This document shows, piece after piece, positions 1 through 64,000 of a DNA stretch of 64,000 bases. A program made the translations under genes and the position numbers. Under the pieces are notes generated by a model that searched no databases, was not told the DNA's origin, and saw nothing but the letters and a program-made list of their open reading frames with translations. Position 1 is the stretch's first letter. Every line of letters starts with the position of its first letter. The DNA comes from Candidatus Kapaibacterium sp. (lineage in GTDB: Bacteria; Bacteroidota; Ignavibacteria; Kapaibacteriales; WFXC01), in assembly GCA_015490805.1 (NCBI GenBank), contig WFXC01000004.1, positions 1 to 64,000 on the forward strand. The letters are read 5' to 3'.

Positions 1-2270
1 CGATTCTCGATCCGGATCGTCTGCGCAAAGTCGTAGAGATTTTCGCTGTTACACCGCTGCTCCCCTGCTGCCACCTGCCGGGCATCCCAGTCGCCCACCA
101 CAATGTGCGGCTGTACGCCCTGCCCCTCCAGAGCAACCTGCCAGCGGGCACACGCTGCTACGATCTGAACCGTATCCCGCTCCCAATCCGTTTCATCCAT
201 TCGCTCCCGCTTCGGCTCATATTCGATCACCACCTGGAGGGTATCACCCGATGCAAGCAAAGCTGGCAATGGTGGTGTTACTGCAACGATCCGGTATGCT
301 GCTGCCCACTGCAACCACACCGTATCGATCACCACCACAGAATCCGATTGGTTCACCACCCGAAGTACCTGCTGCTGCTTTGTCCCCACCCGCACCGAGC
401 CAAACTGAAAGAGCGTGTCACTGAGTGCCACCTCCGGTGCATCGTACACCACACTATCCAGCCGCACATTGCCCCGCCAGTCCACCACCCCATAGACCGC
501 TTTGCCATCACGCGAGGGATCGATCACTTCCAGTCGAAAGCGGATCTGTCGCCAGTACCCCTCGCCGCGGTTTTCCAGCACCGGTGGCGAGATCATTCGG
601 AGGCGGTAGTTATAGGACCGATCGCTGAGCAGTTCCACGCGACTGATGCCGGTATCTTCGTATGGAAGATCGAGGGAGTCATCACGGGCGGTCACGGTAG
701 CGATGCCGCAGCTATCCTGCCGCTCCAGCCGTGGTGCTTCCGTGTCCAGCTTCCCCAATCGGTTCCACGCTGCTAAGGTGTAGCCATAGCTAAAAACGTC
801 GTAGCCCAATCCATATACCATAACAGCCATCGGAACAGGCGTTACGATTTCGTACATTCCTCCAGCAACATTCCGCCATTTAGCTATCCACATCCCTTCC
901 TCCTCCGGCACCTGCTCCAACAACATTTGCGGCTGCTGATACCACAACGGTTCTCTGTTAACCCTTACCTCTTTGAGCTGTTCAGCTCGCTCCGCCCGAA
1001 TCAATAAATGGGCATAACGCTCGAAAGCCGCATTCTCACTCTGATACATCACATGATAACACCCATACTGCTCTTCTGGCACTGCCCACGTAAAAATCAC
1101 GCTCCCATCCAATACTCCTCCTCCATAGCGAACCACCAACACCGGTTTGTCCGCTTCCCAGACCGAATATCCTTCGATCCGATCTTCCATCGTTGGACTA
1201 CTCGCATACTCCAGAAAATCCCCTGCCCGCCGGAGTAACCCCGACCACTGCCCTCTTAGCTCTCCAGTGTTCTCATCATACCACCGAACGCTAAACACCG
1301 TGTTTGGCTGAGACGCTACTACCCGAAAATTATCCCCCCGAAAAACACCGTGAACGTTTTGCCGTTGCTCACACACTGCCCGCGCTATGACTTTGCGACT
1401 CCACGTCCCCACTGGGGGCACCATCTCTGCCGCTGCGTTTCCTGGGGCATCATCGTAGAGATACGGTGCATGCATATTCGTGTGATACGATATCACCCCT
1501 ACCGGCTTCGAAGCTATAATTTCAGTTCCACTGAAATCCAGTACAGCATCATCATAATCCCTTCCAGATCCCAATGACACGAAATGCAAAGCTTCTCCTT
1601 GGTGCAAAGTGACCGTATACCCTTTTCCCCAGTCCCGATTCAGATCTACTTCTTCCACCTGTCCCTGAAACTTGATCAATCCCCGACCTCGCCCCCGAAG
1701 GCGGATCTGCACAGTCGTTCCATTTTCCTTCGATACCACCACAAAGCCATTGATGTTCGGCGAGCTATCACTGGGGCCATAGCGCTCAAAAGTGTCATAA
1801 TGCCCAACATAGACATAATGAGTCCCCCAGCTTTCAGATGGATACACCACATACCATTGCGGAATAAAATTCGCCCCTATGGTGTAACTGGACACCACCA
1901 CGGCAATAGGCTTATCGGCAACTATTCGATAAGCTTCTGGTATCGGTACTCCTAACTCTTCGACTCTCAATCTTAAGGTTATCAAATCTTCGGCATCACT
2001 GAGAATCCTTAGCTCTCCTGGCTGCAGGATAATATCTGGCATTCTCCAGTCCAGCCCCGGCACAGTGACTCTTACCTTTGCCCCGTATGGAGCCATAAGG
2101 TACAAAGTAGTAGCATAATCATGCGGCTGATTAATCGCTTCGGGAGGCACCCCCGGAATCCAGAACTCTTTGCCAAGATATGTATTGCCAACAGGCGGAC
2201 ATTGCCCTAATCCTATAGATCCCCCCACGAACAACCACAGCCAAAACCACATCCTTTGGAGCCTCTGCAT
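1..2270 (-). CDS. Secreted IgGFc-binding-domain / anchor-D-type protein, 3' end outside window
   Basis: The minus strand stays open from an ATG at 2270 to the window edge, about 756 codons with no stop. Translation gives a short N-terminus, a Trp/Leu-rich hydrophobic signal (around residues 7-22) ending in GLGQ, then a long beta-rich region. Segments such as GKEFWIPG, KPIAVVVSSY, KPVGVISYHTN and the late PMAVMVYGLGYDVFSYGY match the IgGFc-binding N-terminal domain (PF17517 family) of secreted FCB-group proteins. From about residue 630 a stretch with VLRVVNQSDSVVVIDTV looks like a choice-of-anchor-D/ASH beta-sandwich, which is often followed by a sorting domain; that end is not visible. ATG codon 7 is an alternative start, with AGAGG about nine bases upstream. 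It begins 18 bp after the stop of the upstream secreted-protein gene, so the two are probably co-transcribed. Likely exported, surface or extracellular; adhesion is only a guess. Confidence 0.8.
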   Translation of the reverse strand, partial: MQRLQRMWFWLWLFVGGSIGLGQCPPVGNTYLGKEFWIPGVPPEAINQPHDYATTLYLMAPYGAKVRVTVPGLDWRMPDIILQPGELRILSDAEDLITLRLRVEELGVPIPEAYRIVADKPIAVVVSSYTIGANFIPQWYVVYPSESWGTHYVYVGHYDTFERYGPSDSSPNINGFVVVSKENGTTVQIRLRGRGRGLIKFQGQVEEVDLNRDWGKGYTVTLHQGEALHFVSLGSGRDYDDAVLDFSGTEIIASKPVGVISYHTNMHAPYLYDDAPGNAAAEMVPPVGTWSRKVIARAVCEQRQNVHGVFRGDNFRVVASQPNTVFSVRWYDENTGELRGQWSGLLRRAGDFLEYASSPTMEDRIEGYSVWEADKPVLVVRYGGGVLDGSVIFTWAVPEEQYGCYHVMYQSENAAFERYAHLLIRAERAEQLKEVRVNREPLWYQQPQMLLEQVPEEEGMWIAKWRNVAGGMYEIVTPVPMAVMVYGLGYDVFSYGYTLAAWNRLGKLDTEAPRLERQDSCGIATVTARDDSLDLPYEDTGISRVELLSDRSYNYRLRMISPPVLENRGEGYWRQIRFRLEVIDPSRDGKAVYGVVDWRGNVRLDSVVYDAPEVALSDTLFQFGSVRVGTKQQQVLRVVNQSDSVVVIDTVWLQWAAAYRIVAVTPPLPALLASGDTLQVVIEYEPKRERMDETDWERDTVQIVAACARWQVALEGQGVQPHIVVGDWDARQVAAGEQRCNSENLYDFAQTIRIEN

Positions 2271-2288
2271 TGCTCCCTCACCCGTACA

Positions 2289-3794
2289 CTACGGCAATAC
2301 GGCGTCACATCTTCGTATCTCGTCCAACCGCCGCTGTACCATCCGCGACTTTGTGTATACTTCACGGTACTGGGCTTGCTCCAGTTGCACTTGTTCTGCA
2401 ACCATATCGGCTGGTCGCAGTGGAACCCCATCATATAACTCTCTACAATCGCTCCTTACTTCCCCTCGAGGATGACTCAATCGACCATCTACACCCCATA
2501 ACACTGCACCTTGTTCCCACCATCCAAGCACATACAACACGCTATCTTGCTGTCCCTTTTCAATGTGCCGTAAATGCTTCGTTTCTCCATTATCCTCATA
2601 CACGATTCCCGGCGGCACCACCCCGACCACCATCTGAGTCTTGTCTATCTCTGCAGGTTCATATCGTCCCCGCTCATAGCCCCAATAATCCCGATATCCC
2701 CATCCAACAACGCCAAGCTCTCGATATAATGTGTCAGCTATGATCCAATACTCTATATCCTCGTACCGATCCTTTTCAATGACCTGACTCCCTGCATAGC
2801 GTCCATCATCCTGAAACCAAACCTTTCCATTGATCAACTGTCCGATCTCCCCTATGTAAATCTGCGGATATATCCCAAACCCTATCCCTGTTACCTGCAG
2901 AGTTCCCCATCCAACAGCCAGTACCCACGCTTTCCCAGTTGTTGGCTCTTCCGCTATCCGGACCTTGCGAAATTCCGTACACTGATACTTCGGCTCCACG
3001 TATGCTATATTCCCTATCGGCACACCATTGATCCCATCTACCACCAATAACCATCCTTGCTGCCGTTCATTGACACAACCTGCTGGCGGTGGCGGTGTAT
3101 AAAAATCTGTTATACGACTCCCGACCAGAACCACCACGCCACTACTGAGTTTTTCCATATCCCAACACCACAACGGAGACACATCGTGATCTGCTGTTGC
3201 CACGTCCCGGTACAACTGTATCCATCGTATTTGCCCCTGCTCATCAATTTGTAACAAAAAAACATCCTGCTGCTCTCCCATCCGTGCATAGCCACATACC
3301 AAGTATATCGAATCCCGGTACTCCAAAATCTTTGTTGGCACAACTACTGAATAACTCCTCCCCTGGCTGTCCTGAATGTCTATAATCTGCCGCCACCGAT
3401 GCACCCCCGCTGTGTCAATGTTAATCAGCGAAAGCAAGGTATCCATCCCCCCAGACTTATACTCGATCATCGCAATGATGTACCCATCGCGCGCCCCATT
3501 GCGAACTACACTTCTTCCTTCGATGTTCCGACGATAGGCACTCTCCAAACGTACAAAATCGACATATCCTCCTACAGGATCAACTTCTCCCACATACACC
3601 TGAGAAAGACGCTGCTTTGGAAAGAGATTCAACCCAACGATTGCATCTTTGAGGACTGCTGGCGTTCGCAGGTCAAAGTCACGAACCACACCCCCAATCT
3701 GAGGAGGAAGCTCAAATTTTAATCGCCACACATCCAGTTGGGCTGACAGCGGGAGGGTCATCAGAAACAGGAGGGCGGTTACACACACACACAC
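2289..3794 (-). CDS. Secreted protein of unknown function, start disrupted by (GT)9 repeat
   Basis: The open frame of 501 codons has a GTG inside a (GT)9 tract as its only in-frame start, with no ribosome site of its own. The best start is an ATG at 3829-3827 preceded by AGGA eight bases upstream. It encodes a typical signal-peptide N-region (MTKAKTFSANR), but with nine GT units it reaches TAA at 3781-3779. Removing one GT unit, or adding two, joins that ATG to this frame and yields a complete signal peptide (VCVCVTALLFLMTLPLSA-Q). The mature part is beta-rich with repeated Trp/Gly/Tyr motifs and resembles secreted propeller or anchor proteins of FCB bacteria, but I recognise no family. It ends 18 bp before the IgGFc-type gene. 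The sequence as given is the OFF phase, or carries a repeat-length error. Confidence 0.75.
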   Translation of the reverse strand: MCVCVTALLFLMTLPLSAQLDVWRLKFELPPQIGGVVRDFDLRTPAVLKDAIVGLNLFPKQRLSQVYVGEVDPVGGYVDFVRLESAYRRNIEGRSVVRNGARDGYIIAMIEYKSGGMDTLLSLINIDTAGVHRWRQIIDIQDSQGRSYSVVVPTKILEYRDSIYLVCGYARMGEQQDVFLLQIDEQGQIRWIQLYRDVATADHDVSPLWCWDMEKLSSGVVVLVGSRITDFYTPPPPAGCVNERQQGWLLVVDGINGVPIGNIAYVEPKYQCTEFRKVRIAEEPTTGKAWVLAVGWGTLQVTGIGFGIYPQIYIGEIGQLINGKVWFQDDGRYAGSQVIEKDRYEDIEYWIIADTLYRELGVVGWGYRDYWGYERGRYEPAEIDKTQMVVGVVPPGIVYEDNGETKHLRHIEKGQQDSVLYVLGWWEQGAVLWGVDGRLSHPRGEVRSDCRELYDGVPLRPADMVAEQVQLEQAQYREVYTKSRMVQRRLDEIRRCDAVLP

Positions 3795-3798
3795 ACAC
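3781..3798 (-). repeat. (GT)9 simple sequence repeat in signal-peptide codons
   Basis: Nine perfect GT units on the coding (minus) strand lie between the codons for SANR and TALLFL of the signal peptide. Counting codons, 8 or 11 units keep the ATG at 3829 open into the 501-codon frame, while 9 or 10 units do not. This is the arrangement of a slipped-strand contingency locus. Confidence 0.9.
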
Positions 3799-3857
3799 GA
3801 TTTGCAGAAAATGTTTTCGCTTTTGTCATTTTGTCATTCCTGAAGTTGTGAAACGGA

Positions 3858-3870
3858 CTCACACTGTGAG
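3858..3870. promoter_or_regulatory. 13-bp perfect palindrome, possible operator
   Basis: CTCACA-C-TGTGAG is a perfect inverted repeat around a single central base. It lies between the promoter-like TATATTTG (3872-3879, minus) and the ATG at 3829 of the secreted-protein gene, so it would fall at or just after the transcription start. The regulator is unknown. Confidence 0.4.
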
Positions 3871-3871
3871 G

Positions 3872-3879
3872 CAAATATA
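3872..3879 (-). promoter_or_regulatory. Bacteroidota-type promoter, -7 element TATATTTG
   Basis: On the minus strand TATATTTG fits the TAnnTTTG element recognised by the Bacteroidota primary sigma factor. A CTTG 20 bases upstream approximates the TTTG -33 element. It lies 43 bases before the ATG at 3829 and would drive the two secreted-protein genes. Confidence 0.5.
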
Positions 3880-3914
3880 CAAAAAATCCCGAACACAAGC
3901 AAGACCGTCGAAGA

Positions 3915-4345
3915 GGGTCCGGGAGGGTATGCTTCAGCGGGCATTTACTGGAAGCGCATCCTTTAGGGTGCCTGGGAGCGCACGCTCTTAGGCGTGCAAC
4001 GATGCCGACTGAAGTCGGCGCTCCCAGTTCACCGGGAGGGTATGCTTCAGCAGGCAAATTCCCTTCCCCGAACCCTCTCCCGGAGGGAGAGGGAATCCTG
4101 ACCCCTGTAGGGGCGACCCACTGGGTCGCCCATCGGGCGAAGCATTGCTTCACCCCTACCCGTTCCTTGAGGTGTACCCTATAGCGGGCATCCTTTGCCG
4201 ACGAAAGTCAGCGCTCCAAAAGAGAGGCGCACGCTTTAAGATGCACATACTGGGAGCGCACGCTTCAGCGTGCATTTACCGGGAACGCACCCCTTTAGGG
4301 TGCACTTTCTTTGCCGACTAAAGGCGGCGCTCTCAGTCATTGCCG
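3915..4345. repeat. Patch of dispersed palindromic repeats of several families
   Basis: This gene-free stretch is almost entirely short palindromes. GGGAGGGTATGCTTCAGC occurs at 3921 and 4034. GCACGCT...AGCGTGC-type hairpins occur near 3979, 4252 and 4281. GCCGACTnAAGnCGGCGCTC occurs near 4004, 4198 and 4313. A CCCTCTCCC/GGGAGAGGG hairpin lies near 4073-4093, and GGGCGACCCACTGGGTCGCC near 4111-4130, followed by a GCGAAGCATTGCTTC arm. Such units are known as intergenic repeats scattered through many genomes. No transposase is present. A 124-codon minus-strand frame here is not a gene. Confidence 0.75.
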
Positions 4346-4401
4346 ATGAGCACTGGCATTTTCCGATGTTGAGCAAGCTCAGCCTCTGTTCCACCACCTA
4401 T

Positions 4402-4422
4402 ATTTCACCCAGGGCGTGAAAT
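4402..4422. repeat. Inverted repeat ATTTCAC-N7-GTGAAAT
   Basis: Perfect 7-bp arms around a 7-base loop. It sits between the repeat patch and the dnaK terminator and reads like a further dispersed intergenic repeat unit. No function can be assigned. Confidence 0.45.
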
Positions 4423-4456
4423 TACCTGCGTTTTATTACCGTGGAATGGCAGGAAT

Positions 4457-4486
4457 AATAAAAAAGGCAGCCCGAAGGCTGCCTTT
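4457..4486 (-). terminator. Rho-independent terminator of the hsp20-hsp20-dnaK unit
   Basis: On the minus strand AAAGGCAGCC and GGCTGCCTTT pair around a TTCG tetraloop, followed by a T-run that continues into ATTATT. It begins about 28 bases after the dnaK stop. Confidence 0.85.
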
Positions 4487-4513
4487 GTGTTTGCTGCCGA
4501 ATATCAGGACAGG

Positions 4514-6454
4514 TTATTTGTCATCATCGACAATGGTGTAATCGGCTTCTTCGACTCCTCCTTCACCACCACCTTTGCCGGTGTCGGTTGTTGTTGCACC
4601 TCCTTCTGCCTGCGTCGTTGTAGCTTTCCCTGCCTCGGCTTGCTCATAGAGGTACTTCGACGCCTTGTTCCAGGCTTCGTTCAATTGCGAGATCGCCTGC
4701 TCGATCTTCTGAATGTCGTCCTCTTTCATCACGCTCTTGAGATGCTCTGCAGCATTTTCGACTGCTGCCTTGAGCTCCGGCGTGAGCTTTTCCTGCACTT
4801 CCCGAAGTTCCTTTTCGGTTGTGTAGAGCAGTGTATCCGCCTGATTCCGGAGTTCCACCAGACGTTTGCGCCGACGGTCCTCTTCGGCGTGCTCCTGTGC
4901 TTCGCGCTTCATTCGCTCGATTTCTTCTTCACTCAGCGTCGTTGCACCCGTGATCCGCACTGTTTGTTCTTTCCCGGTCGCTTTATCTTTTGCCGTTACC
5001 GTCAGAATGCCATTGGCGTCGATGTCGAAGGTTACCTCAATCTGTGGCACACCTCGCGGTGCAGGTGGAATTCCATCCAGATGGAATCGACCCAGAGATC
5101 GGTTATCCGCTGCCAGAGGACGCTCTCCCTGCAGCACGTGGACTTCCACCGACGTCTGGTTATCCGTCGCCGTTGTGAAGATCTCAGTCTTCTTGGTCGG
5201 AATGGTCGTCCCCGCTGGAATCATCGGCGTCATTACGCCACCCATTGTTTCGATACCAAGGGTAATTGGCACAACATCCAGCAGGAGAATATCCTTCACC
5301 TCGCCTGCCAGCACTGCCCCTTGAATGGCGGCGCCAATAGCAACCACTTCATCCGGATTGACCGTCTTTGCTGGATCTTTGCCGAAGAATTCTTTCACCA
5401 ATTGCTGGATCCGCGGTATCCGGGTGGATCCACCCACCAGAATTACCTCATCAATATCGCGCGGTGTTAACTTCGCCATTTCCAGCGCTTTTTCACACGG
5501 ACCCAAGGTCTTGCGGAAAAGATCCTCACATAACTGTTCGAACTTGGCACGGGTGATTTTCATCACTAGGTGCAAAGGACCCTGCTGGGTTGCTGTAATG
5601 AATGGCAAATTGACTTCGGTCTCCAGCTTCTGCGACAGCTCGATTTTCGCCTTCTCTGCCGCTTCCCGCAACCGTTGCAACGCCATTGGATCCTGACGGA
5701 GATCGACGCCGTGCTCCTTCTGGAACTCATCGGCAATGTAGTCGATCAACCGTTGATCAAAGTTATCACCGCCCAGATGGGTGTCGCCGTGTGTTGCCTT
5801 GACTTCCACAACTCCTTCGCCAATTTCCAGAATGGAAATGTCGAATGTTCCACCACCGAGGTCATAGACTGCTACTGTAAGCGTTTTTCCTTCTTTATCC
5901 AATCCGTATGCCAGAGCAGCGGCGGTCGGCTCATTGATAATCCGCTGCACTTTGAGTCCAGCAATTTCTCCTGCCGCCTTGGTCGCCTGCCGTTGCGCAT
6001 CGTGGAAGTAGGCAGGAACGGTAATCACGGCATCTTCTATTTTTTGCCCCAGGTAATCTTCGGCTGCACTCTTCAGCTTCTGCAATACCTTTGCAGAAAT
6101 TTCTTCCGGGGCGTAGAGCTTACCTTCAATTTCAACCCGCACCGATGCCCCATTGTTGTATGGCACCACCTTGTACGGCACCATTTTCGCTTCTTCTTCT
6201 ACCTCATCCCATCGGCGACCAATGAAGCGCTTAACGGAATACACCGTATTCTTGGGATTGGTGATTGCCTGACGCTTTGCTGCTTCGCCCACTAACCACT
6301 CACCATTTTTCGTGAGCGCTACGACCGATGGTGTCAGGCGTGATCCCTCCTGGTTTGGGATCACCACGGGCGATCCTCCTTCCATTACGGCTACAACCGA
6401 ATTGGTTGTTCCCAGATCTATCCCGATAATCTTCTTTCCTCTCGTTTCTGCCAT
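4514..6454 (-). CDS. dnaK: Molecular chaperone DnaK (Hsp70)
   Basis: ATP-driven cytosolic Hsp70 chaperone, 646 residues. The start is taken at 6454 because AGGAG lies seven bases before it and homologues begin just before [14 protein letters not shown]; an in-frame upstream ATG at 6484 would add ten unlikely residues. The N-terminal nucleotide-binding domain shows the phosphate-1 loop ([12 protein letters not shown]), [11 protein letters not shown] and [14 protein letters not shown]. The beta substrate-binding domain follows ([16 protein letters not shown]), then a helical lid and an acidic tail ending IVDDDK. It is the last gene of a minus-strand heat-shock group after two Hsp20 genes. dnaJ and grpE are not in the window. 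Confidence 0.98.
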
Positions 6455-6501
6455 TGCCTTTCTCCTTTCTTTGTTCCACTTCACTTACTTTGATAAATGT
6501 A

Positions 6502-6541
6502 CAGCAAGGGAATCCCCTTTTGAATGGGAACTCCCTTGCTG
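6502..6541 (-). promoter_or_regulatory. Long hairpin between hsp20 and dnaK
   Basis: CAGCAAGGGA and TCCCTTGCTG form a perfect 10-bp stem, and the inner bases can extend it. It lies in the 112-bp gap between the second hsp20 stop and the dnaK start. No T-run follows on the minus strand, so an RNA-processing or partial-attenuation hairpin fits better than a terminator. Confidence 0.5.
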
Positions 6542-6566
6542 CAAAAAGTTTGTTGGAAAGAATCAA

Positions 6567-7013
6567 TTACTTGATTTCTACTTTGACTTCGTTCGGCTTC
6601 TCGACTTCGGCTTTTGGCAGTGTCAGCCGAAGCACGCCATTTTCAAACTTCCCGGAAATCTCATCAGCCTTCACGTTTTCCGGTAACACGAAGGATCGGG
6701 TAAAGCTACCGAACACCCGCTCTACCCGGATGTAGTTTTCACCTTCTTCTTTGTGCTCCCGCTTCTTTTCACCGCGAATGGTCAGCACACCATCTTCGTT
6801 GATGGTTACCTCAATGTCCTCTTTGCTCATTCCTGGCAACTCCGCGGTGATGTAGATGTTTTTCTCGTCTTCGGAAATATCAACCCGCGGTGTAAAAGTC
6901 TGCGTCGTCGCCAGTGGAGCAAAGAAGGACTCTTCAAACGTGCGGAACAGATCATTGATCCGCCGGGTCATCGCTTCCAGCTCCCGGAAGGGTTCATACT
7001 TGACTAAGGTCAT
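6567..7013 (-). CDS. Small heat shock protein, Hsp20/alpha-crystallin family (second copy)
   Basis: A 148-residue holdase chaperone of the alpha-crystallin family, which forms cytosolic oligomers that keep unfolding proteins soluble. The start at 7013 (MTLVKYEPF) has AGGAG eight bases upstream. An N-terminal arm (residues 1-40) precedes the crystallin core beginning at PRVDISEDEKNIYITAELPG. The core carries the GVLTIRGEKK strand and the C-terminal NGVLRLTLPK motif. The tail KPNEVKVEI supplies the I/V-x-I/V anchor that packs on neighbouring subunits. It lies 30 bp after the first hsp20 and upstream of dnaK. The two paralogues are clearly diverged, so they may form mixed oligomers. Confidence 0.95.
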   Translation of the reverse strand: MTLVKYEPFRELEAMTRRINDLFRTFEESFFAPLATTQTFTPRVDISEDEKNIYITAELPGMSKEDIEVTINEDGVLTIRGEKKREHKEEGENYIRVERVFGSFTRSFVLPENVKADEISGKFENGVLRLTLPKAEVEKPNEVKVEIK

Positions 7014-7043
7014 CGCTCTGTCTCCTTTTTTGTTCAACTTCCT

Positions 7044-7475
7044 TTATTGAATTTCCACTTTGATTGCTTTGGGTTCTTCTTTCTTCACCTTTGGTAGGGT
7101 GATAGTCAATACCCCATCTTTGAGTTCCGCTGCAATGCCCGAAGCATCAACCGGTTCGGGAAAAGCGAAACTCCGCTGAAAGTCTCCAAACTTTCGCTCT
7201 GCTCGCAGATATTGCCGCTCATCCTGCGGCACAGCTTTCTTGCCGCGAACGATCAAAACGCCATCTTCTCGCAAAGAGATTTCCAGATCTTCTTTCTTCA
7301 CACCGGGAAGCTCCATTTCCAAATAGTAAGCATTTTCGTCTTCCCAGATGTTCGTTCGCGGCACGAAGCCTCCAATTTCTAAGGTAATGCCTTTCCCTGC
7401 TTCTTCAAAGAAATCCCCAACTCGCTCAATGAAGCGTTCCAGTTCACGGATCGGTTCAAATCGCACAACTGCCAT
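7044..7475 (-). CDS. Small heat shock protein, Hsp20/alpha-crystallin family (first copy)
   Basis: A 143-residue Hsp20 chaperone and the first gene of the heat-shock group. Two adjacent ATGs (7478 and 7475) follow the purine run AAGGAAGGAAGA, and either could be used. The crystallin domain starts at PRTNIWEDENAYYLEMELPG, with the conserved GVLIVRGKK strand and the DGVLTITLPK motif. The C-terminal KAIKVEIQ holds the I-x-V anchor. Upstream lie an inverted repeat (7548-7571) and no recognisable CIRCE element, so HrcA control is not indicated by the sequence. Confidence 0.95.
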   Translation of the reverse strand: MAVVRFEPIRELERFIERVGDFFEEAGKGITLEIGGFVPRTNIWEDENAYYLEMELPGVKKEDLEISLREDGVLIVRGKKAVPQDERQYLRAERKFGDFQRSFAFPEPVDASGIAAELKDGVLTITLPKVKKEEPKAIKVEIQ

Positions 7476-7547
7476 CATTCTTCCTTCCTTTTGGTTTGTC
7501 ACACTTGTTCATTGCGCTTCTCTATTTGGAAACTCCGTGCCAATTCC

Positions 7548-7571
7548 TGAGTACGTGACAAAATGTACTCA
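7548..7571. promoter_or_regulatory. Inverted repeat TGAGTAC-N10-GTACTCA upstream of the heat-shock genes
   Basis: Seven-base perfect arms separated by ten bases, centred about 85 bp upstream of the first hsp20 start. The size and spacing suit a dimeric repressor or activator. It differs from CIRCE (TTAGCACTC-N9-GAGTGCTAA). Confidence 0.45.
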
Positions 7572-7614
7572 TTGCTGCCCTATTGGCACCTTCCTTTGCC
7601 GGCAGTGACTGATG

Positions 7615-7635
7615 GAGCGTGACAGCGTGACGCTC
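7615..7635. promoter_or_regulatory. Inverted repeat GAGCGT-N9-ACGCTC in the hsp20/copA divergent gap
   Basis: Perfect 6-bp arms with a 9-base spacer in the 333-bp region between the divergent hsp20 group and copA. It could be an operator for either side. There is no further support. Confidence 0.3.
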
Positions 7636-7750
7636 ACTGTTTCCTTCTGCTCCACCACCATACGGACCCAACGTGCTCCCGACAGGCAAAGGTGTAGATT
7701 TATCTGTGTACCGGTTGTGATCCTCTATCCTCAGAACACAATCTCCTTCC

Positions 7751-7776
7751 GGTAAGCGTCTTTGGTAAGCGTCTTT
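7751..7776. repeat. Tandem 13-bp direct repeat upstream of copA
   Basis: GGTAAGCGTCTTT occurs twice without a gap, followed by GG, ending 32 bp before the copA start. It may be a duplicated regulator half-site or a simple slippage product. Confidence 0.6.
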
Positions 7777-7808
7777 GGAAGATTAGGTGCAACAATCAGG
7801 CATTATCG

Positions 7809-10133
7809 ATGGAAGCAACCGAGACGAAACAGTCTCTATCCATAGAAAAAATCATCCTGCCCGTCACTGGAATGTCGTGCGCCGGCTGTGCTGTCAGCAT
7901 TGAATCGATGTTGAAAGTGCAAAAAGGGGTTTTTGCAGTCCGGGTCAACCTGAGTGACAACACGGTGCTGATTGAATATGATCCTGCTCAGATCACGCTT
8001 CCAGAGCTCCGGGACGTTGTTCGCAGCATCGGCTATGATCTGGTTCTTCCCGACGAGCAGGCGCAACTGGAAGCAATCAAATCCTTCCGCAAAAAAGAGC
8101 TACGTACAAAGCTGCTGGTTGGCATCGGGTGCAGCGTGCCCTTAGTGATTCTCTCAATGTTCATCCCCCCATTTCCTGCTTCGCCCTGGATCCAGCTTTT
8201 TCTTGCCATTCCTGTGGTATTCTACACCGGACAGGAGTTTTTCCGCAATAGCTGGAAACAGTTGCGGCACAAAACCGCCAATATGGATGTATTAGTCGCT
8301 CTGGGCACAGGGAGTGCTTTTTTGCTGAGCCTTGCGGTGACACTCTTCCCTTCTTTTTTCGCTCAACTGGGCACCGGTGTTCACGTGTACTATGAAGCAG
8401 CAGCAGTGGTGATTACCCTAGTCCTTCTGGGGCGGTACCTGGAAGAAAACGCAAAGGAACGTACAACGGATGCTATTCGCCGGCTCATAGAACTCCAGCC
8501 GCAATTTGCCTTGGTTGAACGCGACGGTCAGTGGATTACGGTGCCCCTGCAGGCAGTGCATCCGGGTGACAGAGTTTTAGTGCGTCAGGGAGAAAAGATT
8601 CCGGTTGACGGCGCTGTACTCGAAGGACAGGCAGCCGTAGATGAAAGTATGCTTACCGGTGAACCGCTCCCGGTGAACAAAGCGCCCGGCGATCCTGTGT
8701 TCAGTGGAACCATTGTACAGGATGGCACTTTGATCATCCGTGCTGAGCAAGTCGGGGAAAGAACGTTGCTGTCTCAGATCATCCACTTTGTTAAACAGGC
8801 ACAGGCACAGAAGCCGCCGATCCAACGTCTGGTCGACCGCATTGCGGCTGTCTTCGTCCCGGTCGTCGTCGGCATTGCTTTGCTGACTTTCATTATCTGG
8901 CTCATCTGGGGACCATCCCCCTCGTGGCTGTTTGCCTTTACGGCTGCGGTCTCTGTGCTTGTTATTGCCTGTCCGTGTGCCTTAGGACTGGCAACACCCA
9001 CAGCGCTGACTGTTGGCATTGGTAAAGCAGCCGAATACGGCATTTTGATCAAAAACATCGAGGCAATTGAGCACATTCGGACGATCGATACCATCGTTTT
9101 TGACAAAACCGGCACGATCACGCAGGGTGATCCTCAGGTTGTCGATATACTATGGCTGATCGATGATCCAGCCCAGCAGCAGTTGCTGATTCAGCAAATC
9201 ATTGCAGCGGAACAGCGCTCCACCCATCCGCTGGCACAGGCAATTTTGCACTTCTTCCAGCCCACCCATTCTCCTGATGGCATTGCACCAGCCCAACTGG
9301 AAACGATCGCTGGCAAAGGACTTCGCGCCACCTTTGGCAACACCATTATGCTGCTGGGCAATGAACAGCTCTTACGCGACGCTGGCGTTACGCTGCCATC
9401 CAAAGTGCGTCAGTTCGTTGACTCCCATCGCCAGCAAGCACACACCCTGGTTTTCGTTGTTGCCGATACAGTAATCCAGTGTGTCCTCGCTATTGCCGAT
9501 CCTCCAAAACCCGAAGCAGCAGCGGTGGTACAATTTCTCCGATCCCGCGGCTATCAGGTCATTCTGCTTACTGGCGATCATCAAACAGCGGCGGAAGCGC
9601 TGGCTCGCCATATCGGTTTCGATCAGGTCATCGCTGAAGTCTCTCCTTTAGACAAAGGAACGGTCATCGCCCGATTGGAAGCTGAAGGGAAACGCACGTT
9701 GATGGTTGGCGATGGCATTAACGACGCACCAGCTTTAACGAAAGCAACGATCGGCGCAGCGATGGGCACCGGTACTGACGTCGCTATCGACGCAGCGGAT
9801 ATTGTCATCATCCGCGGCAATCTGGAAGCGCTGCCGCATTTTCTGGCAATTGCCGAACGCACCGCTCGAACGATCAAAGAAAATCTGTTCTGGGCATTTG
9901 CCTACAACGTACTGGCAATTCCCATTGCCGCTGGAGCATTGTATCCGTTCACAGGATGGCTGCTGAATCCAATGATCGCTGGTGCTGCAATGGCGCTGAG
10001 CTCGGTGTCTGTCGTGACGAACAGCCTGCGGCTCCGACGCTTCACTCCCCCAACTGTGCTAAAACCTCATCAGGAGAGCGTGGCGGCACCACCAGCACCT
10101 GCTCCTCGCGATCCACAACCACTGCACCAGTAG
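7809..10133 (+). CDS. copA: Copper-type heavy-metal translocating P1B ATPase
   Basis: A 774-residue inner-membrane pump that exports Cu(I) (or Ag) from the cytoplasm at the cost of ATP. One N-terminal HMA domain carries GMSCAGCA (about residues 19-26). Membrane helices follow, with the TGEP actuator motif near residue 285. The CPC metal-site motif ([14 protein letters not shown]) is near residue 386, the phosphorylated DKTGT near 432, the P1B-specific HP dipeptide (STHPLAQ) near 472, and [10 protein letters not shown] near 634. CPC plus the CxxC HMA fits the Cu(I) subgroup. The start has only a weak upstream CAGG. The C-terminal tail is Pro/Ala-rich, and the last 92 bp overlap rqcH on the other strand. 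No metallochaperone or regulator gene lies nearby. Confidence 0.95.
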
Positions 10134-11682
10134 GCATCCGCTTATTCTTGCGCACATACTTTCGCAGGGTGCAGATCACTGGCACAAGGGATGCCTGCCG
10201 CTCTGCGGAATAATAGGCAGCTAAGGATGCCACGGCTTCCAGCACGTCTGGCGATGGCGGCTTTGCCGGACGGAATACGACGTGTGCCCCCGTGACATTT
10301 CGTGCGTGGAACCACCAATCATTCGGCTTTGCCCATTGCACCGTTACGTAGTCATTGCTTCTGGCGTCTTTGCCAATAGCCACAATGCCCCAGTCGCCAA
10401 GCTGCAAGCGGCGAAACGGCTGCGTCGATGCCGATGCATCCTTCGTTGACGCAAGAAAAGCTCGCCACTGCGGGTACGTTTTCACAAACTGCCGGAGCTC
10501 TTTCTCACTGCTTAGTTGCTGTACCTGCTCCCATTGCTGCCGGAGCTGTGCTAATTCCTGTTGTGTCCGCTGCTGCTTTGCTGTCAGCAATGCCACTTTT
10601 TCCCGCAGCGCTTTCTGTTTGCCATAGTATCGCTGCGCATTTTCCAGCAGGGATCTGGAAGGCTCCAGCGGGATGCACCACGTCTTTCCCTCCCAGTCGC
10701 GAAGCTGGATCTCGCGCAGTCCCTTCCGATGGAGTGCTGGCTGTGTCAAAAGGAGATCGCCAAATCGCTGATACTGCTCCATCCGTTCGTGCAGTGCTTC
10801 AATGGAAAGGTTGTGCAGCGTCTGTTCCGCCTTCCGAATTCGCTGCTGCAACTGCCGTGCTACGACCTGTCGGAACTGCCGCAGCATTTCCCATTCTTCC
10901 GCCATCCGCTTCCACCGCCGAATGCCTCCGGTGATACTCTCCACTTTCTCCAGCAGCTCCACTGGCTGCTGTAATGGCACCAGTGAAAGCAGGGGCAATG
11001 GCGCCTCTGATCGGTAGAGATAAACGGTTTCCGAAGTCTGACACGCTTGCACCAATGCAATTGCTGCCTGCTCAATCTGCTGACGCTGCGATGCAGAAAG
11101 CTGCTGCAACGGCGTCGCAGGATCAATACCTACTCGCCACAACACTTCCCGTGCATACAGATTTCCAAGACGCCACTGCGCACGTGCGACTGCCCGGAGT
11201 ACAGGAATTTCTCCAGCAAACGCCTCCAATGGCTGTGGTTGCCATTCCGAATCCAGTGCCTTGCTGGCTTCTGCAAGCCGATCCTGCTTCAAAGCGGCAA
11301 CAATGTTACCAGCTTCCTGCCAAATTACCACATTATTGCGCCGTCCGCCGACAAAGATCATCAGCAATGATGTCCCATCATCCAGATGGAACTGCACGAT
11401 TCGAGAATCGCGATACAGGTCGATGTCTACAATGCGCTTTCCCTGCACGAAGGAGCGAAACAATGAAACCCGCTGTCGCGGTTTCTGCCAGGACAAAGGC
11501 AGGAGAAAACAGGCACTCAATCGTGGATGAATGCTACAGACCAGCCCTCGTTCTTTTCTTCCCTGCCGCAGCCACACAACACACTCTTCTTTGCGAAAGG
11601 TAAACACTTCCTCGATTTCCGCCCCACGGTATGGCTGCAAAGCAGCAACAAGGCGTTTCAATGTAAAATAGTGGGTCGGCAT
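10042..11682 (-). CDS. rqcH: NFACT family ribosome quality-control protein (RqcH-like)
   Basis: A 546-residue protein of the NFACT (FbpA/RqcH/NEMF) family. In other bacteria RqcH binds the stalled 50S-peptidyl-tRNA complex and directs C-terminal alanine tailing of the nascent chain. The N-terminal NFACT-N region includes [12 protein letters not shown] near residue 112. A central coiled coil (roughly 255-420) follows, then the NFACT-R domain containing [28 protein letters not shown] in part, with the usual Trp-His-Ala-Arg signature (WFHAR). Length is close to the family norm. I could not confirm the family's catalytic Asp-Arg pair by eye. The 3' end overlaps copA tail to tail by 92 bp. Confidence 0.88.
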
Positions 11683-12035
11683 TTGATGGTCTGTCCCGGA
11701 TCAATTTTTAATCTCGCCGGAATGAACGCATTGGAGGCAAAGAAAATTTCCCGGCGGACAACTTTCTGACAAAGCAGTTTCTCACCTGCTGCTATTCCCC
11801 TCTGCCGGCATCCGCTTCCACAAGTCGCTTTCAATTCTTGATTTTCCTCCGGGTGATCCAGCTCTCTGCTCCGCAACTACCCTTTTTCTATCGCACCGCT
11901 CTCCAGAATATGCAGCAAAGCAATGGGGACACGAAGCACCAAACACCCTGCAAATCATTTCCCGTGCGTCCAGCCTTTTACTCCCTTCAGAACTTTGCTC
12001 TCGACGGTCGCGCACTGATTGCAGCAAGCGCTTCG
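11683..12035. other. Intergenic region without recognisable gene
   Basis: A 353-bp gap between the stop of methylmalonyl-CoA mutase and the start of rqcH, both on the minus strand. It must contain the rqcH promoter, but no clear -35/-10 or TAnnTTTG element, terminator or RNA fold is evident. The short frames in it have no ribosome site or family resemblance. Confidence 0.5.
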
Positions 12036-14180
12036 TTATTCTTCCTGTGCTGCCAGTTGTTGATGGAGTTCGCGCAGATCTTTCAACAATCGCTCTGCAA
12101 TATCCAGGATATTGGTGCCGGGGGGGAAAATTTCTTTGACCCCTGCCTGGTAGAGTGCCTCGTAGTCCTTTGGCGGAATGACACCACCGACCACCACGAG
12201 AATATCATCCACGCCCTGACGACGCAACTCTTCGATCAGCAGTGGTACCAGGGTTTTATGAGCGCCTGCTAAGGTTGAAACACCAATAATGTGCACATCA
12301 TTTTCGATCGCCTGCTTTGCTACCTCCTCTGGCGTCTGGAACAGCGGACCAATATCCACATCAAATCCCAGATCTGCCAGGGCAGAAGCAATGACCTTTG
12401 CCCCCCGGTCGTGCCCATCCTGTCCCAATTTTGCAACCAGGATCCGGGGACGTCGACCAAACTCCTGTTGGAATGCTTCTACCTGCTCCAGAATCTGCTG
12501 GAATCGCTCATCGTTCTGGTACTCGGAACGATAAACTCCCAGAACGGTATGGGGTGGCGCTTCGTATCGACCAAAAACTTTTTCCATCGCTGCTGTGATT
12601 TCACCTACCGTTGCTCGAAGACGAGCTGCAGGAATTGCCACCTCCAGCAGATTCCCGCCCTCAGCGGCAACCTTTGTAATTGCCTCCAGCGCCTGTTGCA
12701 CTGCTTCATTGTCGCGTTCCGCCTTAATTTTCTCCAATCGGGCAATTTGCCGCTGCCGAACTGCCGTATTGTCAATTTCCAGCACCTCAACGTCCGGCTC
12801 ATCCTCCGGCTGGTACTTGTTCACTCCCACGATGACTTCTTTCCCCTGTTCAATCCGGGCTTGCCGACGCGCCGCTGCTTCTTCGATCATCCGCTGAGGA
12901 ATACCGGACAGGATCGCTTTTGTCATCCCACCCATCTCTTCTACTTCCTGAATGATCTGCTTTGCCGCCTGCATCAACTCGTGCGTAAGCGATTCCACAA
13001 AATACGATCCGCCCAGTGGATCGACCGTTCGGGTCACCTGGGATTCTTCAGCAATGATCAGTTGCGTGTTCCGCGCAATTCGAGCAGAAAATTCCGTCGG
13101 CAATGCCAGTGCTTCATCGAACGAATTGGTATGCAACGACTGCGTCCCACCCAGCACTGCTGCCAGTGCTTCTAAGGTGGTGCGGATGATGTTGTTGTAT
13201 GGATCCTGTGCCGTCAAACTCCACCCGGACGTCTGACAATGCGTGCGAAGCCGCAAAGAATGGGGATTTTGCGGATGAAACTGCTGCATCAACTCCGCCC
13301 ACAATGTTCGCGCTGCCCGCAACTTGGCAATTTCCATAAAGAAGTTCATTCCAATGGCGAAGAAAAAGGACAATCGGGGTGCAAACTGGTCAATATCCAG
13401 CCCACGACGCAGGGCATACCGAACGTATTCCAGCCCATCAGCTAAGGTAAATGCCAGCTCCTGGACAGCCGTTGCCCCTGCTTCGTGAATGTGATAACCG
13501 CTGATGCTAATCGGATTAAAGCGCGGAATGTGCCGACTGCAATATTCAATGATGTCAGCCACTATGCGCATCGACGGTTCCGGAGGAAAAATGTAGGTGT
13601 TCCGAACCAGAAATTCCTTGAGAATATCATTCTGGATCGTTCCACTCAATTGCTGCTGCGTTATGCCCTGCTCTTCAGCCGCTACGATGAACATTGCCAT
13701 AATGGGAATTACGGCACCATTCATCGTCATCGAAACAGAAATTTTGTCCAGGGGGATGCCATCGAACAAAATTTTCATATCCTCCACCGTATCGATGGCA
13801 ACCCCAGCTTTGCCAACATCTCCAACGACTCTGGGATGATCCGAATCATAACCCCGATGGGTTGGAAGATCAAATGCCACTGACAACCCTTTTTGCCCTG
13901 CAGCTAACGCCTTCCGATAAAAAGCGTTCGTTTCCTCTGCGGTTGAAAATCCTGCGTACTGGCGAATTGTCCACGGACGGTTCGTGTACATCGTGGCATA
14001 CGGTCCCCGCGTGTACGGGGGCAAGCCGGGATAGGTTTCCCGGTACCCGATTGCTGCTAAATCTGCCGCTGTGTACAACGGCTGGATCTCAATCCCTTCC
14101 GGCGATCGCCATACCAGACTTTCCGGCTCTTTGCCTTTTAACTCCTTCCTGGCAACTGCTCGCCACTCTTCGTACCGCAT
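12036..14180 (-). CDS. scpA: Methylmalonyl-CoA mutase, single-chain B12-dependent
   Basis: Interconverts (R)-methylmalonyl-CoA and succinyl-CoA using adenosylcobalamin. The 714 residues from ATG 14180 align end to end with the E. coli ScpA type. An upstream in-frame GTG at 14252 would add 24 residues with no homology. The N-terminal TIM barrel shows [40 protein letters not shown] and [12 protein letters not shown]. The C-terminal cobalamin domain has the base-off signature [11 protein letters not shown], then [12 protein letters not shown] and VVGGVIPP. No small subunit, epimerase or MeaB GTPase gene is adjacent. It is divergent from the threonine dehydrogenase gene. With catabolic neighbours it probably serves propionyl-CoA disposal or a succinyl-CoA/propionyl-CoA route. 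Confidence 0.96.
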
Positions 14181-14282
14181 TGCGTCCACACCTTTTACGT
14201 CTGGAACAAAACGTCTTTGTGACGACGAACGATCTTTCTCATTCGTTCGCACCGGGGTACTCGGTAGCTTCAGAGCTTTTGG

Positions 14283-14290
14283 TATCTTTG
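14283..14290 (+). promoter_or_regulatory. TAnnTTTG promoter-like element (TATCTTTG) before tdh
   Basis: TATCTTTG lies 24 bases before the ATG of the threonine dehydrogenase gene. No good -33 TTTG is visible, so the call rests on the -7 element and its recurrence before other genes here. Confidence 0.35.
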
Positions 14291-14314
14291 CAAAAACAAT
14301 GGCGGGAGAAAATG

Positions 14315-15343
14315 ATGAAACACGTGCTGATCACAGGGGCGAACGGCGAAATTGGTCACGGTCTCATTCAGCAGCTTGCCCAGCAGGCAGACGTTGCAAT
14401 TTATGCACTGGACTTACATCCTTTAGATCCAGCGCTTCAACAACACTGTGCGCTGGTTCAGCAAGGGGATATTACCGATCCCCGAAGCCTCGCTGCTTTT
14501 CAGGATGTATCGATCGACCAGATCTTTCATCTCGCTGCAATCTTATCAACCAGCGCAGAGAAACAGCCTGAAACAGCGCATCGTGTCAACATCGAAGGAA
14601 TGCTCAACATCCTGACATTTGCCCAGCGCAATGGTCAGCAGTTTAACCACAGGGTCACGGTTCTTTTCCCCAGTTCCATTGCGGTTTACGGCATTCCCTC
14701 TCTGGCTCAAAAACACTCAGCAGGACCCGTCACCGAAGATCAGTGGGTCACTCCCATCACAATGTATGGTGCAAACAAAGTGTACAGTGAACTGTTGGGC
14801 AGATACTACAGCGACTTCTACCGATTGCTGGATCCACACACCACGCGCTATGTCGATTTCCGCTCTGTCCGTTTTCCCGGAATCATCTCAGCATTTACGC
14901 TACCAACAGGTGGCACCAGTGACTATGCGCCGGAAATGCTGCATGCTGCCGCTCAGGGAAAACCCTACGCCTGCTTTGTCCGCGAAGATACCATCATCCC
15001 CTTTATGGTAATGCCAGACGCGGTCAATGCCCTGCTCTGGCTGGCGCAGGCTCCCGGTGAGCAGTTAACACGGAGGGTTTACAATGTCCAGAGTTTCAGC
15101 TTAACCGCTCAGGAATTTGCCGATAAAGTGCGCCAATTTTTCCCCAATTTCCAGATCACATTCGATCCGGACCCGCAGCGCCAGCGCATTGTAGACAGTT
15201 GGCCCGCTGCCGTGGATGATTCCGCTGCCCGCCGCGACTGGAACTGGCATCCCCACTACGACGTAGAACGTGCATTTACGGAATATCTGATTCCCAACAT
15301 TCGTCGACGATATGCAACAGAGACCGTAGCATCAGAGCAATGA
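14315..15343 (+). CDS. tdh: L-threonine 3-dehydrogenase, SDR (epimerase-like) type
   Basis: Extended short-chain dehydrogenase of 342 residues. SDR-type Tdh oxidises L-threonine to 2-amino-3-ketobutyrate with NAD+. The start (14315, the second of two adjacent ATGs at 14312 and 14315) has GGAG six bases upstream. The N-terminal Rossmann motif is TGANGEIG, with the acidic NAD-specific residue in ALDLHP. The catalytic YGANK (Y-x3-K) follows, then RFPGIIS and a GGTSDYAPE segment. The C-terminal [17 protein letters not shown] is the signature that separates SDR-type Tdh from sugar epimerases. It heads a plus-strand run with a YyaL-like gene and proline dehydrogenase, which fits amino-acid catabolism. 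The partner Kbl ligase is not in the window. Confidence 0.88.
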
Positions 15344-15374
15344 TTGAACAAACAACCACAGAGGACTTCCTGGA

Positions 15375-17597
15375 ATGGAACGAAAAACCGGATTGGGTCG
15401 AATCCCATCGATGGTGCTGGTTCTATGGAGCTTCCTTTTCGTGCTCCTCAACCTGCACTGCCAGAACCACTCTTTGCCACAGTCATCAGGATCATCAATG
15501 GAACACGCAACGGATAGCACCCGACCGCGCTACACCAATGCGCTGATCCACGAAAAATCTCCCTATCTGCTCCAGCACGCGCATAACCCGGTGAACTGGT
15601 ATCCGTGGGGACAGGAAGCGCTCGAGAAAGCGAAAAAGGAAGATAAACCCATTTTCCTCAGCATCGGCTATGCTACGTGCCACTGGTGCCACGTGATGGA
15701 AAAAGAATCCTTCGAAGATGAGGAAGTGGCTACGCTGCTGAACGCTTACTTCGTTGCGATCAAAGTCGACCGGGAAGAACGCCCCGACATCGACGCTGTG
15801 TATATGGAAGTCTGCCAGGCAGTCACAGGCTCCGGTGGTTGGCCCCTATCGGTTTTTCTCACACCCGATCTCAAACCATTTTTTGTCGGCACGTATTTCC
15901 CAAAAGAATCCCGCTACGGTCGACCGGGGTTTGTAGACATCCTGCGGCAAATCGCCTATCTCTGGGAAACTGACCGCAAAAAACTGCTGGAATCAGCACA
16001 AAAGATTGTCGATGCACTTGCAACCCGTCCCAACCTGACGGTTAACCTTTCGCCAACGATTATCGATTCTGCGATCGCGCTCTACAAACAGCGGTTTGAT
16101 CCAGCGTATGGTGGCTTCGGAACGGCGCCGAAATTCCCTTCGCCCCATAACCTGCTCTTTCTGCTCCAGCAATTTGTCAAAACTCAGGATTCAACATTGC
16201 TCCACATTGTCACCACCACCCTTCGGCACATGCGCTACGGCGGCATTTACGATCACCTGGGTTTTGGCTTCCATCGCTACAGCACGGATCAACAATGGCT
16301 GGTGCCTCACTTTGAAAAGATGCTCTACGATCAGGCAATGCTGCTGCTTGCCTATACCCGCGCAGCGCAACTGACCGAAGAACCGCTGTTCCGCCAAACA
16401 GCGACTGAAATTGCAACGTACGTTCTGCGAGATATGACCCATCCGGAGGGGGGCTTTTTTTCTGCAGAGGACGCCGATAGCGAAGGAGAAGAAGGAAAAT
16501 TCTATGTGTGGACATATGAAGAACTGAAGCAAGTACTGTCACCGGAGGAATTCCGCCTTCTCGAAACCGTTTTTGAAATTCAACCGGACGGAAACTTCCG
16601 GGAAGAAGCTTCGGGACGCCCAACGGGTAAAAACATTCTACACCGAACCCAAAGCGATGCAGAAGCGGCGCAGCAATTGGGGCTGGACATCGATCAGTTT
16701 CGCCATTCCTTCGAGAAAGTTCGCCAGAAATTATTTGCCATCCGGGAGAAACGGGTCCACCCACTCAAAGATGACAAAATCTTAACGGACTGGAACGGAC
16801 TGATGATCGCAGCCTTCGCCGTTGCTGCCCAGGCTTTTGGTGATGCACACTATCGGCAGGCAGCAGAACGTGCGTGGCAATTTATCCACACGCACCTTGT
16901 CGACGATCAGGGGCACTTGTTCCATCGATGGCGGGACAATGATCGCTCTGTTCCTGCACTGCTGGATGACTATGTGTTTTTAGCCTATGGCGGATGGGAG
17001 CTATACCGGGCAACGCTCAACCCGCAGTACTTAGAACGCTCCATAGCGCTGTTGCGAACAGCTATCGATCAATTCTGGGACAGTACTGCTGGCGGATTTT
17101 TCCAGACCTCAGCAGCGCACCAACAGCCATTGTTCCGTCATAAAGATGCCTACGATGGCGCCTATCCCTCCGGCAATGGTATTGCCGCTACGCTGCTGGC
17201 ATATATCGGACACCTGACCAGCGATACCGTCTTCCTCAACGATGCTGAACGTACCATTGCGGCTTTTGGCAAGTATCTCCAGCGTTATCCCATTGGTTTT
17301 GCCCAATCCCTGATTGCGTTCGATTTTCTCCAATCGCCCAAGCGGGAAATCATCATCGCGGATACAGCCCCGGCTGAGCACAATGCAATGCTGCACTTTG
17401 TGCAACGACAGTTTCTCCCTTACACCGTTTTTGCATACAATGACGGATCTGAGGTCATTCAGAAACTGATTCCCTACATCCAATCCCAGACCCCCGTTGA
17501 TCAGCGCAGCACTGCATACATCTGCCGAAACTATGCGTGTTTAGCTCCGATCACAGATTACGCCGAATTTCAGAAGCAGTTCGAACAACGTCCATAG
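15375..17597 (+). CDS. Thioredoxin-domain protein, YyaL/SSP411 (DUF255) family
   Basis: A 740-residue protein. The N-terminus has a hydrophobic segment (about residues 13-28) ending in LNLHC, which could be a signal or lipoprotein anchor although the lipobox is poor. The DUF255 thioredoxin-like domain follows from about residue 52, with [17 protein letters not shown] and the CHWC active-site pair at 102-105. The rest is an (alpha/alpha)6-barrel region ([38 protein letters not shown]) like cellobiose-epimerase folds. The biochemical role of this widespread family is not established. It lies 31 bp after tdh and 4 bp before proline dehydrogenase, so it belongs to the same transcription unit. Confidence 0.9.
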
Positions 17598-17601
17598 AAC
17601 G

Positions 17602-18531
17602 ATGCTAAATGCTGTACTCAGCAAACTGTTGCCCCTCATTCCCCGACCCATCGTCTGGCGCGTTGCCCAGCAGTACATTGCCGGCGAAACACTGGACGAT
17701 GCGCTGCGGGTCATCCGACACCTGAATGCTCACAACATCAAGGCGACAGTGGACGTACTGGGTGAATTCGTGCATTCGCGGCAGCAGGCAACCGCTGCCC
17801 GCGATATGTATCTGACGGTACTGGATGCTCTCGAAGCTCAGCAGCTCAAATCGGGCATTTCGGTGAAGTTAACCTCCCTGGGTATGGACATTGACGAGGA
17901 CTTTTGCTACGACAATCTCAAAGCAGTAGTAGCCAAAGCCCGGCAGCGCCACCGATTTGTCCGCATCGATATGGAAAATTCTCCATACACAACGCGTACC
18001 CTCCAGATGTACAAGCGCCTGCGCGCCGAGGGGTACGACAATGTTGGCGTGGTCATTCAGGCTTACCTGAAGCGGAGTCCGCAAGACATCGAAGACTTAG
18101 CCCAATATAAAGCTTCGGTCCGGCTGTGCAAGGGCATTTACAACGAGCCACCAGAAATTGCCTATCAGGACCGGGAAGCAATCCGAGCTCAATTCAAAAA
18201 ACTGCTGCTGATGTTGTTCGACTACCAGATGTTTGCTGCCATCGCTACGCACGACGAACAACTTATTCGCTTTGCCATTGCGGAAATTCACAAGCGACAA
18301 CTCACTTTTCGATCATACGAATTTCAAATGCTGCTGGGCGTCCGTGAGCGACGCCGCAATCAACTGGTGCGACAAGGATATCCCCTGCGGGTCTACGTCC
18401 CGTTTGGCAAAGACTGGTATGGATACTCCATTCGTCGGCTTAAGGAAAATCCGTATATGCTCTGGAGCATTATCAAAAACACGATCCGATCGCCGCAGCA
18501 ACTGTTGAGGGCACAAAGCGACCAAGGATAA
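17602..18531 (+). CDS. Proline dehydrogenase (PRODH), monofunctional
   Basis: FAD-dependent oxidation of proline to pyrroline-5-carboxylate, passing electrons to quinone at the membrane. At 309 residues it is the short monofunctional form lacking the P5C dehydrogenase half of PutA. Family marks include SVKLTSLG (about 93-100), the VRIDMENSPYT strand, GVVIQAYL, RLCKGIYNEP and ATHDEQLI. The C-terminal YEFQMLLGVRERRRNQLVRQGYP segment carries the paired Arg residues that bind the proline carboxylate, followed by VRVYVPFG-like LRVYVPFGKDWYGY. It starts 4 bp after the YyaL-like stop, which indicates translational coupling. The P5C dehydrogenase gene is elsewhere. Confidence 0.95.
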   Translation: MLNAVLSKLLPLIPRPIVWRVAQQYIAGETLDDALRVIRHLNAHNIKATVDVLGEFVHSRQQATAARDMYLTVLDALEAQQLKSGISVKLTSLGMDIDEDFCYDNLKAVVAKARQRHRFVRIDMENSPYTTRTLQMYKRLRAEGYDNVGVVIQAYLKRSPQDIEDLAQYKASVRLCKGIYNEPPEIAYQDREAIRAQFKKLLLMLFDYQMFAAIATHDEQLIRFAIAEIHKRQLTFRSYEFQMLLGVRERRRNQLVRQGYPLRVYVPFGKDWYGYSIRRLKENPYMLWSIIKNTIRSPQQLLRAQSDQG

Positions 18532-18583
18532 TGCAACTTCAGCAGCTACGGAGTGAACCTATTCACAAAGTCAATGTTCTGCG

Positions 18584-19033
18584 ATGGTGTGGTTCCAGAC
18601 GCTCATAACAGTCCGTGCGCCACGGCGCGGCTTTCATTTGATCACAGATACGATCGTTCAGCATCTGGAGTCAGACCTTCGCCGCATCGACATCGGAATG
18701 CTCCATCTGTTCATCCAGCACACCAGTGCCAGCTTAACGATCAATGAGAATGCCGATCCGACCGTCCGGCAGGACTTTGAACGCTTCTTCTCGCATCTGG
18801 TCCCGGAAAATCTTCCGCTGTACACCCACACCTTAGAGGGTCCGGACGATATGCCGGCACATCTAAAGGCATCGCTGCTTGGCAACTCTCTTCTTATTCC
18901 GATTACAGGTGGCACGTTGAATCTGGGAACGTGGCAGGGCATCTACCTCTGTGAACACCGGAACCATCCTCCGCAGCGACGCATCGTCGCAACTGGGTGG
19001 GGAACAAACGCTTCGCAAAGCGCTGATATGTAG
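18584..19033 (+). CDS. YjbQ/UPF0047 family protein
   Basis: A 149-residue single-domain protein of the UPF0047 family, annotated in databases as a secondary thiamine-phosphate synthase because overexpression of family members rescues thiE mutants; the natural role is unclear. Conserved marks are HTSASLTINENADP (mid-protein, with the metal-site His), GPDDMPAHLKASLLG, and GTWQGIYLCEHR near the C-terminus. Length is normal. It follows proline dehydrogenase by 52 bp on the same strand and may be the last gene of that unit. Confidence 0.92.
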   Translation: MVWFQTLITVRAPRRGFHLITDTIVQHLESDLRRIDIGMLHLFIQHTSASLTINENADPTVRQDFERFFSHLVPENLPLYTHTLEGPDDMPAHLKASLLGNSLLIPITGGTLNLGTWQGIYLCEHRNHPPQRRIVATGWGTNASQSADM

Positions 19034-19211
19034 TGCGTTTATCGAGTTTTTCCTTCTTCGTTTCCTCTCTCTTGCATTTTTCCCGATTTCAGCATATCAG
19101 GCTCTATCCATTCCATCGCTTTTTCGAGATTTGTCCTTTTTATACACTTGCCTTCCTCCATAAAGTTTGACCGCTGCCACATTCCAGCGCTGCATTTTGG
19201 AGTAATTTGCG

Positions 19212-19219
19212 TATATTTG
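19212..19219 (+). promoter_or_regulatory. TAnnTTTG promoter-like element (TATATTTG) before the chemoreceptor
   Basis: TATATTTG lies 39 bases before the chemoreceptor ATG. The -33 region is poor. Confidence 0.35.
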
Positions 19220-19258
19220 AATTCTACATGGTTACCGAAACAAAAGGGGAACAAAGCG

Positions 19259-21427
19259 ATGAAGACATTGCGATCGCAGTTAACGATCATTTTCTTAGCC
19301 GTTTTCCTCCCACTGTTAACCATTGTCATTGTCATCAGCTACCTCAACGCCAAGTCCACTATACACGACACGTTAATCCACACCTTAACCCTAACCGCTG
19401 AAGAGGAAATGAAAACCCTCAACGCTCATTATCATTTCATCAACCGCAATGCAGAGGCTTTAGCTGCATTTCCTCCTCTGGCCCATTACCTCCAACTGGT
19501 CGCCGAAGGTAAGGGGGAAACACCCGAAGCCCAGAGAGCCTTGCAATTAGCGGAAGCCCTCCTTTTGAGCTATCAGGAGCAACACTGGGGAATTTATCAC
19601 CATATCTCGGTTGCTAATTCCCAAGGGACCATCATCATAGGCGTTCCCCATAACGGAAAGCCTTCTCCTCACGTTGGACATTCCATTGCCAATCTTCCTC
19701 AATTCAACGAGGCTCTGTCTCGTCCAGTCTTAACACCATTTTTCGGCTGGACCGAAGGCGACCATTTCCACCAGTTGTACCTTTATCCGATCAAAGACTC
19801 AGCAGGGCAATCCATTGGAATGTTGACATTCGAAATCGAAATCGGTTATCTCAATCACCTCATTAGCGGCACCCAATCTGATAAAAACTCCAGCACCGTT
19901 CAAAGTTATCTTCTCACGGAAGACGGCACAGTCATTGTCCGGAACAAGACAGACTCAACAGTGAGTCACGTACCGATCCAGCAAGTACTCCAGGCAGGGA
20001 CATACATTACACAATTCACGAACCCTGAAGGAGAAGAAATCATCGGTGTCTACCTTCACAACACTGAGCATTTTCCCATCATTATCGCTGTTGAAGTTCC
20101 CGCTGCAACGTTTTTTGCGCCCATCCAGCAAACGCTTCGCTGGAACATTTTACTGCTGATCATCAGCGCAATCATTGTTGGTCTGGTTGGCTGGATCGTA
20201 GCACGCCGATTCTCTGTCCCCATCCAGAATTTGGCTCAGGCAGCAATGCGATTGGCAAAGAAAGATTACGGCGTGGAGTTAGAGCAGCGAAGCTCCTTAG
20301 AGGAAATTCAACAATTGCAACAAGCGTTCTCGGATATGATCAAGCATCTGCGGGAAGCAGAGGAGCGAGCGCGGCAACTGCGGGAGCAAAGCATCGTGAC
20401 TTTGGTTCGAGCAATGGAGGAGTTTTCCAATGGCAACTTAGATATCCAGCTTCCGGAACACGCCGAAGATCCGGAAATGGAACGCCTCTACCAATCGCTG
20501 AATCAAATGATTGCACAATTCCGTCGACTGTTGACAGCAGTATACCAGCAAGTTATGCATTTATACAAAGTCTCCGGTGAGTTTCAAAGCGTGTTTGAAT
20601 CCATTCGCCAATTTGCGGAGCAGCAATCGATGGACGCTACCGATGTTGCCGCCGCTGCCGAGGAAATTACCCGCACCATTGCTTCCAATGCTCAAAACGC
20701 TGAAGAAGCTTCAAAGCTCTCCCAGCACAATGGGGAAATTGCGAAGGAAGGCGAGCAAGTAGTAAAGGAAATGGTCGAGCGGATGCAGGAAGTGGTGGGC
20801 TTCATCCAGAGCATTGCGAAAAAAGTTGAGCAACTGGGCAATTCTGTCTCTCAGATCAGCGCTATTACCTCGCTGATCAATGAAATTGCCGAACAAACGA
20901 ACCTGCTTGCCCTGAACGCTGCTATCGAAGCAGCGCGTGCCGGCGAAGCGGGTCGAGGTTTTGCAGTGGTCGCAGACGAAGTCCGAAAATTAGCAGAACG
21001 CACGACTGAATCAACGCAGCAGATTGCGGAAATGGTCAATACGATCCAGAAAGAAACGCAAAGCACCGTGCAGCTCATTCACGAAGGGACACAGCAAGTC
21101 AACACTGTGCTGGAATCCGCAGCCAATGCGAAAGATGCGCTGCGATCCACGCTCGAAAGTGCCCAGCGCGTCGTGGATATGATCGCCCTCATCACCAATG
21201 CTCTGAAAGAAGAGCTGAGCGCCAGCGAGCAAATTGCTGCGAATATGGACAATGTGAAGGAAGTCGCTATCCACGTGCGAAAATCGGTAGAGGAATTGGA
21301 ACAAACAACCGATGACTTAGTCCAATCCGCTCGACAGTTAGAACAACTCCTGCAGCAGTTCCATATGCAGCAGCCGGCAGCGTTGCAGATGCCACCGCCG
21401 CAATTGCCAGACGGGCAACCTTCGTAG
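19259..21427 (+). CDS. Methyl-accepting chemotaxis protein
   Basis: A 722-residue inner-membrane chemoreceptor. The start at 19259 has GGGGA eight bases before it; an in-frame ATG at 19148 lacks a ribosome site. TM1 is at about residues 8-27 and TM2 at about 295-315. The periplasmic region between them is of Cache type by layout, with an N-terminal helix and beta segments such as [10 protein letters not shown]-like [14 protein letters not shown] segment follows TM2, with a second HAMP-like stretch near 385-425. The signalling hairpin is near residue 545, with the near-universal [19 protein letters not shown] and [15 protein letters not shown]. The ligand is unknown. No che genes are adjacent, so it works with a cheA/cheW set elsewhere. 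Confidence 0.95.
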
Positions 21428-21669
21428 TCAACATTAGTACATAAGCCACGGGTGGGGAACTGCCTCACTGCGTGATGGGCTCTGTCTACGGCATTTTTGT
21501 TCCTCAAGCTGCTTGCTCAGCAAACACAAATGAGCTTATCACACAATCTCCCAGGGTCAACTTGTCGTGCTTTCAGAACTCCTTTCCGCAACTCTCCTGT
21601 TGACACGCTGTTCTTACAGACTATTCGTCTTTATTTTTTCGTGTGCAACAATTGCAAAGGAACACTACA

Positions 21670-22545
21670 ATGCGACCGCTTGTCACCGTATCCGTAATAA
21701 CCTTCCTGTTGCTTGCAACAATCAGCTTCGCTCAAGAAGATGTGCTTCGCCCTCACCGAACAACGCCTCTGCCTTCCGGTCCTTCGGTAATGCTGGGAAT
21801 TGAAGCGGGAATGAATTTTTCCTTCTTCTCCCAGAATCTCCAGTGGTTTTATGATCTTACCGACTGGCCCCAGAACGATCCTCGCCTGAATGCAACTGAA
21901 TCGGCAACGGGCATTACACCGTTTTTCTCCCTCCTGTTCGATATTGGATTCAGCCGATCCTTCGGGTTGCAATTCAAAGCGGGTTATGACATCAAAAATG
22001 TTTCGAACACGGAAACGGGCCCAATTCCCTGCACCTTATTCGACGAGTACGGGAATCCTATTGGAGATACAACAGCGACCGTACAATCATCGGCAAAATC
22101 CTCCCTTTCGTACCTGCATCTGACTCCAATGGTGCGCTTTAATCCTGTTCCTGACTTCAGCATTGCGCTTGGTCCAACCGTCCACATCCCGGTAGGCTCT
22201 CCAACCTTTGAGCGAACCGATACCATTGTTTCCAACGAAGGCTGTCTCTTTGGTGATCCAGTGACAGGAACGCGGAAAATTACCTTTCAATCTGAATTAG
22301 ACACCCTGGTAATTTCTCCACGCTTGGGAATCGAACTGAATCTGGGCTATCGCATTGCCATTGCTCCGCAGCTCTGGCTTGTACCATCACTGCAATTTCA
22401 ATTTTTCTTGAGCAATGTAACCAAAGAAGAGCGCGATCAGGTCATCACTGACGTCTACGGTAACACGCTCTTAGTTTCCGAAACAGACTACCGCAATAAA
22501 CTGCACAGTCTCCGATTTGCACTACAGTTGCTTTTCGGTCTCTAA
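21670..22545 (+). CDS. Outer membrane beta-barrel protein
   Basis: The start at 21670 is supported by AAGGA eight bases upstream; an in-frame ATG nine codons earlier is not. The 291-residue product has a clear signal peptide (MRPLVTVSVITFLLLATISFAQ). It is then made of alternating amphipathic strands such as SVMLGIEAGMNFSFF, FGLQFKAGYDIKNV and ISPRLGIELNLGYRI, ending LHSLRFALQLLFGL with a terminal hydrophobic strand. This is the layout of FCB-group porin-family barrels of about 10-12 strands. No specific function can be given. It is 46 bp upstream of the OmpA/PD40 gene, so the pair probably sits together in the envelope. Confidence 0.82.
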   Translation: MRPLVTVSVITFLLLATISFAQEDVLRPHRTTPLPSGPSVMLGIEAGMNFSFFSQNLQWFYDLTDWPQNDPRLNATESATGITPFFSLLFDIGFSRSFGLQFKAGYDIKNVSNTETGPIPCTLFDEYGNPIGDTTATVQSSAKSSLSYLHLTPMVRFNPVPDFSIALGPTVHIPVGSPTFERTDTIVSNEGCLFGDPVTGTRKITFQSELDTLVISPRLGIELNLGYRIAIAPQLWLVPSLQFQFFLSNVTKEERDQVITDVYGNTLLVSETDYRNKLHSLRFALQLLFGL

Positions 22546-22591
22546 ACCTGAGTTTTGAAACAGAAAATGGCACAACAAAAGGAGCATAAAA

Positions 22592-24094
22592 ATGAAAGCT
22601 GTACAGCTACTTCTAATTCCGCTATTGGTCTTACTGCTAGGTCTTGCTCAAACTAGCAGAGCACAGCGGTTGCAAGCACACCCGAAGGTTAAGATTTCGC
22701 CATTGACGATTAATTCCGAAGCGGACGACTTCGCTCCTTGTTTTCTCCCGGTTACGAATACTCTCTTTTTTACTTCCGAACGCGATGCCGGCTGGTATTC
22801 TGGTCAGCAGATTTACGCATCCGAAAGCTGGAGCGCCCCAGAACGAGTCGCCGGTGAAGTCAACAACGCAACCCACAGCGGTGCGGCAACACTCACATTC
22901 GATGGACAATGGATGATCTTTGCTGCGTTCGAGCATTCGGCTGGCTCGCGTGGACGAACCGACCTCTACAGTGCTCGAAACCACGGTGGACGGTGGGAAG
23001 AGGTGCACAATCTTGGACCGGCGATCAACTCCCCGGCGTGGGATTCGCAGCCGTGGCTTTCACCAGATGGGCAATGGCTGTTCTTCGTCAGTGACCGTCC
23101 CGGTGGCTATGGCGGCACAGACATCTACGTTGCCCGCCGCAATGTCGATGGCTCCTGGGGCATTGCTCAAAACGCCGGACCCCAGATCAATTCAGCAGCC
23201 GATGAAATGAGCCCTTCTTTAGCTCCCGATGGGAAAACCTTCTACTTTGCCAGCAATCGCCCTGGCGGCGCTGGCGGCTTTGACATTTACACCGCCACCT
23301 TCAGCAATGGGAAATTTCAGGATGTACGACGAGTAACAGCTGGGATCAACTCGCCAGCGGACGAACTTTTCTTTGTCGCTCTTCCTAACTCAAATACCGC
23401 TTATTTTGCCAGCAATCGCCCCGGCGGTATGGGTGGCTATGATCTGTATTCTGCCATTCCCAACCCTGTCCCGCCGGCGCCAGTGCGGATTGTGCGCGGT
23501 ATTGTCCGGGATAAAAAAAGCAAGCAACCACTGGGAGCAAAAATAATCATTACGGACCTCAAGACCGGGCGAAAATTGAGCGAGTTTGCCAGCGATCCTG
23601 TGACGGGGATGTACTACGTCATCCTTCCCGCTGGACGCGACTATGCGATCACAGCAGAGCATCCCGGATACCTGTTTTTCAGCGAGCGGTTTACGGTGCC
23701 CAAAGGGGCGGAAGGCAAAGAAGTGCGATACGATATCGAACTTTCGCCGCTGCAGGGAGGCTTTACCCGACTGCTGATCTTCTTTGACTTCGATAAAGCG
23801 GAACTCAAACCTGAATCGCGAGCAGAACTCCAGCGAGTCGTTGCATTCCTCAAAGCCCACCCACAGATTCGTATCCGCATCGAAGGACACACCGACGATG
23901 TTGGAGACGAGCAGTACAACCTCGAGCTCTCGAAACGACGTGCTGAAGCCGTTCGCCGCTACCTGATCGACCACGGCATTGATCCTTCGCGCATCGAAGC
24001 AGTAGGCTATGGAGAAACCCGTCCGTTAGTTCCGAACACTTCGGAAGCGGCACGAGCGAAAAACCGGCGCGTGGAGATGCATATTATTCCGTAG
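22592..24094 (+). CDS. OmpA-family protein with PD40 (WD40-like) repeats
   Basis: A 500-residue envelope protein with an AAGGAG ribosome site. The signal peptide ends near residue 24 (TSRAQ). PD40 propeller repeats follow (about residues 45-290), marked by recurring LSPDGQWLFFVSDRPGGYGG, LAPDGKTFYFASNRPGG and TAYFASNRPGGMGGYDLYS. Then comes a CarboxypepD-regulatory-like domain (about 300-385: GIVRDKKSKQPLGAKIII). The C-terminal OmpA domain (about 395-500) contains the peptidoglycan-binding signature IEGHTDDVGDEQYNLELSKRRAEAVRRYL in part, ending KNRRVEMHI. Proteins of this build tether outer-membrane complexes to the cell wall in FCB bacteria. It ends with an 11-bp tail-to-tail overlap with rnz. 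Confidence 0.93.
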   Translation: MKAVQLLLIPLLVLLLGLAQTSRAQRLQAHPKVKISPLTINSEADDFAPCFLPVTNTLFFTSERDAGWYSGQQIYASESWSAPERVAGEVNNATHSGAATLTFDGQWMIFAAFEHSAGSRGRTDLYSARNHGGRWEEVHNLGPAINSPAWDSQPWLSPDGQWLFFVSDRPGGYGGTDIYVARRNVDGSWGIAQNAGPQINSAADEMSPSLAPDGKTFYFASNRPGGAGGFDIYTATFSNGKFQDVRRVTAGINSPADELFFVALPNSNTAYFASNRPGGMGGYDLYSAIPNPVPPAPVRIVRGIVRDKKSKQPLGAKIIITDLKTGRKLSEFASDPVTGMYYVILPAGRDYAITAEHPGYLFFSERFTVPKGAEGKEVRYDIELSPLQGGFTRLLIFFDFDKAELKPESRAELQRVVAFLKAHPQIRIRIEGHTDDVGDEQYNLELSKRRAEAVRRYLIDHGIDPSRIEAVGYGETRPLVPNTSEAARAKNRRVEMHIIP

Positions 24095-25064
24095 CCTGTT
24101 CATCTTTTCGGAGAGACGCTGCTGAATCATCCGCAACGCGGCGTGGGCGCAGGATAAGCTCGCGCTGAAGCTCCTTCGCTACAAAGGTGCGGGGGAAGAT
24201 TGCCCGTGCTTCTTTTAGAAGGGTACGCAATCGCTTATACCGGGCACTGATGTGAATCAGAAACAACTTGTCGACTCCTGCTGCCTTTGCAACGCCAGCA
24301 GCTTCTGCTGCGGTAGAATGAAAATACTCCGCTGCCTTCTGCTGATGTTCATTAGCAAAGGTTGCTTCGTGGAGCAGTACCGTCGCATTCATCGCCAGTT
24401 GAACAGCATTATCGCACGGTCGGGTATCTCCACAATAAACAAAAACTCGAGGCGGCTTCGGTGGATGGCTAATGTCTTCCAGAGTGATCTGCCGTCCCTG
24501 GTATTCAATGCTGCCGCGCCGCTTGATCTCTCCGATAATTTTGCCCTCTGTAATGCCCAATGCCCTGACTTTCCGCATATCCACATTTCGGCGCGGCTTT
24601 TCTTCCCACCGGTATCCAAAGCACGGGACTCGATGTTCTAAGGGGAGCGCTGTGATCTGGTAATGCTCTGTCTCATCGACCATTCCCTGAAAGTCCGGTG
24701 GTAATTCTACGATTGTTAAGGGATAGCGCAACCGTACATCCATAATATCCAGAGAGACGTGCAACCATTCAGCTAATCCCTTTGGACCGTACACTTTCAG
24801 TTCCTTACTTCGTCGCTCTGTGGAATACGTTGGCAACAACCCGGCTAAACCCAGAACGTGATCAACGTGCAGGTGGGTAATAAAAATTTTCTGGATGGCA
24901 CCCCGCGAGATTTTTGCTCGCATCAACTGTAACTGCGTTCCTTCGGCACAATCGAACAGCAAAACTTCGCCGCCAAACGGGGCCAATAGTGCAGTAGCAG
25001 AAGGATGCCGCGTAAGCAATGGCACGCCTCCTGCTTTATTGCCCAGAACACAAAATTGCAACAT
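24084..25064 (-). CDS. rnz: Ribonuclease Z
   Basis: Metallo-beta-lactamase-fold endonuclease that cuts tRNA precursors 3' of the discriminator base. The ATG at 25064 overlaps the pyrD stop (TGATG), so translation is coupled. The zinc motif is HLHVDH at residues 64-69, where HxHGDH is more usual, so Val replaces Gly. Other marks are FDCAEGTQLQLMRA near 37-50, LLHEATFANEH and the late FLIHISARYK. The protein is 326 residues, near family length, with a short polar tail. It is the last gene of the minus-strand accD-arginase-pyrD-rnz operon. Confidence 0.93.
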   Translation of the reverse strand: MLQFCVLGNKAGGVPLLTRHPSATALLAPFGGEVLLFDCAEGTQLQLMRAKISRGAIQKIFITHLHVDHVLGLAGLLPTYSTERRSKELKVYGPKGLAEWLHVSLDIMDVRLRYPLTIVELPPDFQGMVDETEHYQITALPLEHRVPCFGYRWEEKPRRNVDMRKVRALGITEGKIIGEIKRRGSIEYQGRQITLEDISHPPKPPRVFVYCGDTRPCDNAVQLAMNATVLLHEATFANEHQQKAAEYFHSTAAEAAGVAKAAGVDKLFLIHISARYKRLRTLLKEARAIFPRTFVAKELQRELILRPRRVADDSAASLRKDEQATE

Positions 25065-26176
25065 CACGATGATAGCAGATGTTCAACAATCCGCTGGTAA
25101 ACCCGATGCCCCCATAGCGCAAACTGCTCGAAGTACCCGGTATACCACTGACAGAGATGGATCCCCCTTTGTAGAGACTCTGTCACATCTTCAGCATCCA
25201 GTATGCCACCGGTGCGAATCACCACAAATTCGTGCGCTGGCGGGTGCTCCCGCAGATATTCGACCGCTGCAAGACACCGCAGCAAAGACTCCTCTTTCAG
25301 CGGGCGACCACTTACTCCACCACCGAAGTTCTGCACAAAAAAATCATAATACCGCTGCTCACGCAGATGGATACGTTCCCGATGAAGCGAGTAATTGGTC
25401 GACGTATTGCCAAAGTTTACCCCATCAAATCCCAGATCGCAGAGCTTTGCTACAATATCCGCTACCATTGACAGCGGCACGTCATTGGAAAACTTGACAA
25501 CCACAGGAACAAATCGTTTCCGTTTCCGCAGAAATTTCTCCCGGACAATTTCCAGCCGCTTCCAGACCAGATCCCAGGCTTCCCGATCCGCTTGCGTATT
25601 TGGACAGCTTTCGTTGATCTCCACAAAATCGATCCCGATGTTCTTAAAGAGAAACAACCCATCAACGAGGGCATCAGCAGCCTCATCAAACGCCAGCTCA
25701 TCGGGTGGGGCAATGCTGATACCGCGAGGACATCCGGGCTGCGATAGAAACTGTTGCAATTGCCGAACAACATACTGATAGCCGGAATTGGGTAATCCGA
25801 GCCAATTCGACGCAGCCTGCGAACGTGGATAGCTCAGAAAAGGCTGTACAACTCGCCCTTTGCGATTTCCCCGGCGGGGATAGAGCGTCACCGTTCCCGC
25901 CAGAAATGCACCCGCTCCCTGCCGATAGGCAACAGGATAGCCGCGTCCGGCTTTGAACATTCCCGCCGCATTAAAAATGGGTGTCTGAAAGCGGAGTCCC
26001 CAATATTCCACTCCTGCTGCTGGCGGAGGAACGTATTGTTCTGGCTGCGCATTTGCCAGGCGTTCCAGAAACCAGCGCCGTGTCTGTGAGTAGAACCACA
26101 CGGCAAGTGCTGGTGGGATCGTTGATACTACCAGCCGCCGCACCCAGCGATCCAGTCGTGCAAGCAGAGGAAGCAT
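25064..26176 (-). CDS. pyrD: Dihydroorotate dehydrogenase, membrane-type
   Basis: Oxidises dihydroorotate to orotate with FMN in pyrimidine synthesis. At 370 residues, with a hydrophobic amphipathic N-terminal extension (about 1-40), it looks like the quinone-linked class 2 enzyme. FMN/substrate features are FNAAGMFKAGRGYP, GTVTLYPRRGN, NWLGLPNSGY, NESCPNT, VVVKFSND and GGGVSGRPLK. The asparagine-rich loop FGNTSTN takes the place of the usual TNTT. Some motifs are divergent for class 2, so electron acceptor and class are inferred. Its start directly abuts the arginase stop, and its stop overlaps the rnz start. Confidence 0.82.
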   Translation of the reverse strand: MLPLLARLDRWVRRLVVSTIPPALAVWFYSQTRRWFLERLANAQPEQYVPPPAAGVEYWGLRFQTPIFNAAGMFKAGRGYPVAYRQGAGAFLAGTVTLYPRRGNRKGRVVQPFLSYPRSQAASNWLGLPNSGYQYVVRQLQQFLSQPGCPRGISIAPPDELAFDEAADALVDGLFLFKNIGIDFVEINESCPNTQADREAWDLVWKRLEIVREKFLRKRKRFVPVVVKFSNDVPLSMVADIVAKLCDLGFDGVNFGNTSTNYSLHRERIHLREQRYYDFFVQNFGGGVSGRPLKEESLLRCLAAVEYLREHPPAHEFVVIRTGGILDAEDVTESLQRGIHLCQWYTGYFEQFALWGHRVYQRIVEHLLSS

Positions 26177-27082
26177 TTACAGAATCCTTGCTCCCAGGCA
26201 CGATGCCACGGCTCCAACCGCAAATTCTGCACTCTGATTATGCACGTCCAGGATAGGATTGACCTCCACCACTTCCAGCGAATGGACTTTGCGCGTTTCT
26301 GCCAGCCGTTCCATCAGAAAGTGCGCTTCCCGATAACTCAACCCTCCCGGTACTGGCGTTCCTACTCCCGGAGCAACCGAGGGATCGACGCTATCCAGAT
26401 CAAAGCTGATGTGCAGGAAATCCACCCGGTTGATAAGGTAGTCAATAGCATCCGTTGCGACTTTGAAAATGCCATCGCGATCAATTTCGTACATCGTGTA
26501 GGTACGGATTCGCAGCGTACGAATCAGTTCCTTTTCACCGGCATCAATGGAGCGAATGCCAACCAGCACTACGTTTGCAGGATCGACTTTCGGGGAAAAG
26601 TCCAGCAACTGCGTCAATTGCGCTGCCCCATATCCCAGGGAAACTGCCAGCGGCATCCCGTGAATATTACCCGAAGGGGTTGTTTCCGGTGTATTCATAT
26701 CCGGATGCGCATCGATCCAGATAACGCCGAAGGTTTTTTGATGCTCCTGACAGTATCGGGCAATGCCAGCAATAGAGCCAATACTCATCGAATGATCGCC
26801 ACCCAGCACCAGCGGCATTTTGCCGCTTTCCAACACGGTATGGACGCGATAAGCCAGCTCTTCTGTTGCCCGCGCAATTTCCGGCAAATACCGGGCGCGA
26901 GGATCTTCAATAGCCTGCACTTCCGCTACCTGAATTGGCAAATCTCCCCAATCCTGCACCTCATACCCTAAGGCTTCCAGCCGTTCTTGAAGACCAGCGA
27001 TCCGCATTGCCGACGGTCCCATATCCACTCCTCGGCGTCCAGCACCCAAATCCATCGGGAATCCCAGCACGACAATGTTCAT
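26177..27082 (-). CDS. rocF: Arginase
   Basis: Hydrolyses arginine to ornithine and urea with a two-manganese centre. The 301-residue protein has all metal motifs of the ureohydrolase fold: GGDHSMSIGS (near 95-104), DAHPDMNTPE (near 124-133) and SFDLDSVDPSVAPG (near 228-241). SGNIHGMPLA and the C-terminal EVVEVNPILD fit arginase rather than agmatinase. It lies 7 bp after accD and immediately before pyrD. With proline dehydrogenase nearby it suggests arginine-ornithine-proline catabolism, but the operon mixes unrelated pathways, so this is only suggestive. Confidence 0.94.
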   Translation of the reverse strand: MNIVVLGFPMDLGAGRRGVDMGPSAMRIAGLQERLEALGYEVQDWGDLPIQVAEVQAIEDPRARYLPEIARATEELAYRVHTVLESGKMPLVLGGDHSMSIGSIAGIARYCQEHQKTFGVIWIDAHPDMNTPETTPSGNIHGMPLAVSLGYGAAQLTQLLDFSPKVDPANVVLVGIRSIDAGEKELIRTLRIRTYTMYEIDRDGIFKVATDAIDYLINRVDFLHISFDLDSVDPSVAPGVGTPVPGGLSYREAHFLMERLAETRKVHSLEVVEVNPILDVHNQSAEFAVGAVASCLGARIL

Positions 27083-27089
27083 CGATGCA

Positions 27090-27941
27090 TTACCGTTGTT
27101 CGTCCGATTGCTGTAGCAAGCTCAATAAGCGACTCAGGGTAGAACGCAATTCCTTGCGGGATACAATCATATCCACAAATCCGTGTTTCAGCAGAGATTC
27201 TGCTCGCTGGAATCCTGGTGGCAACTTTCGACGAATGGTTTGTTCAATGACCCGGGGACCGGCAAACCCAATCAGAGCACCGGGTTCCGCGATGATAACA
27301 TCACCCAACATTCCATAGGAAGCAGTAACTCCTCCGGTGGTTGGGTGCGTCAGAACCGTGATATATGGAATTCGATGTTCTGCTAATTCTGTCAACTTCG
27401 CTGCCGTTTTTGCCATCTGCATCAGCGAAAGTGCACTTTCCTGCATTCGAGCACCGCCGGAGGCGCACACAACGATGTAGGGCACATTGCGACGAAGGGC
27501 TTCATCAGCAGCTCGAATAAACTTCTCCCCCACCACCGAACCCATACTGCCCCCAATGAAGCGGAAATTCATCAATCCTGCAACCACCGTTTGCCCTTCA
27601 ATCTGCCCAACACCGGTCATTAATGCTTCGGAGTGTCCAATCTCCCGATAGGCTTTGGTTAAACGATCGGTATATCGCTTGGTATCCACAAATTTCAGTG
27701 GATCTACGGAGCGAATATTCGTATTGGTTTCCTGGAACGTTCCCTCATCGAAGAGGATTTTCACAAATTCCTGCGGACCAATGCGAAAATGCGCGCCACA
27801 CTTGGGACACGTATACTGATGCTCCTCCAGTTGCCGCTTATAGATAATTTCGCCGCACGCTTCGCACTTCGTCCACAGCCCCTCTGGCATTTCCCGCTTT
27901 GCAGCACCCTCCTCCGAGCGCCTGCCTCGAAGAAACCACAT
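27090..27941 (-). CDS. accD: Acetyl-CoA carboxylase carboxyltransferase subunit beta
   Basis: Beta half of the carboxyltransferase that makes malonyl-CoA for fatty-acid synthesis. The start at 27941 (MWFLRGRR) has GGAAGG eight bases upstream; the open frame extends 33 codons further without homology. The N-terminal zinc ribbon is WTKCEACGEIIYKRQLEE...YTCPKCG (four Cys), then the crotonase-fold core with RFIGGSMGSVVGEKFIRA, CASGGARMQES and HPTTGGVTASYGMLGD. Total 283 residues, normal. accA is not in the window. It is the first gene of the minus-strand accD-arginase-pyrD-rnz operon. Confidence 0.96.
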   Translation of the reverse strand: MWFLRGRRSEEGAAKREMPEGLWTKCEACGEIIYKRQLEEHQYTCPKCGAHFRIGPQEFVKILFDEGTFQETNTNIRSVDPLKFVDTKRYTDRLTKAYREIGHSEALMTGVGQIEGQTVVAGLMNFRFIGGSMGSVVGEKFIRAADEALRRNVPYIVVCASGGARMQESALSLMQMAKTAAKLTELAEHRIPYITVLTHPTTGGVTASYGMLGDVIIAEPGALIGFAGPRVIEQTIRRKLPPGFQRAESLLKHGFVDMIVSRKELRSTLSRLLSLLQQSDEQR

Positions 27942-27984
27942 TCCAGCCGCCTTCCTATTCACACACAATGTCAACGTGAAAACG

Positions 27985-27992
27985 CAAAGATA
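27985..27992 (-). promoter_or_regulatory. TAnnTTTG promoter-like element (TATCTTTG) before accD
   Basis: On the minus strand TATCTTTG lies 43 bases before the accD ATG, in the 132-bp gap after the glycosyltransferase gene. The -33 region is weak. Confidence 0.4.
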
Positions 27993-28073
27993 CAAAGAAC
28001 CTTGTACAGAAATGGCACGAGAAAAGCCGGGGATTTTCATCAGATCAGCACCGCGAATACCGCTTTCGGCTGA

Positions 28074-31000
28074 TCAGGTGTTCTGCATTGCCTTTTCACG
28101 AAATGCTGCTGCCGCCTTGCGATCACCCTGTGCTTCGGCAACTTCTGCTAACCAGTGCCACGCTCGCTGATTCTGCGGATGCAATTGCACACTGAGAGAC
28201 AACAATTGTCGTGCTTCATCGGGACTTCCCAATTGAAAAAGTGCCGTGGCTGTATCCACCAACAGCGTGTCCAATCCGTAGCCCAACACTGAGCGAAACT
28301 TCCACACTTTCCAGTTATCCATCAATCGCTGCAATCGCTCCAAAGCCTCCTCCCACTGTTGCTGATGCAACGCCCGTACAGCCCGGATGTATTCTGCATC
28401 TGGATGGTCTGGCGTTATATCCCTCACCTTTGCCAAAAACTCTTCGCACAACTGCTCCTCACCTTCCTGCAATGACAGCCACGCCAGTCGAAGCAGCACC
28501 AGTTCTGCATACCGCACCGGTAATCCCCGCATTGTCAGCGCTGCTTCATACAATTGAATTGCGTCATCAATAGCACCCTGTTCCAATGCTTCTTCCGCCA
28601 TTCCAACGGCAATCACTGCATCTTCCCGGCTGCGCAGATATCGGCCGGCAATTCGGTGCAGATCAGTTCCAACCAATGCATCAATACGGGTCAACAGCTT
28701 CAACGTCGCTCGCTGCCACGTCCAGAACTGCCGCGCTCGCTGTGCTCCCATTACTCCCCGTAAAAATGCTTCGTGCGGTCGATCATAGAGCGTGTGCAAA
28801 ATCTTCACCAGTGCTTCCTGATCCGGTTCCAGCACCCACGCAGTGCCGGTCAGCGGATGCCCATCGATGTGATCCCCAATTTCGCGGCGAACTGCGGGAA
28901 TCCTCCATCCAACGTGTTCATCTACAAAATCGTCCGTTGCTCCCCCTTCCGTAACGACGACCGCCAGTCCGCACGCCATTGCTTCAAGGGTCGGCAACGA
29001 AAAGCCTTCGCCCCGATAGGGCATCACCAATGCCGTACAGGCGCGATACAACTGCGCCATCTCTTCCGGTGACAATGTCTGGTCAATGTAAAGCACTTCC
29101 GGCGCATTGGGCGTTTGCTGAAACTGCTGGATCAATTGCTGCGCTGTCTGCCCTCGATAGAAGGAATCACCTCCCATATCCTTGATCACCAGCACCACAT
29201 CATCTGAAGCGGTAAAGGCTTTCGCATACGCAGCCAACAACACATCGATGCCTTTGCGGAAAATCGTTCCTCCAACATACAGCAACCGCAACCGCTTCTG
29301 CGTCGGCAATGGATATGCATCCCCATACGGTGTGAACAATTGCGGATCGATCCCGTTGGGAATGACCTGTACCTGATCAAATGGCAATCCCGACCGTACC
29401 ATCGCCTCGCGGGCAAAGGTAGATGGCGTCCAGATCTCGTTTGCCTGCGCAAAAATCTCTACGAAATCCCTGCGAAGATGGGAAAATTCCCACGGCTGCA
29501 TAATCACCCATTTGCCAATCGGTGGTGCTTCTGCTTTGGGGGGCCACTGATGTCGCACCCAGACCGTTGGAACATCTTTCAACCGCTCCCAATCCACCGC
29601 TTTATTCCGCACATCGCATCGCGCCAATTGCTCCAACTCCGGATCTCCTTCAGGTGCAAATTGATCCTGCTCGTACGGCACGATCGTCAACTCCACGCCG
29701 GGCACTTTGAGCAGATTCAAACAGTGCTGCCGGTTGATGAGTGCTAAGGAATGGGTAACAAATTGCGATCCTTCCCAGATTACGTGGAGCGCTGGCAGAC
29801 CCTCTTTCCCTTCCAGTGTCGGATCTGCCTGCTTTTCTCGTCCCTCCATCTCGTTCCCTGCGGTTGCCGTGCGAGTAGAGGCACGACTGGAAATTCCCTC
29901 ATCGACACCTTCCGCTTCTGGCTGCTGTTCGCTGCTTTCTTCTTTCTGAGAATGAGCAGCATCAACCGGCTGCGGCACAACTTCCAGCGTAATGCGTCCG
30001 TCCGGGGCTTTCTGCCACTGAACAATGGTATAACCACTCTCTGCTACTGCTTTGCGCAGCGCTGCTTCCGCTGATTCCAGATCCTCCGCGGATGAAGGCT
30101 GCTCCAGCACTGGCTGCTGCTCCGGGTGAGCACTGACAACATCGACTCCATTCCACCACCGGGCATACGGTGGGAGTACTCCCTCTGGATCTTCCAACTC
30201 AAGGCAATGAGCAGGTTTCTGCAAGAACAAATGTTCGGCAATCACCCGCTCTGGATCCTGCCCGGCAGTCAGGCGAACCCGCTTCCCCGGCAATGGTGGC
30301 AACGGCTGCACTTCATCGTGCACCATCTGCACAAAAGCCTTTGCGACCGTTTCAGGCGGTAACTGCACCATACACTCATTGCCACATTGTCGCTGCCAGT
30401 AGCATTCCAGACAGTCGAGCGACTCGTTGCGCACAAAAGCAAAGCCTGCATCCGGATTACCACTCAGCCACGGATTGGTTAGTCCACATATCAATAGCGT
30501 GGGTTTTTTCCACAAATTATGCCCCACGTGGAAGAAAGCGCTGTCGATGGTCAAAAAGTGGGTACAGAACCGGCTCAGCGCCATCTGCTGCCGCAGCGAA
30601 AAACCAGCAGCGGCAGCATCCAGAATCCACGGCAACGCTTCGGACGACGACAACGGCGCCGTACCGAAATACAAAAATCGTGCTTCTGGAAACTGTTGAT
30701 GCAACTGCTCCAGTACCTCCATCCCGTAGGGATAATTTCGCTTGTTGGGAACATTTTCTTTGTCGGAAATCAGATGAACACCCACCAGCATTGCAGGCTT
30801 TTGTCCCCACGCATCCATAATCTGTTGCGCCGCCCACGCTTCTTCTTCCATCGTCACCGTATACACAATCGCCTCGTATCGGAATGGAATTCCCGCTAGA
30901 TTACCAAAAATATCCCGATAGCCAATGCCATTGTAATACTCCGGCAAACGGGCAATGATGTTCGTATAGTCAATCACCTCATCGGCAACCACTTCCAGCG

Positions 31001-33506
31001 ACACTGCATCCGGACTTTCAATATCCACAACCGCCACAACATCCGGATTGTGCAGAAAAATATCGCGGGTTCGCTCTTTACCAGCAACAAAAATCTGCAA
31101 ATGCGGATACTGCTGTTTCAGCGTGCGCACAACGCTGGTAATCGTTAATGTATCACCGAATGCATCGGTCGATTTGACCAGCACCGTCTTCGCTGCTGCA
31201 TAATTCCGTTTCCAGAACCGCTGATTGAAACTGGTGATTAGCGGCGATTCCATTTTGCGGTGCGCCGTCTGTGCTGACCGAGTTTCCGCTGGCGTCTGTT
31301 TCGGCACCAACTGATTGCCCCGGATTTCAAAGCCATCTTCTGCAAAGAACTGCTTCATATCCCGCCGTACCTCATCTCCCCATTTTTCAAAAAATCGTTC
31401 TCGATTGCGCTGCTCCTGTGGTGAAGCATCTGCGAAGCTGGCAGTTCCCTGCTGTTCCCGCAACTTTTTGGTTACCGACTCATAATGATACAGTACCGCT
31501 TTGGGTTGATAGACCACCTGATACCCCTGTTGCTGCACTTTCATACAGAGATCAGCATCCTCCCAGCCGAAGACATACCCTTCGTCGAACCCGCCAACCT
31601 GCTGAAACAGGTCGCGCCGAATCGCCAGACAGGCGCCGGTGACAAACTGCACGATCCGCCGACGATTCACAAAAGGCGCATCGGGATCTGCCAGCAGGTA
31701 AGCGTGGAACGGCTCTTCGGGACGTCCCGGCCGCGCGCCGAACACCATCCCTGCGTGCTGAATGCGACCATTCCCATAGAGCAGCTTCGCGCCCACAATG
31801 CCTACTTCTGGATGATTTCGGAATTCTTCGAGGATCGCCTCCAGCCAGCCATCCAGCGGTTTTGTATCATTGTTCAGAAACACCAGCACTTCTCCCTTCG
31901 CCACCGATGCTCCCTGATTATTCGCGCGGGCAAAACTTTCGTTCCGTTCATTGCGAATCAACACGATACGACCAGCCGCCGCCTCTTTCTGCAGGTATTC
32001 GGCCGTTTCCTGATCGGAAGCATTATCCACGACAATCACTTCATACGCAACATTTCCCACCGTTTCGGGAATCGCTTCCAGACACTGCCGGGTGTAGGAC
32101 AGGTTGTTGTGGACGGGAATGATAATGGAAACGGTCGGCTGCATATCTGCTGGAGACTGTTGTTGTCCTATTGCTCGATACCGTTCTGGAAGGACGGTGT
32201 CAATCCATTCGCAGATCGCCAAACTTTTTTCTTCCGCCGTTCGAACTTCCAAATGGTACTGTTCCCGAATTTGTGCCGCCGCTTTGCGATACCGCTCCTG
32301 CTCTTGAGGATTCTGGATCAGTTGCTGGATTTGCCCCTGAAGCTCTTCTGATGACAGCGGCAACCGAATACATCCCCGTCGATAAAGCGGATTGCTGTCA
32401 ATAATTTTGTCAAGATGGAACTTGTGCTCCAACAACCCTCGTTGCGGAAACAGAATTCCAGGAGTATCTACTACGAATGCTTCCCAGAGCACTGAGCCCA
32501 GATGCGGCGTCACCAAGACATCTGCGGCTGCAATAATGTGATCCAACTGATCGGTAAACACTTTGAGTCCCTGAAGTCCTACCTTCGCAGCCGTTTTGAG
32601 GAAAAACTGTGTTACTCGCTGTACAGTTGGTGTTTGCGTCAAGACAGGATGAAGTTTCACGATAAACTGGGGAGCAGGTTGCAATTTCTGTTGAAGTTCT
32701 GCGAACGTCTGCAAAATTTGCTGATATATTGCAATTTCTGCGAGCTTTCCTTGCACAATCGAGAATGGCAGATCAACTTCCACCCACGAACCTGCCAACG
32801 CAATCACGGGACGATTCGGATCCAAGCCCAGTAACGTCCGTGCTTGTTCAGTGTGCAATTGCACTGGTGATGAAACATCATTCGGCGTTCCCAAACTCAG
32901 AAATTCAATGGGTTCTTTCGGGCCCGACCGAAGATAATGAGCCTGCAAAATCTCTACTTCCAGAGCATTGTCGAAATTCACGAAATCAGAAAGAAAGCGA
33001 AAAGGAAGATGGGCTCCCTCGCGTAGCGCTGAGGGTCCCGGCATAATAGCACCAAAACCGTGCTCAACATTTAGCGTAGGAATACCCATTTGCTTCGCCA
33101 CAATCGCTAAGGTTCGCTTAACCGTCCCAGAGTCTGAGGCCAACAACACTAAATCAATCGGTTGCCGCTCTACTATCTGCCGAAAGATCGCTTCAATCTG
33201 CAAAGTCATTCGTGCGTGTACCTGAGCAAAATGCCGAAAACGCTCCGGTAACGAAACCGAAGGCTTTTTCAATACCTGTCCAAGGTGATAAGCAGTAAAT
33301 TCCACGCATTCCTGGGTCAATCGCTCAATGTCCTCTGGAGCAATTGCAGGAATGCCCACAATATCCTCGGCAAATTCCACCAACAACTGTTGCTCCGTAA
33401 ATACTTTCTCATTGCGAAAGGTAATGATGCGAAAGTGTTCGGATAATATTCGAGCAAAAATTTTGTTGCGGTCTACAAATAATCCTGAAACAAAAATGGT
33501 TTTCAT
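28074..33506 (-). CDS. Giant four-module glycosyltransferase with TPR tail
   Basis: 1810 residues with modules in series. Residues 1-440 are a GT-B-like domain with a CDP-glycerol-transferase/capsule-synthesis look (VKLHPVLTQTP, AAADVLVTPHLGSVLWEAF). Residues 455-690 are a GT2 domain (VSIIIPVHNN, IVVDNASD, FLNNDTKPLDGW, GWEDADLC). Residues 772-1080 resemble GT9 heptosyltransferases (VLVKSTDAFGDTLTITSV, LTIDSAFFHVGHNLWKKP). A Glu/Ser-rich linker follows. About 1235-1600 is a GT4 domain (VIPNGIDPQLF, LLYVGGTIFRKGIDVLL, MPYRGEGFSLPTLEAMACG). The rest is TPR helices. It probably builds a surface polysaccharide or glycosylates proteins in the cytoplasm. Its ATG overlaps the stop of the zinc-ribbon gene by 4 bp. 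Confidence 0.9.
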   Translation of the reverse strand: MKTIFVSGLFVDRNKIFARILSEHFRIITFRNEKVFTEQQLLVEFAEDIVGIPAIAPEDIERLTQECVEFTAYHLGQVLKKPSVSLPERFRHFAQVHARMTLQIEAIFRQIVERQPIDLVLLASDSGTVKRTLAIVAKQMGIPTLNVEHGFGAIMPGPSALREGAHLPFRFLSDFVNFDNALEVEILQAHYLRSGPKEPIEFLSLGTPNDVSSPVQLHTEQARTLLGLDPNRPVIALAGSWVEVDLPFSIVQGKLAEIAIYQQILQTFAELQQKLQPAPQFIVKLHPVLTQTPTVQRVTQFFLKTAAKVGLQGLKVFTDQLDHIIAAADVLVTPHLGSVLWEAFVVDTPGILFPQRGLLEHKFHLDKIIDSNPLYRRGCIRLPLSSEELQGQIQQLIQNPQEQERYRKAAAQIREQYHLEVRTAEEKSLAICEWIDTVLPERYRAIGQQQSPADMQPTVSIIIPVHNNLSYTRQCLEAIPETVGNVAYEVIVVDNASDQETAEYLQKEAAAGRIVLIRNERNESFARANNQGASVAKGEVLVFLNNDTKPLDGWLEAILEEFRNHPEVGIVGAKLLYGNGRIQHAGMVFGARPGRPEEPFHAYLLADPDAPFVNRRRIVQFVTGACLAIRRDLFQQVGGFDEGYVFGWEDADLCMKVQQQGYQVVYQPKAVLYHYESVTKKLREQQGTASFADASPQEQRNRERFFEKWGDEVRRDMKQFFAEDGFEIRGNQLVPKQTPAETRSAQTAHRKMESPLITSFNQRFWKRNYAAAKTVLVKSTDAFGDTLTITSVVRTLKQQYPHLQIFVAGKERTRDIFLHNPDVVAVVDIESPDAVSLEVVADEVIDYTNIIARLPEYYNGIGYRDIFGNLAGIPFRYEAIVYTVTMEEEAWAAQQIMDAWGQKPAMLVGVHLISDKENVPNKRNYPYGMEVLEQLHQQFPEARFLYFGTAPLSSSEALPWILDAAAAGFSLRQQMALSRFCTHFLTIDSAFFHVGHNLWKKPTLLICGLTNPWLSGNPDAGFAFVRNESLDCLECYWQRQCGNECMVQLPPETVAKAFVQMVHDEVQPLPPLPGKRVRLTAGQDPERVIAEHLFLQKPAHCLELEDPEGVLPPYARWWNGVDVVSAHPEQQPVLEQPSSAEDLESAEAALRKAVAESGYTIVQWQKAPDGRITLEVVPQPVDAAHSQKEESSEQQPEAEGVDEGISSRASTRTATAGNEMEGREKQADPTLEGKEGLPALHVIWEGSQFVTHSLALINRQHCLNLLKVPGVELTIVPYEQDQFAPEGDPELEQLARCDVRNKAVDWERLKDVPTVWVRHQWPPKAEAPPIGKWVIMQPWEFSHLRRDFVEIFAQANEIWTPSTFAREAMVRSGLPFDQVQVIPNGIDPQLFTPYGDAYPLPTQKRLRLLYVGGTIFRKGIDVLLAAYAKAFTASDDVVLVIKDMGGDSFYRGQTAQQLIQQFQQTPNAPEVLYIDQTLSPEEMAQLYRACTALVMPYRGEGFSLPTLEAMACGLAVVVTEGGATDDFVDEHVGWRIPAVRREIGDHIDGHPLTGTAWVLEPDQEALVKILHTLYDRPHEAFLRGVMGAQRARQFWTWQRATLKLLTRIDALVGTDLHRIAGRYLRSREDAVIAVGMAEEALEQGAIDDAIQLYEAALTMRGLPVRYAELVLLRLAWLSLQEGEEQLCEEFLAKVRDITPDHPDAEYIRAVRALHQQQWEEALERLQRLMDNWKVWKFRSVLGYGLDTLLVDTATALFQLGSPDEARQLLSLSVQLHPQNQRAWHWLAEVAEAQGDRKAAAAFREKAMQNT

Positions 33507-34240
33507 ACCGCTTCATCCTGACGTTGTTGATGAAATTCCTCCAGAAGGAACTCGCTGTATTTGAACAAGTAGTCAATGTACGTGTACCGACACAACTGCG
33601 GGAACTCAATTCCCTGAATAGCATCCCGGTTGATGTCCGTATAGAGTTGCAACACCACTTGATCCAAACGTTCAATTTCCTCCAACGCTTCCTGATCGTA
33701 GGGAACAATGGACTGTTGAATCAACTCCGAATCAAACTGCTGTCGTGCAAAACACACAGGACAGTAGTGTTCAGAGTACACCATCCAGGTTCGGTTCAGC
33801 ACAAAGGAATACGAGGCGTGACAAGCAGGACATTCCAGGGTAAAATCGTACAGTCCTCCCCACTCTGCAAGTGCCTCGAAGCCTTGTACGGTGACAGGAT
33901 ATAGAGGATCTACCCGTTGATTCCGATAGTGCCGTACCCATTCTGCTGTAGAAGCAATGCGTTCAATGTCAATTGCTGGATTCCCATCGGTAAGATACAA
34001 CCGAATGAGGCTTTCAGGCTCAAAATATTCGAGCACATCCACCTCCTGAGATTGAACCAACTGATAAAACTGCTCAGCTTCCTTCGGCTGGTCATTGAGC
34101 AACAACACCTTGGCTGCTTCTGCAAGTACTCTTGGATGATTTCCTAAATGTTTTGTCAGTTGCTGCACAAGCTGCCATGCCTCCGTGAGCTTCCGCTGCT
34201 TTCGCAAGGCAACAAGGGTCGATATCGAGACGGTTTCCAT
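33503..34240 (-). CDS. Small helical (TPR-like) zinc-ribbon protein coupled to the glycosyltransferase
   Basis: 245 residues from the ATG at 34240. The frame is open 78 codons further upstream, but that part is Cys/Arg-rich and not protein-like. The N-terminal half is helical and TPR-like (ALRKQRKLTEAWQLVQQL, NDQPKEAEQFYQLV). Around residues 135-170 it has two Cys pairs (LECPACHAS and HYCPVCFA) that would bind zinc. The C-terminus is acidic and helical. Its stop overlaps the giant glycosyltransferase start (ATGA), so the two are translated together, which suggests a partner or scaffold. No family recognised. Confidence 0.75.
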   Translation of the reverse strand: METVSISTLVALRKQRKLTEAWQLVQQLTKHLGNHPRVLAEAAKVLLLNDQPKEAEQFYQLVQSQEVDVLEYFEPESLIRLYLTDGNPAIDIERIASTAEWVRHYRNQRVDPLYPVTVQGFEALAEWGGLYDFTLECPACHASYSFVLNRTWMVYSEHYCPVCFARQQFDSELIQQSIVPYDQEALEEIERLDQVVLQLYTDINRDAIQGIEFPQLCRYTYIDYLFKYSEFLLEEFHQQRQDEAV

Positions 34241-34385
34241 TGGAAATTCTCTACTTTTGTGCTTTCCCCTATTATCGATCAATTCCGCAGAAACTTGTTC
34301 CTGGTGCCCTCGGTTTATGGCGAAATTGCTCCGCTTTCCAGCGTGCGCGAACGGGAAATAGCTGCAAGTTGGTAGCAGCCTCTTT

Positions 34386-35099
34386 TCAAAGATCACCCTG
34401 GCCGGGTCGGAGAATGAGCATTTCCGGGTGGGAATCAGCCGGCAACTGAAGCAGGGCAACAACTGCGCTGGCAACCGATTCCGGCGACATCATCTGCGCC
34501 TGATAGCGCTCCAGCACCTCCGGCGACCAGATATCGGTCGCTGTTGCCCCCGGCAATACATTGATCACCCGAATGCCTTCGGAGCGGACTTCCGCACGTA
34601 ATGCATCGGCAAACATTTGCAATCCCGCCTTCGTGGCACCATACACGGTGGCGTGGCGGAAAGGAGTGACAGCAGCAACGGACAGAATGTTTACGATTGT
34701 TCCCTGCTTGCGTTCCAGCATCGAGGGCAGCACCGCCGCGGTGCAATACATTGCCCCCAGCAAATTTACCGCTACCATCGCCTGTACCGCTTCCAGCGGC
34801 AGCTCCGTAAACGGCTGGAAATTGCCAATGCCCGCATTATTCACCAATCCTGTTGGCTGCCATCCCGCTGTCTCCATTTGTCGATACGCCCGCTCCACCT
34901 GCTGCGGATCGCTCACATCACACGGCACTGCCATCGCCGCCGCTCCCAGCGCATCGGCAAGATGCTCTAATGTTTCAGCAGAACGGGCGGAGAGTACGAC
35001 CCGCGCTCCACACCGAACCAGTTCCTCTGCAATCGCTTTCCCAATACCTCTGGAAGCGCCCGTGACCCAGAACGCTTCTCCTGCAAGATCCATCATCAT
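34386..35099 (-). CDS. Short-chain dehydrogenase/reductase (SDR), substrate unknown
   Basis: 237-residue classical SDR. Three consecutive ATGs (35099, 35096, 35093) leave the exact start open. The NAD(P) motif TGASRGIG is near residues 13-20. ARS after the second strand suggests NADPH preference. NNAG is near 90, and catalytic Ser (ILSVAAV) and YGATK (Y-x3-K) are present. The sequence resembles the 3-oxoacyl-ACP reductase-like group used for many substrates. It stands alone, divergent from the nucleotidyltransferase-fold gene by 96 bp, and no pathway can be inferred. Confidence 0.9.
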   Translation of the reverse strand: MMMDLAGEAFWVTGASRGIGKAIAEELVRCGARVVLSARSAETLEHLADALGAAAMAVPCDVSDPQQVERAYRQMETAGWQPTGLVNNAGIGNFQPFTELPLEAVQAMVAVNLLGAMYCTAAVLPSMLERKQGTIVNILSVAAVTPFRHATVYGATKAGLQMFADALRAEVRSEGIRVINVLPGATATDIWSPEVLERYQAQMMSPESVASAVVALLQLPADSHPEMLILRPGQGDL

Positions 35100-35195
35100 T
35101 GCTCATTTTCTCTCTTGCACATCCAGCTCAAATGTCTCCGTTCCACGATCGTCCCTTGCGGTCGCAAATTGTATGACAGCAACAATCATTGAACG

Positions 35196-36026
35196 ATGCT
35201 GATCACCCAGGAATTAGCAGACCTGACCCCGCACTTCCTCCATCTCCACCGACGATTCACTCCTTCCGGCTCAAAACTGGCATTTGCTCGCTCACTGATG
35301 ACATTTTTGCAGCAGTACCAGATAGACTTTGCCCTTTTCGGTTCCTATGCAACAGAAACCGCTATTCGGGATCGGAGTTCTGTCGACCTGTTGATTGCTG
35401 CCTCTGACACTCCAACAACTGACCATTTCCTCACAACCCTCACCCGGTTTGCGAATCAATCCTCTTTCCCTGTCCAGTGGGAGCAAACACACAACCGGAT
35501 CACCATCACTGGTGGACCGGCTGCGGAGCAACATCTGCACTGCTATCTTGTCCCCGGCTTTAATACGGCTGTAACGCTACCGCTTCCAGACGGGCACACC
35601 GTCACTGGTTCCCCCTTCGCCCTGACGCAGCAGATTCAGGACCATCCCTTTCCCCACAGCCAAACCATTCTCCATCTGTTCAAACTCTGGCGACACCTCA
35701 AAAACATCCCCCTTCCTTCGGTCTATATGGACGCTCTGGGACTTGCAGCAATGGAATCTCTCCCACCCGATCTCCCGCTGCCAGCGGCGATGCAGCAGGT
35801 CCTCCGATTCTGCATCGAGCACAATCTCCAGCCAATCTCCCTGCCATCGCTCACCGCCGATCCTCTCACCCCCGCACTTCCGGAATTCGCGCAGCAAACA
35901 GCCCGCAGGAAACTTCGCACCCTCGCCCGCCGCCTCGACCTGATCGACGAAGCAACGCAGAACGAGGATTTCGACCGCACATTCCAGTTATGGAATCTCA
36001 TCTTCACCGGCACCCTGAGCCGGTAG
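35196..36026 (+). CDS. CD-NTase/OAS-fold nucleotidyltransferase-like protein with degenerate active site
   Basis: 276 residues in the layout of cGAS/DncV-like and related (SMODS, OAS) nucleotidyltransferases. The P-loop-like FGSYATETAIRDR (G49-S50) is followed by SSVDLLI, where these enzymes have DVDLLV, so the first metal Asp is Ser62 while Asp64 remains. A HCYLVPGF strand stands where VDVVPAF is usual, so the third Asp is also missing. A helical part follows, with ILHLFKLWRHLKNIPLPSVY matching the 'KyWn...lkSyhLE' region. Family resemblance is by motif reading only. A catalytically dead or altered enzyme is inferred; an archaeal-CCA-type fold is an alternative. It converges on the giant ATPase gene with 9 bp between stops. 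Confidence 0.6.
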   Translation: MLITQELADLTPHFLHLHRRFTPSGSKLAFARSLMTFLQQYQIDFALFGSYATETAIRDRSSVDLLIAASDTPTTDHFLTTLTRFANQSSFPVQWEQTHNRITITGGPAAEQHLHCYLVPGFNTAVTLPLPDGHTVTGSPFALTQQIQDHPFPHSQTILHLFKLWRHLKNIPLPSVYMDALGLAAMESLPPDLPLPAAMQQVLRFCIEHNLQPISLPSLTADPLTPALPEFAQQTARRKLRTLARRLDLIDEATQNEDFDRTFQLWNLIFTGTLSR

Positions 36027-36035
36027 AGAGACCCT

Positions 36036-39000
36036 TTAGCTATATTTTGAATCTCCGCTTAAAACCTCCCGTAAATGGGGACGTACCAACTCTAAAAACC
36101 CAACCATTTCTTCTCGTGAAACATTCTTCAACATATCTCGTGTCGCATCGCTCCGCTGCAGAAATTCCAAAATGTGGAAATACGCCTCACCCACCTGTAT
36201 CCGCAACTGCTTTTCGCACCGATCTTTCTCTTTTTGCAGCGTCGGGTAATCTTTTGGAATTTCCTTCCCTTCATTGAAAAGGCGATAATACCCTGCTACT
36301 TTCTCTCTGAGCCGCTTAAAGTGCTCTTCGCGTTTCTCCAGCCATCTCAATATAGATTCTGCCCCATCTTTGGGTAGAGAATCTAAGGGTACTTGCCACA
36401 TTTCGAACTGAGCCACTCTCTGAACAATCTGATCTGCCTTTTCTTTTGAAATTGCTGCTGCGTTTAATCGATACTTCTGCCATACACGCTCCACTTCGCA
36501 AGCCCATTCATAATCAACTTTTTCCCGCTTTGCCCATTCTCGAAGAAGCTTTCCTACTGATGCAAACTCATGATTGAACCTTGCCTCCAATTCGCGCAGA
36601 TTCTGTTTTATTTGGCTATACGGTAATTCTTCTACCCCTGCTATCCTTACTCCAAAAAAGCGAGCATACCAGCCCAACCGACTTTTAAGTGACTCAAACT
36701 CCTGTTGCTTTTCCTCCAACCATTCCACTACTCCCCTACCCTTTCTCTCTGGTGGATCACCTAAAGGCACTCTTCTTTTTTCCAACCACTTCACCAACTC
36801 GACAATTTTTTTGGCTTCTTCCTTAGAGATTGCGCCTGTCACTAATTGATATTGCCGCCATATACGCTCCACTTCGCTTGCAAATGAAAAATCGACGTCT
36901 TCCTGTCCCATCCATTCGCGTAGCATTTTTCCCACCGTTGGGAATTTCTGATCAAACTCCCTTTCAAGTTTCTGCAACTCCTGTTCCGCTTCTTTGTACG
37001 TTAGCTCTCCTGAGAGTTCAGGTCTCTCAAGCACCTCCAGATATTGCTGAATTTTTCGCAACATCGCTTTTTTCTTCGCTTGCAATTCTCGATGCAGCTT
37101 TTCCAGCAACTCCTTAATCTCTTCAACTGCATTTTCTTTACTCCGAACTCCCTCTGGAAATTTTTGCTGAAATCGATTCACCACTTCCTCTTGCGCTTCT
37201 TCTGCCTCCAGTTCTCCTAATAATTCTGTAGCTTTCTTCAGCACATCGATAGATTCTACAGTCGCAACCACCTGGACACCAAACCACTGGTTAATCGTTT
37301 GAAGACATTCTGCGGCCTCTACGATCCGCTGCTGATTTCCAACGTTCCACTCTTTGAGCAAGTGCTCCACCTGATCGGATGACAATCCCTCTATCGCTGG
37401 AACCACTTCCTCTCTAATCCGCTTCATCTGCTGATAAACGGACGCTGCCGATCCCTGCTTGAACGTTTTTTTCAATACCAATGTATTGAGAGCTGGCCAA
37501 TGCTCGGTCGACTGGTGAATGTTCTCTGCTGTTTTAAGAATCTGGTCTATATTCTGAAGATCGGCGCCTTGCTCAAACTCACGATTCAGAAACGCTATAA
37601 ACGACTCTCCCAATCCTAAGTGCTCCCTTCGCTGTCGGAACTCTTCATACTTGGGGTTATCAATAGCTCGACGCAACCGATCTTTGTAGCGCTGCAAATC
37701 ACCATACGTCAGCACTTGATCAAACTTCGGAAGCGACATATCCGCTCCCCGCTGCAACTCTTCCTGCAATTGCTCGTGCAGCGCCTCCAGCTCTTGTGCT
37801 CGCTGTTCCAGTGCTTCAAGCAACGACATAGTAGTGTCCACCATCCCCTTTCTCTGCTTCTGGTAGCGTCCAGCGTCTCCTTTCTCCACTTCTGTTGGAC
37901 TTTCTGTCAATAATCCATTCTCTCGAAGCAAGGATTCAATTCTTTCTCCCTGTTGCACGATTTGCGACACTGCCTCACCAAGCTCTTGCAACTCTTCAGC
38001 TACTTGCCGCAGCCACGATTCCAGATCATCCGCAGAGATAATACCTTCCTCGTTGTCACTTCCAATTCTGGATTCTATTGCCAGCAGGGTTTGAAGTTCT
38101 TCCCCCCAATTTCTGTGCTCTTCCAGTAACTCCTTCAGCAATGGATTTGTGCGAAACTGCGTTTCAATTTCCTGCTCTTGCTGTTGTAACTGTCCAAACC
38201 AGGTGTCAAATCTGGCAAGCCGCTGTTGTAAATCTTCCACTTCCCCAGCAAACTTCTCTGCAAATCCACTTGCTCCAAGCAAAAGCACCATCAAGTGGCG
38301 TAACGCCGCTTCTTCAAACTCTATCTCCGACAACTGCTGCATCCATGGCATCCATTTCTGTACAGTATCAGCGCCCGTTGTATCGTGGGAAAGCAAAGGC
38401 ACAAAGCCTGCTATTGGCACTCCCAGTTGATCCGCAAGGTGCTGCCGATGCTGTTGCAATTTTTGCATTCCTTCGTAAATGGACTGAAAGCGCTGGCGAA
38501 GCTCCTCAAACCGCTGACGTTTCTGGGTAAAGCTCTGACGTTCCAGTCGCCAGACAGCTTCCAGCAATCGACGGTAATTCTCGGACGGTGCTAAGCGGTA
38601 AAAATCTTCCAACTCCACAAACCGAGCCAATTGGCGAAGTGCTGCATACTCAGAATCGGCAAAAAATTCAGCAATTTCTCGCAGATACTGCTTTCTGGAA
38701 ATTCCTCCTGATAATGGACTTTTGCGTGGCGACGGTAGTTGCTGAATTAACGTCGCCAGTCCAGATCGCTCTTGAAGTATTTCTCTTAAAGTTTCCTCAC
38801 TTTGGATATTGCGAACAATAGTGCTCAGCTTCAGCAATTGCTGTTCATCGCGGGAAGAGAGCCTTCCTTTCTCACTGAGCAATCCTAAAAGGAGAATGGT
38901 CACAGCAATTTCTGCATCTTTAAGATACCCATCACCCCAAACCCTCTGTATCCCTTCAGGTTCCTTCTTCCCGGCAATAAAGGATGTTGGTTGAAGTGTC

Positions 39001-40799
39001 CGATCAATATCTGCAAGAACTTCTTCAATAGCGGATCCATACAGCTCAAACTTTCGTCGCGCATAGTAATCCTCTGATGCTTGAAACCGATTTTTTAGAT
39101 CCGCCCACCGCACGGGAACTTCTTTGTGCAGCTCCCACACACTGAGCAAAAAACTTTCCAGCAGACCCTCCACTGGCTGAATCTCAAGCCGTCCATCATC
39201 TTTCAGCCAATCCAGCAATGGAGAACGGTTACTATCATCTTCCCATCGTTGATACTCCGCTTTCGGCAACAGCAGGATCATCTTCTTTCCATCCGGCAAC
39301 GTAGCATCCAAAAACCAGGATTCGGTACTGTACTGGGCCATATCCTGATAGCGGACAAAGAACAGAAAATCTGTTCCACCGATCTTTCCGGCTATCAAAG
39401 GGCTCCCCGGCTTGCCATCTGCTTCCCATTGCTCTAACACCTGTCTCGGCACAGTAAACAGCACGGGGTTTGCTATAGGGAACGGAAATATTTGTCCCAC
39501 CTGCCCGATTTCAATCGGTAGCTTTTTGGATAAATCACCCTCAAGAATTCCGCTTTTGCCGTCTAATTTTTTAGCAACTCGACTTTCGTTTTGTTTATCG
39601 ATTGCCTCTGCTAATAGGGGGATCTGGTCGAAATGGTCACGAATAGCTGGATCTTCATTGGCTTCAAAGATCATCAGGTCCATCGCCAATTTGAAGAAAT
39701 CCTTCAGTTCCGAGTCAGGAATGTAGGCAATCTGTTCCTCATCTGAAATCAGCAGTGCCAGCTTTCGAAGATAGTATGCGAATGCCGTTGCAATCTGCTT
39801 TTCTTGAATGTCAAACAATAGTTGCAAAGGCTGAATAAGCTCGGCTTCTTGCAGTTCTTCGACGCGAATTTCTATCCCCCATAGCTGTCTCTCAACATTT
39901 TGCGGTCGAAGATCTACAACAATGGGTCGATGTTCTCCTTTCACCCTTTTCAGTGCTACTGCGGGAACTTTATCAGCCGCTTTTCCGATGGGATCCAGAT
40001 TTTGAAGAATCCGCTCCAACTCATACGGAGAGCGCAGCTCCTGATCCGTTACTTTCCGCAAGGTTTCAACGTTTTTAATGATGTTCCTCGGCACTCCCCG
40101 GGATAACCACCAGGCGGCATTCGCTTTGCCCGCAGGCAGTCCATAATGGTCCCGAATGTACAATGGATCAACCGTGGGAATCAGAAAAATGCCCAATCGC
40201 TGGCGATCGGCGGTCCCCAGATCGTGAACACCCGCAGGGGTCAATGCTACAACTTTCAGATACTTTGAATCCTGCAACCATCCCCGCAACGGATCAGCCC
40301 CAACATGCTCGACCAACTTCTGGTATACATCTTCCAACTCATCCACAAGCAGCACTAACCGGTCTGGATCCATCGTAGCATTCTCATAGAACTGTTGCAT
40401 ATCGGTTAAAACATCCTGCGAAAATCCCTTCCAGAGCTCCACCTCTTCCCATCGCCTGTCCGCAATCGCCTCTACAGCGCGCTGTACCTTTGCATCAACC
40501 CACTCCTTTAGATCTGCGTAATTCATCGGCACCTTCTCTGCCGATGCGTCATCAGCTAAAAACAGCTTCGCCGCCATACCCAGTACCGGAAACAGCCCCA
40601 TTTCTTTTGCCCGGCGAAAAAGGAAAAATAACAACGCGCTTTTGCCCTGCCCGTAAACCCCCTTGATCAGGTAAGCGTGGCGTTCCAGTCCCCCATCGCG
40701 ATACTGTTGCAGAATCTGCTCGGACTCCTCTTTCAACTCTGCATGCTTGGAGGACAAAACGTGCCACTCGCTACTTAGACGTGCTGTAAGAGCTTCCAT
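36036..40799 (-). CDS. Giant P-loop ATPase with extended coiled coils, function unknown
   Basis: 1587 residues. An N-terminal ATPase domain shows Walker A GVYGQGKS at residues 47-54 and Walker B LVLLVDELED at 148-157, followed by a sensor-like VVALTPAGVHDL and a helical lid to about 300. This is AAA+/STAND-like. From about 700 on it is mostly charged helical and coiled-coil sequence rich in Glu, Gln and Arg. Residues 1274-1399 and 1400-1527 are a tandem duplication. No nuclease, protease or membrane segment is evident. The DNA looks more A/T-rich than its neighbours, which hints at acquisition. It superficially resembles large ATPases of defence systems, but I cannot place it in one. Upstream lies a perfect 20-bp palindrome. 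Confidence 0.85.
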   Translation of the reverse strand: MEALTARLSSEWHVLSSKHAELKEESEQILQQYRDGGLERHAYLIKGVYGQGKSALLFFLFRRAKEMGLFPVLGMAAKLFLADDASAEKVPMNYADLKEWVDAKVQRAVEAIADRRWEEVELWKGFSQDVLTDMQQFYENATMDPDRLVLLVDELEDVYQKLVEHVGADPLRGWLQDSKYLKVVALTPAGVHDLGTADRQRLGIFLIPTVDPLYIRDHYGLPAGKANAAWWLSRGVPRNIIKNVETLRKVTDQELRSPYELERILQNLDPIGKAADKVPAVALKRVKGEHRPIVVDLRPQNVERQLWGIEIRVEELQEAELIQPLQLLFDIQEKQIATAFAYYLRKLALLISDEEQIAYIPDSELKDFFKLAMDLMIFEANEDPAIRDHFDQIPLLAEAIDKQNESRVAKKLDGKSGILEGDLSKKLPIEIGQVGQIFPFPIANPVLFTVPRQVLEQWEADGKPGSPLIAGKIGGTDFLFFVRYQDMAQYSTESWFLDATLPDGKKMILLLPKAEYQRWEDDSNRSPLLDWLKDDGRLEIQPVEGLLESFLLSVWELHKEVPVRWADLKNRFQASEDYYARRKFELYGSAIEEVLADIDRTLQPTSFIAGKKEPEGIQRVWGDGYLKDAEIAVTILLLGLLSEKGRLSSRDEQQLLKLSTIVRNIQSEETLREILQERSGLATLIQQLPSPRKSPLSGGISRKQYLREIAEFFADSEYAALRQLARFVELEDFYRLAPSENYRRLLEAVWRLERQSFTQKRQRFEELRQRFQSIYEGMQKLQQHRQHLADQLGVPIAGFVPLLSHDTTGADTVQKWMPWMQQLSEIEFEEAALRHLMVLLLGASGFAEKFAGEVEDLQQRLARFDTWFGQLQQQEQEIETQFRTNPLLKELLEEHRNWGEELQTLLAIESRIGSDNEEGIISADDLESWLRQVAEELQELGEAVSQIVQQGERIESLLRENGLLTESPTEVEKGDAGRYQKQRKGMVDTTMSLLEALEQRAQELEALHEQLQEELQRGADMSLPKFDQVLTYGDLQRYKDRLRRAIDNPKYEEFRQRREHLGLGESFIAFLNREFEQGADLQNIDQILKTAENIHQSTEHWPALNTLVLKKTFKQGSAASVYQQMKRIREEVVPAIEGLSSDQVEHLLKEWNVGNQQRIVEAAECLQTINQWFGVQVVATVESIDVLKKATELLGELEAEEAQEEVVNRFQQKFPEGVRSKENAVEEIKELLEKLHRELQAKKKAMLRKIQQYLEVLERPELSGELTYKEAEQELQKLEREFDQKFPTVGKMLREWMGQEDVDFSFASEVERIWRQYQLVTGAISKEEAKKIVELVKWLEKRRVPLGDPPERKGRGVVEWLEEKQQEFESLKSRLGWYARFFGVRIAGVEELPYSQIKQNLRELEARFNHEFASVGKLLREWAKREKVDYEWACEVERVWQKYRLNAAAISKEKADQIVQRVAQFEMWQVPLDSLPKDGAESILRWLEKREEHFKRLREKVAGYYRLFNEGKEIPKDYPTLQKEKDRCEKQLRIQVGEAYFHILEFLQRSDATRDMLKNVSREEMVGFLELVRPHLREVLSGDSKYS
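36219..36980 (-). repeat. Tandem duplicated ~127-residue unit inside the giant ATPase
   Basis: Residues 1274-1399 and 1400-1527 align along their length. Paired segments are KFPTVGKMLREWMGQEDVDF with EFASVGKLLREWAKREKVDY, SEVERIWRQYQLVTGAISKE with CEVERVWQKYRLNAAAISKE, and VEWLEEKQQEFESLKSRLGW with LRWLEKREEHFKRLREKVAG. It is an old duplication, diverged at many sites. Confidence 0.8.
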
Positions 40800-40888
40800 C
40801 GCTGTCGTTCGACTTTAATTGAACTTACCAGTCACTACTTTTGAGCAATTTTACGACTTGCCCTTGCCATAGCACATTCAGCAAACTC

Positions 40889-40908
40889 TTTTGAGAAGGT
40901 TCTCAAAA
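40889..40908. promoter_or_regulatory. Perfect 20-bp inverted repeat, candidate operator
   Basis: TTTTGAGAAGGTTCTCAAAA has 9-bp arms around GG, in the 258-bp divergent gap between the giant ATPase (-) and sucD (+). Related half-sites TTTTGAGCAA (40839-40848) and TTTGAGAA (40931-40938) flank it. Three spaced copies of one half-site suggest cooperative binding by a dimeric regulator. Confidence 0.6.
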
Positions 40909-41010
40909 TCCGTAGCGAGAATAAATTTTCTTTGAGAATCCACCGGGAGCACAATAGATTCGCATTCCTTGCCGAATTGGAAACCCGCTCCCCATCTGTG
41001 GAACTTTTCG

Positions 41011-41018
41011 TACTTTTG
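41011..41018 (+). promoter_or_regulatory. TAnnTTTG promoter-like element (TACTTTTG) before sucD
   Basis: TACTTTTG lies 39 bases before the sucD ATG. No convincing -33 element. Confidence 0.35.
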
Positions 41019-41057
41019 TAGTTTCGTGTTTTGAGTACAACAAAGCTCTGGAGATGG

Positions 41058-42026
41058 ATGAGCATCTTAGTCAATGCGGGTACGCGGGTGCTGGTGCAGG
41101 GGATTACCGGGAAGGAAGGGACATTTCACTCTGCCCAGATGCTGGAGTATGGCACCAACATTGTCGCCGGAGTTACGCCGGGCAAGGGGGGCACCGAATA
41201 TCAGGGGGATGAGGCGAATCCATTTCCGAAATCAGTGCCAATTTTCAATACGGTTCAAGAAGCAGTCGATGCTACCCATCCGGACGCTTCCATCATTTTC
41301 GTTCCCCCTGCTTTTGCCGCTGATGCTTTGCACGAAGCAATTGAAGCGGAAATTCCCCTGATCATCTGCATCACCGAAGGCATCCCCGTCCGGGATATGA
41401 CGAAAGTCTACGACGCTTTGAAGCATTCCAGATCGCGGCTTATCGGTCCCAACTGCCCGGGAGTGATCACACCGGGTGAAACGAAATTAGGTATTATGCC
41501 AGGCTTCATCCACCAGCCCGGTCCTGTTGGTGTCGTCTCCCGCAGCGGAACGCTGACTTACGAAGCAGTGTTCCAGCTAAGTTCGATGGGTATCGGACAA
41601 TCCACGTGCGTCGGCATCGGCGGCGACCCAATTGTCGGCTCGCAGTTTGTGGACATCATCAAATTGTTCAACAAAGATCCCCAGACAGAGGTCATTTTGA
41701 TGATCGGTGAAATTGGCGGCACTGCTGAAGAAGAAGCGGCTGCCTACATTAAGCGGTATGTGAAAAAGCCGGTCGTAGGGTTCATCGCCGGTCGCACTGC
41801 ACCGCCGGGGCGGCGGATGGGACACGCAGGCGCCATCATCGCTGGCGGCGAAGGGACCGCTGAATCCAAAATTGCCGCAATGGAAGCCGCCGGCATTACC
41901 GTTGTTCCCTCACCTGCTGAAATTGGCGAAACGGTCAAAGCAGTGCTGGATCAACAGAAAACATCAGCGAAGAAATCGGCAAAATCGAAAAAGAAATCGG
42001 CAAAAACCAGTAGCAAAAGGAAGTAG
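41058..42026 (+). CDS. sucD: Succinate--CoA ligase (ADP/GDP-forming) subunit alpha with lysine-rich tail
   Basis: TCA-cycle enzyme subunit making succinyl phosphate and coupling succinyl-CoA cleavage to NTP synthesis. The ATG at 41058 follows GGAG. CoA-binding Rossmann domain: [15 protein letters not shown] near residues 11-25, then [21 protein letters not shown] and [10 protein letters not shown]. The phosphorylated His lies in [18 protein letters not shown] near 255. The core ends about residue 297 (ETVKAVL). About 25 further residues are almost all Lys, Ser and Ala ([12 protein letters not shown]...), which is not usual for SucD. sucC is not adjacent. ndk follows by 22 bp, which pairs two nucleotide-phosphate enzymes. 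Confidence 0.95.
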
Positions 42027-42048
42027 GACAACACAGAGCAAAGTGACG

Positions 42049-42477
42049 ATGCAACGAACCCTTGCTATTATCAAACCCGATGCTCTCAAGAAGGGATATG
42101 CAGGCAAAATTATCGATCACATTTTGAATGCAGGTTTTACGATCAAGGCTCTCAAATTGACGCGCATTTCTCCAGCGCAGGCTGGCGCATTCTACGCAGT
42201 CCACCGGGGACGTCCTTTCTATGATGACCTGGTCCAGTTTATGAGCAGTGGACCCATTATACCGATGGTGCTGGAAAAAGAAAATGCGGTTGCGGACTTC
42301 CGCTCCCTGATCGGGGCAACTGATCCGGCAGAAGCGGCGGAAGGAACGATTCGGAAACTGTACGGCACGGACAAAGGACAGAATGCGGTGCACGGATCGG
42401 ATTCCCCGGAGAACGCGGAAATCGAAATTCATTTCTTCTTCAGCGAAGCGGAAATTCTTCAAAACAGTGAGGCATAG
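42049..42477 (+). CDS. ndk: Nucleoside diphosphate kinase
   Basis: Transfers gamma-phosphate between NTPs and NDPs through a phosphohistidine. 142 residues, standard length. [18 protein letters not shown] at the N-terminus, [22 protein letters not shown] in the Kpn-loop region, and the active-site His in [16 protein letters not shown] near residue 118. It is 22 bp after sucD on the same strand, so the SucCD product nucleotide can be equilibrated by the next enzyme. Confidence 0.97.
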
Positions 42478-42570
42478 GATACAACCATCGGTGACAACAA
42501 CCGCCATCGGGCGCAGCTAAATCAGCAGGATTCCATCCTGCCGCCGTTTCAGTGCGTTTTTAGCACGCAG

Positions 42571-43083
42571 GTGTGGCGGAATCCCTACTGGGAGTATCGA
42601 TTCGACTACTATCGCCTGCCTTCCGGTGCCCTCCGGCAATACCACTATGTTCGGACGCCGGGGTCAGTGATGATCATTCCCCTGCTGGATCCTGAAACGT
42701 TTCTGATGGTTCGGCAATATCGGTACCTGCATCGGCAATTTAGTATTGAATTCCCCGGCGGCGGACGCCCCGAACATTTATCCTCTGCGGAAGCTGCTGC
42801 TCTGGAATTGCGCGGCGAAACTGGATATACCGCTCACACGCTCGAACTTCTGGGAAGCTTCAACCCGTGCAATGGAGTCATCGAAGAACTTTGCTCTGTT
42901 TTTGTTGCCAGAGAGTTACAGCCAGACGATTCTATCCAGCCAGATGATACGGAAACCTTTGAAGTGCTCACAGTAAGGCTGAACCAATTTCGTCATTTGG
43001 TTGCAACGGGCGAGATCTGGGACGGGATGACATTAGCAGCATATACACTCTGGACGGTAACGAATCAAACCAGGCAACAGTAA
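42571..43083 (+). CDS. NUDIX hydrolase-like protein with degenerate Nudix box
   Basis: ADP-ribose-pyrophosphatase-like NUDIX fold, 170 residues from the GTG at 42571. The frame is open and homologous-looking (FSTQVWRNPYWEYR) for about 31 codons further upstream, but no ATG, GTG or TTG exists there. An AGGA followed seven bases later by ATC (42487) raises the possibility of a rare start codon. Fold marks: VRQYRYLHRQFSIEFPGGG, the box region AEAAALELRGETGYT, and LLGSFNPCNGVIEE. The box reads LELRGET where RELxEET is expected: the Arg and one metal-binding Glu are replaced, so activity may be reduced or altered. It sits between ndk and a secreted-protein gene. Confidence 0.75.
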   Translation: MWRNPYWEYRFDYYRLPSGALRQYHYVRTPGSVMIIPLLDPETFLMVRQYRYLHRQFSIEFPGGGRPEHLSSAEAAALELRGETGYTAHTLELLGSFNPCNGVIEELCSVFVARELQPDDSIQPDDTETFEVLTVRLNQFRHLVATGEIWDGMTLAAYTLWTVTNQTRQQ

Positions 43084-43098
43084 CGAGCAAAGGTGAAA

Positions 43099-44106
43099 AT
43101 GAGACGCTCCATCGCATTGATCATCGTGGGACTCTACAGTTTGCTGTATCTGCTGCCCTCTGCGATGGCACAGGGACAACAAACGCCACGACCACCAGCA
43201 GCCAAAGGTGAACGCAGCGAGCAGTTACTGCGACTTCGGGCTCGATTCCCCATAAACGTCCGGAAACACTACAAATTCACACACACCACGACTGTGAACC
43301 GGATTTATAACGACAGTTCCACAGTAGAGTTCAAAACCAAAACGGAATTTTTCTTCAGCCTGCGCGCCATTGAAGACCGTGGCGATGGATTTGTCACAGT
43401 TGCCATCAATATCGACTCACTGCGCTACACATACCACGATCCGGAAATTGCTATCCAGTACAACTCGGAAGTTGACTTCCCTCCACCCATTAGCGATTGG
43501 CAATTTCTGTGGACAACGATCCCTTATGGACGGGAATGGTTCTTCACCTACTCCCCCTACAATGACATTGGTCTGATCGAGTCTCCGTCTCGCGAACTGC
43601 TTTACCAGCAGATTTTTGATTCAACCTCCACCCTGGACACGGTCAAAAAATTTCTCTGGACCTCCGCTATTTGCGACGAACGTCTGCTGTTCCTCACCGA
43701 CATTACTCGCCAGATTCTGCCGCACAATCCCCTGGTTGCGTGGAATGCCGAATGGTTCCGTCCCGTGCTGTTTGAAGCTGACAAAATTTTCTTCAAGAGC
43801 CCGGCTGCTATCCAGGTCACACGATCGGACACAACTGGCGAATACTGGGTCACCGCAACTGCCGACTCCTTAGCACCCCGCTTTAGCGTTGTGCTCACCC
43901 CTGGCTACGAAGATGTGTTTACGGCAATTCAGAAAGTGTCCGGCTATCAAACCCATTCGGTGTACATTAACCAGTATGGCACGATTCGACGGGCATTGGG
44001 TGAACTGAAAGCACGGGTTCGGCTTCGCACTCCGCGTGGCAAAACCTTTACACACGTTATTCATTCAACGTATCAATTGCAACTACAAGGACAGTTCAAA
44101 TGGTAG
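43099..44106 (+). CDS. Secreted protein of unknown function
   Basis: 335 residues from the ATG at 43099 (AAGGTG upstream; an in-frame GTG two codons earlier is possible). The signal peptide MRRSIALIIVGLYSLLYLLPSAMAQ is cut after AMA. The mature protein is beta-rich with no Cys pairs, for example HYKFTHTTTVNRIYNDSSTVEFKTK in its first part. The opening (tested response of a 'TTTVNRIYNDSSTV' strand set) resembles the lipoprotein encoded next, so the two may be distant paralogues that act together in the periplasm or outer membrane. Its last 7 bp overlap that gene. No family recognised. Confidence 0.8.
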   Translation: MRRSIALIIVGLYSLLYLLPSAMAQGQQTPRPPAAKGERSEQLLRLRARFPINVRKHYKFTHTTTVNRIYNDSSTVEFKTKTEFFFSLRAIEDRGDGFVTVAINIDSLRYTYHDPEIAIQYNSEVDFPPPISDWQFLWTTIPYGREWFFTYSPYNDIGLIESPSRELLYQQIFDSTSTLDTVKKFLWTSAICDERLLFLTDITRQILPHNPLVAWNAEWFRPVLFEADKIFFKSPAAIQVTRSDTTGEYWVTATADSLAPRFSVVLTPGYEDVFTAIQKVSGYQTHSVYINQYGTIRRALGELKARVRLRTPRGKTFTHVIHSTYQLQLQGQFKW

Positions 44107-45191
44107 CATTTCGTTTGGGTATTCTCTGGTCTTTTCTCCTGCTCCTGGCGTGTTCCTCGAATACTCCATCGCAGGAGCGCCACTCTCCGATGACAACGCA
44201 AACCGCCCAGGAAGACACCATCACCACTCAGGATATCAGCTCCGTTTCCGCTGATACAACTGCGACGGCTGGCTGGCAACTCGGTTATCAACTGGATACC
44301 ACTGTTCACCAATCCTACCGAATTGCAACCAGAAGCGAACTAAAATCCGGAGGCAACCACATCAATGAATACAAAACAATGTTTTTTACCCTTCGGGGAC
44401 TTCCGCCTGACGATACCCTCTGGCGCTTACAGGTTGTTCTGGACTCCTTCCACGTCAAAGTTCAGATCCAGCCGGCAGACTCAACCCTGCCACCTCAGCT
44501 CATTGATTTCCGTTCCTCTGAGCCACAGGCAGCACCACCTTCGCCAAAAGCTCAGGCTTTTTTCACCGCGCTCCACCTTCCCGTCACGATCGCTGTGACT
44601 CCCCGTGGGCAGATTGTGGACATCCAGAACATCCGTCCGATTATCGATTCCCTGCTTCAGTTGCAGCAATCCCAATTTGATGCTCTGCTGCAATCAGGGC
44701 AGGCAAATGCTGCGCAGATAGACTCGATGAAATCATTCCTTCGACGGGAATTGACCCAGCAAATTAGCTCTGAGGTGTATATCCTGCTGCTGCAAAACCT
44801 GTTTACCTATTACCCGGATCGGCAATTTTCAGCGAAACAATGGCAACGGACGTATACCACGGTACTGTTTGATCCCGTTACTGCTAAAAATACGGCGACG
44901 TTTCAAATTGCTTCAGTCGATACAGCGGCGCACGTAGCACGAATAAAAATGGCGGCACGGGCAGTTGTATCACCGCTGGAAGTCAAAGACTCCACCGGAA
45001 CTATTCGCATCGATCCCAATTATCGATATGAAGGGAGTGGATCAGCGGTGGTCGATCTCCAGACGGGTTTGCCCAGGCACAAATCCTATGATATGGACAT
45101 TATGCTTCCCATTACGATTACTGCTCAGGATTCTTCGCAAAAAATCCTTCAGTCTTATACAGTAGCGGTACAGGTATCGGCTTTGAAGTAA
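44100..45191 (+). CDS. Predicted lipoprotein (DUF6263-like layout)
   Basis: 363 residues with a lipoprotein signal: WSFLLLLAC-SS, lipobox LLAC at about residues 15-18, so it is probably anchored in the inner or outer membrane. The mature part begins with a Ser/Thr-rich linker. A beta-rich domain follows (GYQLDTTVHQSYRIATRS, VLDSFHVKVQIQP), then VTIAVTPRGQIVDIQN, a helical insert, and a final beta region ending in AVQVSALK. The general shape matches DUF6263-type lipoproteins of FCB bacteria, but that is a weak reading. It overlaps the preceding secreted-protein gene by 7 bp and the following gene by 1 bp (TAATG). Confidence 0.82.
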   Translation: MVAFRLGILWSFLLLLACSSNTPSQERHSPMTTQTAQEDTITTQDISSVSADTTATAGWQLGYQLDTTVHQSYRIATRSELKSGGNHINEYKTMFFTLRGLPPDDTLWRLQVVLDSFHVKVQIQPADSTLPPQLIDFRSSEPQAAPPSPKAQAFFTALHLPVTIAVTPRGQIVDIQNIRPIIDSLLQLQQSQFDALLQSGQANAAQIDSMKSFLRRELTQQISSEVYILLLQNLFTYYPDRQFSAKQWQRTYTTVLFDPVTAKNTATFQIASVDTAAHVARIKMAARAVVSPLEVKDSTGTIRIDPNYRYEGSGSAVVDLQTGLPRHKSYDMDIMLPITITAQDSSQKILQSYTVAVQVSALK

Positions 45192-47266
45192 TGCTCGATG
45201 GTCGGAGCAACATACTGCGTTTTCTGCATCCGTTCACGGATCTTCCCCTGTTTATCACGGCACTGGGAGGTATCGTGATCTTCGCATCCTTCGACCATTT
45301 TGCTCTCAAGCTCATCGGCATTTGTGTCACAATCCTGAGCGTTATTGCTCTGTTCCTTCTCATCGCCCAGCGCATTAAAGATGACGTGCCACTGCAGAGC
45401 GAGACTCTGACTGGTGGTGTGAATGATATCCCGGTCAAGGTCACCACCACTGCTGACGGCGTTACTCGATTCACGTTTGATACTGATCCGGGCAATACGC
45501 TGGAAACAGATACCGACACTCCTCCCATCGCCAGTGCTGATGAACCATCTGATCAATCCACCCCATCGTTGTCCCGCTCAGTCGACCCTGAACGCCAGGT
45601 CCCCGACGAAAACGACATAGCTTTTGAGGATGGAGATGAGGGATTCCGGATCGTTGGCACCATTCCGTCATCAGCTTCTGGCACTTCTTCTGTGCCCTCT
45701 GCTGCTTCACCAGAGCCGCAAACAGCAACGGCAATGGACGAATCCGAACCTGCCGTCGCGCCAGCACCGCCAGAAAACTCTGTCGGCCACATTCGCCAGC
45801 CCGTGGACATCAGACTTGAGGACATTCTTCCCAACTTCGATGACATCCACGCAGAACCGCGTAAAGAGTTCACCCTGCTCCTGAAGCAAATTCTAAAAGC
45901 CATCCACAACCTCATCGATGCCCGTATGGTCTTTTACTGCTGGGTCAGCGATGAGCGGCAACAACTTCGTATTGAAGCCTTTCACAGTGAAACGACTCTT
46001 CCTATCCGCGAGGGAAAAATTCCGATTGGGAATGACCTGCTTTCTCAAATTATTCAGGATGGCAAACCCCAAATCATTACGGACATCAACGAAAGTGTGG
46101 AAGCAGACCTTATCTCTTACTATACCACTCCCACCGGCACACGATCGCTGATCGCATTTCCCATCGAGTACCGTCGTTCCCTGATCGGACTTTTGGTTGC
46201 TGACTCAACTAAGCAAAAGGCATTCGATGTGCATACTGTGCAACTCCTGACGCAATTTGCCTGCCTGATTACCACCCTGGTACACGGGTACATTTCCAAA
46301 TACGACTACTACCAAGCTGCCCAATTTCTGTTGCATTTCCAGAGTTTCATCACACAGGAACCGGAGCTTCCAGATCCTGCCGCCATTACACAAACCTTAG
46401 AAATGCTCCGCAACACCACTCATCCCTATCTCCAGTACGGCATTGCAACCTGGACTGCCCAGGGATGGTCACCCATTCCCTCCGCTACAACACTGAGTCT
46501 GGATCAACTGGAACATCTGCTTGAATCTGTCGATCCGCTTTTCTCGCTTGAAACCCCAGCACCGCCACCATTTGTGCTGTCTGAATCGAGCGACGGTGAG
46601 GAATCGTGGCACTTTATCGCTGGTCTCTTCTTCCCCGGTTCCGATCACCAATACCACCTGTTATTGCTTGCTTCCGAGGTTCCGCTGGTGCAACAAGAAC
46701 AAAACTTTCTCCAGTTGTTCCTTCATAGCTTCTGGCATCGGGTTCGCGGTGCGGTGATACCCGCTTCTCTGCCGCCAATGATCCCCGATACGGCTGCTGA
46801 CCGGTTATGGGCGGAACCGATGTTCCGAAAATTGCTCCAGCAAGAGCTGCTCCGAACAAAAACGTTGAAGCATCGCTCCTCCTTAGTTTTATTGCGCATC
46901 GACCACTGGGACACGCTTCGACAACGCCTGGGGTCTTCTGCCGTCCTGCAAATCTTAGAAACCGTTTTCCAGATCGTTCTCCATCACGTTCCCCCTTATG
47001 CCCCAATGGGATGGCTGCCGCAGGCAACCATTGCGATCTTTTTACCCCAGATGCCGGCAGGCAAAGCACGTTCCTTAGCAGAATTGATTCGCGAACAAAT
47101 TGCAAAAACTCCATTGCAGTATCACAATACCCAGTTCACCGTAACCGTTAGTGCAGGGATCATTGAAACCCGGTCGCACCGCTCTGTTGACACTGTACTC
47201 AACAAAGCAAATGCTATCTTAGAACGTGCGGCGCAAAAATCAAACACGGTCAAAATTTATGCCTGA
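45191..47266 (+). CDS. Membrane protein with GAF domain and degenerate GGDEF-like domain
   Basis: 691 residues. Two N-terminal membrane helices (about 18-34 and 40-60) precede a Pro/Ser/Asp-rich linker to about 205. A GAF-like domain at about 215-365 shows VFYCWVSDERQQLRIEAF, LSQIIQDGKPQIITDI and SLIAFPIEYRRSLIGLLVAD. The C-terminal 130 residues have the fold pattern of a diguanylate cyclase (HRSSLVLLRIDHWDTLRQRLG, ... TVTVSAGIIE), but the GG[DE]EF loop reads MGWLPQATIAIFLP, so no cyclase activity is expected; it may bind nucleotide or only signal. ATG overlaps the lipoprotein stop (TAATG), and its last 8 bp overlap rnr. Confidence 0.78.
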   Translation: MLDGRSNILRFLHPFTDLPLFITALGGIVIFASFDHFALKLIGICVTILSVIALFLLIAQRIKDDVPLQSETLTGGVNDIPVKVTTTADGVTRFTFDTDPGNTLETDTDTPPIASADEPSDQSTPSLSRSVDPERQVPDENDIAFEDGDEGFRIVGTIPSSASGTSSVPSAASPEPQTATAMDESEPAVAPAPPENSVGHIRQPVDIRLEDILPNFDDIHAEPRKEFTLLLKQILKAIHNLIDARMVFYCWVSDERQQLRIEAFHSETTLPIREGKIPIGNDLLSQIIQDGKPQIITDINESVEADLISYYTTPTGTRSLIAFPIEYRRSLIGLLVADSTKQKAFDVHTVQLLTQFACLITTLVHGYISKYDYYQAAQFLLHFQSFITQEPELPDPAAITQTLEMLRNTTHPYLQYGIATWTAQGWSPIPSATTLSLDQLEHLLESVDPLFSLETPAPPPFVLSESSDGEESWHFIAGLFFPGSDHQYHLLLLASEVPLVQQEQNFLQLFLHSFWHRVRGAVIPASLPPMIPDTAADRLWAEPMFRKLLQQELLRTKTLKHRSSLVLLRIDHWDTLRQRLGSSAVLQILETVFQIVLHHVPPYAPMGWLPQATIAIFLPQMPAGKARSLAELIREQIAKTPLQYHNTQFTVTVSAGIIETRSHRSVDTVLNKANAILERAAQKSNTVKIYA

Positions 47267-49538
47267 AACACAAAACGCACTGGGCTATCTTAAACACAGC
47301 ATTATTCAGCTTCTGGAAAATGCCGCTCCTCAAACGCTGCGACTTCAGGAAATTGCCACGCTCTTAGGCATCGTGCCGGATACCGATGCCTTTACGGCGC
47401 TCCAGCAGGCATTGCGGGAATTGGTTGATGAAGGGATCGTGCGCAAATCTCGCCGACGGCGGTATTACCTCTCTGACGATGCGATTCGGGTGCTGGAAGG
47501 AACGCTCTATGTTTTCGCCTTCGACGGCGTTGTTCGAACCGATCACCCAGAATTTGAAAACATCTTTGTCGAACGTCACCTGATGAATACAGCCCTGCAC
47601 GGAGACCGGGTCAAAGTACGCGTTACAACCATTACGCCAGACCAGAAAATCTATGGAGAAATTCTTCGCGTGCTGCACCGAGCACAAACCCGGTTCGTGT
47701 GCACTATTGAAAAGCAAGACCAATTCTACTTTGCTATTCCGGACGATGAGCATATTCACGTTGATTTTCTCATTCATCGCTCCCACTTAAACGGTGCACG
47801 TCCGCGCGATAAGGTTCTCATCGAACTGCTCCGATGGGACGATCCTTATAAAAACCCCACTGCTCGCGTGATCGAAGTTCTGGGACGGGCTGGAAAATCC
47901 ACCGTTGAATTTGACAGCATCGTTCGGGAATTCAATCTCCCACCAGCTTTTCCCCCAGAAGTGTTGAAAGAAGCCGAGCGGCTTGCTCGTGAACCCACAG
48001 CAGCGGACATTGCTCATCGCCGGGACTTTCGAGCCATTCCCACGATTACCATTGATCCTACGGACGCCAAAGATTATGACGACGCTCTCTCGCTGGAACG
48101 ACTGCCGAATGGCAATTACCGCCTGGGCGTGCACATTGCAGACGTCAGCCATTATGTTCCGGAAGGATCTGCTATTGATCGGGAAGCCTTTGCACGTGGA
48201 ACCAGCGTTTACTTAGTCGACCGGGTTATTCCAATGCTCCCCGAAGTGTTGTCAACCAATATTTGTTCGCTGGTTCCTCACAAAGACCGCCTGACGTATT
48301 CGGTGCTGATGGAAATTTCGCCGCGGGGATCGGTCAAAAGTTATGAAATCGTGGAATCGGTGATCAACAGCGATGAGCGTTTCACCTATGAAGAAGTTCA
48401 GGAAATTATCGACGGCGACCGCAGCCATCCACTCAGCGATATGATTCTCCAGCTCCATCGCATTGCCCAGCAACAGCGGAAGCGGCGGTATCAAAAAGGA
48501 GGTATCGATTTTGACAATCCCGAGCTCCGCTTCGTACTGGACGATCAGTTGCAGCCGGTCGATGTTCAGTTGAAACGCCGCACCGATGCCACTTCCTTAG
48601 TGGAAGAATGTATGCTACTGGCAAACCGTACTGTTGCCGAACACATCCGCAAACTTTCGCCTCGCAGAGGGAAACGCATCCAGTTGTTGCCATTCCTCTA
48701 TCGAATTCACGATGAACCGGACCCGGAAAAACTCAAAACGGCGCTGGAGCTGATCCGATCTTTCGGCATCAAAACACCGACGGGCTCGCTGAGTTCTCGT
48801 GAGATCAATCAGTTGCTACTGGAAATCGACCATTTGCCTGAAAAATTTGTCATTCACCAACTGCTGCTGCGGGCGATGTCCAAAGCCGTGTACTCGGAAT
48901 ACAACATCGGACACTATGGGCTGGGATTCAGTGACTACACGCACTTTACTTCTCCCATTCGCCGGTACCCCGATCTGGTGGTGCATCGACTGTTGAAACG
49001 ATATGCCAGAGAGATACCGCCACCTTCGGAATGGAAGCAACTGGAAGAACAATTAGGCGCTATTGCAGATCACTGTTCCGCGCAGGAACGTCTGGCAATG
49101 GAAGCGGAGCGGGCATCCATCAAGCTGGCGCAGACAATGCTGGCACAGAAATTCATCGGCGAAAGCTTCAACGCAACAGTGACCGGGCTGCTTCGCTTCG
49201 GCGCTTTCGTAATGGTCGACCGCTACTACTTCGAAGGTTTGCTGCGGATCGGAGAATTCTTCGATGATTTCTACCTGTTCAATGAACGCCTCCAGTCTTT
49301 CATCGGACAACGAACAGGCAAGCGGATTCACATTGGAAGCCGGTTGCACGTGCAATTAGTGAAGGTGAATCTGGAACGCCGGGAACTGGACTTTACCTAC
49401 TTAGGCGACGCACTGGACGGTGACACCGTGGGGTCTCCCTACGCCCCTTCCGCTGCTAAAGCGTTGCTGCAGGAAGCAAAGCAAAAAGGAAAGCGAAAAC
49501 GGCGGAGTGGAAAGCGGAAGAAGAAAAAGGTATCGTGA
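47259..49538 (+). CDS. rnr: Ribonuclease R
   Basis: Processive 3'-5' exoribonuclease that degrades structured RNA, 759 residues from ATG 47259 (MPETQNALGY), which overlaps the previous gene by 8 bp. A winged-helix N-terminus (LRLQEIATLLGI) and cold-shock domains are followed by the RNB domain. Its metal-site motif TIDPTDAKDYDDALS is near residue 265. HIADVSHYV, LPEVLSTNICSLVP and YGLGFSDYTHFTSPIRRYPDL follow. An S1 domain (SFNATVTGLLRFGAFVMV) and a strongly basic C-terminal tail (KGKRKRRSGKRKKKK) are typical of RNase R. Confidence 0.96.
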   Translation: MPETQNALGYLKHSIIQLLENAAPQTLRLQEIATLLGIVPDTDAFTALQQALRELVDEGIVRKSRRRRYYLSDDAIRVLEGTLYVFAFDGVVRTDHPEFENIFVERHLMNTALHGDRVKVRVTTITPDQKIYGEILRVLHRAQTRFVCTIEKQDQFYFAIPDDEHIHVDFLIHRSHLNGARPRDKVLIELLRWDDPYKNPTARVIEVLGRAGKSTVEFDSIVREFNLPPAFPPEVLKEAERLAREPTAADIAHRRDFRAIPTITIDPTDAKDYDDALSLERLPNGNYRLGVHIADVSHYVPEGSAIDREAFARGTSVYLVDRVIPMLPEVLSTNICSLVPHKDRLTYSVLMEISPRGSVKSYEIVESVINSDERFTYEEVQEIIDGDRSHPLSDMILQLHRIAQQQRKRRYQKGGIDFDNPELRFVLDDQLQPVDVQLKRRTDATSLVEECMLLANRTVAEHIRKLSPRRGKRIQLLPFLYRIHDEPDPEKLKTALELIRSFGIKTPTGSLSSREINQLLLEIDHLPEKFVIHQLLLRAMSKAVYSEYNIGHYGLGFSDYTHFTSPIRRYPDLVVHRLLKRYAREIPPPSEWKQLEEQLGAIADHCSAQERLAMEAERASIKLAQTMLAQKFIGESFNATVTGLLRFGAFVMVDRYYFEGLLRIGEFFDDFYLFNERLQSFIGQRTGKRIHIGSRLHVQLVKVNLERRELDFTYLGDALDGDTVGSPYAPSAAKALLQEAKQKGKRKRRSGKRKKKKVS

Positions 49539-49621
49539 ATTCATTCCCCGGCACTGTACTGAGTCTCGGCTTACAGCTTTGATGATACCAACATCAATTC
49601 CTTCCGATGACGATGCTCCGC

Positions 49622-50929
49622 CTACGAGGAATACCGATATTTTGCGGTTGGTGGCAACGGCGTAACTAGACGATAATCGCCAAATCCCGTATAGTCAACA
49701 AACTCAAAAACCCGGTTACCGGGATAGTACCACCGTTCAATGTAAAGTCCAGTTTGCGGATCGACCAATTGTCGCCGACTTTCAGGCGGACCATAAATGA
49801 TGTACACCTTGCCACGATCAGTCAGCCAGCCGGGACGATAGGTACTGAACAACCGATTGGCTTCCTGCACCCGCCGGTAGTATTCTTCAAAAGCCTCATT
49901 ACGCCTGGTTCCCGGTGTTGGATCTAATTTCTTCCAGAACGCTAAGAACCGTCGGCGGCGTTCCTTCGGCGTTTTTCCTGCCAGAATAAATGCTATTTCC
50001 TCCGCCGTTGCCACATAGCGCATTTGTCGAATAGCAGTCTCCAGTTCTTCATCGCTGATGTACGAATAATGAAGAATATTGGCTCGAATCACAAAAGGAC
50101 GCATCGAAACGCCCAGAATATCCTCTTTCTGAACCCTTCCACTCACCGGCTTGTGCAGAGTGACCGACAAGCGATAGGTCCCACTCCGCAACCCTTCTGG
50201 TAGCACAAGTCGCCGAATAATAGGCACGACCGTATCCTTCAAGGGCAGAGGTTCCGATGGGAACGTCGCAACAACTTCCTTGTGTGCGTTGAGCACCTCG
50301 ATAAAATATGCAGCATCATACGGCGGCGATTGTGCATAGGCTTCGACATAAATAAAAAGATCCTCTGGAAGCAAGGAAGTAATATCGGAGGAAAGATGGG
50401 GAGTAATGAAGAACTCCGAATCCCGTCGCTCGACATCGGAAAGGAACAAAATACTGCTTAAGCTAAACGGGAAACGGTGATAGTCTGTCACGGTGAACTC
50501 CTGCTGCCAGTGCCACGTTTCCTTGGCTTTGGCATCAAAAATCTGTACCCGACACTGATACTTCCCTGGTGGAAGGAAAGTTACAACCTGTACGGAATCA
50601 AAGTCGCCCCGCACACCACTGGCAATTTCTTCATCAGCCGTCGATATTTGCCCAAAGACCGTCGTATCACGGATCTTCTTCTCGCCCTGCCAGAAACTTA
50701 TTTCCAGCTCATAGCGTGCTACAAACGTGCCCTCGGTCCGCACAAAGAGCAGCGAAGCGTACGGCAGCATTACATAGACATCCACACGTTCCTGCTGTGC
50801 AGCGGGTCCCCGGAAGCTGGCAACATCGACAAAAAACTGCTTTTTATCCTGTTCCTGTGCCAGTGTCGCTGCTACCGAGAGCAGCAGGCACATCCACCAG
50901 GCGAGCAAAAAGGTCGTATTCCGCCGCAT
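49622..50929 (-). CDS. GWxTD domain-containing secreted protein
   Basis: 435 residues from the ATG at 50929, with GGAG nine bases upstream; in-frame ATGs at 50944 and 50950 are possible. The signal peptide MRRNTTFLLAWWMCLLLSVAATLAQ is clear. A beta-sandwich-rich middle leads into the C-terminal GWxTD domain: RRRFLAFWKKLDPTPGTRRNE, FSTYRPGWLTDRGKVYIIYGPPE and IERWYYPGNRVFEFVD. The domain is widespread in FCB and Acidobacteria secreted proteins but has no proven function. The 5' end overlaps the 3' end of rimO in another frame by 86 bp. It converges with rnr. Confidence 0.92.
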   Translation of the reverse strand: MRRNTTFLLAWWMCLLLSVAATLAQEQDKKQFFVDVASFRGPAAQQERVDVYVMLPYASLLFVRTEGTFVARYELEISFWQGEKKIRDTTVFGQISTADEEIASGVRGDFDSVQVVTFLPPGKYQCRVQIFDAKAKETWHWQQEFTVTDYHRFPFSLSSILFLSDVERRDSEFFITPHLSSDITSLLPEDLFIYVEAYAQSPPYDAAYFIEVLNAHKEVVATFPSEPLPLKDTVVPIIRRLVLPEGLRSGTYRLSVTLHKPVSGRVQKEDILGVSMRPFVIRANILHYSYISDEELETAIRQMRYVATAEEIAFILAGKTPKERRRRFLAFWKKLDPTPGTRRNEAFEEYYRRVQEANRLFSTYRPGWLTDRGKVYIIYGPPESRRQLVDPQTGLYIERWYYPGNRVFEFVDYTGFGDYRLVTPLPPTAKYRYSS

Positions 50930-52202
50930 CTTCGATTTCTCCATAAACAAACTGTCCAGGGTGTAGTTTACAATCCGACCGGATATACACTACCTGATCC
51001 ACTTCGGGTGAATCTCCTTCAGTTCGCCCCACATACTCACCAGCGATTTCTTCATCCACAAGGATCTTCACAGTGCTGCCTATAAGTTGCTGATTCTTCC
51101 GCAGCGCAATAGCCCGCTGGATCTCCACCAGCTGCTGGGCACGCCGCTCTTTCTCTTCCTGCGGAATCGGATCTCCTAACACAGCCGCCGCCGTTTCTTC
51201 CTCCGATGAGTACGGGAACACCCCGACCCGATCGAATTCCATTGCCGCCACAAAATCGCACAACTCCTGAAAATCCTCTTCCCGTTCGTTCGGGTATCCC
51301 ACCAGAAAGGTTGTGCGGAGTGTAATATCAGGAATTGTAGCGCGAATGGTTTCCAGCAACTGCACGGTTCGCCGCTTCGTAATTCCCCGCCGCATTGATT
51401 TCAAGACCCGATCTGAAATATGCTGCAACGGCATATCCAGATATTTGCAAATATTGTCCCGTTCCGCCATCACCTCCAGCACTTCGACCGGGAAGTGCGC
51501 AGGATAGGCATAATGGAGTCGCAGCCATTCAACCCCCGGAATGTCGCTGAGTCGCCGCAGCAGCGATGCCAGCATCCGTTGTCCGTACAGATCCTTGCCA
51601 TAGTAGGTTGTATCCTGCGCAATCAGGATGATTTCTTTAACACCCTGCCGCACCAGATGCTGCACTTCCTGCTCAATCTCCTCCATTGGGCGACTGCGGT
51701 GCCGTCCTCGAATCAAGGGAATAGCACAAAAGGAGCACGGATGATCGCAGCCTTCCGAAATCTTCACATACGCATAATGTCCCGGTGTCAACAGCGCCCG
51801 TTCCCCAACCAGCGTATAGCGATAGTCCGGCGAAATCTCCTGCAAAATTGCCTCGTACGCTTCGGTACCAACAAAGCGATCCACTTCTGGAATCTCCTGC
51901 GCTAAGGTGTGACCGTAACGTTGCGATAAACAGCCAGCGACGATAATTTTTTGCACCTTACCCGCTTTCTTTAGTTCCACCGCCTCCAGAATCGCATCCA
52001 CATTCTCTTCCTTTGCCCGATCGATAAAGCCGCAGGTATTCAGAATCAGAATATCAGCATCTTCCACATCTTCCGACACGGCAACGCCATAGTGGAGCAA
52101 CTGCCGATAGAGCACTTCAGAATCCACGACATTCTTGCTACATCCGAACGTAAGCAAAGCAACTCTGGGTGCCGTTCCGGATTGCCGTCCTCGTACGTTC
52201 AT
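50844..52202 (-). CDS. rimO: Ribosomal protein uS12 methylthiotransferase
   Basis: Radical-SAM enzyme adding a methylthio group to an Asp of ribosomal protein S12, using two 4Fe-4S clusters. The N-terminal UPF0004 domain supplies three Cys in FGCSKNVVDSE, LNTCGFI and AGCLSQRYG. The radical-SAM CxxxCxxC is in SEGCDHPCSFCAIPLIRG. A C-terminal TRAM domain ends with AEYDLFARL, the usual RimO end. About 20 extra residues (ending SDTGTGTG) are read through the overlap with the GWxTD gene. The ATG at 52202 is preferred; a TTG at 52223 is in frame. Confidence 0.94.
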   Translation of the reverse strand: MNVRGRQSGTAPRVALLTFGCSKNVVDSEVLYRQLLHYGVAVSEDVEDADILILNTCGFIDRAKEENVDAILEAVELKKAGKVQKIIVAGCLSQRYGHTLAQEIPEVDRFVGTEAYEAILQEISPDYRYTLVGERALLTPGHYAYVKISEGCDHPCSFCAIPLIRGRHRSRPMEEIEQEVQHLVRQGVKEIILIAQDTTYYGKDLYGQRMLASLLRRLSDIPGVEWLRLHYAYPAHFPVEVLEVMAERDNICKYLDMPLQHISDRVLKSMRRGITKRRTVQLLETIRATIPDITLRTTFLVGYPNEREEDFQELCDFVAAMEFDRVGVFPYSSEEETAAAVLGDPIPQEEKERRAQQLVEIQRAIALRKNQQLIGSTVKILVDEEIAGEYVGRTEGDSPEVDQVVYIRSDCKLHPGQFVYGEIEDAAEYDLFARLVDVPAALGSSDTGTGTG

Positions 52203-52267
52203 CACCCTACCGTTTCTGTACAACCTTCTTTCGACGGCTGATATTCAGGATTGTTTCAGCTCCAGTG

Positions 52268-52357
52268 TTGCGACTATACGGGCGATCGCAGGACCACTAA
52301 GAAGCAACAGCAGGGAAACTTGAAACTCCCAGCATTGCAACTACACCGGCGATCGCA
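52268..52357. repeat. Imperfect direct repeat at the 3' end of the metallophosphoesterase gene
   Basis: TTGCAACTACACCGGCGATC (at about 52335, spanning the gene's stop) recurs about 67 bp away as TTGCGACTATACGGGCGATC (at about 52268), followed in both by GCAG. The second copy re-encodes the last residues LRSPV plus stop, so a small duplication of the gene end is likely. Both copies hold the octamer GCGATCGC. Confidence 0.5.
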
Positions 52358-53534
52358 GTTCCAGCAGGGTTATTTCTGGTGGTACGCCCGTGCGCAGTGG
52401 AAAGAACGTTGTGCCCAATCCAGCGTTGACGTAAAGCATTTGTCCTCCCGAATCTGCATATAACCCCTGCACATATCGAAATACCAGGTGCGCAGGATTG
52501 AGCGTCACCACGCCCAGTGGAAGCGCCAATTGTCCTCCGTGGGTATGGCCAGCAAGCATCAGTGCAATCGGTGCTTTTCCACGTACCGCTTTATCCCAGT
52601 ACGATGGCGTATGTGCCAGCAAAAGAGCAAAGGTGTTTTCTGGCACTTCTTTCATTGCTTTTGGGAGATCTCCAAAGTACTGTCCTGTTCCGGTGTTGTC
52701 AGTTCCAACGATGGCAAGGCGCTCTCCGGATCGTTCCAGCACATCCGCTTCGTTCACCAGCAAGTGGACGCCGGCTGCCCGGATGATCTCCTTGAGTCGC
52801 TGATGATCCTCACTGCTCATATAGTGATCGTGATTGCCCAGACACCCGTAGATTCCAAGAGGAACCCGAAGCTGACGGAATAGCGGGAGCAGCGGTTCCA
52901 GTTCCTGAGGATCAAAATTCACCCAATCGCCTGTAACAACCACCAGATCTGGTTGCAGCGTGGCAATACGCTCAAAAACTGGCTGGAAAAAATCGAGCGG
53001 ATCAGGGAAAGAGCCGACGTGCAAATCGGAAATCTGAACAATCCGCAGAGGAGCGAAAGCCGCTGGTAGATCTGCAAAATGGAGCACGCGGCGTTGCACC
53101 TGCACATTGTACGTCGTCCGGGCTGCTCCAACGGCTGCAACGATGTAGGGATAGCCAGCAGCAATTGCCAGCGTTCCCTGCAGCACCGATCGCCGCTGTG
53201 CAGAGAATGATGATGCCGAAGGCTTCCACCACCGCTGCACGACGGAAACCAGCCACCATCCCAGGGCAACTGGCAACTTCGGCAAATACCAGAAAGCAAG
53301 CAACAAGGTAACGCCAAACATTACCGGCGAACTGGAGGACACCCATCGCCGAATGATTAAAGCAGCGAGAAACAGGACGGGCATTCCATAAATGCACCAG
53401 CGAAAAAGCCGCCCTATCCACGAATGCTGGAACTGCTGGAAACGTTCACACAACTGTCGGTACAGAAACCGATCCAGAAGCACCAGCACTCCTATCACCA
53501 CAAGCACAAACACAACAAACAGAATGCGCACCAT
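52341..53534 (-). CDS. Membrane-anchored metallophosphoesterase (YaeI/YkuE type)
   Basis: 397 residues from the ATG at 53534 (GGAG six bases upstream). Three to four N-terminal membrane helices (about 3-22, 48-66, 72-95) precede the calcineurin-like domain. Its metal motifs are ISDLHVGSF (near 175), VVTGDWVNF, GCLGNHDHYM and LMLAGHTHGGQL. Nearest known relatives by layout are YaeI/YkuE, which act on UDP-diacylglucosamine-like lipids or other phosphoesters; the substrate here is not known. It lies between priA and rimO on the minus strand. Confidence 0.9.
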   Translation of the reverse strand: MVRILFVVFVLVVIGVLVLLDRFLYRQLCERFQQFQHSWIGRLFRWCIYGMPVLFLAALIIRRWVSSSSPVMFGVTLLLAFWYLPKLPVALGWWLVSVVQRWWKPSASSFSAQRRSVLQGTLAIAAGYPYIVAAVGAARTTYNVQVQRRVLHFADLPAAFAPLRIVQISDLHVGSFPDPLDFFQPVFERIATLQPDLVVVTGDWVNFDPQELEPLLPLFRQLRVPLGIYGCLGNHDHYMSSEDHQRLKEIIRAAGVHLLVNEADVLERSGERLAIVGTDNTGTGQYFGDLPKAMKEVPENTFALLLAHTPSYWDKAVRGKAPIALMLAGHTHGGQLALPLGVVTLNPAHLVFRYVQGLYADSGGQMLYVNAGLGTTFFPLRTGVPPEITLLELRSPV

Positions 53535-53715
53535 TGATTGCTCCAACGCGTTCTCCTCCTGGTCCCCTGTAAAAGGAAAGGAAACGAACAACCTTTGCTT
53601 TCCCTGTATCTGACGGAGTATGAGTGCCTCCTTATCTCATCAACCCCAGAATCAGTTGCGCTTTCTGTGCCCTGCGCAAGCGCCCTATACACCAGCACTG
53701 AAGCACAGGATGGCG

Positions 53716-56238
53716 CTATGCGATGCCGTACGCATCGACATCGATCGTATGGCGCACGGCGGGAGTTCCGTATTTCTGATGGTACTGATGGAGCGCCGTG
53801 CTGAGAATATGCTGGAGCTGCGTACCGGTAGGATCAACGTCTTTAAAATTTTTGATGGCGAGGAATCGCCGGTAGTAGCCGCGCAGCCGGGCAATAGGTG
53901 GGACCGCTGGTCCCAGCACTTCCAGTGCTCGATGTTTCCGTGGTAATAACAGTGCCATTCGATGCGCCGCCTGATGCACTTTTTCCTCATCCTTCCCGCT
54001 GAATTCAATCAGCACAAAGCGTGTAAAGGGAGGGTAATGCGCTTCCCGGCGCAATTGGAGTTCATCATTGTAAAACAACTCATAACTCTGTGCCTGCACA
54101 GCCCGGATCACCGGATGATGGGGATGCATTGTCTGAATCACAACTTCACCCGGTGCATCACCTGCCCGCCCCGCTCTTCCCGCTACCTGCATCAGCAACT
54201 GGAACGTACGCTCAGCAGCACGGAAATCGGGAAGATAGAGCTGGACATCGGCATTGATCACACCGACCAGCGTGACGTGCGGAAAATCCAGCCCCTTTGC
54301 AATCATTTGCGTCCCCACCAGAATGTCCACTTCGCGCCGGGCAAACGCCTGGAGTACCTGCTGCAACTTCGTCCGGGTTGCCACTGCGTCCAGATCGACC
54401 CGCTGGATGTTTGCCTGCCTTCCGTATTGCTGCAGCAACTGTCCCAGTTCTTCCTCCACTCGCTGTGTGCCCCTGCCGACCAGCCGCATTTCCGCCCCAC
54501 ATTTCGGACACTGCCACTCCACGGGCTGCGTATAACCACAGTAGTGACACCGCATCTGCTGACGGAACTTGTGATACGTGAGCGCCACGGTACAGTGAGG
54601 ACATTGAGGAATGTACCCGCATTCCGGACACTCCAGCCACGAGGCAAATCCGCGGCGATTCTGGAGCAGAATCACACCCTGCCGCTGCTCTATGCGTTCC
54701 AGAATTTTTTCCAGCAAAACGGTCGAAAAGGAGCCCAGCACTTTTTTCATCCTCCACGCCTGCCGCATATCCACCACAGCGATCGATGGCAATTGCGCCT
54801 GCTCCACTCGCTGGCGAATTTCCAGCAAATGGTACTTCCCCGTCTGAGCGTTGTACATACTCTCCAGCGACGGCGTAGCAGATCCCAGTACTACCACCGC
54901 TTTTTCCAGACTTCCCCGCACCACCGCGCAATCCCGGGCGTGGTATCGTGGTGACGGCGCTACCTGCTTGTACGACGGGTCGTGCTCTTCATCGACGATA
55001 ATGATGCCCAGGTCTGGCAACGGCAGGAAAATGGCAGACCTGGTACCGACCACAACTTTTGCCTCTCCTCGCCGCACGACCTGCCACACATCATAACGCT
55101 CTCCCGCCGACATCCGACTATGGAACACTGCTACAGTTTCCGGGAAGGCACGACGGAAACGCTCAACCAATTGCGGTGTGAGTGAAATCTCCGGCACTAA
55201 ACACAGAGCCGTCCTGCCCCGATCCAGTGCTGTTCGAATGGCGTGAAAATACACCAGCGTTTTGCCACTCCCCGTCACTCCATATAGCAAAAAAGTTTTA
55301 AATTCCTCCCGTTGCAGTGCTTCACAAATGCGCTCCTTCGCGTGCTCCTGTTCCACGGTCAGCGGCAACTGTGCTTCATCTTTTGGCGCTAACTCCGGCG
55401 CTGTCGGCTGATCAGTTGTTCGAAGTATTTCCGCTTCGTACTCCACGACATACCCTTTGTCTTCTAAGGCTTTGATCGCTGCATAGGAACCGCCCACTTC
55501 CCGGATCAAATCTCCAATAAACACCGGTTCATCAGGCTGGTGAAGTTGCTTGAGATAAAGCGCGCTGAGCAAGAGCGCCTGTTTCGGCGCTTTCCGCTCG
55601 ACTTCTTCCAGCACTCTGCGAAATTGATCCGGATCTTCCAGCAAACCGGGAGCTAAGCTCACCGCTTTCTGACGCTTCGGCTGTGCCTGCGACTGCAATT
55701 GCTGCTCTCGACGAATCCAGCCCATTTCCTCCAGCACTTCCAGTACCGTATGGAGTCCTCCTTTTCCAACAGTGCGTTCGAGAAATCGAACGGACACTCC
55801 CTGTGGATGGCGAAGCAGTGCCTCCAGTACGGCTGCCCGCCGCGGCGCCCGCTTCCGCAACTGCTGAAGTTCTTCCTCAGCGATCGGGCGTGTCAGAGTC
55901 ACCCGCAACACGGTTTCCGGCGTCATTCCCTGCGGCAATGCTGCCTTTAATACTTCGCCCCACGAGGCAAAGTAATAGTCCGCCATCCAGCGGGTAAACC
56001 GGAGAAGCGAGGGTGAAAAGATCGGTGCCTCATCCAGCACTTCCAGCACAGGCTTGATCACTGCCGCTTCAACCGCAGGCTGTTGCACGATTTCCACAAT
56101 GACTCCTGTCAATTGACGCTTTCCAAAGGGCACCAACACCCGACGTCCTACAAGCGGTGACTCTTCCGCCGGCTGTTCCTCCAATCGATACGTAAACAAT
56201 CGCGGTGCTGGAATAGGCAGTGCCACATTTACGTACAT
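53716..56238 (-). CDS. priA: Primosomal replication restart helicase PriA
   Basis: 3'-5' helicase that reloads the replisome at collapsed forks, 840 residues. The start is the ATG at 56238; an in-frame TTG one codon earlier is not needed. The N-terminal 3'-DNA-binding region (VNVALPIPAPRLFTYRL, VGRRVLVPFGKRQLTGVIV) is followed by a winged helix. The helicase core has Walker A YGVTGSGKTLVYF (about residue 320), DEEHDPSYKQ, GSATPSLES and IQTMHPHHPVI. Between the lobes lie eight Cys binding two zincs: CPECGYIPQCPHC and CHYCGYTQPVEWQCPKC. Divergent from the EPSP-synthase-like gene by about 80 bp. Confidence 0.97.
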   Translation of the reverse strand: MYVNVALPIPAPRLFTYRLEEQPAEESPLVGRRVLVPFGKRQLTGVIVEIVQQPAVEAAVIKPVLEVLDEAPIFSPSLLRFTRWMADYYFASWGEVLKAALPQGMTPETVLRVTLTRPIAEEELQQLRKRAPRRAAVLEALLRHPQGVSVRFLERTVGKGGLHTVLEVLEEMGWIRREQQLQSQAQPKRQKAVSLAPGLLEDPDQFRRVLEEVERKAPKQALLLSALYLKQLHQPDEPVFIGDLIREVGGSYAAIKALEDKGYVVEYEAEILRTTDQPTAPELAPKDEAQLPLTVEQEHAKERICEALQREEFKTFLLYGVTGSGKTLVYFHAIRTALDRGRTALCLVPEISLTPQLVERFRRAFPETVAVFHSRMSAGERYDVWQVVRRGEAKVVVGTRSAIFLPLPDLGIIIVDEEHDPSYKQVAPSPRYHARDCAVVRGSLEKAVVVLGSATPSLESMYNAQTGKYHLLEIRQRVEQAQLPSIAVVDMRQAWRMKKVLGSFSTVLLEKILERIEQRQGVILLQNRRGFASWLECPECGYIPQCPHCTVALTYHKFRQQMRCHYCGYTQPVEWQCPKCGAEMRLVGRGTQRVEEELGQLLQQYGRQANIQRVDLDAVATRTKLQQVLQAFARREVDILVGTQMIAKGLDFPHVTLVGVINADVQLYLPDFRAAERTFQLLMQVAGRAGRAGDAPGEVVIQTMHPHHPVIRAVQAQSYELFYNDELQLRREAHYPPFTRFVLIEFSGKDEEKVHQAAHRMALLLPRKHRALEVLGPAVPPIARLRGYYRRFLAIKNFKDVDPTGTQLQHILSTALHQYHQKYGTPAVRHTIDVDAYGIA

Positions 56239-56318
56239 CAAGCTGACGGCTTTTCCTTCAACAAACCCTGCTGCTTAGCGTCAGTAACGTTTTCAAAATA
56301 AAATTCGTCTCCAGAGCA

Positions 56319-57656
56319 ATGGACATCCAGATACGCACCGCTGTTCCTTTCTCACCAACGCTACTGCCACCAGATGAAGATTTTGCTCTTGCCGCCGCTG
56401 CTGCTGCCCTGTATTACCGGGGAACAACGCAACTATCGCCCGTACCGCAAACACCTGTTTTCCATCGGCTCATTACAATCTTTGCGCAATGTGGCGTAGA
56501 CATTGACCTGAGATCCGATCATCTGCGGATTACCAGCAGCGGTCGTCCACGCTTCGCGCCACAACCGCTCCGGATTGATGGTGGTGACCATTCGCTGTTA
56601 CTCCGCATCCTGCTGGGCATTTTCGCATCGCATCCGTTTCCCGTTCGAATTGAAGCCAGCGGCACTGCTCGCCGACGTTCGCTGCACCTTTTGATCTCCG
56701 CTTTGCAGCAAATGGGCGTCAGCATCACTGCCAATCGATACTTCGCTCCGCCACTAACAATTTACGCTCCTGACACCTTAGCTCCGATCGAACTCCGGCA
56801 TCCATTGCCAACCTTTCGCCACCGCTTTCCAGCAGCGTTAGCGGCTCTTTGCGCCTCAGATCGCTCGCGCATCACTGAGCCACAATGGCGACAGTTGTGG
56901 GATGTGCTGCTCCTGCCCGGCGTCACCGTCCAGCAGGAAGCAAAGAACGCTGTTGTTTTTACCATCGATCCGTCAGTCGATGCATCAGCATCCTCCTTGC
57001 AACTACCAGCCGATCTGCGATTGTCAAACTTTGCTCTCACGCTCGGATTGCTCCGCCGCCACCAGTTTTCCCTGCCCCGCCAACTCTGCTGCACGGCTTC
57101 GGATTCACTGCTGGAATTTCTCTGCACCACCGAGCAGCTTCAAATGGACTGTCCACACTGCGATCCAACAACTCTCCAGATGCCCGCATCACCCATTTAC
57201 CAGGTGACTATCAACCCGGCACAGCTTCATCTCCATCCACAGGAAACACCGCCATCGCCGTACTTTCATCGTTATACCCTTCCCTTTTTCGCTATCCTCT
57301 GTGCATTCTTTCGCCATCCCTTTCACCTGCGAAATGCCGTCGACCTTCGACAAATGCAGAGTGACTGGATTGCTGCGATCGTCAATGGACTGGCAGGCTT
57401 TGGTGCTGACATCGAAGAAGAAGCGGATGGATTTATCCTCCGTCCGTCCAATCTACACGGCGGTGCTGTCGATTGCTCTGGTGATGAGACAATTGCGCTG
57501 GCGTTTTTCTCACTCGCAATGGCAATCGGCGATAATTCGTGGCTGTACAACGTTCCGGATACTGCCCGTATCCGCTGGATTCTAAAACATTTGCCAGATG
57601 TACAGAGCACGAGTCCCGATGTTCCTTCGTCTCCAGCCGTCCACGTGTTTGACTAA
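56319..57656 (+). CDS. EPSP synthase-like (AroA family) protein, active site degenerate
   Basis: 445 residues, about the length of 5-enolpyruvylshikimate-3-phosphate synthase, with the two-domain pattern still readable. The phosphate/PEP site region reads IDGGDHSLLLRILLG where DLGNAGTxxR is expected. RIEASGTARRRSLHLLISALQQMG stands in place of GDxSLxxRPMxPL. VDLRQMQSDWIAAIVNGLAGFG stands for LRvKESDRIxA. DCSGDETIALAFFSLAMA stands for DHRxAM. The N-terminal catalytic Lys (PGSKS) and the central SxQxKS Lys are missing, as are several Arg residues. It is therefore probably not a functional AroA, although a changed substrate is possible. It is followed 14 bp later by an HtrA-like protease gene. 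Confidence 0.65.
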   Translation: MDIQIRTAVPFSPTLLPPDEDFALAAAAAALYYRGTTQLSPVPQTPVFHRLITIFAQCGVDIDLRSDHLRITSSGRPRFAPQPLRIDGGDHSLLLRILLGIFASHPFPVRIEASGTARRRSLHLLISALQQMGVSITANRYFAPPLTIYAPDTLAPIELRHPLPTFRHRFPAALAALCASDRSRITEPQWRQLWDVLLLPGVTVQQEAKNAVVFTIDPSVDASASSLQLPADLRLSNFALTLGLLRRHQFSLPRQLCCTASDSLLEFLCTTEQLQMDCPHCDPTTLQMPASPIYQVTINPAQLHLHPQETPPSPYFHRYTLPFFAILCAFFRHPFHLRNAVDLRQMQSDWIAAIVNGLAGFGADIEEEADGFILRPSNLHGGAVDCSGDETIALAFFSLAMAIGDNSWLYNVPDTARIRWILKHLPDVQSTSPDVPSSPAVHVFD

Positions 57657-57670
57657 ACAGGGTGCTCAAA

Positions 57671-58843
57671 ATGGCACACTTTCTGTTGCTGCTGAGCGCA
57701 ACCTTCATCCTTGCTTCCTGCTCTGCCCAAAATCACGCCGATCGATCTGCGCACGCCAGCTTTGTAGATTCGGGAACCAATACGGACCACGGCATAGCTG
57801 CTGCACTCCCGGCTCAAATCACTGCTTCTCGGGAAACGGCAATTACCCAGGCAGTCCAGCGATGCCAGGCTGCCATCGTTGGCGTCAATGTCCTGGCAGT
57901 TCGATCGGTTATCCGTTCCCTGGTTCCCCGTGAATTTCAAGACCTTTTTCCCGCTCCCTGGTTCGGCTTTCGTGACTGGATGGAGGTTGAGTCGGTCGGG
58001 TCCGGATTCCTCATCTCTGAAGATGGCTACATTCTCACCAATGCGCACGTGGTGGAAAATGCTACGAAAGTCGTGATTACGATGACTGACGGAACAAAGC
58101 ACCAGGCAGAGATCGTTGGTGTGGATCCGGTAACGGATATCGCCGTCTTGAAAATCGATGGGGAAGATCTGCCATATCTGGAATTTGGTGACAGTCAAGA
58201 CCTCCTTACCGGTGAATGGGTCATTGCTTTTGGCAACCCCTTTGGCTTGTTCGCTTACAACGCAAAGCCAACGGTAACCGTTGGAGTCATCAGCAATCAG
58301 CATCTCAATTTCATCATCGATGGCAAAGTGTACCGGGATATGATCCAGACAGATGCGGCAATTAGTTCCGGGAACTCTGGTGGGCCACTTACCAACGCTC
58401 TGGGCGAGGTCATTGGAATGAATACGTTTATCTATTCAACGGCGCAGCGAGGTGGTGAAGCAGGCAGTATTGGGATCGGCTTTGCAATCCCGGCACACCG
58501 TCTGCAGCGTATCACCGAGCTTCTTATCGCGCAGCAAAAAATCCCTCGCCCGGATCCCCGACGCTTTGGGCTCCAGTTGCGGAATCTGACAACCCGCCTT
58601 AAACGGCAACTGGATCTTCCGGAAGAGATTCAGGGCGTATTGATCACCGGCATCCGCCGCGGCTCCTTAGCAGATCGAGCAGGTCTGGACGCTGGCGACC
58701 TTATCCTCCAAATCGATGGCGAGCCAACGTGGCAAACAACGGACGTCTACGTTCACCTGCTGGATGCAATCTCTGGCGACGTCCTGCGATTAACGATTCT
58801 GCGCGACGGCAAGCGCATTGAGCAGACAATGGAAATTCCATAG
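57671..58843 (+). CDS. HtrA/DegP-like serine protease, lipoprotein
   Basis: 390 residues from the ATG at 57671. The signal ends in a lipobox (FILASC-SAQ), so it is probably a membrane-anchored envelope protease. The trypsin-like domain has the triad in TNAHVVEN (His), DPVTDIAVLKI (Asp) and ISSGNSGGPL (Ser), with FGNPFG and SIGIGFAIPA. One C-terminal PDZ domain (GVLITGIRRGSLADRAGLDAGDLILQIDG in part) follows. With a single PDZ it resembles DegS or HhoA rather than DegP. It should degrade misfolded envelope proteins or cut a signalling protein. Convergent with katG, sharing a terminator. Confidence 0.94.
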   Translation: MAHFLLLLSATFILASCSAQNHADRSAHASFVDSGTNTDHGIAAALPAQITASRETAITQAVQRCQAAIVGVNVLAVRSVIRSLVPREFQDLFPAPWFGFRDWMEVESVGSGFLISEDGYILTNAHVVENATKVVITMTDGTKHQAEIVGVDPVTDIAVLKIDGEDLPYLEFGDSQDLLTGEWVIAFGNPFGLFAYNAKPTVTVGVISNQHLNFIIDGKVYRDMIQTDAAISSGNSGGPLTNALGEVIGMNTFIYSTAQRGGEAGSIGIGFAIPAHRLQRITELLIAQQKIPRPDPRRFGLQLRNLTTRLKRQLDLPEEIQGVLITGIRRGSLADRAGLDAGDLILQIDGEPTWQTTDVYVHLLDAISGDVLRLTILRDGKRIEQTMEIP

Positions 58844-58982
58844 GCACCGCCTTCCAGCTTCGGAAACTCTTTGCTACGATTTGGAAAGGAAGGCGCTCAC
58901 TGCCAGAGAAAAGGAAAAACACCCTTGCTTCCTTACTGCTTCCAACAGTAGAAAGTGCCAACCACCAAACTGCTCCAATAGC

Positions 58983-59016
58983 AAAAAAGCGCTCCCGCCC
59001 AGGGAGCGCCTTTTTT
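58983..59016. terminator. Bidirectional Rho-independent terminator between the htrA-like gene and katG
   Basis: GCGCTCCC and GGGAGCGC form a perfect 8-bp stem around GCCCA, with six A before and six T after, so it can stop transcription from both strands. It lies about 140 bp after the protease stop and 35 bp from the katG stop. Confidence 0.9.
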
Positions 59017-59050
59017 CGTTGACCACAAAAGAAATCAGGCTGTGCTCTGC

Positions 59051-61309
<2,259 letters not shown>

Positions 61310-61518
61310 TCACCCCTTTTTTATTCAACTTATTTGAACAAAGTCCAAAGAAGCTAAGAGAACGTTTCCTCTACGACAATATTGCAGTTGTTCCAGAATA
61401 TTTGAAATGTACACCGAGAGGTGCTGCCCTGCCGTGCACCAGAACTTCGGGTTTTCTTGTTCTTACGTGGAAAAGGGCTTTTTCAGCAAGAGTACTGATC
61501 CGTAGGACCTTTAAAAGA

Positions 61519-62844
61519 TCAAGAAGCGGTAGTGCCTGGCTCTTCCTCCGGGAGCATACGTTTGTGAATGGTCCGCTTGCTGAAACGCCGGTAACCGTAT
61601 TCAACAGCCAATGCTCCGGCGAATGTCACAATACTGGCATAAAAAGCGCTGCGTTGCATCGCCCACTGGTATTGCAGCAGTGTCACAAGCACAGCGACCA
61701 GCACCCCTAAGTGGAGAAGCAACAACACACTACTTCCGCCATATTGCTTCCGGAGCTTCCAGTGGGAGAAAATCACGAAAAAATAAATCACTGTGAACAC
61801 AATGCTGGTGAGGGAAGCAACGCCGCCCAGATCAAACAAGAGGGCGAAGAACAAGCTGAGCGCAGCCGTCAGGTAGAGTCCTTCCGGCGACTGAAACCAG
61901 ACTTTCCGCTCAAAGACCGCTGGCAGTTCACCTTTCTTTGCCAGGGAATATGCAACATTGGCTCCACCGTACAGCGTAGCGTTCAGAGAAGAAGCAATGG
62001 AAATCAATGCTCCCAGACTCAACAGCACAAAGCCCCAATCTCCCAGGAATGGTTTCGCCGCTACTGCCAGCGCATTCTCCTTCGCCTTCAAAATCGCATC
62101 CATCGGCAAATTCCCCAGCGCAACCATAGCGACCGACACGTAAATCGCAATGACAATCGCAATACTCAGATAAATCGCCAGTGGCACATTGCGATGGGGG
62201 TTCTCAATGTTTTCGGACGCATTGGTCACCAGCCCAAAGCCCATATAGGAGAGGAAGAAAATGACCGATGCTCGCAGCAAGCCTGTTAAGGACGTCGGAT
62301 CGGTGGCTGGTTTCAGCCATTGCCACTTTATGGTCAAAAAGCCACCCAGGATAAAAAGCAGCAACACAGACAATTTGATCATCACCAGCGTAAATTCTGC
62401 CCTGCCGACCGCTTTACTCCCAAAGAAATTCAACGCTGTAAACAGTAAAACAATGCCGACCATCACTATTCCAGTGGCAAGCGGTGTCTGTTCTACCTGG
62501 ATCAACGGGAGGAGATATCCGGCAAAACCTCTGGCAAACAGGGAGATAGAGATCACGTAGGTCAGCCACATCAGGATGCTCAGTGCCCCGGTCAGCACAT
62601 TATCACCAATGCCCCGGAGGATAAAAGCGATAGGACCGGCATTGGAAACAATTTTTCGTCCCAGGGTCGCATAAGAGTAGGCAACCATCAATGCATACAC
62701 GCCGGACAGCGCTAAAGCCTCAGGCAAATTTGTTCCTGCTAACTGCACACCCAGACCGAAAATGGAGAAAATGCTGGCACCAATCATTGTGCCAACTGCC
62801 ATCGAAATGGCTTCAGCCAGCGATAATTTTCCCTTTCGTCTCAT
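61519..62844 (-). CDS. APC family amino-acid permease
   Basis: 441 residues from the ATG at 62844 (MRRKGKLSLAEA), chosen by the usual start of the family; a frame-extending ATG lies at 62865. About 12 membrane helices. TM1 has the unwound GTMIGASIFSIFG motif that binds the substrate backbone. Later helices include SNAGPIAFILRGIGDN, FLSYMGFGLVTNASENIENPHRNVP (the family's glutamate loop) and GGANVAYSLAKKGELP. A basic C-terminal tail ends in RMLPEEEPGTTAS. Substrate not predictable. It stands between katG and a cytochrome c gene on the same strand. Confidence 0.92.
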   Translation of the reverse strand: MRRKGKLSLAEAISMAVGTMIGASIFSIFGLGVQLAGTNLPEALALSGVYALMVAYSYATLGRKIVSNAGPIAFILRGIGDNVLTGALSILMWLTYVISISLFARGFAGYLLPLIQVEQTPLATGIVMVGIVLLFTALNFFGSKAVGRAEFTLVMIKLSVLLLFILGGFLTIKWQWLKPATDPTSLTGLLRASVIFFLSYMGFGLVTNASENIENPHRNVPLAIYLSIAIVIAIYVSVAMVALGNLPMDAILKAKENALAVAAKPFLGDWGFVLLSLGALISIASSLNATLYGGANVAYSLAKKGELPAVFERKVWFQSPEGLYLTAALSLFFALLFDLGGVASLTSIVFTVIYFFVIFSHWKLRKQYGGSSVLLLLHLGVLVAVLVTLLQYQWAMQRSAFYASIVTFAGALAVEYGYRRFSKRTIHKRMLPEEEPGTTAS

Positions 62845-63101
62845 CGCCTTCGCTTCGCATAGCATTCACAAGCAGCAATGGACGAAACAATCTCACCTCC
62901 CGGTATGCGCATTCCGGCATAGATCCTCCAGTACCGGGTAAAGCATTCGAGGATCTTACTCGAACCAAAGCACCGTCATCAATGCTATATGCTGCAAGGT
63001 GCAGCACATCCTCAGATTTTACAGGGCTGACAGTATGAGTAGCACAACAGAAATGCCGAAACCACTCAGTAAAAGCAGAACCTTTGCTCACTGCTCTACG
63101 C

Positions 63102-64000
63102 TCAATCCATCTCGGGGAGCGTTTCACCGGGAGCGTAGACCACCTGTGCAATTGAATTTCTGACCGGCTGCAAACTTCGCAGATATCGATACAGCGCTTT
63201 CAGATCCCGCTCCTTCATCTGCGCAAACGCACCCCACGGCATTGGTGATCCTGCGTGCACTCTGCCACTCCGGAAGCGTGCGATAAACTGTGCTTCGCTC
63301 CAGTGAGCCATCACGCCCGTTTCGGAATCCGGGGTCAAATTGGGAGAGACAAACACATATCCCTGCGACAATTCATCCGGTCCAAAGCGCATTCCACCGG
63401 CAAAGAGAGGTCCGATAAATTCCCCCGTCTGCAAATCCCGATTGGTATGGCATCCCACACAATTCGCCACACTATGGGCAAGATAACGTCCATATTCAAC
63501 ACTGGAATCCGGCAACACCGATTGCGGTGGCGGCTGTTGCGGACCCTGCGGTTTCATCACCCCAAAAGCCAGGAGAATTCGCCCAAGCACCGAGTACTCG
63601 TTGGGCTCCACCCGATGGCGCACTGGCGGCTGAGACCGGAGGAAGGAAATAATAGCGACCAGATCTTCCCGGCTCATTTCCTGAAAAGGCATAAACGGCA
63701 TCAGACAACGCCCATCGTGTCCAACGGAAAAGCGGAGCGCCCGCGCAATTTCTGCATCGCTTATTTTGCCAATGCCCGTCTCAGGGTCTGGGGTCAAATT
63801 CGGTGCGCGAAAGACTCCCAGCGGGATCGCAATTTCGATTCCCCCACTGAGCGGAATCTCTGCTCCAGCTTCGACAGCGGCTATGTCTTCCATTGGGACA
63901 TGGCAGCTTGCGCAGTGAGCAGGTCCGAATGCCAGATACTTTCCTCTGGCAATCACCGCAGAATCGTTGCTGGTTCGAATGTCCGGCAAAGGAGCGGAAT
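63102..64000 (-). CDS. Diheme cytochrome c, 5' end outside window
   Basis: The frame runs past the window edge upstream (SAPLPDIRTSND...), so the signal peptide is missing. There are two class I heme sites: HCASCH near the start and NCVGCH in the second half. Each is followed by a FRAPNLTPDPETGIG- or FVSPNLTPDSETGVM-type segment and a distal Met (LMPFMPFQEM and SPMPWGAFAQM). The two halves are therefore repeats of one cytochrome domain. This arrangement is typical of periplasmic c-type subunits of dehydrogenases (gluconate, alcohol, sorbitol type). It probably passes electrons to a terminal oxidase. The partner is not seen. Confidence 0.9.
   Translation of the reverse strand, partial: SAPLPDIRTSNDSAVIARGKYLAFGPAHCASCHVPMEDIAAVEAGAEIPLSGGIEIAIPLGVFRAPNLTPDPETGIGKISDAEIARALRFSVGHDGRCLMPFMPFQEMSREDLVAIISFLRSQPPVRHRVEPNEYSVLGRILLAFGVMKPQGPQQPPPQSVLPDSSVEYGRYLAHSVANCVGCHTNRDLQTGEFIGPLFAGGMRFGPDELSQGYVFVSPNLTPDSETGVMAHWSEAQFIARFRSGRVHAGSPMPWGAFAQMKERDLKALYRYLRSLQPVRNSIAQVVYAPGETLPEMD

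Follow-up and report, generated by a model that had tools for sequence, protein, structure and literature searches.

Structure of the locus

The window analysed here is a 64,000-nt stretch of DNA (positions 1 to 64,000 of contig WFXC01000004.1, Candidatus Kapaibacterium assembly GCA_015490805.1). Two genes, referred to below as A and B, lie on its minus strand behind a leader that carries a GT repeat. The features are as follows.

4514..6484, minus strand: dnaK, the upstream flank that marks the genomic site
3872..3886, minus strand: promoter-like TTTTTTGTATATTTG, 51 nt 5' of the ATG; found in 21 of the 21 copies compared
3799..3829, minus strand: ATG and n-region codons (MTKAKTFSAN) and one further base; the ATG-tract distance is 31 nt in every copy
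3781..3798, minus strand: (GT)9 tract, encoding alternating V and C, with which the signal-peptide h-region begins; the ON frame needs 8 or 11 units
3779..3781, minus strand: TAA closing the OFF frame
3741..3780, minus strand: remaining signal peptide, TALLFLMTLPLSA, followed by Q; the A and the Q are invariant across the family
2289..3780, minus strand: body of gene A, 496 codons past the tract; predicted to encode a secreted protein from a family not yet described, with a tentative beta-propeller fold
3..2270, minus strand: gene B, incomplete at the contig end; encodes a signal peptide, an IgGFc_binding domain (PF17517) and a HYDIN/ASH-like domain

As the first-pass annotation had described, the minus strand reads from an ATG (3829-3827) through 31 nt into (GT)9 (3798-3781) and directly into a TAA (3781-3779). 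The tract occupies codons 11-16 counted from this ATG, and the frame so read is MTKAKTFSANRVCVCV, followed by the stop. Removal of one GT or addition of two was also correctly said to join the long frame and to complete the signal peptide: with 8 or 11 units the frame is open across the tract to the stop at 2289, and the ATG continues via TALLFLMTLPLSAQ into a frame of about 511 codons whose signal peptide is regular and whose N-terminus is MTKAKTFSANRVCVCVTALLFLMTLPLSA before the cleavage site and Q. By unit number, the window copy is thus ON at 8 and 11 and OFF at 7, 9, 10 and 12. The cleavage context of gene A (A before, Q after the site) agrees with the glutamine rule for Bacteroidetes signal peptidase I substrates (PMC5837995).

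The ATG had further been credited with a good ribosome site. AGGA is indeed present upstream, and the wording was generous, the element conserved across copies being an A-rich stretch immediately 5' of the ATG. Within TTTTTTGTATATTTG, TATATTTG matches TAnnTTTG, which we take to be the Bacteroidota -7 consensus. Upstream of the locus (window positions 3900-4300), the intergenic DNA contains scattered repeats of the GAAGCGTGCGCTCCCAG type, which recur near other copies.

Proteins A and B

The product of gene A had no match in Pfam, NCBIfam or the PDB sequences (the latter searched with an A profile). An AlphaFold model built from six sequences had a pLDDT of 53 and a pTM of 0.66, and many of its structural neighbours were beta-propellers; because the model is of low confidence, we take the beta-propeller assignment as a tentative hint. 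A Hop adhesin of Helicobacter pylori (OipA, SabA) was considered as well and rejected, since Pfam and NCBIfam gave no match; gene A would work like these genes and not be one of them.

Gene B starts at 2270, 18 nt past the stop of gene A at 2289, which is the spacing given in the first-pass annotation, and every complete A copy is likewise followed by B. The IgGFc_binding domain (PF17517) was detected with 108.6 bits (curated cut-off, 25.6; E = 5e-31), together with HYDIN/ASH repeats. Full-length relatives of B have about 1400 amino acids, and in one of them the C-terminus resembled the T9SS sorting domain TIGR04183 at a score below the cut-off (15.3 bits against 23); the window copy is cut before the C-terminus. 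Gene B thus shares the full domain with IgGFc_binding proteins and differs from them in the added HYDIN/ASH repeats and the weakly T9SS-like tail, and the name of the domain is no proof of antibody binding. An SD-like GGGAG precedes B's own ATG. It is plausible that the A tract gates gene B through polarity.

Dinucleotide runs in the genome

Under a first-order Markov model, (GT)9 is expected 1e-6 times in the window and 4e-5 times in the genome; a scan of the window for mono- to hexanucleotide runs gave nothing of note besides it. The whole genome (2.67 Mb) holds nine GT runs of at least 8 units, against 0.0007 expected by chance. These genome-wide counts derive from pattern searches.

All nine runs share one anatomy and belong to one paralogous family with a common promoter and leader: TTTTTTGTATATTTG, the ATG after 51 or 53 nt, ten MTKAKTFSAN-type codons, the tract and then (T)LLFAMTLPLAAQ. 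The leaders comprise 12 distinct sequences with 0 indels and 0 in-frame stops before the tract. A first scan of the contigs with a single protein as the query gave no match; tblastn with gene A placed family members directly behind six of the nine runs, the window copy included, and the three copies that had no tblastn match (C5, C11 and C20) are those in which contig ends cut gene A within its first codons. Three of the nine copies are ON (C27 with 12 units, C32 with 10 and C45 with 9) and six are OFF (C1 with 12, C2, the window copy, with 9, C5 with 10, C11 with 10, C20 with 8 and C35 with 11), where C5 was counted as OFF on the basis that it needs 8 or 11 units, the contig ending early there. 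The unit number required for ON varies among the genes because the bases 3' of the tract differ.

Tract length and selection in sister genomes

The family is also present in two congeneric sister genomes, the Candidatus Kapaibacterium assemblies JALWUI01 and JALWJX01. Copies are designated below by genome, G000 for the present one and G001 and G002 for the sisters. Across the three genomes, the dinucleotide runs of at least 6 units all lie in signal-peptide codons (G000, 11 of 11; G001, 4 of 4; G002, 9 of 9; together 24 of 24), and AT or GC runs of six units are absent. Poly-G/C runs of at least 9 were excluded from these counts, their context being a mixture of contig ends, intergenic runs and coding sequence with no clear switch pattern. 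Homopolymer G/C runs in matching context were observed with 11 (G000:C15, L139), 9 (G002:C116, L143) and 11 (G001:C159, L145) residues, and no clear switch role was seen for them.

The three genomes together give 20 readable copies, 4 ON and 16 OFF. Orthologous sites were recognised by their upstream flanks, and in 7 of the 7 orthologous-site pairs with complete tracts the lengths are unequal (12/8; 10/12/9; 10/14; 9/13; 12/13), each length being one consensus per assembly rather than read-level or within-strain variation. The tract is therefore not fixed at 8 or 11 units among relatives. The sister assemblies are of low coverage (2-3x k-mer coverage) and most copies sit in near-identical repeats close to contig ends; individual lengths or junctions may therefore be wrong.

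Gene A is under purifying selection, with open frames kept between relatives and dN/dS of 0.11-0.32 (0.27-0.32 for the window copy against its relatives). The same holds where both copies are OFF (G002:C131 against G001:C159, and G002:C27 against G001:C90). That genes OFF in the assembly are nevertheless kept by selection is what a reversible switch predicts.

At some orthologous sites, gene A and the tract are missing and just the last 60-70 codons of A precede B (L058, L059, L062, L065, L076, L080 and L082). Such a remnant is often a short ORF that has an ATG of its own and is preceded by promoter-like sequence; the tract-less loci resemble B genes released from the switch, or translational coupling remnants. 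The A-B pair is also gained or lost as a whole between species: it is absent behind the dnaK flank in G001, and the orthologous flanks found to lack it are G001:C195 (L121), G001:C203 (L127), G001:C58 (L129), G000:C36 (L130), G001:C160 (L131) and G000:C47 (L132).

Possible exchange of A types

At 4 of the 5 sites where the type was readable in two species, the same flank is followed by different A subfamilies (G000:C32, for instance, has LDVWRL and G002:C115 has GLHVFERTIG), which suggests cassette exchange. Conversely, A genes that are almost the same (99% at the amino acid level) occupy different sites in G002:C131 and G001:C159, and most copies agree nearly completely in the last part of B. 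It is conceivable, though we would put it at somewhat less than an even chance, that the repeat-switched leaders stay fixed while A-B cassettes recombine through their common leader and the end of B, so that secreted proteins would vary combinatorially. We did not make this our main claim because the shared leader may yield chimeric assembly.

A second family with CT and AC runs

An unrelated gene for a predicted secreted protein has the same design, with a CT or AC run in its signal-peptide codons. This second family (L133-L136: G002:C64, G001:C82, G000:C16 and G000:C35) holds all of the GA/CT runs and the remaining AC/GT runs of at least 6 units (G000:C35 at 15798, and G002:C64). One G000 copy has (CT)13 and is in frame, reading MKVRRLPARSISSAS(LS)nVKTFLLTLLAIAALSSSMFPVTVEAQ; the orthologous locus in G001, with (CT)14, is out of frame, the two being 92.8% identical over 4 kb. 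A paralogue in G002 carries (AC)11 in frame, and a remnant in G000 carries (AC)6 with a stop after the signal peptide. Since neither CT nor AC can be a start codon, translation of the second family must begin at an upstream ATG. A 238-bp leader with the AC tract was found to be common to unrelated sites.

Runs of another kind were seen in other families of the same order (G075, G089, G012, G044, G073 and G076; L102-L119), where (GT)9-20 follows a conserved TGTGG(A)TAACT...TT motif that is also DnaA box-like. These runs are non-coding and lie about 20-120 nt 5' of genes that mostly start with a signal peptide or a lipoprotein signal; possibly they represent transcriptional phase variation.

Interpretation of the tract

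Very probably this is a contingency (phase-variable) locus switched by its tract, and the genome would contain at least nine GT loci of this kind. The first-pass annotation had proposed a contingency locus in the OFF state for the window alone, and this proposal is strengthened by the recurrence throughout the family, the unequal orthologous lengths, the conserved frames and the CT13/CT14 parallel.

Gene A might instead be translated from a GTG inside the tract and always be made, in which case the tract length would be no switch. Such a GTG stays in frame with gene A at every length and is the start chosen by gene callers, and it would account for the conserved frames in the copies that the ATG model scores as OFF; the ON and OFF counts fail to separate the two models, and we counted the low share of ON copies (4/20) against switching. 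A product started from GTG, however, would carry neither K nor R ahead of the h-region and so have no charged n-region, and the constant ATG-tract spacing (31 nt in all 12 distinct leaders, although the UTR preceding them varies from 51 to 53 nt) as well as the restriction of dinucleotide runs to signal peptides would go unexplained. This explanation is further weakened by the CT/AC design of the second family, in which the repeat supplies no start codon, and we regard it as improbable.

We give about half as much weight to the idea that the repeats have no function and came about as a side effect of leader duplication and recombination: every copy would owe its GT run to homology, gene conversion would spread the run, and lengths would change by recombination or drift rather than by selected switching. 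The near identity of promoter and leader in all copies, the differing A subfamilies behind the same flank (4/5 comparable sites) and the nearly identical end of B would all fit, but from common ancestry one would not expect CT or AC runs at the corresponding signal-peptide position of another family, and frames that are OFF in both species under long-term purifying selection need periodic expression. Hardly credible, and the least probable of all, is that faulty assembly or sequencing produced the tract lengths and that the true genes are in frame: the assemblies are drafts with many copies close to contig ends, but 16 of the 20 copies are out of frame across three separate assemblies, and orthologous sites differ by up to four units (9/13, 10/14). 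Runs of 18-28 nt are also short relative to the usual read lengths, which again counts against such errors.

Model and relation to known systems

For the phase-variable switch we propose the following, starting from what is observed directly, namely the anatomy, its family-wide recurrence, the length differences between relatives and the conserved frames. Slipped-strand mispairing in replication would add or remove GT units. With the right unit number modulo three, the conserved ATG would be read through the tract, the signal peptide completed and protein A secreted, presumably to the cell surface; with a wrong number, a short peptide of about 16-50 codons would be made instead. Independent switching of several loci could give a population with many combinations of secreted A proteins, perhaps extending to the IgGFc-type B proteins behind them if the gating holds. 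The benefit may be escape from phage, predators or other recognition.

ON/OFF switching by repeat length is known from pathogens. The closest known cases are oipA, babA and sabA of H. pylori, which switch through slipped-strand mispairing, with CT repeats in the signal-peptide codons of oipA (PMC10564699; for sabA, PMC2715451). Both systems have a dinucleotide run in the 5' codons (in the signal peptide for oipA), paralogous genes of surface proteins and ON/OFF states set by the frame. The present system differs in its protein families, its phylum and the use of mainly GT instead of CT; moreover, the tract encodes V-C of the h-region, and behind gene A lies a second secreted-protein gene of the same orientation. 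Neisseria, Haemophilus and Campylobacter also have simple-sequence contingency loci (reviewed in PMC11868660), with many genes per genome, mostly surface-related, switched independently by repeats, as is proposed here; those organisms are host-adapted, whereas the present one belongs to an uncultivated Kapabacteria lineage and has its dinucleotide runs confined to signal peptides. Phase variation in Bacteroides, which is of the same phylum in the broad sense and likewise concerns surface-related genes, is inversion-based (2025 review, PMC11868660), acting through promoter or gene inversion in contrast to the repeat slippage proposed here. In the literature that we searched, no report of phase variation in Kapabacteria was found.

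For annotation, the finding means that such genes get called as always expressed, from a doubtful GTG inside the tract. A passage in PMC4060949 cites a reported link between long simple repeats in prokaryotes and dependence on eukaryotic hosts. The Kapabacteria case makes the selective cause of such switching testable, with phages, predators, a host and surface competition as the candidates.
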